Origin: Planctomycetota bacterium
Lineage (GTDB): Bacteria; Planctomycetota; Planctomycetia; Gemmatales; Gemmataceae
Direction: 5' to 3'
NCBI GenBank assembly: GCA_016191165.1
Contig: JACPPF010000059.1
Coordinates: 1-61,763 of the forward strand
Length of the DNA: 61,763 nucleotides
The notes beneath the pieces are model-generated. The model was not told the DNA's origin. It worked only from the letters and a program-made list of their open reading frames with translations, and did no database searches. Positions 1-61,763 of this stretch are shown in pieces. The position numbers and the translations under genes are program-made. The stretch's first letter is position 1; each line of letters starts with the position of its first letter.

Positions 1-433
1 CGCGACGAGCGACGTTCCGCCAAGCGGGCTGACAAAGCGAGCGAAAACAACGAGCCGATAGGCCGGTCGTATATTGTGCGCGCTGACCGGAGAAAAAAAG
101 AAAAAAACGAATTGCACTTGACACCAACGACCTCATAGAAGAAGGCACGGTTAAGAGCGTTAGCTGATAGCAATTTGTTCTTATCAGTCAAAACGCTTAG
201 CATTGCGGCCGTCCGTCGTGCGCGCCGAGAATGCGGGAATCACCATTCAACCTTGCCTTCATCAGTTAGAGGGAGCTTGACATTCATCGTTACATCTGAA
301 CCGCGGATGCCACAGCCAGCGGCTATGGAGCACGAACGCCGCGACGAGCCGACATTAACCTCCGGAGTCGGCTGCTGTCAACGAATTGCCGGCCGGGTTC
401 AAATCCATCGATTTTGGGGTAACGAACAATCCC

Positions 434-507
434 CGAGCCGCCGGGCTTGTCCCGGCGGTGAACCGAGCCGACTCGGGAGGCACCGCCGGGACAAGCCCGG
501 CGGCTCG
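434..507. repeat. Long inverted repeat, family A
   Basis: Two 27-bp arms (434-460 and 481-507) are perfect reverse complements, separated by a 20-nt loop that itself contains a short CCGAG/CTCGG palindrome. The core GAGCCGCCGGGCTTGTCCCG recurs in imperfect form at 48092-48167. There is no T-tract, so it looks like a dispersed palindromic element rather than a terminator. Confidence 0.85.
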
Positions 508-594
508 TTGTGACGTTTTTTTTGAACCACGCGGAATTGGCGGCTCATCCTTTGCGATGACAAGCGACTTCCGCGCGTCATCGGGCGGAATTAT

Positions 595-616
595 CCCGCA
601 GCCTTTCGGCTGCGGG
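595..616. repeat. 22-nt hairpin repeat, family B
   Basis: The perfect palindromic hairpin has arms CCCGCAGCC and GGCTGCGGG with a 4-nt loop. The identical 22-mer or its complement occurs twice inside the YgiQ coding sequence (58362-58383 and 58398-58419). It is therefore a dispersed repeat rather than a local structure. Confidence 0.8.
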
Positions 617-1015
617 CTTGGGTGGCATCGCAATGTCGGTTGAGAAAAATGGCCTGTGGGCCGCTCGGAACGTGGCTATCCGCTCCTTCTGCGACGAAAA
701 ACCGTGAAAATTCCGCGGTTTCTCGTTGTTTGCAGGTACCCTCGGCCGTTGGGTAGGTGGGAATGCCCATACCCCCCGTTTCGTGAGAAGTCCTCGAGAA
801 AATTGTGGCAAGCAATGCTACAGTAAGGACTTGCGGATGGGATACGGCTATTCACTTACATTCAGCTGGGGGCGGCGGTTCGCCGGCAGCGATCTGGCAG
901 GAAAACCTGTCCAGGAATTTCCGAAGAATCGCCTCTGCCGGCGCCCGATTTTCGGGTACAATTATATCCTACCTCATGCCATCGCCTCCCTTTTTGTCCT
1001 TCCACGGATTGAACC

Positions 1016-3640
1016 ATGATGCCAACCTGCCGTTTTCTTTTCGCGTTCCTTGTGTCGGGGGCGGTCACCGCGACCGCTCGGGCGCAGGATGTGCAATACA
1101 ATCGCGACATTCGGCCGATCCTCACGGAGAACTGTTTCAAGTGCCACGGGCCGGCCGCGAAGAAGGGCGGCTTTCGGCTCGACGTGCGCGAGGTGGCGCT
1201 TCAGCCGGCGCGGAGCAAGGCCAGGCCAATCGTGCCGGGGAAGCCAAACGAGAGCGAACTGGTCAAGCGCATCGTCAGCAAGGACCCCGAAGCGGTGATG
1301 CCGCCCCCCAGCGCCCACAAGGTGCTCAAGCCGGCGGAAATCGAGTTGCTGAAGAAATGGATCGCGCAAGGCGCGAAATATCAAAAACACTGGTCGTTCG
1401 AGGCGCCGGCCAACGTTAAAGTTCCGAAGAACGGCATGAAGAATCCCATTGACGCTTTCATCCTCGATCGGCTCAAGCGCGAGGGCTTGAAGCTGTCGCC
1501 GGAAGCGGATCGGCCGACGCTGATTCGCCGCGTGGCGTTCGCGCTCACGGGACTGCCGCCGACGCCGACCGAGGCGGATTTGTTTGTCAAGGATCAATCA
1601 GCAAATGCCTACGAGAAAATGGTGGATCGCTACCTCGCATCGAAACACTACGGTGAAGAGATGGCCCGGCACTGGCTTGATCTCGCGCGCTACGCCGACA
1701 CGCACGGACTGCACCTCGACAACGAGCGCCAGATGTGGCTCTACCGCGACTGGGTCGTGCGGGCCTTCAACGACAACATGCCGTTCGACCGTTTCACCAT
1801 CGAGCAGATCGCTGGAGACCTCGTGCCGAAGGCGACGAGCGAGCAGATCATCGCGACCGGGTTCAATCGCTGCAACGTCTCGACGAGCGAGGGGGGCTCC
1901 ATCAACGATGAGTGGATTTTCCGCAATGCGGTCGATCGCGCGTCAACGACGATGGAAACGTTCCTCGCGCTCACCGGCGGGTGTGCCGTTTGCCACGATC
2001 ATAAATTCGATCCAATTAGCGCCAAGGATTTTTATTCGTTCTACGCCTTCTTCTATTCAATCGACGGCCCCGCGATGGACGGCAACGCCCTGCTGACGGC
2101 GCCGACGTTCAAGACGCCGACGGCGCCGCAGGCAAGACGTCTGGAGGAGATTGCCAACCTGATCTCCAGCACGCAGGCCGAGGTTCTGGAGAAAACCAAA
2201 TCGCTCCAGTACACCGATCCGGCGACCCTCCCCGGAGTCCAGGGCAAACTGGACCCGACCAGATCGTTCCAGGCCTGGCGGGCAAGTGCTGGCAAAAACA
2301 CCAAGAGTGTCCCCAAGGAGATTGTTGCCTTGCTCAAACAACCCAAGGCGACACCGGACGGCGAAGCAAAACTACGCGAATTCTACCTACAGACGGTTTG
2401 TGCTGACACGAAGGTGTTTTTCTTACCGCTGACGAGCCGCATCGGCGCGTTGACCAGGGAGCGGGATCAACTCACCAAGGCGATCCCTGGCACGTTCATA
2501 TTCAAGGATATGGCCCAACCGCGGCCGAGCTTTGTGATGATGCGCGGGCAGTACAACAAGCCCGGCGAGAAGGTCGAGCCGAACACGCCGAGCTTTTTGC
2601 CGCCGATGAAGAAAACAAATGGCCGGGCGAATCGGCTTGATCTGGCGAACTGGATTGTGTCGCCTGGGAGCCCGCTAACGGGGCGCGTGGCGGTCAATCG
2701 TTACTGGCAACAATTCTTCGGCACCGGCCTGGTAAAATCGAGCGGCGACTTCGGCGCTCAAGGCGAAGTGCCGAGCCATCCGGAGTTGCTCGATTGGTTG
2801 GCTTTGGAGTTTGTGCATCCGTTTAGCCGCTCGCCTTTGCCGAGCGGAGGGGGCCCGCTCGCCAAAGGCGAGCGGCTAAACGGTTGGAACGTCAAGGCCC
2901 TCGTGCGCCTTATGGTGACGTCGCAGACGTTCCGCCAGTCTTCGCGCGTCACGACCGATCTGTTCAAGCGAGATCCGGAAAACCGTCTTTACGCCCGCGG
3001 CCCGCGTTTCCGCCTGGACGCCGAGCAGGTTCGCGATAACGCGCTCTTCGTCAGCGGCCTGATGGTGTCCGAGATGGGCGGCCGTGGCGTGAGGCCCTAC
3101 CAGCCGCCGCGCATCTGGGAGCCGGTCGCGTTCTCCGGCTCCAACACCGGCGCCTACGTGCAGGACAAGGGCGCCGGGCTTTATCGCCGCAGTCTCTACA
3201 CGTTCATCAAGCGTACGGCGCCGCATCCGTTCATGTCGAACTTCGACGCCCCGAACCGCGAGTCCACCTGCAACCGGCGTGAACGTAGCAACACGCCCCT
3301 GCAAGCGCTGCAACTGATGAACGACGTCCAGCACTTCGAGGCCGCACGCAAATTCGCCGAGCGCCTCATGGTCGAGGGCGGCAAAACGCCCGCGGAGCGC
3401 ATCCGCTTCGGCTACCGCGTCGTGCTGGCGCGCGAACCCGAGGCACTCGAAGCGGAGGTCGTCGGCAAGACGCTGACGCAGTTCCTCGCTCGCTATCAAA
3501 AGGACCCAGCATCCGCGGCGAAAGCGTTGCGCGTCGGCGAATCGCCGATTCGGCCAGGCCTGGCGGAACCGGAGTTGGCGGCATACACGCTGATCGCCAA
3601 TTTGCTGTTGAACCTCGATGAGACGGTGATGCGGAATTAG
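1016..3640 (+). CDS. PSD1-type secreted protein, cytochrome c-like with DUF1549 and DUF1553
   Basis: This 874-residue protein belongs to the planctomycete PSD1 group. It has a signal peptide (about 1-23, ending ARA), then a cytochrome c-like domain with the heme motif CFKCH at residues 40-44. DUF1549 follows at roughly 140-350, with a second CxxCH at 323-327, and DUF1553 occupies roughly 510-850. Such proteins are usually encoded next to a DUF1501 gene; here a decayed DUF1501 start lies 0.9 kb downstream and an intact one at 5428. Their biochemical role is not settled; an extracytoplasmic redox or polysaccharide-related role is inference. A segment of about 22 residues (near 601-623) is encoded by an inserted palindrome and interrupts the motif before GWNVKAL. 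The start is a double ATG; the first is used here. Confidence 0.93.
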   Translation: MMPTCRFLFAFLVSGAVTATARAQDVQYNRDIRPILTENCFKCHGPAAKKGGFRLDVREVALQPARSKARPIVPGKPNESELVKRIVSKDPEAVMPPPSAHKVLKPAEIELLKKWIAQGAKYQKHWSFEAPANVKVPKNGMKNPIDAFILDRLKREGLKLSPEADRPTLIRRVAFALTGLPPTPTEADLFVKDQSANAYEKMVDRYLASKHYGEEMARHWLDLARYADTHGLHLDNERQMWLYRDWVVRAFNDNMPFDRFTIEQIAGDLVPKATSEQIIATGFNRCNVSTSEGGSINDEWIFRNAVDRASTTMETFLALTGGCAVCHDHKFDPISAKDFYSFYAFFYSIDGPAMDGNALLTAPTFKTPTAPQARRLEEIANLISSTQAEVLEKTKSLQYTDPATLPGVQGKLDPTRSFQAWRASAGKNTKSVPKEIVALLKQPKATPDGEAKLREFYLQTVCADTKVFFLPLTSRIGALTRERDQLTKAIPGTFIFKDMAQPRPSFVMMRGQYNKPGEKVEPNTPSFLPPMKKTNGRANRLDLANWIVSPGSPLTGRVAVNRYWQQFFGTGLVKSSGDFGAQGEVPSHPELLDWLALEFVHPFSRSPLPSGGGPLAKGERLNGWNVKALVRLMVTSQTFRQSSRVTTDLFKRDPENRLYARGPRFRLDAEQVRDNALFVSGLMVSEMGGRGVRPYQPPRIWEPVAFSGSNTGAYVQDKGAGLYRRSLYTFIKRTAPHPFMSNFDAPNRESTCNRRERSNTPLQALQLMNDVQHFEAARKFAERLMVEGGKTPAERIRFGYRVVLAREPEALEAEVVGKTLTQFLARYQKDPASAAKALRVGESPIRPGLAEPELAAYTLIANLLLNLDETVMRN
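2819..2883 (+). repeat. Palindromic element inserted in frame in the PSD1 gene
   Basis: Arms 2819-2847 and 2855-2883 are 29-bp reverse complements with one mismatch, separated by 7 nt. The element is fully translated (about 22 residues including PFSRSPLPSGG) between the family-typical stretches LLDWLALEFV and GWNVKALVRL. These stretches are normally separated by only two or three residues. The reading frame is kept on both sides. Confidence 0.85.
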
Positions 3641-3661
3641 GGTTGAAGAAGGAGGTGGATC

Positions 3662-4291
3662 ATGAGCACGATGACGGTACCGCTGAACCCATTTGATGCG
3701 CCTTTGAACGGGTTGCCTACCAGCATTCAGATGACGCCGGCCGTGGCGATGACCCAGGACCAGTTCTTCGCTTTTTGCCAGCAGAACCCAGACAAGCGTT
3801 TTGAACGAACGGCCCTAGGGGAGTTGATTATCATGCCGCCGATAGGTCTTGAGGGTGGCCTTCACGAAGGGGAAGTTTATCGACAACTCGCCAATTGGTC
3901 CCTTGCATTCGGGAAGGGCAAGGCGACCAACTCCAATGTGGGTTTCATCCTGCCCAACGGGGCCAATCGCGCACCGGACGCATCGTGGCTTTCACCGGAG
4001 CAAATGGCCTCCCTCACGGCCGAACAGCGGAAGAAGTTCCCACCTCTTTGCCCATTCTTTCTCACGGAGGTTCGCTCGCCCAGCGACGGCCTCAAGAAAC
4101 TGCAAGAAAAAATGGAAGAGTACATCGCCAACGGCTGCCAACTCGGTTGGCTCATCGATCCGGACAAGAAACAGGTCCACGTCTACCGCCCAGGCCAACC
4201 GCCGCAGGTGTTCGACGATCTGTTGACGATCAGCGGCGAACCGGAGTTGCCGGGCTTCGTGCTGGACCTGGAGCCGGTGTGGCGGCCGTGA
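3662..4291 (+). CDS. Uma2-family putative endonuclease
   Basis: The 209-residue protein matches the Uma2 family (PF05685, PD-(D/E)xK nuclease fold) in size and motifs. It has an N-terminal MTQDQFFAFCQQNP segment, RAPDASWL with the presumed catalytic Asp, FFLTEVRSPSD carrying the Glu of the ExK-like site, and a GWLIDPD strand near the end. A very strong Shine-Dalgarno sequence, AGGAGGTG, precedes the ATG. It starts 21 bp after the PSD1 stop and may be co-transcribed with it. It is distant from the three tandem Uma2 copies at 9901-11931. The biological role of Uma2 proteins, which are abundant in planctomycetes and cyanobacteria, is unknown. Confidence 0.88.
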   Translation: MSTMTVPLNPFDAPLNGLPTSIQMTPAVAMTQDQFFAFCQQNPDKRFERTALGELIIMPPIGLEGGLHEGEVYRQLANWSLAFGKGKATNSNVGFILPNGANRAPDASWLSPEQMASLTAEQRKKFPPLCPFFLTEVRSPSDGLKKLQEKMEEYIANGCQLGWLIDPDKKQVHVYRPGQPPQVFDDLLTISGEPELPGFVLDLEPVWRP

Positions 4292-4332
4292 GGTGAGTAA
4301 AGGCGAATCCTAGACGACAAAGGAGAAAAATC

Positions 4333-4506
4333 ATGGCCAAAAGAAAGCCTCGCACCTACGAGCCGGTACAAGCGCGTCGATCAAAAAAAGCCAAGGTTTT
4401 GGGCGCGGAATCCCTGAAGCGCGTTAGCGCGTTTGATTTGCGGAAGGAGGCATTCGTTGCCGCTATTCGAAAAGGCAAGGATCGAAGCATGGTCGGTGGA
4501 CGATAG
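4333..4506 (+). CDS. Small basic hypothetical protein
   Basis: A 57-codon frame begins MAKRKPRTYEPVQ and ends SMVGGR. It is rich in Lys and Arg and has a good AAAGGAG ribosome site 7 nt before its ATG. It follows the Uma2 gene by 41 bp. I recognise no family. The strong ribosome site and position in a same-strand series support translation, but the gene could also be the remnant of a longer one. Confidence 0.5.
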   Translation: MAKRKPRTYEPVQARRSKKAKVLGAESLKRVSAFDLRKEAFVAAIRKGKDRSMVGGR

Positions 4507-4545
4507 CTACGAACCCCCAAAACGAAAACAGCCGAGGAAGCACAA

Positions 4546-4620
4546 ATGAATCGCTTATTCGACTTCCACCTCCACCAAAACCGCCGGCAGTCCTTTGGCT
4601 CGGACGGGCCTTGGCGTTAG
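4546..4620 (+). pseudogene. Fragment of a DUF1501 5' end
   Basis: This 25-codon frame (24 residues plus stop) begins MNRLFDFHLHQNRRQ and parallels the start of the intact DUF1501 gene at 5428 (MNPLFDYHLHQTRRQ) over about 75 bp. Several differences are synonymous (Asn, Arg, Phe and Ser codons). After the conserved start it goes out of frame and stops. A GAGGA ribosome site is still present. It looks like the displaced original start of the gene that once followed the PSD1 gene. Confidence 0.8.
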
Positions 4621-4675
4621 TTGGATATCCATGAATTATCTGGTAGTATTGCCGTAGGTAGCAGGAGTTCTCGCC

Positions 4676-4951
4676 ATGCCATCGGTGACGGTTTCGGACG
4701 AAGTATTCAATCGCCTCGCCGAGCAAGCGAGTGCGCGCAACGTGACCATCGAACAATTAGTCGCTCCCCTGTTGGAACTTGCCGCGGGGAGCAATGCCAT
4801 CCAAGGTCCGGCGTCAACGCCCGCCTTCGAAGACTGGAAGCAGGGCTTTGGCGCCTGGATGTCCGACGTGCAGAGACGCGCCAACCGCTATCCGCCCGGA
4901 TTTGTTTTGGACGACAGCCGTGAGAGCATTTACCAGGCCTGCGGCGAATGA
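4676..4951 (+). CDS. VapB-like antitoxin, probable DNA-binding partner of the PIN protein
   Basis: The 91-residue protein begins MPSVTVSDEVFNRLAEQASARN. Its short strand-helix pattern resembles ribbon-helix-helix antitoxins, and its more variable C-terminal half would be the toxin-binding part. AGGAG lies about 7 nt before the ATG. Its stop overlaps the start of the PIN-domain gene (ATGA at 4948-4951), the classic arrangement of a VapBC pair. Neutralising the PIN toxin and repressing its own promoter are inferred from that layout. The family assignment is by pattern only. Confidence 0.7.
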   Translation: MPSVTVSDEVFNRLAEQASARNVTIEQLVAPLLELAAGSNAIQGPASTPAFEDWKQGFGAWMSDVQRRANRYPPGFVLDDSRESIYQACGE

Positions 4952-5415
4952 ATATCCTCCTGGATTCCAACGTGTTATTGCGTTTGACTGACCCGACCAG
5001 TGCATCGCATGGGATCGCGTTGACGGCCGTGGCTTCGCTTCGCGCCCAGGGGGACGTTCTTTACATCGTTCCGCAGTGCGTGTACGAGTTTTGGGTAGTT
5101 GCCGGCCGTCCTATTGCCAAGAACGGGCTTGGCCTTTCGGTCGCTGAGTGTATTCGAGAATTGGCCCATGTTGAGATGTCGTTTCCGTTGCTCGATGACA
5201 AGCCGATGTTGTACACGGAATGGAAAACACTCGTCATGACTTTTGGATGTCAAGGGAAAGTTGCCCATGATGCTCGCTACGTCGCTGCCATGCGCACGTA
5301 CGGCCTTAGCCACCTACTGACTTTCAATGTCGGTGATTTCGCACGTTATCCGGGATTGGTCGCCCTCGACCCAAATACAATTGCCGCATCGGCGCCGCAA
5401 GCCAATACGCCCTGA
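4948..5415 (+). CDS. PIN-domain toxin, VapC-like ribonuclease
   Basis: The 155-residue protein starts MNILLDSNVLLRLTDP, with the first acidic residue of the PIN active site in LLDSNVLL. Further candidate acidic positions lie in the VAHDARYVAAM segment and in LLTFNVGDFARY near the C-terminus, as in PIN nucleases. VapC toxins cleave RNA and are held inactive by their antitoxin; here the partner is the overlapping upstream gene. The pair sits between a DUF1501 5' fragment (4546-4620) and an intact DUF1501 gene starting 12 bp downstream. Confidence 0.85.
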   Translation: MNILLDSNVLLRLTDPTSASHGIALTAVASLRAQGDVLYIVPQCVYEFWVVAGRPIAKNGLGLSVAECIRELAHVEMSFPLLDDKPMLYTEWKTLVMTFGCQGKVAHDARYVAAMRTYGLSHLLTFNVGDFARYPGLVALDPNTIAASAPQANTP

Positions 5416-5427
5416 TGGGAGAAACTC

Positions 5428-6906
<1,479 letters not shown>

Positions 6907-6999
6907 TCGCAGTCTAACTTTCGATCTACGCGCGTGCGTGAGCGGTTTACCCGGTGTGGCGGCGCGCCGGGGCGGACCGATGCCCCGTGAGAAAGGAAC

Positions 7000-7270
7000 A
7001 TGGCTGGGGAGTTCTTTTTTTTTGGACCGACGAAGACATTGAATACATCGCCGAGCATGACCTGACGCCTGCCGATTTCGAGTACGTTCTTGCCAACGCC
7101 GTTGATAAAGGCAAGAGTGATTCGTCCGGGCGCCGGTCGTCTGGGGATATACTGTGGATGGGCGATTCATCATGGCCGTCTATCAGAGGCTCGAGGATGG
7201 GACCATTCCGCCGGTGACGGCGTATGAAGTGCCGGAACAACGCGCCAAGAAAAAGAAACGGAAGAATTAA
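7000..7270 (+). pseudogene. Toxin-like gene broken by a frameshift
   Basis: One frame encodes WTDEDIEYIAEHDLTPADFE and continues to about 7130. A second frame then carries on with GYTVDGRFIMAVYQRLEDGT and a basic end (KKKKRKN) to the stop at 7268-7270. Together they read as one small protein of about 85 residues resembling toxin-type partners of HTH proteins, split by a one-base shift near 7125-7136. The only plausible ATG (7000) is also out of frame because of a run of nine T after 7014. The intact helix-turn-helix-like gene follows 3 bp later. Confidence 0.6.
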
Positions 7271-7273
7271 GCC

Positions 7274-7639
7274 ATGAAGACGACACAAACAAGACGGCGA
7301 AATGTCCAGCTCACCGACGCCCAGCGTCAGCAACTGCGAAGGGATCGCGATTTGATCGCCAAGGAATTGCCGGACCTGATCGCCAAGCATCAGCGTATTT
7401 GCGATGCAAAGGAAGAGCCGACAGTGAGCGGCGCGCTCAGGCGGGCGATCCATTCGAGCAAGATTCTCCTGGACGACCTGGCCGATCGTGCCGGGACCAA
7501 CCTGACAACGTTGGACGCCTTCCTGACCGGCGAACGCCCGCTCACGTCGGACCTGATCGATCGGTTGACGAAGATTCTGAAGCTCAAGCTGGAGTCGGCG
7601 AACGGCAAAGCGAAGCCGCGGCGGGCGAAGGCGGGGTGA
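7274..7639 (+). CDS. XRE-like helix-turn-helix protein, probable antitoxin or regulator
   Basis: The 121-residue protein has an alpha-helical N-terminus (LTDAQRQQLRRDRDLIAKEL). A segment ILLDDLADRAGTNLTTLDAF follows that fits a helix-turn-helix of the XRE type, and the tail is basic (KAKPRRAKAG). It lies 3 bp after a frameshifted toxin-like gene, so the pair looks like a toxin-antitoxin module whose toxin has been lost while the antitoxin survives. Assignment to a DNA-binding family is by motif only. Confidence 0.65.
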   Translation: MKTTQTRRRNVQLTDAQRQQLRRDRDLIAKELPDLIAKHQRICDAKEEPTVSGALRRAIHSSKILLDDLADRAGTNLTTLDAFLTGERPLTSDLIDRLTKILKLKLESANGKAKPRRAKAG

Positions 7640-7689
7640 GCGGCGGGACGTGCCGCGTGATTAGTTGAATGCGTCACGGAGGAATTCCA

Positions 7690-7710
7690 ATGGGCCAGCG
7701 TATTCCGTAA
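7690..7710 (+). other. Tiny leader frame before the J-domain gene
   Basis: A six-codon frame (MGQRIP, then stop) has a near-perfect GGAGGAA ribosome site and ends 33 bp before the ATG of the J-domain/ComM gene. That downstream gene has only a weak ribosome site of its own. The frame could be a leader peptide or the remnant of an older gene start. Confidence 0.3.
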
Positions 7711-7743
7711 TGGCGGGATTAACCACCGTTGAGTGAATTCGCC

Positions 7744-9759
7744 ATGCAACCTGATTACTACGAAATCCTTCAGGTAACACCATCTGCGGACTTGGAAGTC
7801 ATTCAAGCCGCCTACAAACGGCTTGCGTTCAAGTACCACCCTGACCGAAATTTCGAGGCAGACGCACAAAAGAAAATACGGGAATTGAACGAGGCCTTTG
7901 AAGTGCTCTCCGACCCGCAGCGGCGAATTCGTTACGACGCCGAACGAAAAAAGGGCAAAATGATTTGTCGGCCTTCGGGGACGGAAATTGCCGCTGTGGA
8001 CACCCAGCCGATTCGCGCCCAGGCGATGACTAGCCGCATGATTCTCCACAGCGCAGTCCTACGCGGAATCGTTGCAGTGAAGGTTGAGATTCAAATCGCG
8101 TTCACTCCAGCGGTGGACGAGGACTCCGAGCAAGGTTTCGTAATTGTTGGGCTACAAAAGCGCGAGATTGACGAGGGCCGCGTCCGGCTTCAGCAAGCTT
8201 TTGCCGCCAGCGGTTTTCGTTGGCCGGATGGACTCATTGTCGTAAACCTTGCTCCTGCGGACCTGTCAAAAGGAGGGACAACGCTTGACCTGCCCCTCGC
8301 ACTTTCCATTCTGGCGGCCAGCGGGAGTATAAGACCGGCGGCGCAATGTTACGCCATCGGGGAATTGAATTTTGACGGCAGTTTGCGTCGTTGCCTCGGC
8401 GCTATCAGCGTGGGGAGAATGGTTCCCGATCAATCCGTTTTGATCGCACCAGTGGGAAATCGCTTCGAACTTGGGCTGCTCCATCAGATCACCGGTCCTG
8501 GACGAAAGCAATTCTCCCCGTTTGTGGTAAGGAATCTTTCCGAGGCCGTAGCGGCTTTTGAAGGACGCGAGCAGCCCTTGCCGAAAATCAGCAACAGCGA
8601 GCTAAAACCCGCGTTTAACGCCGGAAAGAACTTTAGGGACATTAGAGGTCAGGAGCTAGCAAAAAAGGCATTGGAAGTCGCAGCTGCGGGTGGGCACAAC
8701 GTGCTGTTAATAGGCCCTCCAGGAGAAGGCAAGACGATGCTCGCCGCCGCGTTGCCTACTATCCTGCCTCGTTTGAGTGCTTCCGAAATTATTGAGTTGA
8801 CCCAAATCTATAGCGCCAAGGGGGAGTTGACTTCGGAAGACCAGGTTGTGCTTCACCGTCCTTTCCGCAAGGTTCACGTTGGCGCGTCCGTGGAAGCCAT
8901 TATTGGTGGGGGCAGCGGTTTTGCAAAGCCTGGGGAAATCACGCTTGCGCACAGGGGCGTGCTTTTCATGGATGAGCTCCCCAAATTCAGTACCAGGCTC
9001 TTCGATGAAATGCTAACGCCGTTGCAAGATGGGATGGTTCATATTCCGCGCAAGGATGGCGTGGCCCATTATCCTTGTCAAATAATGTTAGTGGGGGCAA
9101 TGAATCCATGTCCATGCACGCTTGATGGCGAATTTCTTTGTGACCGATGTCGTTGCAAGATGTCGATCGCACAAAACGCGTGTCCGGAATGCGGCTCCAC
9201 GCAAAAAACCTCGCGCTGTAAATGTACACGAAAACAGATTCAGGCATATAGAACCGAAATCAATCCGGCGTTCTTGGACCGTATTGATTTGACTGTCCGT
9301 GTCGGATCGTTGACCGTCGAGGAGCAATTTGGGCCCGTAACCCAGAATGAGGACTCGGAGGCCATTCGGAAGCGAGTTGAAGCGGCGCGCGCGATGCAGA
9401 CGAAACGATTTAAGGACACAAGAATTCATGTTAACGCGCGAATACCAGGTGGGGAGGTTGACAAATATTGCAAAACAACACCCGCAGCTTTTGCAGCGCT
9501 AAAGGAAGCAGCGCGGCGTGTCACGCAGATAAATATGCGCCGGCGTGATAAATTGCTAATGGTTGCCAGGACGGTCGCCGACCTGAATAACTCACCGACA
9601 ATATCGAAGAAACACATTGTTACGGCCGCTGACCTTTGCGGCCATGACAAAGTACGCGAGTTCCTAAGCGCTCAGGGCGAAGAATGCTCGTCGTGCGGAA
9701 ATGTCATTCGCATCGGCGACAAGTACTGTGGCCATTGTGGGAATTTATGGAAACGCTGA
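7744..9759 (+). CDS. J-domain fused to a ComM/YifB-like AAA+ ATPase with zinc ribbons
   Basis: This 671-residue protein joins parts not normally found together. Residues 4-66 are a DnaJ J-domain with the HPD motif at 32-34 (YHPDRNFEAD), the signature for stimulating Hsp70. Residues about 100-275 match the N-terminal domain of ComM/YifB (VIVGLQ, VNLAPADLSKGG, LDLPLALSILAAS). The Mg-chelatase-type AAA+ core follows, with Walker A GPPGEGKT at 324-331, Walker B GVLFMDE at 405-411 and the AMNPCPC motif at 452-458. An expanded cysteine-rich insert (466-494) and a C-terminal zinc ribbon (CSSCG..CGHCG, 648-665) are present. YifB proteins are usually about 500 residues; ComM is a branch-migration helicase in transformation. 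ATG 7744 is chosen because the J-domain begins at once. Its base composition seems less GC-rich than its neighbours, hinting at transfer. Confidence 0.9.
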   Translation: MQPDYYEILQVTPSADLEVIQAAYKRLAFKYHPDRNFEADAQKKIRELNEAFEVLSDPQRRIRYDAERKKGKMICRPSGTEIAAVDTQPIRAQAMTSRMILHSAVLRGIVAVKVEIQIAFTPAVDEDSEQGFVIVGLQKREIDEGRVRLQQAFAASGFRWPDGLIVVNLAPADLSKGGTTLDLPLALSILAASGSIRPAAQCYAIGELNFDGSLRRCLGAISVGRMVPDQSVLIAPVGNRFELGLLHQITGPGRKQFSPFVVRNLSEAVAAFEGREQPLPKISNSELKPAFNAGKNFRDIRGQELAKKALEVAAAGGHNVLLIGPPGEGKTMLAAALPTILPRLSASEIIELTQIYSAKGELTSEDQVVLHRPFRKVHVGASVEAIIGGGSGFAKPGEITLAHRGVLFMDELPKFSTRLFDEMLTPLQDGMVHIPRKDGVAHYPCQIMLVGAMNPCPCTLDGEFLCDRCRCKMSIAQNACPECGSTQKTSRCKCTRKQIQAYRTEINPAFLDRIDLTVRVGSLTVEEQFGPVTQNEDSEAIRKRVEAARAMQTKRFKDTRIHVNARIPGGEVDKYCKTTPAAFAALKEAARRVTQINMRRRDKLLMVARTVADLNNSPTISKKHIVTAADLCGHDKVREFLSAQGEECSSCGNVIRIGDKYCGHCGNLWKR

Positions 9760-9778
9760 TAGCCCGGTCTAATTGCAC

Positions 9779-9807
9779 CAACACGATGGGCCTCCGCTCG
9801 ATGGCGT
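9779..9807 (+). repeat. Possible DUF1501 5'-end fragment
   Basis: This 29-bp stretch matches 11992-12020 in the signal-peptide region of DUF1501-B with about three mismatches (shared reading TMGL-SMA). It lies just left of the three tandem Uma2 genes, while the intact DUF1501 lies just right of them. The match is short, so the call is tentative. Confidence 0.4.
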
Positions 9808-9844
9808 TTGTGTTGCCCTGGCACGGCGATGCCTTCGCTAACGC

Positions 9845-9873
9845 TTCAGGCTCTGATGCACGCCCGATATAAT
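9845..9873 (+). promoter_or_regulatory. Promoter of Uma2 copy 1
   Basis: TTCAGG (-35, 9845-9850) and a perfect TATAAT (-10, 9868-9873) are separated by 17 nt. The pair is conserved at the same offset upstream of all three tandem Uma2 genes, which supports function. The ATG of the gene follows 27 nt after the -10 box. Confidence 0.65.
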
Positions 9874-9900
9874 GGCAGCGACGACGTGGAGAAGTTCCGC

Positions 9901-10509
9901 ATGGGCCTGCCGAAAACGATTTTGACCGAAGCCGAATACCTCGCGTTCGAGCGTGCCGCGGAGGAACGCCATATCTACGTCGATGGCGAAATCTTCGCGA
10001 TGGCGGGCGGCTCGGATGAGCATGCCGATATTTGCACCAACGTCACGGTTTCGTTGAGCAATCAGCTTGGCGACGGTCCGTGCCGCGTGTGGAGCCAGAA
10101 CTCCAGAGTGCGCAGCGGCCCGTTGCCCAAGAACCCCAGACGGCCCGCGGGATTGTATTCCTATCCGGACGTCGTCGTTATCTGCGACGAGCCAAAGCAC
10201 CTCGACGAACATCGCGACGTGTTGTTGAATCCTTCCGCGATTGTCGAAGTCCTTTCCGATTCGACCGAGGGCTTTGATCGAGGCCTCAAGTTCGCACGCT
10301 TCCAGAAATACAATCCAACCCTCACCGATTACATTCTCATCAGCCAGGATCGGCCGCAGATCGATCATTACCACCGCGAGAAGGACGGCTCGTGGAAATA
10401 CAAGTGTCACGAAGGACTGAAAGCCGTTGTCAAGATCGATTCGCTCAAGTGTCGGCTCAAGGCGGCGGAAGTTTACAAGCGTGTCAAGTTTGCGAACGAG
10501 GACGATTAG
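9901..10509 (+). CDS. Uma2-family protein, tandem copy 1
   Basis: The 202-residue Uma2 protein starts MGLPKTILTEAEYLAFERAA. It has the GEIFAMAGG segment, the SYPDVVVICDEP strand with the presumed catalytic Asp, and IVEVLSDSTEGFDRG followed by KFARFQKYNPTLTDYILISQ. These resemble the PD-(D/E)xK core of the family. The start is chosen at 9901 because the same Met sits at the same offset in copies 2 and 3, preceded by GGAG. The three copies are near-identical in their second halves and differ more in the first. The role of Uma2 proteins is unknown. Confidence 0.88.
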   Translation: MGLPKTILTEAEYLAFERAAEERHIYVDGEIFAMAGGSDEHADICTNVTVSLSNQLGDGPCRVWSQNSRVRSGPLPKNPRRPAGLYSYPDVVVICDEPKHLDEHRDVLLNPSAIVEVLSDSTEGFDRGLKFARFQKYNPTLTDYILISQDRPQIDHYHREKDGSWKYKCHEGLKAVVKIDSLKCRLKAAEVYKRVKFANEDD

Positions 10510-10555
10510 CACGGGCGGCAACATCCCTGGTGAACCACGATTCCTTCGGCACCGC

Positions 10556-10584
10556 TTCAGGCTCGGTGGTCCGCCCGCTATAAT
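10556..10584 (+). promoter_or_regulatory. Promoter of Uma2 copy 2
   Basis: TTCAGG (10556-10561), a 17-nt spacer and TATAAT (10579-10584) lie exactly 711 bp after the equivalent elements of copy 1. Confidence 0.65.
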
Positions 10585-10611
10585 GGCAACGACCTCATGG
10601 AGCGCTTCTGC

Positions 10612-11220
10612 ATGGGCTTGCCCAAAACCATTTTGACCGAAGACGAATACCTGGCGTTCGAGCGCGCCGCGGAGGAACGCCATGTCTACGTCGATGGCGA
10701 AATCTTCGCGATGGCGGGCGAGTCCTGGGAACATGGGACGGTATCGGTCAATGTCGTGCGTTCGCTGGGCAATCAGCTCGAAGACGGACCATGCGAGGTG
10801 CGCTCGGCCAACACCAAAGTACGGAGTGGTCCACTGCCAAAATCACCCCGGCGACCGGCCGGCTTGTATTCCTATCCAGATGTCGTTGTTGTTTGCGGTG
10901 AGCCGAAGTTCCTTGATGAGTACCAGGATGTCGTTCTCAATCCCAAGGTCATCATTGAAACACTATCGGAATCCACCGAAGCGTTTGATCGAGGCCTCAA
11001 GTTCGCACGCTTCCAGAAATACAATCCAACCCTCACCGATTACATTCTCATCAGCCAGGATCGGCCGCAGATCGACCATTACCACCGCGAGAAGGACGGC
11101 TCCTGGAAGTACACCATCCACGAAGGACTGAAAGCCGTTGTCAAAATCGAGTCGCTCAAATGTCGGCTCAAGGCGGCGGAGGTTTACAAGCGGGTCAAGT
11201 TTGCGAGCGAGGAGGACTAG
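10612..11220 (+). CDS. Uma2-family protein, tandem copy 2
   Basis: The 202-residue paralogue starts MGLPKTILTEDEYLAFERAA, exactly 711 bp after copy 1, and has the same length. From KFARFQKYNPTLTDYILISQ to the end it is almost the same as copy 1, while the VSVNVVRSLGNQLEDGPCEV region differs. It has its own conserved promoter (10556-10584) rather than relying on read-through. An in-frame Met five codons upstream (10597) is possible, but the conserved start is preferred. Confidence 0.88.
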   Translation: MGLPKTILTEDEYLAFERAAEERHVYVDGEIFAMAGESWEHGTVSVNVVRSLGNQLEDGPCEVRSANTKVRSGPLPKSPRRPAGLYSYPDVVVVCGEPKFLDEYQDVVLNPKVIIETLSESTEAFDRGLKFARFQKYNPTLTDYILISQDRPQIDHYHREKDGSWKYTIHEGLKAVVKIESLKCRLKAAEVYKRVKFASEED

Positions 11221-11266
11221 CGTGGGCGTTAACATCCCTTTTGAACCACGATTCCTTCGCTAACGC

Positions 11267-11295
11267 TTCAGGCTCGGATGCACTCCCTGTATAAT
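11267..11295 (+). promoter_or_regulatory. Promoter of Uma2 copy 3
   Basis: TTCAGG (11267-11272), a 17-nt spacer and TATAAT (11290-11295) lie 711 bp after the elements of copy 2. Because the DUF1501 gene begins one base after copy 3 ends, this promoter may also drive that gene. Confidence 0.65.
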
Positions 11296-11322
11296 GGCAA
11301 CGTCGCCGCGGAGACTTTTTGC

Positions 11323-11931
11323 ATGGGCCTGCCGAAACCGATCCTGACCGAACACGAGTACCTCAAATTCGAGCGTGCCGCTCCCGAACGGCACATCTAC
11401 GTGGATGGTGAAATCTTTGCGATGGCGGGCGAGTCGCCCGAACATGGCGACATTACGGCCAATGTGCTTGCGTCGTTGCACCGGCAGCTCGACGACAGCC
11501 CGTGCCGCGTCCGTGTCGCCAATACCAAGGTGCGCAGCGGCCCGATGCCCAAGTCGCCGAGGCGCCCGGCCGGGTTGTATTCCTATCCCGATATCGTGGT
11601 GATTTGCGGTGAGCCGGAATACGTCGATGACTATCAGGACGTTGTTCTCAATCCAAAAGTGATCGTCGAGGCGCTTTCGGACTCTACTGAAGCGTTCGAT
11701 CGCGGCGACAAGTTTGCGCGTTACCAGAAATATAATCCGACCCTCACCGATTACATCCTGATCAGCCAGGATCGGCCCCAGATCGATCATTTTCGCCGCG
11801 AGAAAGATGGCTCCTGGAAGTACACGATTTACGAAGGACTGAAATCCGTTGTCAAAATCGATTCGCTCAAATGCCGGCTCAAGGCGGCGGAGGTTTACAA
11901 GCGTGTCAAGTTTGCTTCCGAGGAAGAATAG
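11323..11931 (+). CDS. Uma2-family protein, tandem copy 3
   Basis: The third 202-residue paralogue starts MGLPKPILTEHEYLKFERAA, again 711 bp after the previous copy. It is the most diverged of the three (ITANVLASLHRQLDDSPCRV, and FRREKDGSWKYTIYEG where the others have YHREKDGSWKY) but keeps the same motifs. Its stop codon is separated by one base from the ATG of DUF1501-B, so the two genes are likely translated from one message. Confidence 0.88.
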   Translation: MGLPKPILTEHEYLKFERAAPERHIYVDGEIFAMAGESPEHGDITANVLASLHRQLDDSPCRVRVANTKVRSGPMPKSPRRPAGLYSYPDIVVICGEPEYVDDYQDVVLNPKVIVEALSDSTEAFDRGDKFARYQKYNPTLTDYILISQDRPQIDHFRREKDGSWKYTIYEGLKSVVKIDSLKCRLKAAEVYKRVKFASEEE

Positions 11932-11932
11932 C

Positions 11933-13390
<1,458 letters not shown>

Positions 13391-13420
13391 ACAATGGAGC
13401 AACGACACACGGAGGGGCCC

Positions 13421-13696
13421 ATGAAATTCGAGTGGGACGAGGAAAAGGCGAAAACGAATGTCCAAAAGCACAAGGTCACGTTTGACGAGGCGGCCACGGT
13501 TTTTGGAGACTTCCTTTCGCGGACGTTCCCCGATCCCGACCATTCGTTGGATGAGGATCGGCTCATTACAATCGGCACTTCGGACCGTGGCCGCGTGTTG
13601 ATCGTTTCGCATACGGATCGCGACGACCGCACCCGTATCATCAGCGCTCGAAAGGCGAAACCCCAGGAGAGAAAGGCCTATGAAGAAGAAAGCTAA
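13421..13696 (+). CDS. BrnT-family toxin
   Basis: The 91-residue protein begins MKFEWDEEKAKTNVQKHKVT and contains FDEAATVFGD, ITIGTSDRGRVLIVSHTDRD and RIISARKAKPQERKAYEE. All are typical of BrnT, a RelE-like ribonuclease toxin (the second Arg of RIISAR and the basic tail are active-site candidates). The start at 13421 is preferred because GGAGG lies just before it and BrnT proteins begin at this motif; an upstream Met at 13394 is less likely. It overlaps the downstream antitoxin gene by 17 bp. Confidence 0.92.
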   Translation: MKFEWDEEKAKTNVQKHKVTFDEAATVFGDFLSRTFPDPDHSLDEDRLITIGTSDRGRVLIVSHTDRDDRTRIISARKAKPQERKAYEEES

Positions 13697-13925
13697 GCCA
13701 ACCGAAGTAGACGATCTTCGCGAAGAATACGATGCGACGTTGATCCGATCCGGCGTGCGCGGCAAATATGCCAAGCGTTATCATGAAGGTACGAATCTCG
13801 TTCTGTTGGCGCCGGACGTTGCCGCGGCGTTTCCCGACGCCAACGCTGTCAACGATGCCCTGCGCCTGCTAATGACCGTGGCGCAAAAATCGGTACCGCA
13901 ATCCAGGGCCGCGAATTCGGGCTGA
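13680..13925 (+). CDS. BrnA-like antitoxin with an altered C-terminus
   Basis: The 81-residue protein begins MKKKAKPTEVDDLREEYDAT and contains KRYHEGTNLVLLAPDVAAAF followed by DANAVNDALRLLMTVA. This is the usual end of BrnA-like and ribbon-helix-helix antitoxins that autoregulate the operon. The final residues (QSRAANSG) are encoded, in another frame, by a duplicated fragment of the DUF1501-B 3' end. The natural C-terminus has therefore probably been replaced at the junction. Confidence 0.82.
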   Translation: MKKKAKPTEVDDLREEYDATLIRSGVRGKYAKRYHEGTNLVLLAPDVAAAFPDANAVNDALRLLMTVAQKSVPQSRAANSG

Positions 13926-13966
13926 CGGATGTGCATGGCCATGTCGTGAGGGAGATTTTGGCGTGA
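13902..13966 (+). pseudogene. Second copy of the DUF1501-B 3' end
   Basis: These 65 bp align with 13326-13390, the end of DUF1501-B, with about eight mismatches. In the DUF1501 frame they still read LTDVHGHVVREILA and stop. All differences within that stretch are synonymous (for example GTG/GTC, CGG/AGG, ATC/ATT, GCA/GCG and a different stop codon). It is therefore the end of a related but diverged DUF1501 allele rather than a recent duplication. Confidence 0.88.
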
Positions 13967-14226
13967 ACGAATGAGAACTCCGCACCAGGAGCATGTGTAC
14001 ATTTGTTCAATATAAGGATAACCCGAATGCGGTAGAACTCGTTGGGAATGCGGCGGATCGGCCAAAACGTCGTCCCGCCCAAGGTCAGCAACCCGTACCA
14101 TTCCGTTTCCCCAACCAATTTCGTTTCAATAAGTTGCGTCCGAACGAGATAACGTCCATTCCCCTCTGATTTTTTACGCGCCTGTTGATAGAAAAAACCC
14201 TGAACATCAATCTTTTTATTGCTCAC
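13967..14226 (-). pseudogene. Hypothetical gene fragment
   Basis: The minus strand reads from a GTG at 14226 through SNKKIDVQGFFYQQARKKSE and TEWYGLLTLGGTTFWPIRRI, then runs into the antisense of the duplicated DUF1501 end. The composition is AT-richer than its surroundings and the residue pattern looks protein-like. There is no ribosome site, however, and the C-terminal part is lost. It may be a gene truncated by the BrnTA-side rearrangement, or chance. No family recognised. Confidence 0.3.
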
Positions 14227-14267
14227 TTATTTACCACTTCTTCGTTTTATTTTTTGGAGGGCTTCTC

Positions 14268-14792
14268 TTGAGCTTTGCCGGCGCTAACTCAGCCGAGCCT
14301 CCTGACTCGTTTGGGGAGGTAGTCGAAGCTCATTGGACGGCCGTTTATCGGTTGCTGTACTCCTTGACGGGCGATCCGCATGACACGGACGACCTGACTC
14401 AGGAAACGTTCCTGCGGGCGTTGAAGCGGTTTGAGACCTTCAAAAAAGGGACGAATTTGCGCGCCTGGCTGTTGCGGATCGGCACGAACGCGTTCTTTGA
14501 TGTGAAGCGGAAGCAGCAGACTCTGAAGATCGGTCCGCTCACGGAGGACGTGAAAAGCGAGGAGAAATCGGCGGAAACGCTGCTTGACCTTGCCGAGCAA
14601 GGCAAGCTGGTTCGCCGGGCCGTGCAGGATTTGACGGAACTGACTCGACTCGTGTTCCACCTGCGCGTCACCGAGGAACTGTCGTTCAAGGAAGTCGCGG
14701 AAATCGCTGGCGTCACAGAAGTAGCTGCACGCCAGCACATGCATCAGGCTCGCGCCAAACTCTTGAAACGTTTAGGCGAGTCCTCTGCGTAA
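14268..14792 (+). CDS. ECF-type RNA polymerase sigma factor
   Basis: The 174-residue protein has sigma region 2 (VYRLLYSLTGDPHDTDDLTQ, then TFLRALKRFETFKKGTNLRA) and region 4 (LSFKEVAEIAGVTEVAARQH) without region 3, as in ECF sigma factors. It would direct RNA polymerase to a dedicated promoter set. Translation appears to start at a TTG at 14268, since GGAGG lies 8 nt upstream and no ATG is suitably placed. The adjacent gene, 10 bp downstream, is its probable anti-sigma factor. Confidence 0.92.
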   Translation: MSFAGANSAEPPDSFGEVVEAHWTAVYRLLYSLTGDPHDTDDLTQETFLRALKRFETFKKGTNLRAWLLRIGTNAFFDVKRKQQTLKIGPLTEDVKSEEKSAETLLDLAEQGKLVRRAVQDLTELTRLVFHLRVTEELSFKEVAEIAGVTEVAARQHMHQARAKLLKRLGESSA

Positions 14793-14802
14793 AGAGGAAC
14801 TC

Positions 14803-15705
14803 ATGAACTGTCAGTCCATACAAACGTGGCTGCTGCAGGCGGAGAGTCTGCGCCCGAAAGCCTGGCCTGCGGCCATCGGCAAGCACGTGGACGGCTGCGC
14901 TGCCTGCGCCAAGCTGGTGCGCGATCTGCGCGAACTGGAGGACCAGTGGCGCGAGCAATCCCTTCCGTCAGGCGCCGAGGCCAAGTCCCGATTTTTGCAA
15001 AAACAGGCCAAACTCGACGTGCCCACGTCAATTCCGATGCGGATGCGGCCGTATTTGAAGCCAGCCACGCCGTGGCTCGCCGCGGCGGCGATGTCGCTGT
15101 TCGCCATCACCTTGTTCGCCTGGCTTTCTCGCCCCGGTCCCGGTCCAGGACCCGACATCAAGGTCGCTGCCACGCAGACTCCGGATGTTGTCGATCGTCT
15201 CCTGGAATGGAACCTTGAGATGACCAATGCCAAGCCCGGCGATCGCAAAAAACTGCTTGCCGACACCGAGGATGAACTGCGCAAGGAGGTCAAGAAAGCC
15301 GAGCCCAAGCTCACCCCGGAAGATCGCTTGTTTGCGGAAAAACTCATCGAAACCGGCGTCTCGCTGGCAGAGCTCGACAATCCGCTGGAAGAATCGGAAC
15401 GCGTCAAGAACGTTGCCGAGACGCTGGCGGAGCGAGTCGAAAAGTCCGATGCCAAAGAATCGACCCATCGGCAACTTCATTTTTACAAGTTCATGCAGCG
15501 CTGCGTTCACCCCCTCGAAGAACGGATCAGCAAAATGAAGCCCCCGGAGGTGAAGAAAGGGGGCAAGAAAGTCGGCTTCCCGTTCAAGATGAACCCGAAG
15601 CAATTCCAGGAAAGGCAGAATGACCTGCGCAAGAGCCTCGACGCCCTGCGCAAGAAAAGCTGGGGCAAGGGATTCAACAGCCCCCATTTTGGCAAACGGC
15701 GCTAG
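14803..15705 (+). CDS. Membrane anti-sigma factor-like protein
   Basis: The 300-residue protein starts with a short zinc-finger-like segment (H28, C32 and C35 in KHVDGCAACAKLV), typical of anti-sigma HC2 domains. One membrane span follows (about 91-110, PWLAAAAMSLFAITLFAWLS). The long C-terminal part is charged and helical, rich in Lys and Glu, and presumably lies outside the cytoplasmic membrane. It is co-directional with the ECF sigma gene just upstream and likely sequesters that sigma factor. The stimulus sensed is unknown. Confidence 0.8.
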   Translation: MNCQSIQTWLLQAESLRPKAWPAAIGKHVDGCAACAKLVRDLRELEDQWREQSLPSGAEAKSRFLQKQAKLDVPTSIPMRMRPYLKPATPWLAAAAMSLFAITLFAWLSRPGPGPGPDIKVAATQTPDVVDRLLEWNLEMTNAKPGDRKKLLADTEDELRKEVKKAEPKLTPEDRLFAEKLIETGVSLAELDNPLEESERVKNVAETLAERVEKSDAKESTHRQLHFYKFMQRCVHPLEERISKMKPPEVKKGGKKVGFPFKMNPKQFQERQNDLRKSLDALRKKSWGKGFNSPHFGKRR

Positions 15706-15709
15706 CGCT

Positions 15710-15768
15710 CGTTAGCCGGAAGCGCCAGCGACGGTTGACCCTTCCGTCGCCGGCGCTTCCGGCTAACG
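15710..15768. repeat. Inverted repeat, family C
   Basis: Arms 15710-15734 and 15744-15768 are 25-bp reverse complements with one mismatch around a 9-nt loop. The core GCCGGAAGCG..GCGACGG also occurs at 18007-18057 and 52951-53007. It sits between the convergent anti-sigma and transketolase genes and could stop transcription from both sides, although it has no T-tract. Confidence 0.85.
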
Positions 15769-15783
15769 ATCGGCCGGGTGGCC

Positions 15784-16722
15784 TCACTTCTTCGTCGGCA
15801 AATCCCGTGCGGCCCTCACGATGTCCGCGGCCGTCAAACCATATTTGGCCAGCAATTCATCCGGCTTGCCCGACTCCGCAAACGTGTCGTTGATGCCCAC
15901 AAAACGCATCGGCACGGGATGTTGCCTGGCGACTGACATGGCGACCGCGCTGCCCAGCCCACCATGAAGGAGGTGTTCCTCGGCAACGACGATGCGACCG
16001 GTCTCGCGCGCCGCCGACAGGACTGCTGCGTCATCGAGCGGCTTGATGGTGTGCATGTCAAGCACCCGCGCTTGCACGCCACCCTTGGCAAGTTCGTCGG
16101 CCGCCAATAACGCCTGCGCGACCATGAGACCACAGGCGATGATGGTTAGATCGGTCCCCTCGCGCAACTTATTGGCTTTGCCGAGTTGGAACTCACAGGC
16201 CTTTTCATAAAGAATCGGCACATTGGGCCTCCCCGCGCGCAGATAGGCGGGCGTGTGCATGTTGCCGAGCGCTTCGACAGCCTTGAACATCGATGGTTCA
16301 TCACACGGGACTACAACCGTGAAGTTGGGGAGCGAGCAGGCCAGGCTTACGTCCTCGATGCCCATCTGGGAAGGCCCGTCCTCGCCGATCGAAATGCCGG
16401 CATGGGTGCCAACGACTTTGACATCGAGGCAGGGAAACGCCACGGACATGCGCAACTGGTCATAGGCGTTGCACATGACGAAGGTGGCAAAACTGGCCAG
16501 CCAGGCGCGTTTGCCTGACGACGCCAGCCCGGCCGCGACGCCGACGAGATTCGCCTCGGCGATGCCCACGTTAAAAAAGCGGTCGGGAAATTTCTTGCCG
16601 AAGATCTCGGTGCGCGTGGAGTTTCCGACATCGCCATCGACGGCGACGACATCGGGACGCGTTTCGCCCAGTTGCGCCAGTGCCAGACCAAACGCCTCGC
16701 GCGTTGCTTTGCCAAGTTTCAT
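15784..16722 (-). CDS. Transketolase, C-terminal subunit
   Basis: The 312-residue protein covers the pyrimidine-binding and C-terminal domains of transketolase. It has VVAVDGDVGNSTRTEIF, the NVGIAEANLVGVAAGLAS motif with the catalytic Glu, and a transketolase C-terminal domain (TIIACGLMVAQAL, ARVLDMHTIKPLD, RIVVAEEHLLHGGLG). Split transketolases need a separate N-terminal subunit that binds the diphosphate of thiamine diphosphate, usually encoded just upstream. Here the upstream neighbour is a divergent sialidase-like gene, so the partner must lie elsewhere. The start at 16722 begins the conserved MKLGKATREAFG; the longer frame upstream is not conserved. Confidence 0.9.
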   Translation of the reverse strand: MKLGKATREAFGLALAQLGETRPDVVAVDGDVGNSTRTEIFGKKFPDRFFNVGIAEANLVGVAAGLASSGKRAWLASFATFVMCNAYDQLRMSVAFPCLDVKVVGTHAGISIGEDGPSQMGIEDVSLACSLPNFTVVVPCDEPSMFKAVEALGNMHTPAYLRAGRPNVPILYEKACEFQLGKANKLREGTDLTIIACGLMVAQALLAADELAKGGVQARVLDMHTIKPLDDAAVLSAARETGRIVVAEEHLLHGGLGSAVAMSVARQHPVPMRFVGINDTFAESGKPDELLAKYGLTAADIVRAARDLPTKK

Positions 16723-16990
16723 GGGAAAAGTCTCAGGGTGGGGGAACAATCGCGGGTATTGTAGAAAAACAGATTTCGGGCGACAGGTCCGGCTTTCGGG
16801 AAGACCGGTGACGCCACCGCAATCAAAGAACCCTGCGGAAGCGGTAGGATTCCATTCGACAAGCCAGACTAATTCAATTCCAGGTGATAAACTAAGATTC
16901 GTTCCAGCAAGGTCGTGCGGATTACGTGTTTCCCACCTTTGAGGCTCGCAGGACGCCTGGCGGGCGCTAAACGAGAACCGGGAGATTCTG

Positions 16991-17983
16991 ATGAAAGCCA
17001 CCAGTCTCATCGCCACATGGATATGTTGGGCTTCAGCGGCGATTGCCCAGGAGGTAACGCTGCCGGCGCCGGTGCGCATCGAAACGGGCGTGAGCGGGCA
17101 CATCCATCCCGCCCTGGCGGTCACGAAGAAGGGCACGCTGGTTGCCGTCTATTGCAAAAGCGAATACAAGCCCTATCTCATCACGCGCTCCAGCGATGGG
17201 GGCAAGACCTGGTCCAGGCCGGCGCTGTTTCCGCACACCGTTAAGACTCAAGTCTACCCCGGTTCGTTGACAACCCTCGCCGATGGGCGCATCGTCCACG
17301 CCTGGAACGTCTGGTTCAGTCCGAAGGAGAGGGCGCGATCGCGCTATGTCGCCTATTCGATCAGCAGCGACGAGGGAGTGACCTGGAGTGAGCCGAAAAG
17401 TTTTGCCAAGGCCAGCGATCCCAAGGTCGAAAGCGTCATTCGCCATCCATTCGTGGAGCTAACACCGAGCGCGTGGCTTCTCCCGCTCATGGACCGGACC
17501 GTCGTGTACAATCCCGAAACGGGTGAGGAACGTCCGTTCGGCGATGGCCGCAAGCATGGCCTGACGCCGATCGTTCGTACCGCCCAGGGGACGCTTGTCA
17601 GCGGTAAAGGATTGCGTTCCACCGACGCCGGCAAGACCTGGGAGAACGTCAAGCCGTTTCCCGATGTGTCCACGCAGGGCTGGCGCCATCAGATGATCGC
17701 GCTGAAGAACGGTATGTTGCTGGCGTCGCAAATCGTCGGCCCCGGCACCGGCGGACTGAGGATCAACTTCATCGTCTCGCGCGACGACGGGCGGACCTGG
17801 GAAATGAAGGCGCCGATCGAATTCTACGATCCCAGCCGGGCCATCGGCGGCCGGGCTTGCCCACGCACCGTCGAAATCGACGCCAAGACGCTCGGCACGA
17901 TCTTTTACGACACCGATGCTAAACAAGCCGGCGGCTCTGGGGTCTTCTTCCGGACCATGCCGACGATGCGCCTGCGAAAATAA
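16991..17983 (+). CDS. Secreted sialidase-like BNR-repeat protein
   Basis: The 330-residue protein has a signal peptide (about 1-20, cut after AIAQ) and at least four Asp-box motifs (SSDGGKTW at 67-74, SSDEGVTW, STDAGKTW and SRDDGRTW), which mark a six-bladed sialidase-type beta-propeller. The HPALAVTKKGTLVAVY start and the RSRYVAYS region fit exo-alpha-sialidase-like proteins. The true substrate could be sialic acid or another sugar. It is transcribed away from the transketolase gene across a 268-bp gap in which I see no clear gene. Confidence 0.82.
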   Translation: MKATSLIATWICWASAAIAQEVTLPAPVRIETGVSGHIHPALAVTKKGTLVAVYCKSEYKPYLITRSSDGGKTWSRPALFPHTVKTQVYPGSLTTLADGRIVHAWNVWFSPKERARSRYVAYSISSDEGVTWSEPKSFAKASDPKVESVIRHPFVELTPSAWLLPLMDRTVVYNPETGEERPFGDGRKHGLTPIVRTAQGTLVSGKGLRSTDAGKTWENVKPFPDVSTQGWRHQMIALKNGMLLASQIVGPGTGGLRINFIVSRDDGRTWEMKAPIEFYDPSRAIGGRACPRTVEIDAKTLGTIFYDTDAKQAGGSGVFFRTMPTMRLRK

Positions 17984-18006
17984 CCCAGCCCCAAGTCGCC
18001 TTACGG

Positions 18007-18057
18007 GCCGGAAACGTAAGCGACGGTCAGGCATTAACCGTCGCTTACGTTTCCGGC
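18007..18057. repeat. Inverted repeat, family C
   Basis: Two perfect 21-bp arms (18007-18027 and 18037-18057) flank a 9-nt loop between the sialidase-like and DUF58 genes. It shares the GCCGGAA..GCGACGGT core with 15710-15768. It has no T-tract. Confidence 0.85.
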
Positions 18058-18082
18058 TCGTCCGTTTGAGCGGCCTTCATTC

Positions 18083-19855
18083 ATGCTCACCACGCGAGGC
18101 TTCTGGTTTTTTCTGATCGCGTCCGGCGTGCTCGCGGCGGCCGTCCTGCTTGGCGCCGCGCAATTGACGCTGCTGGCGCTGACATTGCTCCTTTGGTTTC
18201 TCGGCCAATGGGTGCTGTTTCAGGTGCGCATCAGGCTGGCGGTTCGCCGACTTGTCGTCGGGCGCATCCTGCGTACGAGCCGCGGCGAGGTTCAATCGTT
18301 GTGGGCCAAGCAGAAGGTCGAAGTTGTCGTCACGTTGCGCGGCGCCGGCGTGGTGGGCTTGCCGTACGTGGTCATGACCGAGCGCGTACCCGCGCTGGCG
18401 CGGGTCGAGGACGGCACGGCACTTTGTCTTGACGGCGCGGTTTCGGCCGAGGAGCCGTTGACGCTGACCTATTCGCTGGAATGCCCCGCCGCCGGCTGGC
18501 TCTGCTTCGATGGTGTGCGGATTCAGATGGCGGATTTGCAGGGGTTTTTCACCCATGCGGCATTCTTGCACGAGCGGCGCGACTACCGCGTTCTGCCGAC
18601 CTTGCCCGTGAGCATGTCGCATTCGACGTTTGTCAAGCAGCACAACGTCTTGCCGCTTTTGGGGACGCATCGGCATGCCCGGCCCGGTGGTTCGAGTGAA
18701 CTGCTGGACCTGCGCGATTACTTGCCGGGCGATCCGCCGAAGATGATCGCCTGGAAAGTGTCGGCGCGGCGTGATCGGCTCATCACGCGGGAGTTTGAAA
18801 GCGAGGTGCCGATCCGCTGCACGTTGTTTGTTGACACGTCGAACTCGGTGCGCGTGGGGCCGGTGGGCGAGACGGCGCTGTGCCGGCTGGTTGAGGTAGC
18901 CGCCGGGCTGGCGCAAGCGAACGCATCGGAGCGCGACTTGACCGGGTTGTGTCTGTTTGACGAGACGGGCGTGCGAGCGACCGTGAAGGCGGGGCGCGGG
19001 TCGAAGCATTTCCTCAACCTGATCGCCCTACTGACTGATGTCGCGGGACTGACGCCGCAATCCGCGGAGGCGACGGTGCGCGATCTGGTTCCGCTCGCCT
19101 ATGGTCTGGCACAGGATCTGTATCCGGAGTTGCTCGATCGTGACGTGAATCGGTTTCCGTTCTGGCTGCCGCTCTGGTCCCCGCAGCCGGGCTGGGCGAT
19201 TCCGCCCGGAACGCCGCGCTATTTCAGCCGGCTGCTGCCCGGGTTGCGGCGTGAGTATCGATTGCGCAAGGAACTGGCGGCCATCTGCGCGGCACGGTAT
19301 GGCCTGGGCCCCGGCGGTCTGGCCATGCTTCTGGAAGATGATGAACGCTGCGTCCATTATTTACAGCGTTTCCTGGCCGAGCACCAGATCGCCTGCCCGA
19401 TCTCGCTCTACGACGACCGCGGCCGATATGTGTTCGCCGCGCCAAAAAAGCCGGGCATCCTTGCCGACGCGTTGCTAAAAGCGGTGACGCGGGGCAAGGA
19501 CAACGAGCTGTTCGTGCTGTGCGTGGATCTCCTCGAGAATGCCGACGCTCTGGCGAAACTCGAACGAGCGATCTGCGTGGCGAAGGCGCGCCATCACCAG
19601 GTCATCGTCATCTGCCCCTGGCCCGCGGGGGTCGATCCGCCCGGAGCCAGGCCCACGCCGCTCATGGCCTCGCTGGGCATGGCGTTGCTCTTGCAGCGAC
19701 TTTGTACCGACCAGTTGCATGAGGCGTTTGCGAAGGTGCGGCGTGCGCTGGGGCGAGTCGGCGTGCCCGTGCTGTGTGCCGCCCAGGGTGAAACCGTGAA
19801 CTGGATCCTGCACCACATGCGCAAACTGCGAATTCAGGAGAGGGGGGTGCGATGA
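18083..19855 (+). CDS. DUF58 membrane protein
   Basis: The 590-residue protein has two N-terminal membrane spans (about 7-45). A DUF58 domain follows, with the signature RDYLPGDPPKMIAWKVSARR and LITREFESE around residues 210-245, then a von Willebrand A-like strand (CTLFVDTSNSVRVG). The family is often found with MoxR ATPases and transglutaminase-like proteins, but no MoxR gene is visible here. Its stop overlaps the start of the next membrane-protein gene (ATGA), so the two are translationally coupled. Confidence 0.85.
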   Translation: MLTTRGFWFFLIASGVLAAAVLLGAAQLTLLALTLLLWFLGQWVLFQVRIRLAVRRLVVGRILRTSRGEVQSLWAKQKVEVVVTLRGAGVVGLPYVVMTERVPALARVEDGTALCLDGAVSAEEPLTLTYSLECPAAGWLCFDGVRIQMADLQGFFTHAAFLHERRDYRVLPTLPVSMSHSTFVKQHNVLPLLGTHRHARPGGSSELLDLRDYLPGDPPKMIAWKVSARRDRLITREFESEVPIRCTLFVDTSNSVRVGPVGETALCRLVEVAAGLAQANASERDLTGLCLFDETGVRATVKAGRGSKHFLNLIALLTDVAGLTPQSAEATVRDLVPLAYGLAQDLYPELLDRDVNRFPFWLPLWSPQPGWAIPPGTPRYFSRLLPGLRREYRLRKELAAICAARYGLGPGGLAMLLEDDERCVHYLQRFLAEHQIACPISLYDDRGRYVFAAPKKPGILADALLKAVTRGKDNELFVLCVDLLENADALAKLERAICVAKARHHQVIVICPWPAGVDPPGARPTPLMASLGMALLLQRLCTDQLHEAFAKVRRALGRVGVPVLCAAQGETVNWILHHMRKLRIQERGVR

Positions 19856-20634
19856 GCCAGCCCGAAGCGACCGGTCCGATGGCCGTGAAGATCGCCGCCA
19901 AGCATTATCAAGCGCTGTGCGGCCTGGCGTTGGCGGCAATCTTGTTGTTGCAATTTCAGCAGTCGGCGCAGGCGGTGTTCGCGCCCGGGTTGATTCTGTT
20001 TATTCATGCCCTCACGCTCTTCATCGGGGTGGCGGGGATTCTGTATCGCATTCGCATGACCCCCGCCGTGGTTCTGCTGACCGTCGCGGCGCCCAAGGTG
20101 ATCGAGCGTTATTACCAAAGCCAGGTGGCGTTTGTCGATGTGCGCGGGGTCCGTGTGTTCGACGTCGCCGATATGCTCATGTGCGTGGCCGGCCTGATTT
20201 TTTTTATCGGCTATTATCGACTGCAAGGTTTGTGGTTCGGCGTCTTGCCGCCCGACCCGCGCCGGCACGGCAAGCCGGCGCGGCCGCCGATGGTGCGCTC
20301 GGAGGATTCCATGCGGCCGGCGGAGTTGCTGTCGTTGATCCTGGTGGTGCCGATTTTCGTGATCCTGGCCGAGCTTTCGTTTGTCGTGCTCAATCAGCCG
20401 TGGAATCTTCTCGAGTTGGATTATCGCTGGAACCAGTTCTTACTGGTCTCGTGGGCGATCTTGTTGACGATGTTTTTGGGCGCCCACGCGTTCCGTTACT
20501 GGCGGCGACTGAACATGAATCGGATGACGGCCCTGGTGATGGTGCAAGACATCCTCTGGCACGAAACCCGCGGCGAGCAACGCAAGATTCAGCGCTGGCT
20601 GGCCTGGCGGCGCTTGCGCAACAAGGCGCGCTAA
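19852..20634 (+). CDS. Multi-spanning membrane protein
   Basis: The 260-residue protein has about five hydrophobic segments, including LALAAILLLQFQQSAQAVFA, LILFIHALTLFIGVAGILY, MLMCVAGLIFFIGYY, LLSLILVVPIFVILAELSFV and FLLVSWAILLTMFLGAHAF. It ends in a strongly basic cytoplasmic tail. I recognise no family. The overlap with the DUF58 gene and the small membrane protein 25 bp downstream suggest a three-gene operon for one membrane complex. Confidence 0.75.
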   Translation: MSQPEATGPMAVKIAAKHYQALCGLALAAILLLQFQQSAQAVFAPGLILFIHALTLFIGVAGILYRIRMTPAVVLLTVAAPKVIERYYQSQVAFVDVRGVRVFDVADMLMCVAGLIFFIGYYRLQGLWFGVLPPDPRRHGKPARPPMVRSEDSMRPAELLSLILVVPIFVILAELSFVVLNQPWNLLELDYRWNQFLLVSWAILLTMFLGAHAFRYWRRLNMNRMTALVMVQDILWHETRGEQRKIQRWLAWRRLRNKAR

Positions 20635-20659
20635 ACGAGCAAGAAAGACGGGGTGCAAA

Positions 20660-20941
20660 ATGCGTTACTGGATTCGCGAATTGATGGGCTGGTTCCTGGT
20701 CGGCGTCGGCCTGTACGTCATGATCATTTGCGTCGGGGATTTGCTCAGTACGAAGGAGCACATCCTCACGGTGCCGATGGTGGCGGTCATCGCCATCATG
20801 ATTTTCCGCGGGGGCATCCATCTGCTCAAGGTCGCGGTCGCCGCGCGCCTCGCTTCCCAGCTGCCGGTGGAACCACCGAAGCCGGTCAAGCAACGTGCCG
20901 AACCGGCGAGGAAGCCAGCCGCGACGCCGTGGGATTGGTAA
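20660..20941 (+). CDS. Small membrane protein
   Basis: The 93-residue protein has two membrane spans (about 8-30 and 37-58, WFLVGVGLYVMIICVGDLL and VPMVAVIAIMIFRGGIHLL). A Pro/Lys-rich tail ends TPWDW. No family recognised. It is the last gene of the apparent DUF58 operon. Confidence 0.7.
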   Translation: MRYWIRELMGWFLVGVGLYVMIICVGDLLSTKEHILTVPMVAVIAIMIFRGGIHLLKVAVAARLASQLPVEPPKPVKQRAEPARKPAATPWDW

Positions 20942-20985
20942 AGCAGCCGAGCCGCAGCCGCGGAACCGAGAACCCAGGACCTGAG

Positions 20986-21118
20986 TTTCTCGCAAAGGCG
21001 CAAAGGACGCCAAGGAATTCAAGGAGCGGAACCACCTGGAAATGTCCCCTTGCTAATTGTGGTCTTGGTTCTTCCGTTCTCTTGTCTTTCTTTGCGTCCT
21101 TTGCGTCTTTGCGAGAAA
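20986..21118. repeat. Inverted repeat with CGCAAAG core, family D
   Basis: Arms 20986-21010 and 21094-21118 are 25-bp reverse complements with one mismatch (core TTTCTCGCAAAG), separated by 83 bp. Similar CGCAAAG(G/A)CGC elements are dispersed in many bacterial genomes. The repeat lies between the DUF58 operon and the UbiD gene and is not part of either protein if the UbiD start is at 21215. Confidence 0.85.
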
Positions 21119-21214
21119 CAAAGGCGCGATGTCGGCTGCCCCGAAAGTTCTTCGCATTGTGCGCAAAGGTTGAGAAGAAAGAACTCAACGGCGTTTTTTC
21201 GTAGGTTTTGCCTG

Positions 21215-23071
21215 ATGGGTTACCCCAGCTTACGCGCGTGCATTTCCGACCTCGAGCGAACCGGGCAGCTGGTACGCATCGATTGCGAGATTGATGCCCG
21301 CCTGGAAGCCGCCGAGGTTCAGCGCCGCGTCTATCAGGCCAATGGACCAGCCATTCTCTTCACGCGCGTCAAGGGTTGCCGATTCCCGATGGTGTCCAAC
21401 CTGTTCGGCACGCTCCCGCGCACGCGTTTTCTCTTTCGCGACATGCTCGACGCCGTGCGCCATCTGGTTGAGCTCAAGATCGACCCGTCGGCCTTCTGGA
21501 AAAACCCGTGGCGTTATCGCGACGTGCCGCGTGCTTTGTGGTTCCTGCGGCCGAAATACGTTCGCTCTGGCCCCATCCTGGATGCGACGACCACGATTGG
21601 CGCGCTGCCTCAGCTTGTGTCCTGGCCAAACGATGGCGGGCCGTTCATCACGTTGCCACAGGTTTACACGGAAGACGTCGATCGCCCCGGCTGGCGGCAT
21701 TCCAACCTCGGCATGTACCGCGTGCAGCTTGGCGGGAACCGGTACGAACCCAATCGGCAAATCGGGTTGCACTACCAGATTCATCGCGGCATCGGGGTCC
21801 ACCACGCGGCGGCGCTTCGCAAGGGCGTGCCGTTTCGGATCAGCATTTTCGTCGGCGGCCCGCCAGCGATGACGCTTGCCGCCGTGATGCCCTTGCCGGA
21901 GGGGCTGCCGGAACTGGCGTTCGCCAGCGCGCTGGGCGGTCGGCGGGTGCGACTGATCGAAGGGTCCTCACCCCCGGCGCCTATTCCAGGGGAAGAGGGG
22001 AGAACGCTTCTCGCTGCCGACGCGGATTTTTGCATCACGGGCACCGTCGATCCGACGTTGCAGCTTCCCGAAGGCCCGTTCGGCGATCATCTGGGTTACT
22101 ACAGCCTCGCGCATCCATTCCCGGTGTTGAACGTCGAGCGCGTCTGCCATCGCCGGGACGCGATCTGGCCGTTCACCGTGGTCGGCAGGCCGCCGCAGGA
22201 GGACACCAGTTTCGGCGCGATCATTCACGAGATCACCGGTCCGATCATCCCGACCGTTGTCCACGGCGTCCACGCCATTCACGCTGTCGATGCCGCAGGG
22301 GTTCATCCCTTGCTCTTGGCCATCGGCAGCGAGCGCTACGTGCCCTATGCGCCCAGGCAAAGGCCGCAGGAGGTGTTGACGAGCGCCAACGCTATTCTCG
22401 GTCAAGGTCAGTTGTCGCTGGCCAAGTACCTGTTGATCATCGCGAAAGAGGACGCACCCGATCTGGACATTCACGACCTCCCTCGCTTCTTCGGCCATCT
22501 GCTGGAACGCATCGACTGGACGCGGGATGTCCATTTTCAAACGCGAACGACGATCGATACGCTCGACTACTCAGGGAGCGGGTTCAACGAGGGTTCAAAG
22601 GTGGTGTTAGCCGCGGTCGGTCCGCCGCGCCGGGTGTTGCCGACGCAACTTGCTGGCGACCTGGGCCTGCCGCCGGGGTTCGACGATCCGCGCGTGTGCT
22701 TGCCCGGAGTGCTGGCGGTGGCGAGCCGGGAGCGTGAGCGACCAGACGAGTTGAACCGCTTTTGCGAGTCATTTCACCCGGGCGATCCCATCAACACATT
22801 CCCGCTGATCGTCCTTGTCGACGACGCCGAATTCACGGCCCGAACGCTGAACAACTTCGTGTGGGTAACCTTCACACGTTCCAACCCGGCCGTCGACATT
22901 GGCGGCATCGGGGAATTCACGGCCGAGAAACACTGGGGCTGTCGGGGTTCGCTGGTGATCGATGCGCGGATCAAGCCGCATCATGCGCCGCCGCTGGTGG
23001 AGGATCCGGCGGTGGCGCGGCGGGTCGATGCCCTGGGGGCGCCGGGTGGGCCGTTGCATGGCGTGATTTGA
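21215..23071 (+). CDS. UbiD-family decarboxylase
   Basis: The 618-residue protein matches UbiD, the prenylated-FMN-dependent decarboxylase family. It has the N-terminal LRACISDLERTGQLVRIDCE, GPAILFTRVKG, the LPEGPFGDHLGYYSLAH segment with the Glu of the active-site region, and a C-terminal DARIKPHHAPPLVEDP. The usual length is 450-620 residues. The substrate cannot be read from sequence, and no UbiX is visible nearby. The start at 21215 is chosen because MGYPSLRACISDLERTG opens the family homology; upstream codons run through an inverted repeat. A repeat remnant appears inserted near residues 251-264. Confidence 0.9.
   Translation: MGYPSLRACISDLERTGQLVRIDCEIDARLEAAEVQRRVYQANGPAILFTRVKGCRFPMVSNLFGTLPRTRFLFRDMLDAVRHLVELKIDPSAFWKNPWRYRDVPRALWFLRPKYVRSGPILDATTTIGALPQLVSWPNDGGPFITLPQVYTEDVDRPGWRHSNLGMYRVQLGGNRYEPNRQIGLHYQIHRGIGVHHAAALRKGVPFRISIFVGGPPAMTLAAVMPLPEGLPELAFASALGGRRVRLIEGSSPPAPIPGEEGRTLLAADADFCITGTVDPTLQLPEGPFGDHLGYYSLAHPFPVLNVERVCHRRDAIWPFTVVGRPPQEDTSFGAIIHEITGPIIPTVVHGVHAIHAVDAAGVHPLLLAIGSERYVPYAPRQRPQEVLTSANAILGQGQLSLAKYLLIIAKEDAPDLDIHDLPRFFGHLLERIDWTRDVHFQTRTTIDTLDYSGSGFNEGSKVVLAAVGPPRRVLPTQLAGDLGLPPGFDDPRVCLPGVLAVASRERERPDELNRFCESFHPGDPINTFPLIVLVDDAEFTARTLNNFVWVTFTRSNPAVDIGGIGEFTAEKHWGCRGSLVIDARIKPHHAPPLVEDPAVARRVDALGAPGGPLHGVI
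21966..22006 (+). repeat. Repeat remnant inserted in the UbiD gene
   Basis: A 41-bp stretch resembles the repeat units at 59040-59130 read in complement: a CCTCA-CCCCCGGC start, a short imperfect palindrome and a GAGGGGAGAAC end. It is translated as SSPPAPIPGEEGRTL in a loop between LGGRRVRLIEG and AADADFCITG. UbiD family members generally have a shorter connection here. Confidence 0.55.
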
Positions 23072-23095
23072 CGCAACGAAGAAAACCAGGCGCGC

Positions 23096-23797
23096 TCAAT
23101 CTTCGAGATAAAGCATCCGCCCGCAATTCTTGCAGTGCATGAACATTTCGCGTTTAAGTTCGCTCAGCATCTGCGACGTCACTTCGGTGTAGCAGGCAGT
23201 GCAGCTTCGGCCATGGACTCCGGCCAGGCAGTCGGTGCCCTTGGCGGCGATGAGCCGTTGGTATTGGGGCCGCACTTCGTCGGGAAGGGAAGCGGCGGCA
23301 GCGTTCATTTCGCCTTCGGCCCGAGTCTTTTCAGCGGCGAAGCGTTGCAGGCGTTCCTGAATATCCTTCTCAAACTGAGCGAAATCGGCGCGGGCCTTGC
23401 GGAGCGCCTTCTCATGTTCGGGCAATTGAGCGGTCTTTTCCTCGGTCTCGGTCATGGCGGCAAGGATTTCGTCCTCGAGCTTGGCGACATGCGCCTGTTC
23501 CTGAGCGATTTCGGATTTGAGCGTGTCGTATTCTTTTTTGTTGGCGGCGGTGTCGAGTTGTTTTTCGTATTTCTTGATCTGAGCCTGCGTTGCCTTGATG
23601 GAGCCTTCCTTGTCGCGGATGTTCAGGGCGAGTTGTTTGAGGTGCTCTTGGGCCGCCGTGAACGCCGCCTCCTGGCTGGCAAGTTTTTTTTGTTGCACGG
23701 CCAACTGCCTGGGCGCCTGGTCGATTTTGGTTTGCAAGTCTGTCGCCAGGCTGCGTAAATGTTGGAGCTGTTTCAGGATCACGGCGGGGCCTGGCAT
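23096..23797 (-). CDS. Coiled-coil protein with C-terminal zinc ribbon
   Basis: The 233-residue protein is almost entirely alpha-helical coiled coil up to residue 175. It then ends in a four-cysteine zinc ribbon (CTACYTEV...HCKNCGRMLY). This layout matches the COG1579 family of predicted nucleic-acid-binding zinc-ribbon proteins, widespread in bacteria with poorly defined function. It is convergent with the UbiD gene, with 24 bp between stops. Confidence 0.88.
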   Translation of the reverse strand: MPGPAVILKQLQHLRSLATDLQTKIDQAPRQLAVQQKKLASQEAAFTAAQEHLKQLALNIRDKEGSIKATQAQIKKYEKQLDTAANKKEYDTLKSEIAQEQAHVAKLEDEILAAMTETEEKTAQLPEHEKALRKARADFAQFEKDIQERLQRFAAEKTRAEGEMNAAAASLPDEVRPQYQRLIAAKGTDCLAGVHGRSCTACYTEVTSQMLSELKREMFMHCKNCGRMLYLED

Positions 23798-24102
23798 GGG
23801 GGGGATGACTCCTTTTTTTTCTCGTTTAGCGTCCGCCTCGCGCCGCGCGAACGCTCAACCGTCATTCTAGCGAAATCGGGTAGGAAGGGACATTACTGGG
23901 CCCATCCCCCCCTTCCCATCGCGGCAACGGGGACGAGTGAACTACGGTGGCCTTCGGCTGACCTCTCTCGCTCTGTCCCACGACATTGCCGCCGCAGTTG
24001 CGGGGGGCGTCCAAACGAAGCGAGAGACCGTATGCTCCATTGGCTTGCCCGGGCGTGAGCTTGTAAAAGTTTGGGGCGGGGGAGCGTGGGATAATCCACC
24101 TA
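23798..24102. other. Non-coding stretch
   Basis: This gap of about 305 bp lies between two minus-strand genes. It contains a run of eight T (about 23813-23820) and a GC-rich stretch but no convincing gene, terminator or repeat that I can support. It presumably holds the promoter of the zinc-ribbon gene. Confidence 0.5.
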
Positions 24103-25881
24103 TTAGGGTGGCGGCGGATTCCCGCTGTCAAAGACATCGAATGTGATAGTTTTCGCCAACGGATCGGTGTCGATCCCCCCGTCTTCCGCGCCCCCATTGT
24201 CCCTTACCCGGAAGTTAAAGTTTGCCAAACCCACGCCGTTTTGATCAGTCGGCGGCGTGTATGTTAGGTAGGGGATCTCAGCCACCGTGATGAATTGGCC
24301 GGCAGGTACGGCGAACCCGTTGAGTAACAACGTCCCTACCCCTGGTAATGTGTCGATGTAAACCCCAAGTAAGGAATTCGGATCTGGGTCAGTGAAACCG
24401 AAGTTTCCTGAGTTAAAGGTGTGCGTGGAGTTTTCAGCCATCGTGATTGTGGTACTGGTTCCGGACGGTGCTATATTAGCGGCGTTACCTGAGGGGCTGT
24501 TGATCACCGTCTTCGCAAACGAAACGCTTGTGGGGTCAAAATAAGTATCGCCAGTGTAATTCGCCGTGAAGGTGTGTTCTCCGGACGGGTAATTACTGAC
24601 TACGATGGTTGCCATTCCCCCGGTGACCAGCGCCATCCCAAGCGTGGTGGGGCCGTCCATAAAGGTTACTGAGCCTGTGGGGATTGGCAGGTTCGTATCG
24701 AACGCGCTCAGGTTCGCTGTAAGCGTAACGGGTTGGCCCAAGACTGACGGGTTGGTGTTAGGGCCCAAATCCAGGTGAGCTTGTGTCCTATTCACTGTCA
24801 ACACAAAGGTGGCGTTTAGGCCGCTATAACTCGGATCTCCAGTGAATCCCAGTGCAATCGTGCGCATACCGGGCTGGCCAACAAAAACTCCGTCGACCGC
24901 AAGCGTTGCTCGGTATTGCGTTAACGAGCCTCCGACCGGTTCAACTTGGGCGCGCCCGAGGAGGGAAATCCCATTCGCAATGTCGGGATCCTGCACGAAC
25001 GTGACGTAGCCTTGGAGCACGCCCGCCAGTCCATCGGGGTCGTCTCTGGTGATGTTTGCCGTTAGGGTCATTGCGCCCCTAACTACGACTGGGTTGGGAT
25101 TGCCACTTCCGGTGATCGGCTCAACCGCCAAAAGCTCACTTAGATTGCGAGGCTTTACGCTCCATCCATACTGAAATCCCTCAGGAAATATGGTAACGGT
25201 CTGAGGAGTTGTTTGTTGAACCAGATACGCTTCGCCACTCCAGATAATTGGATCGGTGATGTTGCGGCGTTTCGGCCTGTCATAGAACCCGCTTTGATTC
25301 TGCCAATTGGAATTGCCAGCGGCACCAGGATAATATGGGGTAGTCGCGTCCGCAAAGACGTCAAGTTTGCTCACCGGAGTATCTACCATCTGAATCGTCA
25401 GGTCCGGCCCAAGCACGGAATTCGTGGTAATAACCTGAATCCACCGATAAATCTCCGTCCCTCCCGCCGGCATATTTGTCGCAACATCAATAGCACCAGC
25501 GACTTGACCTGGAGTGCCAATATCGTCAACGTCAGCCCATCCATTACCCAATGCCGTATAGGTTTTTACTGTCATTTGCAAATCGTTGGGCGATGTGCCG
25601 GGGTAATTAAATGTCCATGCTGGAAATGCACTTGCGAGGGTGTTTATGAAATTGCACGATGGCGATGACATGGCCACCAGGGGATCCAGGTCCACTTCGT
25701 AATTTGCACCAGCAGGAGTAATGTAGGGAGCAATCGGCGTGTAGACGCCCGGCATTTGGTCCCCATAGGCATTGCGATAGGCCCCCGTGTAACTCGCAGT
25801 AACGACCGAAGGAGAAAGTCGATCCTCCAATCGTTCTACTGCAAGCACGACCCAACAACGTGGCTTCAGGTGTTTTCGCAT
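24103..25881 (-). CDS. Large secreted surface protein with Ig-like repeats
   Basis: The 592-residue protein begins MRKHLKPRCWVVLAVERLED. The VERLEDRLSPS motif recurs at the N-terminus of big exported planctomycete proteins. The C-terminal half holds Ig-like bacterial domains (GSVTFMDGPTTLGMALVTGG, then FTANYTGDTYFDPTSV) and a cadherin-like region. A further Met four codons upstream (25893) is possible. An adhesive or structural surface role is inference. It shows low similarity to the other surface protein at 51163. It ends PPPP, so there is no obvious sorting signal. Confidence 0.8.
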   Translation of the reverse strand: MRKHLKPRCWVVLAVERLEDRLSPSVVTASYTGAYRNAYGDQMPGVYTPIAPYITPAGANYEVDLDPLVAMSSPSCNFINTLASAFPAWTFNYPGTSPNDLQMTVKTYTALGNGWADVDDIGTPGQVAGAIDVATNMPAGGTEIYRWIQVITTNSVLGPDLTIQMVDTPVSKLDVFADATTPYYPGAAGNSNWQNQSGFYDRPKRRNITDPIIWSGEAYLVQQTTPQTVTIFPEGFQYGWSVKPRNLSELLAVEPITGSGNPNPVVVRGAMTLTANITRDDPDGLAGVLQGYVTFVQDPDIANGISLLGRAQVEPVGGSLTQYRATLAVDGVFVGQPGMRTIALGFTGDPSYSGLNATFVLTVNRTQAHLDLGPNTNPSVLGQPVTLTANLSAFDTNLPIPTGSVTFMDGPTTLGMALVTGGMATIVVSNYPSGEHTFTANYTGDTYFDPTSVSFAKTVINSPSGNAANIAPSGTSTTITMAENSTHTFNSGNFGFTDPDPNSLLGVYIDTLPGVGTLLLNGFAVPAGQFITVAEIPYLTYTPPTDQNGVGLANFNFRVRDNGGAEDGGIDTDPLAKTITFDVFDSGNPPPP

Positions 25882-25944
25882 GGCAAACCCCATCGGTTAT
25901 CGGCAAGCCGGATCGATCCGTAATAAGTTCCCATTCCCTGGGAT

Positions 25945-27156
25945 TCACTTAATGAACGTGAATCGCGTTTTTCCCGAAACGGCATCCCAAAGGCGCAATC
26001 CATCGGCCGTGGCCCCAAGCAGGCTTAGGCCGTCGGGGGTGAAAGCGATCGAACGTACCCAGTTTTTCGTTGCGTCGAAACTCGAAATTTTTTTTCCTGT
26101 TGAGGAATTCAAAAAAACGATACCTCCAAGCGCTGTTTCATGCGGCACTTTGAATACGTAGTCTGTTTCGGGCCCTGCTGCCGCCAGAACTTTGCTGTTC
26201 GGCGAAAACGCTAGCGATTTGATGCGCCAGGGTTCACGCATGATGTTCTTCCGGGTGTCGCGAAACTCGCACCACTTAAGGTTTCGAGTCTCAAGGTCCC
26301 AAACACGGCAGGTGTATTCCGAGGCAGCCGCGACGCACTGCCCATTCCCTGAGAACGCGATACATTCGACGTCATTATCTTCGATGGCTTCCAAGGCTCC
26401 TTTGGGCTGCCCGCTACCTGTTTCCCAAAACATCAAATGCCAACCATTGACCACGTCCCCTGCCTTTTTTGGTCTGACGCCAACGGCGCATAGCTTTCCG
26501 TTCGCCGAGAAACTCACAGGAAGCGTTCCGCTTAGTTCCGGAACGAGAGTCCGGACGAGTCGGCCATTGGATGTATCCCAAAGTCGGACGGACTTGAGGA
26601 CAGTTGGGGGCAGATCGCCGTCCTTCGGAATTATCTTTTTGCAAACGCCGGTCGATAGCGCCCATTTCCCGTCCGGCGATAGAGCGACGTTGAGAATCGG
26701 TTCCCCGTTTGTTTCAAATGCTCTAAGTCGGCGACCTTTTGCCAAATCCCAAAGAACCAGGGTTTCCGGATCAAGCCTTGTGGACGGGTTCCGTCCGGGG
26801 AAGCCGTTGGCGTTACCCACCAGGGCAAACCGGCCAGCGTCGCAAAAGGCATAACAGGGAACGGTTTTGTGGTTTTTGGAAGAATCCGAAATAGTACGAA
26901 TCAGGCTCCGTCGCGCCACATCCCAAACCTGAATAACACGGTCTGAATCACCAGCAAACGCGGTTTTTCCATCTTTGGAAATGGCGACGTGCCGAATAAG
27001 CCCGGCCTTAATGCGCACCTTTTGGTTGGCCTCCATCGGCTCGCTTCGTAAACAAAGGGCACATGTGACAGCGAGAATCCCAAAAACGCCGCAACCGGCA
27101 AAATAACCAGGACTTGACCACTCGGAGGTCTTTGTACTTGCGGAGTTGGTTGACAT
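25945..27156 (-). CDS. Membrane-anchored WD40-repeat protein
   Basis: The 403-residue protein has one membrane span near the N-terminus (about 18-40, FAGCGVFGILAVTCALCL). About seven WD40-like repeats follow, for example VIQVWDVARR, LVLWDLAKGR, VRLWDTSNGR, CRVWDLETRN and LRLWDAVSGK, each after a SPDGK-type turn. They form a beta-propeller for protein binding. Such proteins are abundant in planctomycetes. It is followed 51 bp later by the surface-protein gene on the same strand. Confidence 0.88.
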   Translation of the reverse strand: MSTNSASTKTSEWSSPGYFAGCGVFGILAVTCALCLRSEPMEANQKVRIKAGLIRHVAISKDGKTAFAGDSDRVIQVWDVARRSLIRTISDSSKNHKTVPCYAFCDAGRFALVGNANGFPGRNPSTRLDPETLVLWDLAKGRRLRAFETNGEPILNVALSPDGKWALSTGVCKKIIPKDGDLPPTVLKSVRLWDTSNGRLVRTLVPELSGTLPVSFSANGKLCAVGVRPKKAGDVVNGWHLMFWETGSGQPKGALEAIEDNDVECIAFSGNGQCVAAASEYTCRVWDLETRNLKWCEFRDTRKNIMREPWRIKSLAFSPNSKVLAAAGPETDYVFKVPHETALGGIVFLNSSTGKKISSFDATKNWVRSIAFTPDGLSLLGATADGLRLWDAVSGKTRFTFIK

Positions 27157-27201
27157 AGAAAAAATAACCTATATTTAGCGGCTCGTGCCTCGCTCGCGCA
27201 C

Positions 27202-27232
27202 AAAAAAATCGCCGGTCACAAGGACCGGCGAT
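27202..27232 (-). terminator. Rho-independent terminator of dnaG-rpoD
   Basis: Read on the minus strand, a perfect 10-bp stem (27223-27232 with 27208-27217, ATCGCCGGTC/GACCGGCGAT) and a 5-nt loop are followed by a run of seven T. It lies about 9 bp after the rpoD stop codon. Confidence 0.92.
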
Positions 27233-27240
27233 TCGAGGAC

Positions 27241-28932
<1,692 letters not shown>

Positions 28933-28955
28933 TTCCAGTCTCCGGGGGTCAGGAG

Positions 28956-30785
28956 TCAGGCGGCGCCATCCGTATCGCCGCGCATTTTCGCCTCGCTGTT
29001 TTCCAAATCTCGGTATTGCCGCATCAGTTGGCTTTTGGTTTCGGGGTCCGCAGCTTCCTGTAATTGATTCTTGAGCGCCTGTTTGCGCCGCAGCAACCTG
29101 CGTTCGCGAAACCGCGCCAGGACTTTTTGGAACACGTCGGGCCGATCGGGATAATCGAGGCCGCGCAACTGGAAATCGAACAATCGATCCCACAAACGTT
29201 CATTATTGAGAGGTTCGCGCAAATGGTCCAGGTCAGTTGTTTGCCCGAGGGCATGGAGACGGTAGAGCGTCTCGATTACATGTCGCAGACCAGGATGTTC
29301 CACCTCCGCAAACGGAATCTCGATAACAGAACGCGCGATCAGCGCGGGTTCGGCCAGGAGCAATTCCACCAGCTCTCGTTCATGCGGCGCCGCGGGGGCG
29401 GACCGCTCGGGCAGGGGCTCCTCCAGGGCTGCATCCCCAGGAATCGCTGCGTTCATCCTGGGGCCTGGCTCGTTTTTTTTCCGCAGCTCCTTCAAACGGG
29501 ACCATACGGTTTCCTCCTTGATTAACAGGCGCTGGGCGATCCGGTTTACCATCAATTCCAACTTAACCGAACGTTCATCGGGCGTGAGGGCCAATACGCC
29601 GAGCATCTCCTCGGCGGCCAGTCGCCGGCCTTCGAGTCCGCCCGCGGCGTGCTTGGCCCAGGCGGCTTGCAGTTTGTACTCGAATACGTCAATCGCCTCT
29701 TCCAGGGCCAGGCGAAACGGTTCAGGGCCCTGTCCGGCGATCAGGTCGCATGGGTCGAGTCCCTCGGGCAACGTGGCGATGCGCAGGTCGAGGTCACTCT
29801 TGACGAACACCTCCAGCGCGCGATCGACACCTCCCTTTCCACCAGCATCCGCGTCAAAAACCAACACCACGCGCGACACGATGCCGCGCAGTTTTTTGAT
29901 GTGGCGCGCATTCAGCGCCGTGCCCATCGTGGCCACCACCTGGCTAACGCCATGCTGGTGGGCCATGAGGACGTCGGTGTAACCTTCCACGACGGCGAGA
30001 TACCCCGCCTTGCTTGCCGCCTGCCTCGCCTGGTCGATGCCGTACAGTTGATCGCTTTTGGAAAACAACGGGGTCTCGGACGAGTTATAGTATTTCGGTC
30101 CGCGATCCGATAAGGAAGATGAAGGCAGAATGCGCCCGCCGAAGCCGACAATGCGGCCCTGAAGATCGCGGATCGGGAACATGACCCGATCGCGAAAGCG
30201 GTCGTAATAACCCCTTCCTTCGTTCCGTTTGGCAATCAGGCCGACCGTTTCTAAAAGGTCGGCGGGCTTCTGGGCGTTGGCGGCATTCGCGACCAGCCAC
30301 TCCCAGGACTCCGGCGCGTACCCCAAGCCGAAATTTCGGATCGTCTCCAGGCTTAACTTTCGCTCGCCCAGGTAATCGCGTGCGACTTCCGCCTGAGGGG
30401 AATCGAGGAGGCAGCTTTGAAACTGCTCCGCAGCCCATTTCATCACGTCAAGCATACCCGTCCGGCTGGGTCCGGGCGGATTTTTTTGGAAATTTTCTAA
30501 AGAAATCCCGGCGCGACGTGCGAGAAGTTCCAGCGCTTCTGGAAAACTGACCTTTTCGTGCTCTTGCACAAAATTGAACACATCGCCATGCTTGCCACAG
30601 GCCCAACACCGGTAACGCTGGCGGCGTGGATCGACATCGAATGACGGTCGGCTGTCTTCGTGGAAGGGGCAAAGGCCCATGAACGTTGGACCTTTGGGCC
30701 GAAGGGAGATATAGCTGCCGACGACGCCGACGATGTCGTTGGCTTCCTTGACTTGTTGCTTCAGCGCGTCCCGATCGCCGTTCAC
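28956..30785 (-). CDS. dnaG: DNA primase DnaG
   Basis: The 609-residue primase has the N-terminal zinc-binding CHC2 domain (C39, H42, C60 and C63). The catalytic TOPRIM core follows, with [15 protein letters not shown] carrying the metal-binding Glu and [15 protein letters not shown] the DxD motif, and then a C-terminal helicase-binding region. It makes RNA primers for replication. A GTG start at 30785 is chosen because it opens the family homology and AAGGTG lies 5 nt upstream; the frame further upstream shows no conservation. It is followed by rpoD, with which it is probably co-transcribed. Confidence 0.94.
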
Positions 30786-31153
30786 GGAACACCTTGGGCC
30801 GTTCTTCGTGGCACGGACGACTCGCCTGCGCGGCACAGACGAAACGCCGGCGGCACGGAAAAAATGGAAAAACCCCACAGTCGCGTTTCGGACGGCCGCG
30901 AGGAGGCGTCGCGTATACCCAATCTTGGCGTATGATGAGGAGAGCACGAGCGCTTCCCTTCCGTGGGTTGCCAAATCGGTTAAAGGTCGCTTCCTGCGCC
31001 GGTTTCAAAAACGTCTGGGCGCGAGCGCCGCAAATTGGTGTCTATTCACGACTTCGCTCAACGTCTGCTCGAATTGTAGATAGGAACGGAAAATCAGTCA
31101 AGGGGCGAACGCCACCGGATACCCGGCTACACGGATTGCCTTCGTTCCGCTGA
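30786..31153. other. Intergenic region upstream of dnaG
   Basis: A 368-bp gap separates the patatin gene stop from the dnaG start, all on the minus strand. It must contain the dnaG-rpoD promoter, but I find no strong -35/-10 pair. Short open frames here show no protein-like features. Confidence 0.5.
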
Positions 31154-33823
31154 TCACCCTCCGAGCAAGCTGTTGGCCAGCCGTTGGAACCAATCGCGCA
31201 ACGTGGTGCCGGGCGCGAGCGGCGTGACCAGAAGCTCCGGTCGAATCAGGCTTTCCATGCAGTGATGGCCTAGCGCTCGGTACGCCTCAAACTGATCTTC
31301 TTCAAACAGTTGGTCGGCAGTCGATTCGTGCGGGAACGCCGGCGACGACGCCTTGTAGGCGAGCACGTAGTCCAGCTCGTTGCCCGTCATTGACGATTTG
31401 ATGTACAGAAGAAACCCCTGCTCGCCATTGCCGTAGTCGATCTCGCCCAACGCATAGTGGGCTTTGCTGAAACCGGCGTCATCGAGGCGCAGGTCGGAAA
31501 GGTCGATGTCGATGTTGATGCCGAAGTCGATGTGGGCGAAGCGAATGACCCGGATCAGGCTGCCGAAGGTCATCAGGGCATCCTGTTCGCCGTCAATGGC
31601 GATGATGAACTTGCAGCGGCGGCGCAGGAGTTCATAAACGCCGAGGTTCTCCAGATGCCCGCCATCGGAGACGTTGACATAGCGTGTCGCCTCGCTGGTG
31701 CGTCCAGCCATTTCGCGCAGGACGTAGAGCGGGCCGGGCCCGCTGAGAATGGCAGGCTTCATGTTGAACCACCAGGTCTTTGCCGGGTTCGGGTCACGGA
31801 TCCAGTACGCCAGCCGCACGTTGAGTAGAGTAAGAACAAAGCTGGCGCCGAAGATGGACGCCATGCCCATGATGGGCGCCGCGGCCGCGCCGGAGATCGC
31901 CATCGCGGTTCCAAGGTTCACGTGGGCGTCCAGGGCTTCCCAGTCGGACGTCGGAAAATAGCCGAGCACGGGGCTGCCGCAATAGTGTTTGCTGAACAGA
32001 AAAAAATCGGAATTCCGCCCGCGCAAGTCCGCGCGCGGGCTGGCGGAGAGATTCAACGCGCCGTTGACGAGGTGATACGGCGTCTTCTCGTGTTTGCACA
32101 GGTCCGACAACTTGAGCGTTTCATTCTCGACCGGCGGGTTCGGATCGTCGTTTTTGAGGATATAGGCGCGGGCCACCTGGTTGCGGTAAAACCGGTGGGG
32201 CGACGTCAGGTTGACGTTCAAGAACATGAAGCCATAAATGAGCGCGAGCAGATCGACGGCCACGAAGATCCACCACGGGACGACTCCCATTTCAAAGATC
32301 GGAATCGGTGTTGTGTACCACCAACCCTTGATCGCCTGTTCGTCCCAGATCCGCGTCAGCGCGCCCAGGAGGCTGAAGTAAAACACCAGAAACGCAACCG
32401 GCCCAGACATCCAAAAGATCCGCATCACAAGGCGGCTCCACCACGGACGGTGCTTCAAGTAGACGACCAGCGCGCCGATCAAGGGCGGGCTTATCACGGC
32501 AATGCTCATGCGAAACCAGGTCTCCAGTTGGCCCAGGACGTTATGAAAGACCCAGAAAAGCGTCGGCTGGAGATCGTACACGACGAAGGCCACGGTCGCG
32601 ATCAGAACGCCCGCGGAGATGCGCTCGTACCAATCGCGTGCGCGGTGCCAGACCGGACCCAATCGGCCCAAATCCTGAACGATGGCCAGCCCAATCAAAA
32701 GGACCGCCAGCAAGATGAGCGACGCGATGGTCCATACCTGAAGGTAAATATCGAATTCACCGCGCAGGGCGCCGGCGATTTGCGTCTTCTGCAAAGCAAA
32801 GGTTGCGGTCGCGAGTAAGATGATGATCGCGACCGAAATCAAAACGTTCGTAAGAACGCCGTAAAGGACCTGACCCACGGAGCGGACCCGGTCCAGGGCC
32901 GAGCCTTCGTCCAGATACTTGCTGTGATTGCGCATATGCCGAATCGGCGGAGCCTCGTTGTTCTGGACAGGCTTGAACGGCAACTGATTCGGATTGGGGC
33001 CGACATTGGGGTTGTCGGAGTTCAGATACGAGCTGATGAAGGAACCCAAATAGCCACCGCCTGAAACCGTGGAGAGGTAGTCGATCGCCGGCAGGAAGCC
33101 TTTTTCCGCAAGCCCCTGCACGACGCCGAGGGCGAAGGTGGCGGAGCGAATGCCGCCGCCGGAAATCGCCAGTCCGACGAAGTCCGTCGGTTCCGGGCTG
33201 GCATCGCCCAGGACCTTCGCGCGGCGTTTGACAATCTCGCCTTTTTCCCGTACCAACACGTCGCCGTCCGCCACGCCCTGTAGCGAGTCCACGACAATTT
33301 CGCCCCCGAGTGGATACGTCGTCGGCCCATGTGTGACGAGCCCCGACTCGCTGCCTTCCTTGAAATCCCCGTTCTCGGCGAGGTGGCCGAGCAAACGCTG
33401 AAACTCGGTCAGCTTGACTTGCAGCTTGATCAATTCGGCGCGAAAAATCCCGCGCGTATCCTCGTTTCTTAACTGGCCCGAAAGTTTGATCTTGTGCCAC
33501 TTCGCCGTGAAAGGCCGCACGACACAGTTGAGCGTGAAAACGCTCAGAATCGCGAAATGGGCACACTTGCGTTGATACTTGTGCAATAGCCCGCGGGTTT
33601 GGCCGAAGAGTTCGTACAGGCTCTTGAGAGCCGCCTCTTCATCGCCGGACCGGTAGTGCAAGGGTTGAGTCGTGACGCGCGTGCGCAGTTCGGTATAGAG
33701 TTCCCAGGCGGCATCGCGGTCCTGGTCGGTCGGGTGCCATTCTCGCTCGCGCACCTTGTCCGGCAGGTGGACCAGGCCATCCAGATTTCGGTCTCCCAGC
33801 CACTTGGCCCAGTTCATCACCAT
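31154..33823 (-). CDS. Patatin-like phospholipase with membrane insert
   Basis: The 889-residue protein carries a split patatin domain. The oxyanion loop (GLAISGGGIRSATFALGVVQ) lies near residue 220 and the nucleophile motif (YLSTVSGGGYLGS) near 247. The catalytic Asp motif (NVSDGGHLENLG) lies only near residue 718. Between them are about seven hydrophobic spans (such as VLISVAIIILLATATFAL, ASLILLAVLLIGLAIVQ and GVLIATVAFVVYDL), so the hydrolase is interrupted by a large membrane module. It is likely a membrane-bound lipid acyl hydrolase; the substrate is unknown. Two Met codons compete at the start (residues 1 and 3). Confidence 0.88.
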   Translation of the reverse strand: MVMNWAKWLGDRNLDGLVHLPDKVREREWHPTDQDRDAAWELYTELRTRVTTQPLHYRSGDEEAALKSLYELFGQTRGLLHKYQRKCAHFAILSVFTLNCVVRPFTAKWHKIKLSGQLRNEDTRGIFRAELIKLQVKLTEFQRLLGHLAENGDFKEGSESGLVTHGPTTYPLGGEIVVDSLQGVADGDVLVREKGEIVKRRAKVLGDASPEPTDFVGLAISGGGIRSATFALGVVQGLAEKGFLPAIDYLSTVSGGGYLGSFISSYLNSDNPNVGPNPNQLPFKPVQNNEAPPIRHMRNHSKYLDEGSALDRVRSVGQVLYGVLTNVLISVAIIILLATATFALQKTQIAGALRGEFDIYLQVWTIASLILLAVLLIGLAIVQDLGRLGPVWHRARDWYERISAGVLIATVAFVVYDLQPTLFWVFHNVLGQLETWFRMSIAVISPPLIGALVVYLKHRPWWSRLVMRIFWMSGPVAFLVFYFSLLGALTRIWDEQAIKGWWYTTPIPIFEMGVVPWWIFVAVDLLALIYGFMFLNVNLTSPHRFYRNQVARAYILKNDDPNPPVENETLKLSDLCKHEKTPYHLVNGALNLSASPRADLRGRNSDFFLFSKHYCGSPVLGYFPTSDWEALDAHVNLGTAMAISGAAAAPIMGMASIFGASFVLTLLNVRLAYWIRDPNPAKTWWFNMKPAILSGPGPLYVLREMAGRTSEATRYVNVSDGGHLENLGVYELLRRRCKFIIAIDGEQDALMTFGSLIRVIRFAHIDFGINIDIDLSDLRLDDAGFSKAHYALGEIDYGNGEQGFLLYIKSSMTGNELDYVLAYKASSPAFPHESTADQLFEEDQFEAYRALGHHCMESLIRPELLVTPLAPGTTLRDWFQRLANSLLGG

Positions 33824-33953
33824 TGGCTCTCCCTATCAATTCGCAGTAGGATTCCCCGGCCAAAGAGATTACCGTGTTTGCCCGCGCCATGCGACAAGGA
33901 AATCGCAAAAAAAAAGGAGAAGAGAAAAGGAGTCCTGTTGTCTACGTGTTCCC

Positions 33954-35159
33954 TCACGAAGGAGGCAGTAGAACCGAGAGAATCATGCCGAGCGTGCTCC
34001 AGTCGGCATGAGGCTCGGCGAGGATTTCCCGCAACCTGCGCACGCGCGTCGTCGTAACCTCGGAATGTGAGACGTTCCCGTGCGTTGTGTTCGCGTGATC
34101 CTGGGCTCGAAGCTGGGCCATGGCTTCCGCGCTCAACTCAAGCGAAAAGACCTGGCCTTGATGCACGGAAAGCGTGCCCGCCAGTTGCCGCGCCCCGTGA
34201 GCACGCAGCGTGCGTGGATCGATCGTCAGTCCCAACTCCTCCTTGACCTCGTCCACGGCCACCGCCAGGCCGGATCGGTCGCGTGCAAAGGTGGACCCGC
34301 TCGGCAATTCCCAGATGCAGCCGTCGGGTGTACGACTTGGACTGCGGAACTCGCGCACGAGCACGATTTCCGTGTCGAGAAAATCGGCTGCGCGGCGATA
34401 AATGACTACCGCGGCGATGTCAGGGCGACCGAGAATCATTTCGTTCGACTTGTGCCGGCCTTCCGCGGCCACAAAGATATCAACGTGCAGCGCCCAGGCG
34501 AACACCAGCGTCGGCTTCACGCGAAAGACCCATTCGACCCGGGCGCCATGCAACACGTTGCCCGCGTTCTTCTGCGCGGCGTGCCAGGCCTGAAACGCCG
34601 GCGTGCGCCAGATATGCAAAGGCACCTGGCATTCACCACCCTGGCGCGGTTCGCCGCGCTGCCTGGCCACCGCGCCGCACATGGCCTCCAGGCTGTCGAA
34701 GACCGGAATCCCAAGCCCAGTCGCGTAGTAACGCTGGTAGCGCACGTTCTCGGCATCCGCGGGCACGCCAAGCATCAGCCGAGCCGGATCGCGGCTCTTC
34801 CAGTAGCCCCATTCATCGTTCGTCGTCAAACCGGGCAGCGTGTCCATCCGTCGCGGCAGCCAAACCAGGATGTGATCGGCGCGATGCAGGGCCGCGTCTT
34901 CCCAGGCAATTTGCCTGGCGTAGTCGTCAGTCCAAACGCCATCGCGGGGCTCCGGCACGAATACGTCGCCTTTGAAGCCGTGCGTTTCCAGCAGTCGCAG
35001 CGCCTCCGCGCGCCAATCCGTCATCGTGGCAGGGTTGCCGCGGGCGGTGGGGCCCATGAGGAACAAGGAGCAAGTGGTTTCGTGTGGAAACGGTTCGGCG
35101 GCAAAGGTGATGCGCATGGTTCCCATCGATCCAACGTCGCTGCAAGACACGAAGTTCAT
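33954..35159 (-). CDS. Deoxyribosyltransferase-like and Nudix fusion protein
   Basis: The 401-residue protein has an N-terminal half resembling nucleoside 2-deoxyribosyltransferases (CSLFLMGPTARGNP, DDYARQIAWEDAALHRADHI, TTNDEWGYW). Its C-terminal half is a Nudix hydrolase (IVLVREFRSP, WELPSGSTFARDRSGL, AVDEVKEELGL). In the Nudix box the usual REhxEE core reads DEVKEE, so the first Arg is replaced. Related two-domain proteins suggest salvage or clean-up of modified nucleotides, but the substrate is unknown. The start is uncertain: Met 1 (35159) or Met 15 (35117, before RITFAAEPFP). Confidence 0.8.
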   Translation of the reverse strand: MNFVSCSDVGSMGTMRITFAAEPFPHETTCSLFLMGPTARGNPATMTDWRAEALRLLETHGFKGDVFVPEPRDGVWTDDYARQIAWEDAALHRADHILVWLPRRMDTLPGLTTNDEWGYWKSRDPARLMLGVPADAENVRYQRYYATGLGIPVFDSLEAMCGAVARQRGEPRQGGECQVPLHIWRTPAFQAWHAAQKNAGNVLHGARVEWVFRVKPTLVFAWALHVDIFVAAEGRHKSNEMILGRPDIAAVVIYRRAADFLDTEIVLVREFRSPSRTPDGCIWELPSGSTFARDRSGLAVAVDEVKEELGLTIDPRTLRAHGARQLAGTLSVHQGQVFSLELSAEAMAQLRAQDHANTTHGNVSHSEVTTTRVRRLREILAEPHADWSTLGMILSVLLPPS

Positions 35160-35246
35160 ATTGTTTCGACATCCCTCACTGGTCAGCCCTCGGCCATGAG
35201 GAAGCCCTTGGTGTCTGATGGCCGACGGCTGCGGGCGAGGGGCGCG

Positions 35247-35990
35247 TTATGGCGCGGGCGTTTGTCCTTCAAGAACGCGGCGCCAAAATTCCGCCATGCC
35301 CCGGAATGCCATTTCATAGGTGGCTTCGAGCGGGACATTGATATAGCGCTCCGCATTCAAAAACAACGGCATGTCGGGAAGCGAAGCGCCGACCGAAAAA
35401 TGCTCAACGTAGGCATCCGGGCGGTCCGACGCGACATAGGATGCCGCCACGAGCGGCTCATCGACTGGAACCACGTAAGGGTCGTCGTCGAAACGCTCCC
35501 ACAGCCCACCGTGCATTCCAGCCGGATCGTGAACCCCAGGTGGAAACAAATCGATCAGCAGGAGATTGACATTCTGCACAAGGGCACCTTCGGCCTTGAA
35601 AAGAAATTCCTCAACGTGCTTTGCTCTATCCTTGTTGGCAGGCGAGAGGATCTCCACCAGGGCGACAATCCGGTGTCCGCTGACGTGGCGAATCGCGAGG
35701 GTTCGTCGGGCAGCACGAATGCTGGTGGACGTGGAAAGCCTACGGCTCACGTTCGGCGGAATGTCAACAACGGCGACGCCTCCGCCGTCCGGAAGCGGGG
35801 ACGGTGTCGTGCCCGGCACGCTCAATGTCAAGATATCGGCGATCCGCCGGTTCATCTGCTGCTCCGGCATTGCATAGTAACCGGATGGCAATAAACCGCC
35901 GTTGAGCGTCTCACTCAGATGAAGGATCCATCCCGTGTGAAAAGCATGAAACGTGCCAGCGTCAACGCTGGTCCAATCGTGAACGGCCAT
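35247..35990 (-). CDS. DUF4058 protein
   Basis: The 247-residue protein begins [20 protein letters not shown] and contains [40 protein letters not shown] and [20 protein letters not shown] follow, the hallmarks of DUF4058. That family is common in planctomycetes and cyanobacteria; the EILSPANK segment recalls nuclease-type folds such as Uma2, but no function is established. The start at 35990 has GGAGG 7 nt upstream; the frame extends 17 codons further without homology. It is transcribed away from glgB. Confidence 0.87.
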
Positions 35991-36109
35991 CTCCGAACCT
36001 CCGACGCAGAAATCCTTGTCTATCCTATCACGGCCGAGCATCCGGCGAAATAGCCAGCCCCGCGGAAACCAAGACCGGCAAAGCTGGAGACCGTTCGTAC
36101 AATGAAATC

Positions 36110-38008
36110 ATGTCAACTTTCCTGACGGACTACGACCTTTATCTGCTGGGCGAAGGTAATCACAACCGCATCTACGAGAAGCTCGGCGCTCATTTGCTGA
36201 CGCTAGATGGCGTCGCCGGCACGCACTTTGCCGTGTGGGCGCCCAATGCGCACGAGGTTTGCGTCGTCGGCGACTTCAACGGCTGGCGGCATGGCGCCTT
36301 CTACCTCAACTCGCGTGGGAATTCCGGCGTCTGGGACGGCTTCATCCCGCACGTCGGCGTCGGCGCCCTCTACAAGTTTTCTATCCATTCCCGCCACCTT
36401 GGTTATCAGGTCGAGAAGGCCGACCCTTACGGCTTCGCTGCGGAGACGCGGCCGCTGTCCGCTTCCAAAGTCTGGGACCTGAGCCAGTATGCCTGGAGTG
36501 ATGCCGCCTGGATGGCACGCCGCGGCAAGGCGAATCGGCTCGACGCGCCAATCGCCATCTACGAGATCCACCTCGGTTCCTGGCGGCGCGTCCCCGAGGA
36601 AGGAAACCGCTGGCTCACTTATCGCGAACTGGCGACTCGCCTGACCGATTACGTCAAGGCGATGGGCTACACCCACGTCGAGTTCCTGCCCGTCTCGGAA
36701 CATCCCCTCGACGCTTCCTGGGGCTATCAGACCGTCGGCTACTTCGCGCCCACCAGTCGCTTCGGCACACCCGATGACTTCCGTTTTCTCGTGGACACGC
36801 TCCACCAGGCCGGCATCGGGGTCGTCCTCGATTGGGTCCCCGCGCATTTTCCGCGCGATGGGCACGGCCTCGCCTACTTCGACGGGACCCACCTTTACGA
36901 ACACGAAGATCCCCGCAAGGGCGAACACACCGAGTGGGGGACCAAGATCTTTAACTTCGGCCGCAATGAGGTCTGCAACTTCCTCATCTCCAACGCCCTG
37001 TTCTGGCTCGACAAGTACCACATCGATGGCCTGCGCGTCGATGCCGTCGCGTCGATGCTCTATCTCGATTACGCTCGCAAGGAAGGCGAATGGATCCCGA
37101 ACCAATATGGCGGGCGCGAGAATCTCGACGCCGTCGCCTTCCTGCGCCGGCTCAACGAACGCGTCTACGGCGAATTCCCCGACACGATAATGATGGCCGA
37201 GGAATCGACCGCCTGGCCCGGTGTGTCGCGCCCGACGTACCTGGGCGGGCTGGGCTTCGGCGTGAAATGGGACATGGGCTGGATGCACGATACGCTGAAA
37301 TACCTATCCCTCGAGCCGATCCACCGCAAGTATCACCATGACCAGTTGACCTTCCGCTCGCTGTACGCCTTCACCGAGAACTTCATCCTCCCGCTCTCGC
37401 ACGACGAAGTCGTCCATGGCAAGCGATCGCTCCTCGACAAGATGCCAGGCGACCTCTGGCAGAAGTTTGCCAACATGCGCCTGCTCCTTGGGCTGATGTA
37501 CGCTCAGCCTGGCAAGAAGCTGTTGTTCATGGGAGGCGAGATCGGCCAATGGCAGGAATGGAAACACGACTCAAGCCTCGAATGGCATCTGTTGGACTAC
37601 CCGCTTCACATTGGCTTGCAACGCTGGACGCGCGACCTGAATACGTGCTACCGCGGCGAGCCGGCGTTTCATGAACGCGACTGCGATCCGTCCGGGTTCG
37701 AGTGGATCGATTGCAGTGACTTCGAACAGGGAGTTGTGAGTTTTTTGCGCGAAGGGAAGATCGCCAACGATTACATTTTGATCGCCTTCAACTTCACGCC
37801 CGTGCCGCGCTACAACTATCACCTGGGCGTACCCTGGGGAGGTCGCTGGCAGGAGATTCTCAACAGCGACGCCCCGCTCTACGGTGGCGCGGGCCAGGGC
37901 AACCACGGCGCGGTCGCGGCGGCGCCGATTCCCTGGCACGGACGGTCGCATCTCCTCAACGTCACCGTGCCTCCCCTGGCCATGCTGGTGTTCAAGCCCC
38001 AGTCATAA
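36110..38008 (+). CDS. glgB: 1,4-alpha-glucan branching enzyme
   Basis: The 632-residue enzyme forms alpha-1,6 branches in glycogen. It has the N-terminal CBM48 domain ([20 protein letters not shown]) and a GH13 catalytic barrel. The nucleophile Asp lies near residue 311 ([10 protein letters not shown]), the acid/base Glu near 364 (MMAEESTAW) and the third carboxylate near 432 ([13 protein letters not shown]). A C-terminal beta domain closes the protein. It lacks the extra N1 domain of longer GlgB types. No other glycogen genes are adjacent. The start ATG 36110 opens [18 protein letters not shown], typical of the family. Confidence 0.96.
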
Positions 38009-38264
38009 CCAACAGCTGCACACGGTGAACCGACCTCTCCAATGAACGCGTTGGAAACGCGCGCAAGCGCTTTGCCAAAAGGGTGTTCACGGAGTTCAGG
38101 GCCGGACGATCCCAATATTTCATGTCCCAGATTGAAAATTGCGACTGTGGCATGAATTCTGGTGCATTTATTTTTGAAGTAGACGCGAATTCCCGTTTCA
38201 TCGCCGACAAAATGGTCTATGGTTGTGTAACGAATTGTTTACACACTCCAAGAAGACAAGAATC

Positions 38265-40526
38265 ATGCCGCCCTCATCCATGACGTCGGTGACTCGACAC
38301 ACCCAAACGCGGGCCGCGCAATGCCTTCTCGATTTCTGCTTGGAAAATTCGTTCATTCATCGAGAAGACTGGCAGAAACTTCCCGAGACGCTGCGGAAAG
38401 AACTTGGGGAAGAAAAAGATACCAGCGTCTTGCTCCGGCGTTTGGTGCAGGCGAACGTGCTGACGGCCTACCAGGTCGATCGCATCGAGGCCGGGACGAT
38501 TCATGGCATGATCCTGGGCAGCTACCGCGTGCTGGATCGCCTGGGCGTCGGCGGCATGGGGGTTGTCTTTCTCGCGGAGCATATTCACCTGCGCCGCCTG
38601 GCGGCGATCAAGATGCTCCCCCTTTATTCAGGTTCGGATTCAACCGGCGCCATGCTGACGCGCTTCTTCAATGAGATCCGCGTCATCGCCCAGCTTCAAC
38701 ACCCCAACATCGTGGCGGCCATCGACACCGGTGAAATCCCGGGTGACGGGGCCGATGCTCCCGTTCTTTATTATCACGTCATGGAATATGTCCCGGGCAA
38801 GGATCTCGAACAACGGGTCCAGTCCGACGGACCGCTCGCGCTAACCTCCGCCTGTGATCTGACCTACCAGATCGCCAGCGCCCTGGTCGAAGCCGAAAAG
38901 CATGGCCTGGTCCATCGCGACATCAAGCCGTCCAACATCCTGGTGACGCCTGAGGGGCAGGCGAAGCTGCTCGATTTCGGCCTGGTGCGCAGCCACCAGA
39001 ATCGGCACACTCAGCCGGGGATGGTTCTGGGCACGATCGATTACCTGGCCCCGGAGCAGGCGCGCGACGCCAGTGCCGTGGACATCCGCGCCGACATCTT
39101 CGGCCTGGGAGGCACGTTGTATTGGGCCTTGACCGGCAGGGTCCCATTTCCCTCGGAAGCGCCTTTGCAGCAACAGGTCGTCGCTCGTTTATCGCAGAAT
39201 CCACCGTCGGTGAGCCGATTTCGCCCGGACATGCCCCCGGAAATGGACAGCCTGATCGCGCGCATGATGGCGACCAATCCAGAAGACCGCTACCAGAACC
39301 CCAAGGCGCTCATGCGGGCGCTATTGCCATTCTTGCGTTCCCAGTCTGGTGCGTTTCTCTATCTGCCGGCGCGACAAACGGGACAGGAATCGGCAACGCG
39401 CGGGAACAACGCCGAAATCCAGACCGGGGAGAAACGCCGTATCTTGCTGGTGGATGACGAGGACATGATGCGCGCGGTTGCCCGACACGCCCTCGCTGCC
39501 GAGGGCTTTGAATGCGAGGAAGCCGACAACGGCGCCATGGCCGTCGAGATGGCGCGCGCCAAGCGCTACGACCTGGTTTTACTCGACGTGGAACTCCCCC
39601 AGATGCGCGGCACCGATGTTCTGCGCAGCCTGCGCGATGAGCCGCCCGGTCCAAACCTCAAAGTGATCATGGCGTCCGGCCGGGTTTCGGCCGAGGATAT
39701 GTCGAACATGCTGCTCGCCGGCGCCGATGATTTTTTGGCCAAGCCGTTCAGCCTGGTCCAATTGACGGCGCGGGTGAAGGCGGCGCTGCGGCTCAAGGCC
39801 GCACAGGACCGCTCTGACTCGCTTGCCCAATCGCTGCGCGCCCTCAACCAGCAGCTGGAGCAGAATCTGCTGGCGCGCGACAGCGATCTGATTGACGCGC
39901 GCAATGCCCTGACGCTGGCCATCGCGGAGCTCGTGACCTTTCGCGGCATCGAGACTCCGGGCCACCTGGTGCGGATTCAAAAATACGTTCGCATCCTGGG
40001 CCAGGAAGCCTCCAAGGTTTCCTCGTTCGCGGGCAAACTGGACCAGAACTTCATTCAACTTCTCGAAAGCACCGCGCCGCTGCATGACGTGGGCATGATC
40101 GGCCTGCCCGACCACATCTTTCTGAAGCCCGGAAGGCTCACCGACGACGAGCGCATCCTGATGCGCGCCCACACCACCATCGGTTCCGACATCCTGCAAA
40201 AGATCACGCGCACCCACGGGTTCACCGCGGCGTTTTTGCAAATGGCCATCGACATCACGCGGCATCACCACGAACGCTGGGACGGCAAGGGGTACCCGGA
40301 TCGGCTAAGCGACCATGACATCCCGCTGGCGGCTCGCCTGGTCAGCATCGCGGACGTATATGACGCCTTGCGTTCGCGCCGACCTCACAAGCCGGCGCTG
40401 TCGCATGCCGCGGTGATTGAAATCCTCGCGGAATCCCCGCCAGGCCAGTTTGATCCCGCGTTGTTGCACGTGTTCCAGGACTGCGCGGATCAGTTCGACC
40501 AGGTGTATCGCGCCAATCCGGATTGA
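38265..40526 (+). CDS. Ser/Thr kinase, receiver and HD-GYP fusion protein
   Basis: This 753-residue protein combines three signalling modules. Residues about 87-355 are a complete Ser/Thr kinase (GVGGMGVVF loop, K116, HRDIKPSN at 217-224, DFG at 237-239). Residues about 391-510 are a receiver domain (DDED at 397-400, phospho-acceptor D441, K493). After a coiled-coil linker, residues about 550-745 are an HD-GYP phosphodiesterase (HD at 607-608, HHHERWDGKGYP at 667-678). All catalytic residues are present. HD-GYP domains degrade cyclic di-GMP, so kinase, phosphorelay and second-messenger signalling meet in one chain. ATG 38265 is chosen; a TTG further upstream is also in frame. No transmembrane span is seen. 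Confidence 0.93.
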   Translation: MPPSSMTSVTRHTQTRAAQCLLDFCLENSFIHREDWQKLPETLRKELGEEKDTSVLLRRLVQANVLTAYQVDRIEAGTIHGMILGSYRVLDRLGVGGMGVVFLAEHIHLRRLAAIKMLPLYSGSDSTGAMLTRFFNEIRVIAQLQHPNIVAAIDTGEIPGDGADAPVLYYHVMEYVPGKDLEQRVQSDGPLALTSACDLTYQIASALVEAEKHGLVHRDIKPSNILVTPEGQAKLLDFGLVRSHQNRHTQPGMVLGTIDYLAPEQARDASAVDIRADIFGLGGTLYWALTGRVPFPSEAPLQQQVVARLSQNPPSVSRFRPDMPPEMDSLIARMMATNPEDRYQNPKALMRALLPFLRSQSGAFLYLPARQTGQESATRGNNAEIQTGEKRRILLVDDEDMMRAVARHALAAEGFECEEADNGAMAVEMARAKRYDLVLLDVELPQMRGTDVLRSLRDEPPGPNLKVIMASGRVSAEDMSNMLLAGADDFLAKPFSLVQLTARVKAALRLKAAQDRSDSLAQSLRALNQQLEQNLLARDSDLIDARNALTLAIAELVTFRGIETPGHLVRIQKYVRILGQEASKVSSFAGKLDQNFIQLLESTAPLHDVGMIGLPDHIFLKPGRLTDDERILMRAHTTIGSDILQKITRTHGFTAAFLQMAIDITRHHHERWDGKGYPDRLSDHDIPLAARLVSIADVYDALRSRRPHKPALSHAAVIEILAESPPGQFDPALLHVFQDCADQFDQVYRANPD

Positions 40527-40608
40527 TGAGCGCAACTGATTGCGCACGTAGCGCGAGCAAGTCCCGCACTTGCTCGCGCTGCGTGCTTGCGCCAACAGGT
40601 CGATGGGG

Positions 40609-40971
40609 TTAGCGGTTCTGCCGAAATCCCACGCTCCAGGACCAGGTTCGCGTAGAGTCGCGCGCCGTGCCGGACATGGAATTGCCGTTGATCGTCCCGT
40701 AATACACCGCCCGGCCCGGGAAGGTCAGGGTGATGGAGGACCCGTTGCGCGTGAAGGAGCCGTTGGAGTTTTCGCGGGCGTCGATCATGAGGACTCGGCC
40801 GCCGTCGGAGAACTGAAATTCGAGGCGACCGTAGCCCTGGAGATTCTCCGTGCCAACCCAGATGGTCGTCCTGGATTGGACGGACGTTTCCCCGGCATGG
40901 GCGAGGGCGCCCAAGTTGGCCAGCAGGCAGACCGCGATGACGTTGGTCACGATGGGGTGAACGCGTTTCAT
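40609..40971 (-). CDS. Small secreted hypothetical protein
   Basis: The 120-residue protein begins MKRVHPIVTNVIAVCLLANL with a clear signal peptide cut after AHA (about residue 26). A short beta-rich domain follows (RTTIWVGTENLQGYGRLEFQ, then SITLTFPGRAVYYGTINGNS). GGAG lies a few bases before the start. Its size and pattern recall small planctomycete exported proteins of unknown function. It lies between two same-direction kinase genes but on the opposite strand, so it is a separate unit. Confidence 0.72.
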   Translation of the reverse strand: MKRVHPIVTNVIAVCLLANLGALAHAGETSVQSRTTIWVGTENLQGYGRLEFQFSDGGRVLMIDARENSNGSFTRNGSSITLTFPGRAVYYGTINGNSMSGTARDSTRTWSWSVGFRQNR

Positions 40972-41204
40972 GGGAGTTCTCCTCGAACAGGGTGTTTGGG
41001 TTGTCAGGTCGTTGCTCTGCAATCCCAAACGGCGCCGCGAAAATCTGTGACAACAATTTTTTCTTTTTTTGTTTGACGCTGACCTGCCGCGCTCGCCAGA
41101 ATGCGGAATTGCCACTTTTTGCGCGCGACTGGGATTTGGTCGCGCATCGCCCCTGCGAGCCGGAAGCGAAAACGACGGTTCGCTTTAACCGCGGCAGGTG
41201 CGTC

Positions 41205-44200
41205 ATGAATACGGTCTTGACCTGTTCCAAAGGGCACCGATGGGAAGCGCCGATTGTGAAGGACGGAGCGTCGGCAACGCCGCCCTGTCCCTTATGCGGC
41301 GAGACCTCCGCCATTTCGCTGCTGGGCGAGCTGCCCCCCGCGCCGCCACTACCGGTGCAAGATGTGGACAAGACGCTTACGCAAGCGGCGTCCGAGATTG
41401 AGCAAGCGGCGCCGGAGATTCCTGGTTATGTGGAAATGCGCGAGGTGGCGCGCGGTGGCATGGGCGTTGTGTTTCACGCCAGGCAAATCCTGCCGCCGCG
41501 CGAGGTGGCGCTCAAGATGGTGCTGGGCGGCGCCGGCGCGGGGCCCGACGAACTGGCGAGGTTTTTCAAGGAAGCCGCTGCGCTTGCAAGGCTGGATCAT
41601 CCGCACATTGTGCCGATTTACGAGTTTGGCAACCACCACGGGCAGCCGTTTTTCACTCAGGAGTTTCTCAGCGGTGGATCCCTATCCGCCCGGCTGGGTG
41701 GCCTGCCGACGCGACCCGAAGAAGCCGCGGGCACGATGGCGACCCTGGCGCGCGCCATCCACGCCGCCCATCAGGCCGGCATTATCCACCGCGACCTGAG
41801 CCCGCACAATGTCCTGTTCACCTCGACGGGGATCGCCAAGATCACCGATTTCGGTCTCGCCAAGCAGCTGGGGGAGCTCAGCGAACAGACGCAGACGGGC
41901 ACCATCATGGGCAAGCCCAGTTACATGGCGCCGGAACAGGCGGCGGGGCGCTTGCACGACATCGGTCCCGCGACCGACGTCTACGCGCTGGGTGCGATTC
42001 TGTATGAGATGCTGACGGGCGGCCCGCCGTTTCGCGCCCCGTCCGTGGTGGAGACGCTCGACCAGGTCCGCCATCTCGACCCGGTCCCGCCCACGAAGTT
42101 GCAGCCCCGGTTGCCACGCAATCTGGAAACGATCTGCCTGAAATGCCTGCGCAAAGACCCGGCCAACCGCTATGGCAGCGCCCAGGAGTTGGCCGACGAT
42201 CTGGATCGGTATCTTCGCGGCGAGCCGATCTGGGCCAAGCCGGTTCCGCCCTGGGAGCGGCTGTGGATGTGGATGCGGCGCCGGCCCGCGGTGGCGGCGG
42301 TCTGGGGTCTCCTCATCACGATCGCCATCGCCGTGGTGTTCGGCATGCGGACGCATCGGGCCAATCTCCGCGAGACGGAACGCGCGACCCGGGCCAGCGA
42401 CCTGGTGCAGGCGATTGAGGCTGCCGACGCCGCGTCATTGCCACGCCTTCTGGACGATCTCCAGGATTATCGCGCCTGGGCCGACCCCATCCTGCGCGAA
42501 AAAAGCCAGACGGCCACCAAACCCCAGGATCAAATCCGCTTCAGCCTGGCGCTGCTGCCGGTTGACCCGGGCCAGGTGCAATCGCTGCGAGACCACCTGT
42601 GGACCTGCGAGCCCGATGAATTCCTGATCATCAGCAAGGCCCTCAAGGAGCATCAGGACCAGTTGACCGACGGATTGTGGCAAACCTTCGAGAAGCCCAC
42701 GGAGACGCGACCGCGCCGCCTGCGCGCCGCCTGTGCCCTCGCGCTTTATCAGCCAGACGATCCGCGCTGGAAACGGCCCAAACGCGGCGCTGAGCTCGTT
42801 GACTGGCTGTTGCAGGAAAACCAGATCCGCATCGGGTATTGGACGCAGGCGCTTCGCCCGGTCCGACAGTCCTTGACGCCGGCGCTGGCGGACGCCTTTC
42901 GCGATGTCAATCGCTCCAGCCTGGATCGGTCGCTCGCGGCCGATATCCTGGCGGAACTGGATAGCGACCGCCCGGAAACGCTGGCCAGGCTTCTGCCCGA
43001 CGGCCAGGGTCGTCAGGCCAGTTCGCTCCTCTCGCGGCTGGAAAAAACCGATCGCCCGGGCACGCAGCGAATCATGGAGGCCTTCCTGGCGGCGCCCTGG
43101 TCCCGTGACGCGCCGGAAGCTGAATTGAATCTCCAGGCGGCGCGCCGGGCCAAGGCGGCGGTGGCCCTGGTGCGCCTCGGCTCTCCAGAAAAGGTCTGGC
43201 CGCTCCTTCGCTCCGACGCGGACCCGCGCGTTCGCGCCAAGATGATCCATCACTTTGCTGTTTTTGACGTCGATCCACGTCTCCTGTTGGCCAAACTCCG
43301 TGCCGAAACGGACCTGGCGACACGGCGAGCGCTGCTCATTGGTCTGGGCGGCTACGACGCCGGCGAAATTCGTCCCTGTGGCAAGGCGCTGCCCGATGAA
43401 TTACTGCGCCTTCACCGCGACGATCCGGACGCGGGAATTCATTCAGCCACCGAATGGATTCTGCGGCATCGATTCCGCATGGAACCCGAGCTCGTTCGGG
43501 AATCGCGGCGAAAAGCCGCCACGCAAGGCGGCTGGTTTGAAAGCAAATACAACGGCCACGTCTTGTCTGTGATCGGCGGCCCGGTGGACTTCCGCATTGG
43601 TTCGCCGGAGAGTGAGACCGTGCGTTACGCCACGGAGCAACCGTCGCTGGTGCGCATTCCGCGAACGTTTGCGATCGCGACCAAGGAGACGACGTTCGCC
43701 CAGTTTCTGAGATTTCTGCAGGAACAAAAAAGAGATCCCAAGGAGCTCAAGTACACGCCGCGACACGCCGCCGGACCGAGCGGGCCGATCATTGCCGTCA
43801 CCTGGTTCGAGGCCGCGCAGTATTGCCGCTGGTTAAGCGAGAAGGACCATGTTCCGTCGCAGGAGATGTGCTATCCCCCGATCGATCAGATCAAACCTGG
43901 AATGAAGCTTGAGCCTGGGTTTCTTGGCCGGGCGGGCTATCGTCTGCCGACGGAGGCGGAGTGGGAATATGCGTGCCGGGCCGGGGCCAAGACGAGTCGG
44001 TATTATGGGTCCGCAGAAGATTTACTTGGCAGCTATGCGCGGTTCGTTCTCAACTCCAGGAATCATACCTGGCCGGTTGGCAGTGTCTTTCCCAATGATC
44101 ATGGCCTGTTTGACATGCTGGGCAACACCATCGAGTGGTGTCAAACCCCCTGGCGTGATCGTTATCCCCAGCCGGCCGGCACAGAACCGTGGATCGATGA

Positions 44201-44360
44201 CGAGGAAATTGCCCCCATCGAAAAAAGCTCATTGCGCGTTCTGCGGGGCGGCTCGTTTCTTGCGCCTGAGCCGGACGTGCGCTGCGCCGTGCGTGGCCGA
44301 AATCAGGCGTCACTCTACTTCGACACGGTCGGCTTCCGGATCGCCCGGACGATCCGCTGA
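41205..44360 (+). CDS. Ser/Thr kinase with C-terminal SUMF1/FGE domain
   Basis: The 1051-residue protein starts with a zinc-ribbon-like piece (C7..C28PLC31). The kinase lies at about 75-340 (ARGGMGVVF loop, K104, HRDLSPHN at 195-202, DFG at 215-217), with one membrane span at about 363-380. A helical, possibly HEAT-like middle follows, then a C-terminal formylglycine-generating-enzyme-like domain (about 790-1050: YRLPTEAEWEYACRAGAKTS, GLFDMLGNTIEW, LRVLRGGSF). In the catalytic loop Ser199 replaces the usual Lys of HRDLKPxN. The SUMF1 part would be extracytoplasmic and probably acts as a binding domain. The ATG at 41205 follows AGGTG. Confidence 0.9.
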   Translation: MNTVLTCSKGHRWEAPIVKDGASATPPCPLCGETSAISLLGELPPAPPLPVQDVDKTLTQAASEIEQAAPEIPGYVEMREVARGGMGVVFHARQILPPREVALKMVLGGAGAGPDELARFFKEAAALARLDHPHIVPIYEFGNHHGQPFFTQEFLSGGSLSARLGGLPTRPEEAAGTMATLARAIHAAHQAGIIHRDLSPHNVLFTSTGIAKITDFGLAKQLGELSEQTQTGTIMGKPSYMAPEQAAGRLHDIGPATDVYALGAILYEMLTGGPPFRAPSVVETLDQVRHLDPVPPTKLQPRLPRNLETICLKCLRKDPANRYGSAQELADDLDRYLRGEPIWAKPVPPWERLWMWMRRRPAVAAVWGLLITIAIAVVFGMRTHRANLRETERATRASDLVQAIEAADAASLPRLLDDLQDYRAWADPILREKSQTATKPQDQIRFSLALLPVDPGQVQSLRDHLWTCEPDEFLIISKALKEHQDQLTDGLWQTFEKPTETRPRRLRAACALALYQPDDPRWKRPKRGAELVDWLLQENQIRIGYWTQALRPVRQSLTPALADAFRDVNRSSLDRSLAADILAELDSDRPETLARLLPDGQGRQASSLLSRLEKTDRPGTQRIMEAFLAAPWSRDAPEAELNLQAARRAKAAVALVRLGSPEKVWPLLRSDADPRVRAKMIHHFAVFDVDPRLLLAKLRAETDLATRRALLIGLGGYDAGEIRPCGKALPDELLRLHRDDPDAGIHSATEWILRHRFRMEPELVRESRRKAATQGGWFESKYNGHVLSVIGGPVDFRIGSPESETVRYATEQPSLVRIPRTFAIATKETTFAQFLRFLQEQKRDPKELKYTPRHAAGPSGPIIAVTWFEAAQYCRWLSEKDHVPSQEMCYPPIDQIKPGMKLEPGFLGRAGYRLPTEAEWEYACRAGAKTSRYYGSAEDLLGSYARFVLNSRNHTWPVGSVFPNDHGLFDMLGNTIEWCQTPWRDRYPQPAGTEPWIDDEEIAPIEKSSLRVLRGGSFLAPEPDVRCAVRGRNQASLYFDTVGFRIARTIR

Positions 44361-44385
44361 GTCCAAGTTGCTGGCCCGCGCGCCT

Positions 44386-45084
44386 TTACTCCTGCCGCTG
44401 TTCCCAGGCGTGTCGGCAGTATTCGAGAAGGTTGAGGTCAATCAACTCCGCCTCGATTTCATCGGGATTGGGTTTATTCATCGCGGTCACGACCTCCTCC
44501 AGAAGTAGTTCCGCGAAACGAACGCGGGCCCGGTGAACCAGCTGGCGGACATTTGCCACCGTCAAAGGTTTGCCCAGCTTTTCGGCCAGCGGCTCGACGA
44601 GGTCTCGCGAACGTGCCTCGGGCTGGGCGGCTCGAACGAGCAAGACATCGTGATGCGGGTGCCCGGTTTGGTTCTGATCCTGGTCCAGGGCCTTCCAGGC
44701 GCGGGCCAGCAATTCGTCGCGCCAGTTGGCGTCGAACGAAACCTCCGCCTCCCGGCTCCGGACGTTCGCCATTTCCTCGGGCGTCATGCCGGCGCGGCGG
44801 GCATCGTTTTTGCGCCGTGTCCGCCAATAATCATGAACCATGTTCCGCAAGCACGTCTTCAAATAAAACCGAAACTGTCCCGACCGCGTCGACTGTCTGT
44901 GAAAATCCCCGCGGGCGAAGCGGATCGAAAACTCCTGCAACATTTCGTCAACGATATCCTCCTCGTGGAACATTCCCCGCAAGTATCGGCGCACGGCGTG
45001 AAAATAGCGCTCCACCTCCTGGTGCGGAGGATTCTTCTGCGTGACAATCTGGCTAAGCCGATCAACCAGCGCAGGATCGATCAT
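44386..45084 (-). CDS. Sigma-70-like RNA polymerase sigma factor
   Basis: The 232-residue protein shows sigma region 2 (VERYFHAVRRYLRGMFHEED, IVDEMLQEFSIRF, QFRFYLKTCLRNMVHDYWRT) and a C-terminal region 4-like helix-turn-helix (LGKPLTVANVRQLVHRARVR). It resembles planctomycete ECF-type factors whose genes lie beside Ser/Thr kinases. Here it converges on the kinase-SUMF1 gene with 25 bp between stops. The start at 45084 is preferred because AAGGA lies 7 nt upstream; another Met five codons further out (45099) remains possible. Confidence 0.82.
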   Translation of the reverse strand: MIDPALVDRLSQIVTQKNPPHQEVERYFHAVRRYLRGMFHEEDIVDEMLQEFSIRFARGDFHRQSTRSGQFRFYLKTCLRNMVHDYWRTRRKNDARRAGMTPEEMANVRSREAEVSFDANWRDELLARAWKALDQDQNQTGHPHHDVLLVRAAQPEARSRDLVEPLAEKLGKPLTVANVRQLVHRARVRFAELLLEEVVTAMNKPNPDEIEAELIDLNLLEYCRHAWEQRQE

Positions 45085-45238
45085 GGGTAATTCCTTCATC
45101 GTGGCAGCGTTGAAAAAATGATAATTCCAGCGAGGCCACGTTGCAACAGTTTATTCTCCAGGCGGTTGGGAAACGTATCGGCGCCAGCGCACGCGGCATG
45201 AAGTTCGATTTCCGCCGCTCCCGTCCGTTCCTGGCGCG

Positions 45239-45244
45239 TATAAT
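45239..45244 (+). promoter_or_regulatory. Possible -10 box upstream of the SDR gene
   Basis: A perfect TATAAT lies about 150 bp before the SDR start in a 310-bp gap between divergent genes. No good -35 element is found 16-18 nt upstream, so the call is weak. The rest of the gap shows no gene. Confidence 0.3.
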
Positions 45245-45394
45245 GACACCACCTGCCTTGGCGAGTCTCATTAGTTTTTGTTCATCCAAAACTAATTACC
45301 AGGCCGTCGGCTTTTGGGACACAATTTGCTCAGGCGTGCTTCGTCACCGGAGCACGACCGCTCGCCCCACGTACCCTGCTCGGAGGCTCCCCTT

Positions 45395-46147
45395 ATGGAA
45401 TCGCAAAAAGTCGCCCTGATCACCGGCTGTGGCCGGCGGCGCATCGGTTTCCACGTCGCCGAGGCCCTCGTTTTTCGCGGCTACTCTCTTGCCATTCATT
45501 ACAACAGTTCCAAAAAAGAGGCGGCCGAAACCCTTGAGTATTTTCGCGGCCAGGGGGTACGCGCGGTTGCGCTACACGCTGACCTGGCGGATGAAGTCGG
45601 CGTCCTTTCGCTGGTTCAAGCCGTCCAGCATCAGCTTGGCCGTATCGATTTGCTCGTTAACTGCGCCGCCGAATGGAAAAGCAAAGCGCTTGAGGAAATC
45701 GGCGCAGATGACATGCGGCGCAATCTCGAAGTCAACACCCTGGCGACCTTTCTCTGCTCGCTCCAGGCGGGACTCGTCATGGTAAAGCAACCCGAAGGGG
45801 GCAACATCATCACCATCGGCGACTGGGCGACCGAACGGCCGTACCTCAACTACGCCGCCTATCTTGTTTCCAAGGGCGCCATTCCAGCCTTGACGCGCAG
45901 CCTGGCGGTCGAACTTGGCACGCGCAATCCAAACGTGCGCGTCAACTGCATCTTGCCTGGCCCGGTGCTGCTGCCGCCCGACCTTCCCGAGGCCGAACGC
46001 CAGCAAGCCATTCACGGGACGCTGGTCAAGCGTGAAGGCAGCCCGAAGAACATCGCCCAGGCGGTGTCGTTCTTCGTCGAAAACGACTTCGTCACCGGCG
46101 TGTGTCTGCCTGTCGATGGCGGGCGTTCGGTTTATGCTCCCGAATAG
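45395..46147 (+). CDS. Short-chain dehydrogenase/reductase
   Basis: The 250-residue protein is a classical SDR. It has a Rossmann nucleotide-binding start (VALITGCGRRRIGFHVAEAL), LLVNCAAEWKSKA in the NNAG position and the YAAYLVSKGA helix with the catalytic Tyr and Lys. A C-terminal GVCLPVDGGRSV closes it. The position of the usual catalytic Ser reads IGDWATERP, where Asp occupies the site, as in pteridine reductase-like SDRs. The substrate is unknown. The ATG at 45395 has CGGAGG 9 nt upstream; the frame extends further without homology. Confidence 0.88.
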   Translation: MESQKVALITGCGRRRIGFHVAEALVFRGYSLAIHYNSSKKEAAETLEYFRGQGVRAVALHADLADEVGVLSLVQAVQHQLGRIDLLVNCAAEWKSKALEEIGADDMRRNLEVNTLATFLCSLQAGLVMVKQPEGGNIITIGDWATERPYLNYAAYLVSKGAIPALTRSLAVELGTRNPNVRVNCILPGPVLLPPDLPEAERQQAIHGTLVKREGSPKNIAQAVSFFVENDFVTGVCLPVDGGRSVYAPE

Positions 46148-46268
46148 CGGCCATGTCCGAGCTTGAAGCGTGAGCGAAGGGCCCCGGACGGCTTCGCTGA
46201 CGCTCCGACTCGGATGATCCGCCAGATCAACCCGTGTCGGTCCCAAAATTTGGTAATGTCTCAGTTTG

Positions 46269-46303
46269 ATGGTAGACCTCACGCTCCGCGTGAGGTCTAC
46301 CAT
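46269..46303. repeat. Strong hairpin repeat
   Basis: Perfect 16-bp arms (46269-46284 and 46288-46303, core GGTAGACCTCACGC) flank a 3-nt loop in the gap between the SDR and DUF1080 genes. There is no T-tract. The remaining 298-bp gap (46148-46445) holds nothing else that I recognise apart from AAGGAG before the next gene. Confidence 0.8.
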
Positions 46304-46445
46304 GCGCCGAAGCAAAGTGAGACCCCACCCAAAATTTTCTTGCGTTCAATACCGAATGGCCATAAGCTCGTCGGTTAGCAGTAAATCCGGCTGAAAGCTG
46401 ATTGCTGAAAGCTGATAGCTAAACCACCAACCCAAGGAGCAACTC

Positions 46446-47216
46446 ATGAATCGTTGGCTAACAAGTTTCCTCTTCCTCGGCGCGCTGGCCTTTCTTCTGG
46501 GTCAGGCCGATCCCTCGGCGGCGCAGAAGGGCAATGGCAAAAAGAAAGTGCAGATCAAAGTTCCGACCAAATCCCCCGTCATTCTGCCAGGGAAAGGGAC
46601 CTCAGAAACCATCAATCTATTCAACGGCAAGGATCTGGACGGGTGGGAAGGGTACAAGAACCTGTGGTCGGTGAAGGAAGGTATCATCGTCGCCCGCAAT
46701 GAGAAGCCGCTGCCATTTTCCACCTATTTGCTCACGAAGCGAAAGTTCAGCGACTTCCGCCTGGTGTTTAGTGCCAAACTGGTTGAATCCGAAATGCACT
46801 CGGGCATTGCCCTCTGGGGCCGACGCATCACGCCGAAGCAAGCAAAGAACCCCGTCAAGCAATTTGCCGAATACACCTATCAAGGCCAACTCGTCATGTT
46901 CCCGTCAGGCTGGGGCCTTTATGATCTCTATCGCCGTCACGGTGGCATTAATCCGTCCCCGAAGATTCGCGGCGTGGCAATGAAGGCAGGCAAACAGCAC
47001 GACTGGAATGACATGGAGATCCTGGCCAAGGGCGACCGCATCCGGCTAGTAGTGAACGGCCAACTTGTCCTGGATTGGCGCGATCCTGAACCCAATTGCA
47101 TCGACGAAGGTCCGATAGGATTGCAGTTGCATTCGAACAATATCCCCCAGGAGATTCATTTCAAGGGGTTGGTCCTGACGACGTTCCCGGACGACAAACT
47201 TATGACGGTGAAGTAG
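46446..47216 (+). CDS. Secreted DUF1080 (3-keto-disaccharide hydrolase-type) protein
   Basis: The 256-residue protein has a signal peptide (about 1-26, ending PSAAQ). A single DUF1080 domain of concanavalin-like fold follows: INLFNGKDLDGWEGYKNLWS, MHSGIALWGRR, DWNDMEILAKGDRIRLVVNG and GPIGLQLHSNNIPQEIHFKG. Some members hydrolyse 3-keto sugars; many planctomycete copies are uncharacterised. AAGGAG lies just before the start. It stands alone, convergent with the CvpA gene. Confidence 0.92.
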   Translation: MNRWLTSFLFLGALAFLLGQADPSAAQKGNGKKKVQIKVPTKSPVILPGKGTSETINLFNGKDLDGWEGYKNLWSVKEGIIVARNEKPLPFSTYLLTKRKFSDFRLVFSAKLVESEMHSGIALWGRRITPKQAKNPVKQFAEYTYQGQLVMFPSGWGLYDLYRRHGGINPSPKIRGVAMKAGKQHDWNDMEILAKGDRIRLVVNGQLVLDWRDPEPNCIDEGPIGLQLHSNNIPQEIHFKGLVLTTFPDDKLMTVK

Positions 47217-47322
47217 AAGCGAACCCAAGCCTGGCGTTCGCGGCGGTCGATTGGGTTTCCCCGGTGCCCCTTTGGGTTGCCGGGGAGACTTCGGTTCGAC
47301 CGGCTGAGCAGCGGGGTGTGCG

Positions 47323-47904
47323 TTATTTCTTTTTCCCATCGCCGTTGATTGCCTCAACTGCGGCGTCGGTGACGCGCTGCTGCACCTGGTCGCGCACCTC
47401 TGTGACGCCGGCGTCGAGGCGGTCGCGGTAGGATTGCGGAATCCAGCTGACGACCTCCTGGGTTCCCCTGGCGAAATGCGGGGCAAGCGTTGCCGCCTGG
47501 AACCAATCGCGGATGATCGGCAAATCGAGCGTCACCAACACGGCGCAAAGACACGCCGCCACCGCCGCCATCTTGGCCGTCCCTAGCAAGGCGCCCAGAA
47601 GCCGATCCAGCATTTCCAGCTTGCTTTCCTTGATCGCCTTGTGGAGGAGCCGGGTGATGAGGTAAAGCGTCAGATAGACGAGCAAAAAAACGGCGACGAA
47701 GGCCACGACGCGATTGACGGCGGGATTGACGTCGCGCCATTGTCCTCCCAGCCATTCGGTTGCACTGGCGTTGGCGAGGATCGCAAGGTAAAGCGATAAG
47801 GCCAGACTGACGACCCGTGCGACCTGCCAGAGCAGGCCGCTGCAAAACCCCATGGCGGCGCCCAAGCCTAGGATGACCAGGATAATGATGTCGAGCCAGT
47901 GCAT
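47323..47904 (-). CDS. CvpA-family membrane protein
   Basis: The 193-residue protein has four predicted membrane spans, starting MHWLDIIILVILGLGAAMGF. The family-typical GFCSGLLWQVARVVSLAL and LLGALLGTAKMAAVAACLCA segments follow, and then an amphipathic C-terminus. CvpA proteins are needed for colicin V production in E. coli and for envelope homeostasis elsewhere. The start at 47904 begins the first span; a Met four codons upstream (47916) is also possible. Confidence 0.85.
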   Translation of the reverse strand: MHWLDIIILVILGLGAAMGFCSGLLWQVARVVSLALSLYLAILANASATEWLGGQWRDVNPAVNRVVAFVAVFLLVYLTLYLITRLLHKAIKESKLEMLDRLLGALLGTAKMAAVAACLCAVLVTLDLPIIRDWFQAATLAPHFARGTQEVVSWIPQSYRDRLDAGVTEVRDQVQQRVTDAAVEAINGDGKKK

Positions 47905-48463
47905 GATCGCTCCCAACGGTCCTTTTCCACGTTAGGCGAAAAATGCCTGACGTGCAACCTGTAACCGAAAATTCGTTCCGGGATTTCGTTCCTTGAATGC
48001 GAATTGTGTTGGTGACGCCGATTGGCACACTTATCCGCCCCCAAAAGAGAGACTGGTTCCGATGCATCGCTTGGAGAATAACACACAAACCGCGAGCCGC
48101 CGGCCTTGTCCCGGCCACGAACCAGGCCGAATCGAGATGCATGGCCGGGACAAGCGCGGCGGCTCGCTGCACCCTGCACGTGAACCAAGCCGACTTCTCG
48201 TGAGACGCGGGTAGTATCCAAAATGGGAATTTTGGCGAGGTCACGGTGACCCCGGCTGTCACCGCGACTTGATTACGCCATCCTTTTTCACGCCGAACGT
48301 GCCACGCAAATGAACAAATGAACCGGATTTGGGAAATGTGCTCGCACCATTGGTCCATTTTCGGTAGGATGATCCCGGTCCGTTCGCCCCGAATTTCGCG
48401 CAAGACACGCCGGTTGCCGCGTTCCTGATTTGAACAGAGTACATTCGCGCAAGGAACCTCGCC
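47905..48463. other. Non-coding stretch between divergent genes
   Basis: About 560 bp separate the divergent CvpA and small secreted-protein genes. Apart from the palindromic element at 48092-48167, I find no gene-like frame. Promoters for both flanking genes should lie here, but none is clear. Confidence 0.5.
48092..48167. repeat. Inverted repeat, family A
   Basis: Imperfect 27-bp arms (48092-48118 and 48141-48167) share the GAGCCGCCGG.CTTGTCCCGG core with the perfect element at 434-507, 47.6 kb away. The loop is 22 nt. Mismatches between the arms suggest an older copy. Confidence 0.82.
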
Positions 48464-48847
48464 ATGAAACACGCTCTAACTGCCTTTGCTGCAATAGGAT
48501 GCGTAGTTTTTCTGGCCGTGCCATCTGGGCAAGCTCAGAACCCAAATACGGCGACAATCGGCTTTACGAACCGTTCGGATGTTCCAGTTATCGTGAAAGG
48601 CTACACGCTGGTCAACGGCGTTCAGCGTGGCGGGCCGGTTCTGGTGATGAAACCCAACGGGGGACGGGCGTTTGAAACAAATGTGCCGATTGGACTGCGG
48701 CTCTACACGATTTACGATCCCAACAATCCAGCCCGTATTCTACTGAAGGACCATGTCGTGCCGATTCGGACCCGCGCGGTGTTGCTCGCGATCGTTCCCT
48801 CCCCGACCAATCCGACCCAGTTGACCATCGTTCTGGATCGACGCTGA
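48464..48847 (+). CDS. Small secreted hypothetical protein
   Basis: The 127-residue protein has a signal peptide (about 1-24, ending GQAQ). A compact beta-rich domain follows (TATIGFTNRSDVPVIVKGYT, LRLYTIYDPNNP, QLTIVLDRR). No family recognised. A terminator follows 40 bp after the stop, so it is a single-gene unit. Confidence 0.75.
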   Translation: MKHALTAFAAIGCVVFLAVPSGQAQNPNTATIGFTNRSDVPVIVKGYTLVNGVQRGGPVLVMKPNGGRAFETNVPIGLRLYTIYDPNNPARILLKDHVVPIRTRAVLLAIVPSPTNPTQLTIVLDRR

Positions 48848-48886
48848 ACCCGCGAACCCGGGTTTGCATTAGAAAAACTTGTCTGA

Positions 48887-48915
48887 ACCGGCGTACCAAC
48901 GTCGGTTTTTTTGTT
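48887..48915 (+). terminator. Rho-independent terminator
   Basis: An 8-bp stem (ACCGGCGT with ACGTCGGT, one G-T pair) and a 4-nt loop are followed by a run of T. It lies 40 bp after the stop of the small secreted-protein gene. Confidence 0.75.
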
Positions 48916-49058
48916 TGGTGATTGCAGGGTGCTGAAAAGTTCGTTAGATTGACTCGATGCGCCATCGCGTTCGATGAACACTGCTGTTTGGCGATTGCTG
49001 CCAGTACCAGGGGCCAACCGGCACAACCTCGCCTTCCCGCCGAGAATTTCGAGCGAAC

Positions 49059-50618
49059 ATGAATCAACCCACGGAAAAACCCACCAGCGTGCGCTTTGGC
49101 GTGTTGGGGTTTGCGTGCGTCCTGTCGATGATCACCTACCTGGACCGCGTCAGCTTCGGCACCGTGGCAACCAATATCCAGGGCGAGTTCGGGCTTTCCG
49201 AGAGCGAGAAGGGCTGGCTGTTTACCGCGTTCGCCTTCGCCTATGCGGTTTTTGAAGTTCCGACGGGCTGGCTGGGTGATCGCTTCGGCGCCCGCAACAC
49301 GCTGATTCGGATCGTCCTGTGGTGGTCCGTGTTCACGGCGCTCACGGGATCGATCTATCCGACGCCGGGATCGGTTGTCGCATTCGGTTTGATGTTGACG
49401 ATCCGCTTCCTCTTTGGCGTGGGGGAGGCGGGCGCCTATCCCAACATCGCGCGCGCCCTGCACAACTGGTTTCCCTTTGGCGAGCGTGGTTTCGCCAAGG
49501 GCGCGGTGTGGATGGCAGGACGTCTGGCGGGCGGCCTTACCGCATTCCTCGTCTACGCCCTGATTTTTCAGACCACGGACGCCACGGGTCAGAAAACCGA
49601 GCACTGGCGGCATGTCTTCTATGTTTTCGGCGCCCTGGGCGTGGTTTGGTGCGGATGCTGGTGGTGGTGGTATCGCGATCGCCCGGAAGAAAAGCCGGGC
49701 GTCAATCAGGCGGAGATTGATTTGATCCGCGGCGTCATCCCCGCGGAGCCGGATACCGCGAGTCGCCATGCTATTCAGGCGGGCGACCCCCAACCAGGCC
49801 GGAGCGCAAGCGACGTGTTCGAAGGCCCGCCGCCGATCCCGCCGCGGCCGCTTCCGCCGCCACAGGTACACGAACCTTTGCGTGTTCCCTGGTTGACGCT
49901 GTTATCGAACCTCAATCTCTGGATCCTGTGTTTGATGTACTTCTGCGCCGCCTACGGGTGGTATCTCAACATCACGTATCTTCCTGGCTACTTGAAAGAA
50001 CAGCTGGGCATCGAGCGCGGCACGGAGAAATGGACCGGGCAATTCTGGATCGCCGGGCTGATGGCCGGCCTGCCCCTGCTGGTGGGCGCGGTTTCCTGTC
50101 TCCTGGGCGGATACCTGACCGACCTGTTCATCAAACGGACCGGGAATCGCAAGTGGGGCCGGCGCCTGTTCGGCGTGATCGGGCACGGGTTGTGTGCATG
50201 TTGCTTTTTCGTCGCCCTCGCCTTCATGACGAATCCGTGGGCGTTCGTCTTGCTGATTGCGTTTGCGGCGTTTTGGAACGATCTCACCATGGGCTCGTCC
50301 TGGGCTAGTTGCCTGGACATCGGAAAGCGTTATTCGGGCATCGTCGCGGGCTGCATGAACACCATCGGCAATCTGGGGGGCGCTCTGGCTGGCATCCTCA
50401 CGGGGAAGATTCTGGACTGGCATACCGGCACGCTCACGCGCGGGACCGAGGGCGCCGTCACGGGTTTTGTCGAGCAGATTCCGTTTGAGTCGGCAAAAGC
50501 AGACGGTTGGATCGTCAATATCTCGCTTTTCGGCGCCGCGTATGTGTTGGCGGTCCTGTGCTGGTTGAGGTTTGATGCCACCAAGCCGGTTGTGCCGGAG
50601 GAAAACGAGCCGCATTGA
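49059..50618 (+). CDS. Major facilitator superfamily transporter
   Basis: The 519-residue protein has twelve predicted spans and the MFS loop motif GWLGDRFGARNTLIR between spans 2 and 3. The overall pattern, ITYLDRVSFGTVATNIQGEF, resembles anion:cation symporters of the ACS family (hexuronate or phthalate-like permeases). The central cytoplasmic loop is long and Pro-rich (about residues 232-275). That loop contains a stretch resembling the GCCGGA-GCG-AAGCGAC repeat core, possibly another translated repeat remnant. The substrate is unknown, probably an organic acid. Confidence 0.9.
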   Translation: MNQPTEKPTSVRFGVLGFACVLSMITYLDRVSFGTVATNIQGEFGLSESEKGWLFTAFAFAYAVFEVPTGWLGDRFGARNTLIRIVLWWSVFTALTGSIYPTPGSVVAFGLMLTIRFLFGVGEAGAYPNIARALHNWFPFGERGFAKGAVWMAGRLAGGLTAFLVYALIFQTTDATGQKTEHWRHVFYVFGALGVVWCGCWWWWYRDRPEEKPGVNQAEIDLIRGVIPAEPDTASRHAIQAGDPQPGRSASDVFEGPPPIPPRPLPPPQVHEPLRVPWLTLLSNLNLWILCLMYFCAAYGWYLNITYLPGYLKEQLGIERGTEKWTGQFWIAGLMAGLPLLVGAVSCLLGGYLTDLFIKRTGNRKWGRRLFGVIGHGLCACCFFVALAFMTNPWAFVLLIAFAAFWNDLTMGSSWASCLDIGKRYSGIVAGCMNTIGNLGGALAGILTGKILDWHTGTLTRGTEGAVTGFVEQIPFESAKADGWIVNISLFGAAYVLAVLCWLRFDATKPVVPEENEPH

Positions 50619-50756
50619 CCGTTCCCGCCTGTTCTTTTTCTCGAATCGAGCGTAAAATAGAGCAATAATCCCAGAGGTGCGTGCGGCGGACTACTGGGCC
50701 AAACACTTTTCTCCGATGGGTTTATTTCTTATACCCTCGGATCTGGAGCGTGAATC

Positions 50757-51140
50757 ATGGCCAAAGGCGCGGGAAAAGCGCGAAAGAAACTCCCCAAGGC
50801 ACTCGCCGTTGTCAACGCGGACAACTGCACCGGTTGTGAAGCCTGTGTCGAGGTCTGTCCCGTGGACTGCATTTACAAAGTCCCGGGCGAGGATCTGGCC
50901 ACCCTGCAAAGCTTCGTCGACATCGACCTCGAACGCTGTATCGGCTGCGACCTTTGTGAGCGTTGGTGCCCGTGGGACGCCATCGAAATGATCAAACCAA
51001 CGCAAATCGCCGACGCGGTCGCCGTCAAGGGTGGACCCCCGGCGTATGTCGCCGGCAATCAAGACAAACTCAATACCGTCGCCCGTTCCATACAAGACCT
51101 GGCCCTGGAGCTAGCCGCTGCGGCTCCGGCCAAGAAATGA
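50757..51140 (+). CDS. 4Fe-4S ferredoxin
   Basis: The 127-residue protein has two 4Fe-4S cluster motifs (CTGCEACVEVCPVDC and CIGCDLCERWCPWD) in a double-cluster ferredoxin fold. A basic N-terminus precedes them and an Ala/Lys-rich tail follows. It is an electron carrier; the partner is not evident from its neighbours. It precedes the surface-protein gene by 22 bp, but a functional link is unlikely. Confidence 0.92.
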   Translation: MAKGAGKARKKLPKALAVVNADNCTGCEACVEVCPVDCIYKVPGEDLATLQSFVDIDLERCIGCDLCERWCPWDAIEMIKPTQIADAVAVKGGPPAYVAGNQDKLNTVARSIQDLALELAAAAPAKK

Positions 51141-51162
51141 CTTTTTTGAAAAAGGGAAATCC

Positions 51163-52794
51163 ATGTACGCCTTCACGTCCCGCTTGCGTCGCTTCGCTTC
51201 CTCGCTGTTCACCTTGGCCGGGCCGACTTCTCGCCCGACGCCGCCAAATCGGCGCTTTGTGCCATGGGTCGAGCAGTTCGAGGCTCGCATTACGCCGGCG
51301 ACCAAGATCATCGACAACGGTACGGTCGCCGTCGTCATTGATATCATGCCCACGGTGCAGGAGAACCCCGTGGACGTCTACTACAACGGGAATTTCGTCG
51401 GCCAGGCGAATGTCATTGGGGGCTTTCAAAAAACGCCAGGAAAAAACAGCTACCCGCAAGTCTGGGCGCAAATCGCCAACGGCGCCAGCCGGGGCACGTA
51501 CATGAAAAGCGATGGCACGACCGGCCCGTTCACCACGTCCGTCGTGGATAGCTTCGGGTTCCAGACCGATGACGATCACTTCGTCTACCCCACCGTGACC
51601 CGTTTCGACATCGCTTTTTCCAAAAACGTCACGACGGTTACCGCGACGACCAACCTCGGGAACTTCGCCACGCAAACCGTCACGACCGTGCATCCTCTCG
51701 CCAAAATCGGGCAGACCGACTGGACCTCGACCATGACGTTTACCGTCAACCAAAAAATCGTGTTGAACAGCGACGTGGTCGGCAACGATGCCTTGCGCGG
51801 CCCGACCATCTCGACCATGTTCACCGGCCAGGGCTACGATGCCAACGTCATCAACTGGAAGGATCCCTACGGCGTCTTGCAACAGACCCGCCTCAACGCA
51901 AGCACGAACCGTGACGACTACGTCTTCACCGCAGCACAGACCCTGGGCACCTATTACGCCGCCACCAACGAACCGGGTTCGCCGGTCAATGTTGGCGGCC
52001 CTACCACTCAGGTCACCATTCAGAACGCCAAGGTCACTTATCCCGGCCAGGCGGCGGGCCCGCTGGTCTCCAACTTCCAGGCGTACCTGGCCGATGGGAC
52101 CATCAGTGATGACACCCTCAGCATCTGGCCCGAACTCACCAACGTGCCCACGACGTTGAGCGTGGGCACGGTGTTGACGATGACGGTCAAGCAAACCGCG
52201 ATTCGGCCGGCGACGATGACAAACCTGTTGTCGGCCCCCATGATGATCGCGCCGACGACCATCAGCCAGGACGGGATGCCGACCATCGGCTGGTCGTCCG
52301 TCTTCGGCGCCGACCACTATCAATTGAAGGTCATTCGCGCCGGCACGACCGCGCCGGTCATCAATCAGACCGCCTTGTTCGGAAACGAATATGCGGTGCC
52401 CACGGCCTTGCGCCAGGGGAAATACAACGTTTACCTGCGCACCTTCAACTCCGCCGGCAAGGCCGGGCCGTGGAGCGCCGTCAAGACCTTCACCGTGGAC
52501 TACCCCCTGGCCGCCGTGCCCGTGGTGACCAGCCCCACGGCCAATCAGGTCGTCAACACGCTCTTCCCCACCATCACCTGGAACGGTAATGCCGTCGGGT
52601 TCCAGGTCCGCATCGACGATCTCACCAGCGGCGTGAACGGCGTGGTGTTACAGAAGAACCTGACGGACGACAGTTACACGGTGACCAAGCCGCTCAAGGC
52701 CAATCACCTTTACCGCGTGCAGGTCCGCAGCGTCAATGAAGCCGGCGAGGTCTCCGCCTGGAGCAACGGCATCAGGTTCACCGTGACGGCCTAG
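51163..52794 (+). CDS. Secreted surface protein with fibronectin type III-like domains
   Basis: The 543-residue protein has a basic N-terminus with a degenerate planctomycete export motif (VEQFEARITPA, compare VERLEDRLSPS in the protein at 24103). A long beta-rich region follows, then two C-terminal fibronectin type III-like repeats (NVYLRTFNSAGKAGPWSAVK and YRVQVRSVNEAGEVSAWSNG). A role in the cell surface or matrix is inferred. No anchoring motif is visible at the end. Confidence 0.78.
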   Translation: MYAFTSRLRRFASSLFTLAGPTSRPTPPNRRFVPWVEQFEARITPATKIIDNGTVAVVIDIMPTVQENPVDVYYNGNFVGQANVIGGFQKTPGKNSYPQVWAQIANGASRGTYMKSDGTTGPFTTSVVDSFGFQTDDDHFVYPTVTRFDIAFSKNVTTVTATTNLGNFATQTVTTVHPLAKIGQTDWTSTMTFTVNQKIVLNSDVVGNDALRGPTISTMFTGQGYDANVINWKDPYGVLQQTRLNASTNRDDYVFTAAQTLGTYYAATNEPGSPVNVGGPTTQVTIQNAKVTYPGQAAGPLVSNFQAYLADGTISDDTLSIWPELTNVPTTLSVGTVLTMTVKQTAIRPATMTNLLSAPMMIAPTTISQDGMPTIGWSSVFGADHYQLKVIRAGTTAPVINQTALFGNEYAVPTALRQGKYNVYLRTFNSAGKAGPWSAVKTFTVDYPLAAVPVVTSPTANQVVNTLFPTITWNGNAVGFQVRIDDLTSGVNGVVLQKNLTDDSYTVTKPLKANHLYRVQVRSVNEAGEVSAWSNGIRFTVTA

Positions 52795-52831
52795 CGCCTG
52801 ATCGGTCGCTGGCTCGCTCGTTCGAGTGGCT

Positions 52832-52942
52832 TTGCTACGCAATTGTAGGTCAGGCTTTCCAGCCTGACGCGAAGCGTCCCTTTTCAAGTAACATGGGCTA
52901 CGCTGTCAGGCTAGAAAGCCTGACCTACGAAATACGTAGCAA
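52832..52942. repeat. Composite inverted repeat, family E
   Basis: Inner arms 52845-52868 and 52905-52928 (core GTAGGTCAGGCTTTC) are 24-bp near-perfect reverse complements. Outer arms TTGCTACG (52832-52839) and CGTAGCAA (52935-52942) extend the palindrome. It lies in the 260-bp gap after the surface-protein gene. Confidence 0.85.
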
Positions 52943-52950
52943 CGCTCCTT

Positions 52951-53007
52951 CGAGCCGGAAGCGTGCGCGACGGATTTCTTCCATCCGTTGGTTACGCTCC
53001 CGGCTCG
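52951..53007. repeat. Inverted repeat, family C (degenerate)
   Basis: Arms 52951-52973 and 52985-53007 share the CGAGCCGGAAGCGTGCG core with several mismatches. It is the third copy of family C in the window, directly next to the family E element. Confidence 0.7.
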
Positions 53008-53054
53008 TGGCCAATATACAGCTTGGTGTTCGCATCTCAGTGCAGGGTTCTGCC

Positions 53055-53501
53055 ATGTCGTTACGAGCTGCCGCCATCGTCTGGTTGTTGATCGCCATGT
53101 TCATGGGTTTGATCACCTTGCTTGTCGTGGCGGGCGGCGCGATTGCCATTTGGCACACACATGACAAGGTCACCGTTCTCGAACAAAAGAACAAGAAAAA
53201 TCAGGACGAGGCCAACGAGCTGGAGGCGCGAGCCAGGAAAGGACCGGTCAATTTCGCCCGCCTGCGCGATTTACGAAACATGCTGGAGGTCGATGTGCCC
53301 GCCGCGAACGAGGCAAGGCAGGAGCGGTTCTACGCCATCGGGGTCTTGATTTCCAGCGTCGTGCCCGCGCTGATGACGTTGCCGTTTTTCACCATGTTCC
53401 TTGTGAAATGGCTAAAGGCCCGCGCCGCGGCGAAAAAGGCAGCCGCGAAGGAAGAGGAAAACGCACCCCCCGAGCCAGGCCCCGCCAAGGAACAAGACTG
53501 A
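53055..53501 (+). CDS. Small membrane protein with coiled coil
   Basis: The 148-residue protein has a first membrane span at about 5-30 (AIVWLLIAMFMGLITLLVV). A charged coiled coil follows (KVTVLEQKNKKNQDEANELE), then a second span (AIGVLISSVVPALMTLPFFT) and a Lys/Ala/Pro-rich tail. No family recognised. The ATG at 53055 is the first that avoids the upstream repeats. Confidence 0.65.
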   Translation: MSLRAAAIVWLLIAMFMGLITLLVVAGGAIAIWHTHDKVTVLEQKNKKNQDEANELEARARKGPVNFARLRDLRNMLEVDVPAANEARQERFYAIGVLISSVVPALMTLPFFTMFLVKWLKARAAAKKAAAKEEENAPPEPGPAKEQD

Positions 53502-53528
53502 CCAACCAGGAAGTATCGAGCAAGCTTT

Positions 53529-54890
53529 CTAAAGAAGTTGGCGAATCGGCGCGCCGTGATAAAGGACGGGCACGGGCCGGCCGACGGCGTCGGTCAGGGT
53601 GTGGTGAATATCGATGCCGAGATGCCGATAGATGGTGGCTAACAAGTCCTGCGGCGTGACCGGCGCGTCGGTTGGGTATTCGCCGCGCGCGTTGGTGGCG
53701 CCAACGACTTGTCCCATGCGGAGACCGCCGCCGGCGATCAACGCGCTGTAGGCGTCAGGCCAATGGTCGCGGCCAATCGAGTTGTCCGGCGGACCGGTGC
53801 GAATGCGTGGCGTGCGGCCGAACTCGCCGACGACCACAACGAGAATCTTGCGATCCAGGTCGCGCTGGTGGATGTCGTCGATGAGGGCCGCCACCGACTG
53901 ATCGAAATAGGGAAAGCGCGTCTCCATGTACTGGGCGAAATGGCCGGGCCGCATGGCGTTGCCGGGGTGATCGTCCCAGTTGGTGAACTCCGGCCCGTTG
54001 CGCGGGGTGTTGGCGATGACGCTGATCACCGCGGTGCCCGCTTCCGCGAGTCGGCGCGCGAGCAGGCACGATTGGCCCCACAAGTGTCGGCCATAGGAAT
54101 CGCGCAGCGCCGGCGTTTCCTGCTGCAAATCGAAGGCGCTGGCAACCGCCGGGCTGGTCAGCACTTCAAAGGCCTGCGCGTGAAATTGATCGAGGGCGTT
54201 GTGAGCGTCGTGGCGGTCCCGCGTGGAACGCAGCCCGTCGAACTGCCGCAGCAGTCGGCGGCGGTTCTCCAGGTCGCGCGGGCTTTGCCCACGCAGCGAT
54301 ATCTGCGGCATCGTCCAGCCAGGCCGCGACGGGTCGCCCGTGCTCACGGCTTGATACGACGAACCCAGGTACATCGGCCTGGTCATGTGGAACGTGTTCG
54401 GCATCGAGACATATTGCGGCAGCGCGGCAGGATGGGGCCCGCGCAGCCGGCTGGTGATCATGCCAAAATCCGGATGCTCGCTGCGGGCTGTCGAGGTTGG
54501 ATCGAGCACGGTCGGCTCCTTGCCGGTCAGCGTCGTGATCGAGCCGTCGTTGTGAATATTCACCTTGTGCGTCATGGACCGGATCAGGCTGAACTTGTTG
54601 GCAATCCGGGCGTGCCTCGGCAGGTGTTCGCATATCGACATGCCGGCCACGCGCGTCGAGATCGGGCGAAACACACTGCGCATCTGCTCGGGGCCGTCGG
54701 GTTTTAAGTCGTAGGTTTCCAGATGACTCGCGCCGCCAATGCAGTAGACGAGGATCACCGACGTGTCGGGCACGGCCGGGCGCTGTTGCGCCCGGAGGAC
54801 ATTTGCCAAGCCGAGACCGCCCAGGGCGAGGCCGCCGATGCGCAGAAACTCGCGGCGGTCGAAAAGATGATGAGGGCTGGGTGAAGTCAT
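53529..54890 (-). CDS. DUF1501 secreted protein (copy C)
   Basis: The 453-residue DUF1501 protein has a twin-arginine signal (DRREFLRIGGLALGGLGLAN). The family core follows: SVILVYCIGGASHLETYDLK, RILVVVVGEFGRTPRIRTG-like residues and GRDHWPDAYSALIAGGGLRM. It is not next to a PSD1 gene and is only distantly related to copies A and B. The start at 54890 gives MTSPSPHHLFDRREF; a longer start 15 codons upstream is less likely. Confidence 0.92.
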   Translation of the reverse strand: MTSPSPHHLFDRREFLRIGGLALGGLGLANVLRAQQRPAVPDTSVILVYCIGGASHLETYDLKPDGPEQMRSVFRPISTRVAGMSICEHLPRHARIANKFSLIRSMTHKVNIHNDGSITTLTGKEPTVLDPTSTARSEHPDFGMITSRLRGPHPAALPQYVSMPNTFHMTRPMYLGSSYQAVSTGDPSRPGWTMPQISLRGQSPRDLENRRRLLRQFDGLRSTRDRHDAHNALDQFHAQAFEVLTSPAVASAFDLQQETPALRDSYGRHLWGQSCLLARRLAEAGTAVISVIANTPRNGPEFTNWDDHPGNAMRPGHFAQYMETRFPYFDQSVAALIDDIHQRDLDRKILVVVVGEFGRTPRIRTGPPDNSIGRDHWPDAYSALIAGGGLRMGQVVGATNARGEYPTDAPVTPQDLLATIYRHLGIDIHHTLTDAVGRPVPVLYHGAPIRQLL

Positions 54891-54986
54891 GGCCTGGAGT
54901 TCCAACCGAGGGTCACTCGCAATACCTTTTGACATAGCATACCCGCTCTTCCGCCGCTCGCCAAGTCGTTTCCCCGCGCGCCAGCG

Positions 54987-55268
54987 TCAATCGTCCGAAT
55001 TGCGGATCGTCTCCAGGCGAATCGCAGCGGCGAGGAGTTTCTTGACAACGGCGATGTCCGCTTCCTCGACTCCCTCGCGGCGCCAGTAGCGGCGTTCCAG
55101 CGCATCGAGCAAGTGTTCCCACATTTCGCGGGTCGGTTCCAGGCCGTGCGTCCACTCGCCACGCTTTTGCAGCTTCCAGCGGAATTTCCAGACGCCGGCA
55201 AAGCGCGCGGCGCCCAGGTACCGGCGTTTGCCCGTGGCGGGATCGACGTCGTGCCATTTGATTTCCAT
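54987..55268 (-). CDS. Small hypothetical protein
   Basis: The 93-residue protein begins MEIKWHDVDPATGKRRYLGA and contains EPTREMWEHLLDALERRYWR, then a helical C-terminus. No family recognised. It lies 3 bp after the RluA gene on the same strand, so it is probably part of that transcript. Its aromatic and charged composition looks like a real protein. Confidence 0.65.
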   Translation of the reverse strand: MEIKWHDVDPATGKRRYLGAARFAGVWKFRWKLQKRGEWTHGLEPTREMWEHLLDALERRYWRREGVEEADIAVVKKLLAAAIRLETIRNSDD

Positions 55269-55271
55269 GAT

Positions 55272-56234
55272 TCATTGACTCCCGCGCAGGCGTTCGAGCA
55301 ATTCGCGCAGATCGGGAGGCGCCGGCATGTCCCAGTGCATCACCTCTTCGGTGATCGGGTGCGTGAAACCCAGCTCGACCGCATGAAGCGCCAGACGCGG
55401 CGCGCCACTGGCGTCGGCGGGCGCCCCCGGGCGATGGTAAACGCGATCGCCACACACCGGATGGCCCAGTTCGGCGAGGTGAATACGAATCTGATGCGTG
55501 CGTCCCGTTTCCAGCCGGCATGAAAGCAAGGTGTAGTCGCGAAGTCGCTCCTCGACCGTCACATGGGTGATGGCATCCTTGCCGGCATTCTTCAGCGTGG
55601 TGCTGCCGCGTTTGCCATCGCCGCGATCGCGGATGAGCGTACTGCGGATCGTCTGCGGCGTGACGATGCCCGGAACGAGGGCGAGGTAGCGGCGCGTCAC
55701 GGTGTGCCGGCGAAATTGCAAGCCAAGCCCGCGCTCCGCCTCGACGGTGCGGGCGAACACGACGAGCCCGCTTGTCTCCTTGTCGAGCCGTTGCACGATG
55801 CGCAGGCGTGGGCGGGGGTCGTGCTTCTTGCGTGGCAAACTCATCCCAACCTGGCGCATGACCAGATCGTCGAGAGTCAGAACAAGGAGGCGGCGCCCTT
55901 CGAGCCAATCGCGCTCGGCGGGATGGCGCACGGTTGAGATGCCGGCGGGTTTTTCGACGACAATGAGGTGCTCGTCGATATACCGGATCGGGATCTGATC
56001 GAGGAGCGTGGTCGGCAGTTTGTCGGCGCGCGGCAGGACTTCAACAAGATCGCTAGCCTTGAGCCGGCGCGCGTCGTCAAGCCAGAGTTCCCCATTGATC
56101 CGCACCCGGCGAGCCGCGACGAGCTTGCGCGCCTGCGCCCAGCTATGGCTGGGAAGCCAAAAGCGCAGGCACGCGGCGAGAGTCTTGCCGGCTTGCTCTG
56201 AGAGAACAACGTGGGATTGTGCTGGGATGGTCAT
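55272..56234 (-). CDS. RluA-family pseudouridine synthase
   Basis: The 320-residue protein has an N-terminal S4 RNA-binding region (RKLVAARRVRINGELWLDDA). The catalytic domain has QRLDKETSGLVVFA with the catalytic Asp at about residue 151, ETGRTHQIRIHLAELGHPVC and the C-terminal LALHAVELGFTHP. It isomerises uridine in rRNA or tRNA; the exact site is unknown. Its ATG overlaps the stop of the upstream Uma2 gene (ATGA), so the two are translationally coupled. Confidence 0.93.
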   Translation of the reverse strand: MTIPAQSHVVLSEQAGKTLAACLRFWLPSHSWAQARKLVAARRVRINGELWLDDARRLKASDLVEVLPRADKLPTTLLDQIPIRYIDEHLIVVEKPAGISTVRHPAERDWLEGRRLLVLTLDDLVMRQVGMSLPRKKHDPRPRLRIVQRLDKETSGLVVFARTVEAERGLGLQFRRHTVTRRYLALVPGIVTPQTIRSTLIRDRGDGKRGSTTLKNAGKDAITHVTVEERLRDYTLLSCRLETGRTHQIRIHLAELGHPVCGDRVYHRPGAPADASGAPRLALHAVELGFTHPITEEVMHWDMPAPPDLRELLERLRGSQ

Positions 56235-56971
56235 GCTCCGTTTCGCCGCCGGTGTTTCTCGATTTCATGGCGAAGCCGTTCGACCTCTCGCTCGGCGCTA
56301 TCGGCACGTTCCTTTTCCTGTTCGGCGCGTTGTGTTTCCTGTTCGGCGCGTTGTGTTTCCTGTTCGGCGCGTTGTGCTTCCCGATCGGCGCGCTCCTGGG
56401 TCGTCGGTAAATATTTCCGAGTGACAGGATCGTAGAGCAACAAATGGCGACCAGATGCCTCCAGGTGAAGCCCAATGATCTGGCTCGGCAAACGTCCATT
56501 CACGGGAACGATTGGCACGTAGTCGCCTTGAACGAGCCGATATCCCTTGAGTTGAGGATGCAAATAGTCACCAAATGGATCGAACATGAAATACTCGTCC
56601 ACCTTCAGAATGTCGCGGTAAAGGATGAATTTACCGGCCGTGTCCTCATTGCGAGTGGACTCCGATGTCACCTCCGTGATCCATTTCAGGCGCTTGCGTT
56701 CCTTCCAGATCAGATAGTTCTTGCGCAATTTCTTGGCCGCGCCAGGCACGACAAAGACATCGGGCGCCACGTGTTTGCGCCGGTTGCCTTTCTCATAGAA
56801 AACCAGCAAATCGCCCGACACATACGTCTTCGGATCGTCTGCATACCAATAGTTGAGCCGATCGATCAGATCGACGATCAGGACGCGATGAAAATCGGTC
56901 TCGGCCATGGGCTTACCATCCGAAGTGGGGTAATCGATTTTGTTCGGTTTCTTTTTCGCGATGACGGCCAC
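56231..56971 (-). CDS. Uma2-family protein with coiled-coil tail
   Basis: The 246-residue protein has a Uma2-like core (HVAPDVFVVPGAAKK, LKWITEVTSESTRNEDT, KFILYRDILKVDEYFMFDPF). A helical tail holds the repeated heptad unit AEQETQR. The tail is encoded by a 21-bp tandem repeat (56315-56377). Uma2 proteins with such a coiled-coil end are common in cyanobacteria and planctomycetes. It precedes and overlaps the RluA gene. Confidence 0.9.
   Translation of the reverse strand: MAVIAKKKPNKIDYPTSDGKPMAETDFHRVLIVDLIDRLNYWYADDPKTYVSGDLLVFYEKGNRRKHVAPDVFVVPGAAKKLRKNYLIWKERKRLKWITEVTSESTRNEDTAGKFILYRDILKVDEYFMFDPFGDYLHPQLKGYRLVQGDYVPIVPVNGRLPSQIIGLHLEASGRHLLLYDPVTRKYLPTTQERADREAQRAEQETQRAEQETQRAEQEKERADSAEREVERLRHEIEKHRRRNGA
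56315..56377 (-). repeat. 21-bp tandem repeat in the Uma2 tail
   Basis: Three consecutive 21-bp units (56315-56335, 56336-56356, 56357-56377) differ by only one base. They encode seven-residue heptads, so copy-number change by slippage would lengthen or shorten the coiled coil without a frameshift. Confidence 0.9.
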
Positions 56972-57068
56972 GGTCGTTCTCCGCTAAACTGCCAAACCCA
57001 TCCCAGGGGTTCGCTGCGCTTGCCCTTGGGCTTCTTCGGGATATTTTCTCAAAAACGAACATCCGTGT

Positions 57069-59030
57069 CTATTGACGCTTCTCCTTGCGCCCTGGCTTCG
57101 TCTGCCGTTCCTGCGACTTGCGTCCTGGCCGGTAGCCGCGCTTTTGCGCGGGCATGGCGTGAACGTAATCGCTGGCTTTTTCCATGCGTGCGTTTAGCGC
57201 TTCCTTCGGCGGCTGGGCGGGGATCAACGCATCGCAGCCGGCGCCAATCAAATCGCCGCGGCCGGCCTCGAGCAAGGCCCTGCGAACTTCAAAGTAATTC
57301 TCTGGCTTGAAGAACTGCAAAAGGGCCCGCTGCATCTTGCGATCGCGCAGGTTGCGCGCGATATAGACTTCCTGTTTCGAGAACGGGTCGATGCCGGTGT
57401 AGTACATGCACGTGGCGACATCGAACGGCGCCGGGATAAAGTCCTGCACCTGATCCGGGCGATAGCCGTTGCGTTTCAGGAAGATCGCCAGATCGATCAT
57501 CGCATGAACGTCGCTGCCGGGATGACTGGCGATGTAGTAGGGGACGATAAATTGTTTCGGCTTGCCGGCGTCTTGCGATGCCTTCTTGAACTCCCGGGCG
57601 AAGCCCTCGAAGTTGACGTTGCGTGGCTTCTTCATCATGTCAAGCACGTGCGGGTCGGTGTGCTCCGGCGCGACCTTCAGGTGACCGCCAACGTGGTGAG
57701 CCGCGAGTTCTTTCAGGTACTCAGGCGAAAGCTGGGCGATGTCCATGCGGATGCCGGACGCGACGAGGACCTTGCGGATGCCCGGCTCGGTGCGGGCTTT
57801 TTTCATCAGGTCGATAAGCGGGCCATGATCCGTGCCGAGCAGCTTGCAGATCGAGGGATGCACGCACGAAAGGCGCTTGCACTTCGCTTCGACCTCGGGA
57901 CGGGTGCAGCGCATCTGATACATGTTCGCGGTCGGGCCGCCGATGTCACTGATGACCCCCTTGAACTCCGGGTCGGCCGCGAGGCCGCGCACCTCGTTCA
58001 AAATCGATTCCTGCGAACGCGATTGAATCGTCCGGCCCTGGTGCGTCGTGATCGAGCAAAACGTGCAGCCGCCGAAGCAGCCGCGCATGATCGTGACCGA
58101 GTCCTTGATCATCTCGAACGCCGGGATCGGCTCCTTGTACGACGGGTGCGGCCGGCGCGTGTAGGGGAGATCGTAGATCGCGTCCATCTCACTTTCGCTG
58201 ATTGGCAACGGCGGCGGCGTGACGACGACGGCCTGGCGGTCATGGAACTGAATGAGCGTCTTCGCGTTGAACGGGCTGGTGTTGATGTGGATGACGCGCG
58301 TGGCTTCGACGAACGCGTGCTTGTCGGCTTTCACCTCTTCAAAGGAAGGAAGCAATTCACGCCCGCAGCCGAAAGGCTGCGGGATGGAGGGCGTAATCCC
58401 GCAGCCTTTCGGCTGCGGGCGTGGGCCTGATTCACTTGCGCCCAACACATATGCGATGCCGCGCATGTCGCGCAGATCCTTCACTGTTTGCCCTGTCGCG
58501 AGTCGCCGGGCGATTTCGACGATGGCGTGCTCGCCCATGCCGTAGACCAGCAGGTCGGCCTTGGCGTCCAACAGGATCGACCGTTTGACGGTGTCCGACC
58601 AGTAATCGTAATGGGCCAATCGTCGCAGCGACGCCTCGACGCCGCCGGCGATGATCGGCACGCCGGCAAAGGCTTCGCGGGCGCGCTGACAGTAAGCGAG
58701 CGTGGCGCGATCGGGCCGCAATCCGATGCGACCGCCCGGGGAGTAGGCATCGTCGTTGCGGACTTTCTTGTTGGCGGTGTAGTGATTGATCATCGAGTCC
58801 ATGTTGCCGGCACTGATCGCGAAGAACAGCCGCGGCCTGCCAAATTGGCGCCACGGTTCGCACGAATGCCAGTCAGGCTGGCTGAGCATGGCCATGCGAA
58901 AACCGGCCCGTTCCAGAACGCGATGCAGAATCGCCATCGCAAAGCTGGGATGATCGATGTACGCGTCCCCGGTGACGAAGACGACATCGACGGCGTCCCA
59001 GCCGAGGGCGTCCATGTCACGGCGCGACAT
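57069..59030 (-). CDS. YgiQ-family radical SAM protein
   Basis: The 653-residue protein matches YgiQ (UPF0313): [34 protein letters not shown], the [18 protein letters not shown] segment, and the radical SAM motif CFGGCTFC (CxxxCxxC). A C-terminal [20 protein letters not shown] follows. It binds a 4Fe-4S cluster and S-adenosylmethionine; the reaction is unknown. The frame stays open to an ATG at 59183, but the extra 51 codons are repeat-derived and a possible -10 box abuts that ATG, so 59030 is preferred. A 66-bp palindromic element is translated in frame (58358-58423) between IAYVLG and [11 protein letters not shown]. Confidence 0.92.
58358..58423 (-). repeat. Palindromic element inserted in frame in the YgiQ gene
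   Basis: Perfect 26-bp arms (58358-58383 and 58398-58423) flank a 14-bp spacer. Each arm contains the same 22-nt hairpin found in non-coding DNA at 595-616. The total length of 66 bp is a multiple of three, and the whole element is translated (about 22 residues, including PRPQPKGCG and PQPFGCG). Confidence 0.9.
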
Positions 59031-59039
59031 CGGTGCGAA

Positions 59040-59130
59040 TTCTCCCCTCTCCCTTTGGGAAAGGGGCCGGGGATGAGGGAACGGCCTGGGTTCTCCCCTC
59101 TCCCTTTGGGAGAGGGGCTGGGCGTGAGGG
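59040..59130. repeat. Tandem pair of 40-bp repeats, family F
   Basis: Two units (59040-59080 and 59091-59130) share CTCCCCTCTCCCTTTGGGA followed by a GGGGC-GGG-TGAGGG end. They cover the region just upstream of the preferred YgiQ start. A related single unit lies within UbiD (21966-22006). Confidence 0.85.
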
Positions 59131-59190
59131 GGCGGCGCCAGCGGCAACGCCACTCGGCCAGCATTCGGTTCACGGTTTGGCATCCCGCCA

Positions 59191-59196
59191 TTATAA
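59191..59196 (-). promoter_or_regulatory. Possible -10 box of the YgiQ gene
   Basis: On the minus strand a TATAAT followed by GG lies 7 nt before the most upstream in-frame ATG (59183). Transcription from it would begin around 59183, making that ATG useless. This supports the internal start at 59030. No clear -35 element is found. Confidence 0.35.
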
Positions 59197-59218
59197 CCGC
59201 GAATGCGTCAGCGGGTTA

Positions 59219-60151
59219 TCAATTGTCCCAGGCCCCGTCAGGTTTCTGGTCGTTCGGATTGATGAGTTGCCGCAGGATCGTGTCGTTGATATTGGCGCGA
59301 ACGATCCAATGCACCGTGCCGTCCGCCATCGCAGCCATGAACTGATCCGGCGGAAGGGGCAATTCGCCGTTCGGCGTCACCATCATGTCGGCGGGCCGCG
59401 TCCATATCACGGGTTGGTTGGCCTCCGCGAAAAGAAATGTCCTCGATGTGCCATCCTTGATTTCCGCCATCCGAATCGGCGTGTTCGCGGGAAATAAGGT
59501 AGCGACTCCGGTGAAAAACTGAACGCGAGTGTTCGGAAGTTCTCCGTCATGATAAGCACACCCGTAGATCGGCACCTCCAGCTTCTGGAATCGGGCGTTG
59601 TTCGGATGATCCCAGCCAACTTTTTTATCGAACTGGTTATACAACGGGCTATTTTGGGTGTAGGGCTCGATTTCGACACGCCAGCTCAACTGCACTTCAC
59701 GTTGCTTGCCCTCGTGCTCAACAAACATGACAGGCGCAGGGAGTCTATTGACCGCACTCTCAAAATGGTGGCACGCACCAGCAATACACCTGAAGTTGTT
59801 CATTGTTGCAGCGCGGGCTTCCGCCTGATTGACCTTTTGGACAGCAGGGATCACCAGAGCAACCCCGAGCAGAACGACGATTACTAATAGAAAAATAGGC
59901 AGCCAGCGGAGCAAGATACTTGGTCCATCCTTGCCAATCGATGACACCCACTCAGGATAGATCGGCGGCTCGCCTTCACGTACGCCGGTGTCGCTGCCAG
60001 GCAGTTTCGCCTTGGCTGCGTCCTGGGGCGATGCGATGGCGGTTGCGGTGCTGCACGTCGGGCACAGTGCGGCGGCTGGGTCGTCGCCGGTCAGGCGAAT
60101 GCCACAGCGGGAGCAGAAGGATTCCGCCATTTTTTCCATGATTTGAGGCAA
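59219..60151 (-). CDS. DUF1559-type protein with N-terminal zinc ribbon
   Basis: The 310-residue protein begins with a zinc ribbon (CSRCGIRLTG..CPTC). One membrane span follows (about 82-104, WLPIFLLVIVVLLGVALVIP), then a DUF1559-like region related to type II pseudopilins (VNQAEARAATMNNFRCIAGA, DGTSRTFLFAEAN, PPDQFMAAMADGTVHWI). Unlike usual DUF1559 proteins it lacks an N-terminal prepilin peptide and has the ribbon in its place. The start is uncertain among Met 1, 5 and 8. Confidence 0.78.
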   Translation of the reverse strand: MPQIMEKMAESFCSRCGIRLTGDDPAAALCPTCSTATAIASPQDAAKAKLPGSDTGVREGEPPIYPEWVSSIGKDGPSILLRWLPIFLLVIVVLLGVALVIPAVQKVNQAEARAATMNNFRCIAGACHHFESAVNRLPAPVMFVEHEGKQREVQLSWRVEIEPYTQNSPLYNQFDKKVGWDHPNNARFQKLEVPIYGCAYHDGELPNTRVQFFTGVATLFPANTPIRMAEIKDGTSRTFLFAEANQPVIWTRPADMMVTPNGELPLPPDQFMAAMADGTVHWIVRANINDTILRQLINPNDQKPDGAWDN

Positions 60152-60180
60152 GTTTTGGCTGCGGTGAATTGTTGGTGCGA

Positions 60181-61149
60181 CTATTTCGCCGCGGAATATT
60201 TCTTCTTGAGCGCCAGAAACGCCCGCCGCCAGGGCTGCTCGGCTTCGGTGAAGGTCGCCACGCGTTTGTCGCCGCCAACTTGACGTTTGCCTTGCAATTT
60301 CGGACCAGCGGGGCCGGCTGGACCAATCGGGGGACCGCCACCGCCAGGAAACGCCAAAGCCGGAGTAGTTGGGATGATCTCGATGATCTTCGGCTCGATC
60401 CGGAGAAGGTTATCGAGCACCATCTCGCTCCGCTCGAAAAGAAAACGCGGCCTTGGCCGACCCCCAAAAAAAAGCGGATTCTCTTTCTTATCGGTTTCAC
60501 GTTTGAAACATTCTTCAAGAGTGGCAATCAAGGATGGAATGGCGGCCTTGCCCTCCGACCCCAGGTTACCAAGAGCGATGGTCGCCCAGCGGGATGCCTG
60601 ATCCTGCTCCTTGGCGGCCTCGATCAGCGTGGGCAAGGCAGCTTTCGCCTTGGCGTGCATTCGCTCTATCGCCTGGATGGCGCGCAGCCGGGCGTTCTTG
60701 TTTTCCGGCGTCTTGTCTTTTGCCACGTCGATCAAGCCGGGCAACGCATCTGGGCCGATCTGTCCCAAAATCCAGGAAGCCGATTGGGAGACCGTTGTTT
60801 GGCCGCTGTCCTGGTCTTTCAACATGTCGAGGAACACCGGGATCAGCTTCTTCTCTTGAACCAAGGTCTTGTTCCTTTGAGCCATGGCGCCGAGGGCCTG
60901 AATTGCTTCGATGCGAAACCGATAGTCGGCATCCTTAAGTTGTTCCAGCCAGAAGGTCACAGGTTTGCCACGATAGGTCGGCCCGCCGGATTTGCCACGA
61001 ACCTGGATGGTCAGCAGATTGATTTCCTCACGCAACTTCGCGACCTCGGCACGAAGTTTGGCGAGCTCGTCCTTGTTGTGTTGAGTCGTCCCTTTGGTGG
61101 CGATGGCAAATAGGAGAACGGTTGCAAGCAGCGCGATTGGTTTCGACAT
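60181..61149 (-). CDS. Secreted HEAT-like repeat protein
   Basis: The 322-residue protein has a signal peptide or anchor (about 1-21, PIALLATVLLFAIATKG). A coiled coil follows (LAKLRAEVAKLREEINLLTI), then four or five HEAT-like helical repeats (FRIEAIQALGAMAQ, SASWILGQIGPDALPGLIDV, ARLRAIQAIERMHAKAKAAL, ASRWATIALGNLGSEGKAAI). A Gly/Pro-rich segment comes near the end. It is a protein-protein interaction scaffold by inference. The start at 61149 is preferred over one 14 codons upstream. Confidence 0.78.
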   Translation of the reverse strand: MSKPIALLATVLLFAIATKGTTQHNKDELAKLRAEVAKLREEINLLTIQVRGKSGGPTYRGKPVTFWLEQLKDADYRFRIEAIQALGAMAQRNKTLVQEKKLIPVFLDMLKDQDSGQTTVSQSASWILGQIGPDALPGLIDVAKDKTPENKNARLRAIQAIERMHAKAKAALPTLIEAAKEQDQASRWATIALGNLGSEGKAAIPSLIATLEECFKRETDKKENPLFFGGRPRPRFLFERSEMVLDNLLRIEPKIIEIIPTTPALAFPGGGGPPIGPAGPAGPKLQGKRQVGGDKRVATFTEAEQPWRRAFLALKKKYSAAK

Positions 61150-61338
61150 GGCTGGTCGCCCTTTCGGGAACAGACAGGTGGAAAAAATCAAGGCCTACTC
61201 CAATCCTACCGTTCCGAAGATCGAATCTGCAAGTCAATTTCTCGTTGCCATCGCGCGGTTTATCGGCACATTGAGTGTGCCTACTACCTTGTCAGACGAC
61301 TCCGCAGATTGCGGAAAAGTTCGGCAAGGCGAGACCTC

Positions 61339-61599
61339 TCAGCGATCCCAGTTCACCGGCAGCGCCTGGCCGTCGCGCGGGTCGATCAGCAAACGCAACG
61401 TCCCGTCGTTGACGTTGCGGCGGTCCACCATGCGCACGCTGGCGTCGGCCATCGCCGCCAGGAATCGGTCGGGCGGCAGCGGCAGGGCGCCGTTCGGCGT
61501 GATCGCCATGTCGGCCGGCTTCGTCCACGGCACCGGCGTCTGCGCCTCGGCGAACAGGAAGGTGTTCGAGGAACCGTCGGGAATCGCGGCCAGCGTCAC
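61339..61599 (-). pseudogene. C-terminal fragment of a DUF1559 protein
   Basis: The minus strand encodes TLAAIPDGSSNTFLFAEAQT through PPDRFLAAMADASVRMVD to VNWDR and a stop. This is clearly similar to the last 80 residues of the DUF1559 protein at 59219. The N-terminal membrane helix and core are missing, and the frame upstream (towards 61700) does not look like DUF1559. It is either a decayed paralogue or a 5'-truncated gene. Confidence 0.7.
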
Positions 61600-61636
61600 G
61601 CGGCTCGAAGGATCAGAAAAAAGGGCTCTTCCGTTT

Positions 61637-61763
61637 TTAGGTGCACGCCGCGGAGAAAATAGGCCGGAACGCGGCCGCGGTCTCGCGAATCGCTTCGATC
61701 GTCTGGCCCACTGCCTCGGCAGCCAAGTTCAGATCCAGAACCAATCGCGTCCACAGGCTCGAC
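61637..61763 (-). CDS. C-terminal end of an unidentified gene, cut by the window edge
   Basis: On the minus strand a frame open to the window edge reads LVLDLNLAAEAVGQTIEAIR, then ETAAAFRPIFSAACT and a TAA at 61637-61639. The helical pattern looks protein-like but only 42 residues are visible. No family can be named. Confidence 0.3.
   Translation of the reverse strand, partial: SSLWTRLVLDLNLAAEAVGQTIEAIRETAAAFRPIFSAACT

Follow-up and report, generated by a model that had tools for sequence, protein, structure and literature searches.

How can a patatin-type lipase whose catalytic serine and aspartate lie on either side of a set of membrane spans build a single active site, and what would such an enzyme do? 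The question is raised by one gene in a 61,763-nucleotide stretch of planctomycete DNA (the window). The gene is a single open reading frame on the minus strand (31154-33823) that encodes 889 residues without an internal stop, and all features given below lie on this strand. The preliminary description had put a serine motif near residue 247 and an aspartate motif near residue 718, about 470 residues apart. Both motifs are real, at slightly shifted positions. The nucleophile is Ser254 (33062..33064), within TVSGG, where threonine replaces the first glycine of GxSxG; the catalytic aspartate is Asp720 (31664..31666), within SDGGH; and the counted separation is 466 residues. The oxyanion loop, GGGIR, is formed by residues 222-226 (33146..33160).

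Conservation was examined in an alignment of 35 rows, made up of the window protein, six fusions and 28 of 32 candidate relatives. The GGG of the oxyanion loop, Arg226 and Ser254 are each present in 35 of 35 rows, and Asp720 is present in 34, the one exception being a gap. The patatin signature (a GGGxR oxyanion loop, a nucleophilic serine, and an aspartate in DG[GA]) is present, with TxSGG rather than GxSxG as the nucleophile motif in most rows. Pfam PF01734 (Patatin) matches residues 218-314 only, corresponding to positions 1-100 of the 191 in the model and hence to the first half of the family. NCBIfam and PADLOC gave no match to the window protein up to E 1.

An AlphaFold2 model of the protein (pLDDT 83.8, pTM 0.75) brings both halves into one patatin domain. 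The first half (residues 211-272; 33008..33193) includes modelled strands at 216-220 and 249-253 and the start of the Pfam match. The second (residues 698-881; 31181..31732) is delimited by the model, family segments and fold matches. Matches to patatin, PlpD, CapE, CapV and cPLA2 have Z scores of 17-28 and run from about residue 183-214 to about residue 880. The best is human cPLA2 (Z 27.6, model residues 183..881), followed by CapE (Z 20.3), PlpD (Z 19.7) and CapV (Z 18.3); the alignment to cPLA2 (5izr) covers 368 residues, compared with 228-278 for patatin, PlpD, CapE and CapV. The model, the fold matches across both halves and the rearranged relatives described below all point to one domain assembled from two separated segments.

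The likeness to group IV cPLA2 (1cjy, 5izr, 5ixc) includes the GGGxR oxyanion loop and a distant serine and aspartate with an insert between them, in addition to the best fold match. The gap had been contrasted with ordinary patatins, which have about 150 residues between the motifs. That comparison is incomplete: Ser228 and Asp549 of cPLA2 (numbering from PMC3521694) are already 321 residues apart, and what is extra in the window protein is therefore the membrane module. The conserved soluble stretch (residues 538-697; 31733..32212), defined by a conserved family segment and by the 5izr alignment, is probably the equivalent of part of the cPLA2 cap. cPLA2 is not known to have a membrane-spanning module, and the window protein differs from it both in this respect and in missing the cut-off of the cytosolic PLA2 model PF01735 (E 0.24; 10.2 bits versus 23). 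The bacterial CBASS lipases CapV and CapE also share the patatin fold and are proposed to attack membranes in defence, but they are soluble and contiguous, and no CD-NTase was found among the eight window proteins scanned.

The membrane module (residues 309-537; 32213..32899) is defined by hydropathy, charge balance and modelled helices. Hydropathy peaks at 319-337, 363-381, 405-423, 439-457, 469-487 and 519-537 give six predicted spans between Ser254 and Asp720, the third scoring 1.59, barely below the strict cut-off of 1.6. The patatin domain is therefore split by a membrane module accompanied by a soluble stretch, as first described, with six predicted spans in place of about seven. An additional peak at 646-669, inside the conserved soluble segment, may be the source of the earlier seventh. 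Loops on the side of the patatin halves contain 19 lysines and arginines per 124 residues versus 5 per 73 on the other side, and both halves are therefore predicted to be cytosolic. The active site would probably adjoin the membrane.

The same insertion is found in other genomes. Forty-nine family members contain all three segments, and in 45 of them the order is the same. Because this order recurs and the window frame is open without a stop, we rejected a split-gene artefact. Four of the 49 are rearranged, with the membrane part in front and the serine and aspartate 77-119 residues apart, and one has no spans and a separation of 318 residues. A relative encoded on Sinorhizobium meliloti pSymA (WQO97375.1, annotated as a patatin-like phospholipase family protein) has the membrane module, with the first patatin half, the soluble stretch and the second half following one another in the same way, but lacks the N-terminal domain (ND) of the window protein. 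The Ser-Asp gap is 568-944 residues in 28 span-bearing proteins without ND in which both residues could be placed, versus 362-514 in eight ND fusions. The family would be a case in enzyme evolution of a catalytic domain that tolerates a six-span membrane insert, with natural rearranged relatives that undo the split. A special link to internal planctomycete membranes, suggested earlier, is not supported, and a planctomycete-specific role was rejected, because the same ND-patatin fusion is present in Sphaerotilus and on rhizobial plasmids. Its distribution is patchy: of 397 genomes in the class, at least 6 have a fusion, a minimum figure since few candidates were scored per genome in the first pass.

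The most informative part of the protein is ND itself (residues 1-155; 33359..33823), which the preliminary description overlooked. It is modelled as all-helical (pLDDT 91.0) and is followed by a linker (residues 156-210; 33194..33358) in which residues 160-184 have pLDDT below 50. A pattern-based scan of species-level genomes found 183 ND relatives across many phyla, of which the best 80 were retained; most are free-standing genes with no fused effector. ND of the window protein matches no family in Pfam or NCBIfam, and 88 ND rows gave only scattered matches (best 0.00084 for Pfam and 0.0011 for NCBIfam, each in one row). PADLOC, run on six ND genes and two fusions, returned only PtuB (E 0.012) in one of the six, and PHROGs had no clear match to four ND sequences (best 0.047). 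In fold searches the best Foldseek hit has E 0.89, and the best VIA hit, Z 8.8, is equalled by a designed protein. RAP, the top match of the ND profile against PDB sequences (0.0019), consists of a doubled short match and was taken as a helical chance match. Residues R49, R77, N99, R103 and W109 are present in 93 of 93 ND sequences, and E45 and H110 in 92. Most rows were found with two patterns covering approximately residues 35-42 and 101-109, so R103 and W109 were partly selected for, while E45, R49, R77, N99 and H110 were not.

ND is joined to two unrelated lipases, with the patatin/transmembrane protein on its C side and a Tle1-like lipase (PF09994) on its N side. The ND-patatin fusions comprise the window protein, seven further non-plasmid loci (L074, L117, L178, L179, L180, L182 and L184) and two plasmid loci (L218 and L219). 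The Tle1-like fusions comprise six ORFs with a C-terminal ND, and all three that were scanned pass the Pfam cut-off for PF09994. The L178 genome has both types, about 1.1 kb apart.

Free-standing ND genes often lie beside TIR genes. Their 118 nearest same-strand neighbours, script-called ORFs of up to 600 residues that include some spurious ones, contain 40 matches to ThsB_TIR, the commonest Pfam family, and 21 to TIR_2, with overlaps possible. Using our own TIR HMMs, a same-strand TIR ORF was found within 200 bp of ND in 43 of 82 loci. There are 77 TIR ORFs within 1.5 kb of ND (3.43 per 10 kb) versus 4 beyond 5 kb (0.095 per 10 kb), a 36-fold difference. These HMMs were each built from two seeds taken from ND loci, and may overcall (pentapeptide-like proteins in L053) as well as miss some TIRs: 26 of the 82 loci have none within 1.5 kb by HMM, two of which (L140 and L092) have TIR-like genes by eye. 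On three plasmids with a free-standing ND, the adjoining gene matches a TIR HMM in every case. The plasmid-borne ND-patatin copies of Mesorhizobium and Sinorhizobium chiapasense (L218 and L219) have 4 and 5 TIR-HMM-positive genes around them, and in L179 an nSTAND1-WD40 gene and a TIR_2 gene are followed by the fusion on one strand. By HMM, no TIR ORF was found within 1.5 kb of the seven other non-plasmid ND-patatin fusions (in two cases the contig is short), of 38 ND-less ORFs of more than 600 residues matching the catalytic part, or of the six Tle1-type fusions. The tie to defence is therefore given by ND and by the two plasmid loci, and not by the lipase family as such. Two (L220 and L224) of the four plasmid loci with a patatin match lack ND and show no TIR match in the few neighbours scanned.

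Our preferred explanation, to which we assign a probability of roughly 55%, is that the window protein is an ND-controlled, membrane-embedded phospholipase of the cPLA2/patatin type that acts as an effector of TIR-type defence. ND would be a helical module that serves TIR-based defence loci as signal input or as adaptor. Binding of a partner, or of a nucleotide signal made by a TIR protein, would release the cytosolic patatin domain; Ser254 and Asp720, kept at the membrane's inner face by the inserted six-span module, would then cut membrane phospholipids, and the infected cell would stop or die, which would give the protein a putative role against phages. A likeness to Thoeris lies in the TIR genes, with ThsB_TIR as the commonest family, that neighbour many free-standing ND genes; TIR genes also flank the two plasmid fusions, but two HMMs found none in the window.

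How ND would receive its signal is a sub-question with two answers, neither of them at odds with the preferred explanation. One, a real possibility at somewhat less than even odds, is that ND, like SLOG in Thoeris ThsA, has a pocket that receives a TIR-made nucleotide, and that the fusion is a one-protein sensor-effector served by TIR proteins encoded elsewhere. The near-invariant polar set in the 93 ND sequences exceeds what an adaptor surface usually needs, and the window genome does have TIR genes, on other contigs. However, ND is mostly free-standing without a fused effector, and none of the fold matches identifies a nucleotide site. The other answer, which we regard as rather doubtful, is that ND is a homotypic adaptor that brings lipases to a free ND held by a TIR partner. 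ND is small and all-helical, sits at either end of its partners, and has a second copy next to some fusions, free-standing in L074 and L117 and part of the Tle1 fusion in L178; yet the window genome has no second ND up to E 1, and in a tree whose bootstrap is not settled the fused copy and its free neighbour in L074 and L117 do not pair as nearest relatives. Kaur et al. 2020 (PMC7159879) describe effector-associated domains that differ in this respect, their adjacent copies being reported to tend to be closest relatives, and in context, which in that account is vWA-MoxR or GTPase systems rather than TIR loci; those domains are likewise small helical modules with interchangeable effectors and, sometimes, an adjacent second copy.

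A housekeeping membrane phospholipase, anchored for lipid remodelling and with ND as a regulatory or folding accessory, is an unlikely alternative to TIR-type defence. Patatin/transmembrane proteins without ND account for many of the matches listed in the phylum and class, and none of the 38 such ORFs scanned has a TIR ORF within 1.5 kb. The window gene is flanked by dnaG and a Nuc_deoxyri_tr2 gene, with a sigma-70 gene beside it and no evident defence island around it. Against such a role, ND elsewhere is mostly a TIR-locus protein, two plasmid fusions lie among TIR genes, and the fusion is sporadic even within the genus, where the six other genomes among the matches listed have no fusion-level match (best E 4.5e-5). 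Nuc_deoxyri_tr2 was dismissed as a conserved partner, being absent beside the other non-plasmid fusions in gene lists read by eye. Finally, that ND is itself a HEPN-type nuclease-like toxin, with R103-x6-H110 as the R-x4-6-H motif of that class, is very improbable: the two residues are conserved in an all-helical domain (R103 inside a row-finding pattern) and the HEPN toxin 8xdj is among the fold matches, but its Z of 6.3 is matched by designed four-helix bundles and chance rows, and no HEPN family appears in the Pfam matches of the 88 ND rows.

Returning to the TIR-linked effector, we tentatively extend it to the domain as a whole: in TIR immunity, ND may serve as a previously undescribed input module that is combined with structurally unrelated killers, here a split patatin and a Tle1-like alpha/beta hydrolase. 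The window protein would then be an immune lipase in one piece that resides in the membrane and is gated either by a signal made by a TIR or by an ND partner held by a TIR. The literature searched, which is partial in coverage, describes neither ND, nor a membrane-split patatin, nor a one-piece ND-gated lipase resident in the membrane as a route of membrane attack. If correct, this would tie a large domain family that lacks a curated model, and of which one scan found 183 relatives, to TIR defence and add membrane-attacking effectors to it. ND was absent from the annotated phages searched. Two contigs from a viral collection (L066 and L067) do carry it, each with a TIR-looking gene upstream.

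The open reading frame at 31154-33823 (- strand) encodes 889 residues in an uninterrupted frame. The Pfam patatin match covers the N-terminal half of the domain alone (residues 218-314, positions 1-100 of 191, E 2.1e-7), and the second half was recognized via its motif and relatives. The oxyanion loop GGGIR occupies residues 222-226, and Asp720, in the motif SDGGH, lies 466 residues C-terminal to Ser254. We aligned the window protein with 28 of 32 candidate relatives and six proteins in which the same N-terminal domain (ND, residues 1-155) is fused to a patatin. GGG, Arg226 and Ser254 are invariant in all 35 rows, and Asp720 is kept in 34, the single exception being a gap. Hydropathy peaks between the two motifs fall at residues 319-337, 363-381, 405-423, 439-457, 469-487 and 519-537, the third scoring 1.59, slightly below the 1.6 cut-off. 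The preliminary description, in which a membrane module parts the Ser and Asp motifs, was right in substance. Charge distribution in the loops predicts a cytosolic enzyme: those on the same side of the membrane as the two patatin halves have 19 lysines plus arginines in 124 residues, the remaining loops 5 in 73.

We made a six-frame scan of the fetched loci, which are best matches and not a random sample, with separate HMMs for patatin halves one (A) and two (D) and for the soluble stretch between them (C). Among 49 distinct proteins holding all three segments, the window protein included, 45 have the order A-C-D and four the order C-A-D (L173, L194, L225 and L226, from genomes G458, G623, G634 and G646). 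These four (L194:4661-8230, L225:2265-5678, L226:1458-5309 and L212:3528-7367, the last the same gene as L173) are rearranged in the manner of a circular permutation, with the membrane module and soluble stretch N-terminal to a contiguous patatin core. Their Ser-Asp gap is 77-119 residues and span-free, with predicted spans in front (one in L173, where the protein is cut, seven in L194, two in L225 and six in L226). One A-C-D protein, in L049, has no spans; its motifs are 318 residues apart, which resembles cPLA2. The gap is 568-944 residues in 28 span-bearing proteins without ND and 362-514 in eight ND fusions; these counts omit eight ND-less proteins in which our patterns did not place both residues. 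Because of the rearranged and span-free relatives, we conclude that the membrane part is a movable module and that A and D belong together.

The predicted fold points the same way. AlphaFold2, run on the whole window protein with 79 sequences, gave a model (pLDDT 83.8, pTM 0.75) in which the first half contributes strands 216-220 and 249-253 and the second contributes strands 715-720 and 739-744. The top VIA-align match is human cPLA2 (5izr, Z 27.6, rmsd 4.0, 368 residues aligned, model 183..881; 1cjy, Z 25.5), followed by CapE (9iom, Z 20.3), PlpD (5fya, Z 19.7), CapV (8zr9, Z 18.3) and patatin (4pka, Z 17.6). VIA-align ranges state the first and last aligned residues only; we read the matches as spanning both halves because at least 228 residues are aligned, more than the second half by itself could supply. 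Foldseek reached E 0.001 or better for two chains only, both cPLA2. Whether the Asp motif can approach the serine is answered favorably by the relatives and predicted fold, not by a measured distance, and the earlier proposal that both patatin halves form one active site is well supported. According to PMC3521694, cPLA2 likewise has a wide gap, with 321 residues separating Ser228 and Asp549 against 466 in the window protein. Given that gap in cPLA2, its cap probably corresponds to the soluble stretch of the window protein (residues 538-697), and what is truly added is the membrane module.

ND is a separate domain. A search of the phylum found a match of any kind in 27 of 294 genomes, chiefly long patatin/transmembrane proteins and ORFs of about 160-200 residues that match the N-terminal part only. 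Among 84,980 species genomes scanned, ND had 183 relatives (top 80 retained), distributed over Planctomycetota, Pseudomonadota, Bacillota, Cyanobacteriota, Acidobacteriota, Nitrospirota, Campylobacterota, Chloroflexota and other phyla; ND also occurs on two viral contigs. No curated family was found for it in Pfam or NCBIfam (88 ND rows each; scattered weak matches, the best 0.00084 and 0.0011, each in one row), or in PADLOC or PHROGs (eight and four ND-holding proteins; single weak matches). All 93 aligned sequences have R49, R77, N99, R103 and W109, and 92 have E45 and H110; R103 and W109 belong to a pattern that served to find most ND rows, and the other five lie outside it. ND is modeled as a confident helical bundle (pLDDT 91.0) with no specific fold match. 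At L193:1328-2111, ND is spread over two frames that overlap, and no patatin part follows; this locus has the appearance of a fusion that decayed or was cut.

ND is frequent at TIR loci. Among the 118 nearest same-strand neighbors of free-standing ND genes (script-called, up to 600 aa), Pfam matches include 40 to ThsB_TIR and 21 to TIR_2, with two caspases, three FGE-sulfatase domains and single restriction-nuclease families also among the 25 of 64 families listed. With the ThsB models of PADLOC, as many as 38 of these 118 neighbors match. With TIR HMMs built in this analysis, a same-strand TIR ORF lies within 200 bp of ND in 43 of 82 loci and a TIR ORF anywhere in 59, and 26 have none within 1.5 kb. 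Up to 1.5 kb from ND there are 77 TIR ORFs, a density of 3.43 per 10 kb; farther than 5 kb away there are four, or 0.095 per 10 kb. On all three plasmids fetched for free-standing ND, the adjoining gene matches a TIR HMM. At L053:6053-11700, proteins that by eye resemble pentapeptide repeats and share an N-terminal motif surround a divergent ND gene; three of these proteins are TIR calls as well by our HMM.

ND is fused to lipases in two ways. ND-patatin fusions occur in the window, L074, L117, L178, L179, L180, L182 (truncated by the contig end) and L184 (with a stop within the match). Mesorhizobium sp. 131-2-1 (L218) and Sinorhizobium chiapasense (L219) each have one on a plasmid, and a Rhizobium beringeri plasmid carries an apparent further one, by tblastn alone. 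In the second type ND is C-terminal, in six planctomycete ORFs (L178:10938-12473, L186:1780-3462, L187:6965-8491, L188:7713-9356, L189:1741-3303 and L181:4411-5424, which is cut); the three scanned (L178, L187, L189) all match Tle1-like PF09994 (E 1.9e-33 to 7.1e-36). Both types lie about 1.1 kb apart in L178. A free-standing ND follows the L074 fusion at a distance of 2-47 bp that varies with the start codon chosen, and another converges on the L117 fusion with 7 bp between. In the class, at least 6 genomes out of 397 carry a fusion, with few candidates scored per genome, and 114 have a match of some kind. In a tree of the 93 ND sequences, whose bootstrap had not settled and which has several long branches, fusion types cluster (Tle1 fusions at 100/99, patatin fusions with two changes required), and neither in L074 nor in L117 does the fused copy pair with the free one beside it.

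We give a probability of roughly 55% to the best-supported reading, that the window protein is a membrane-embedded phospholipase effector under ND control; such an effector would probably serve defense. An nSTAND1-WD40 gene and a TIR_2 gene lie upstream of the L179 fusion, and four and five genes match TIR HMMs around the L218 and L219 fusions, respectively. By our own HMMs, no TIR ORF lies within 1.5 kb of the seven non-plasmid fusions other than the window's, the six Tle1-type fusions or 38 ND-less ORFs of more than 600 aa matching the catalytic part. Our confidence in the effector reading is slightly reduced by L220 and L224, two of four plasmid loci retrieved by their patatin match: they have no ND match, and none of the few neighbors scanned there matches TIR. 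A role at internal planctomycete membranes, suggested earlier, is unsupported, and the same fusion occurs on rhizobial plasmids.

The window gene lies between dnaG and, directly upstream on the same strand, a gene at 33954-35159 (- strand) encoding Nuc_deoxyri_tr2 and a NUDIX-like part under the Pfam cut-off. Our HMMs found no TIR ORF in the window, and its genome holds no ND besides that of the window protein; TIR genes are present on other contigs. Two adjoining TIR matches, one also matching ThsB_TIR, lie at G000:C45:54622-55240 in this genome and are possible partners in trans. Elsewhere in the window, a 767-aa protein at 38223-40526 (+ strand) combines protein kinase, response regulator and HD domains. 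On the rhizobial plasmids, proteins of about 210 aa with 42-48% mutual identity (L218:2790-3410, L218:5149-5790 and L219:2070-2720) each adjoin a TIR gene. Genes in their vicinity carry the annotations uracil-DNA glycosylase, NTP pyrophosphohydrolase or thymidylate synthase, which may hint at a link to base modification.
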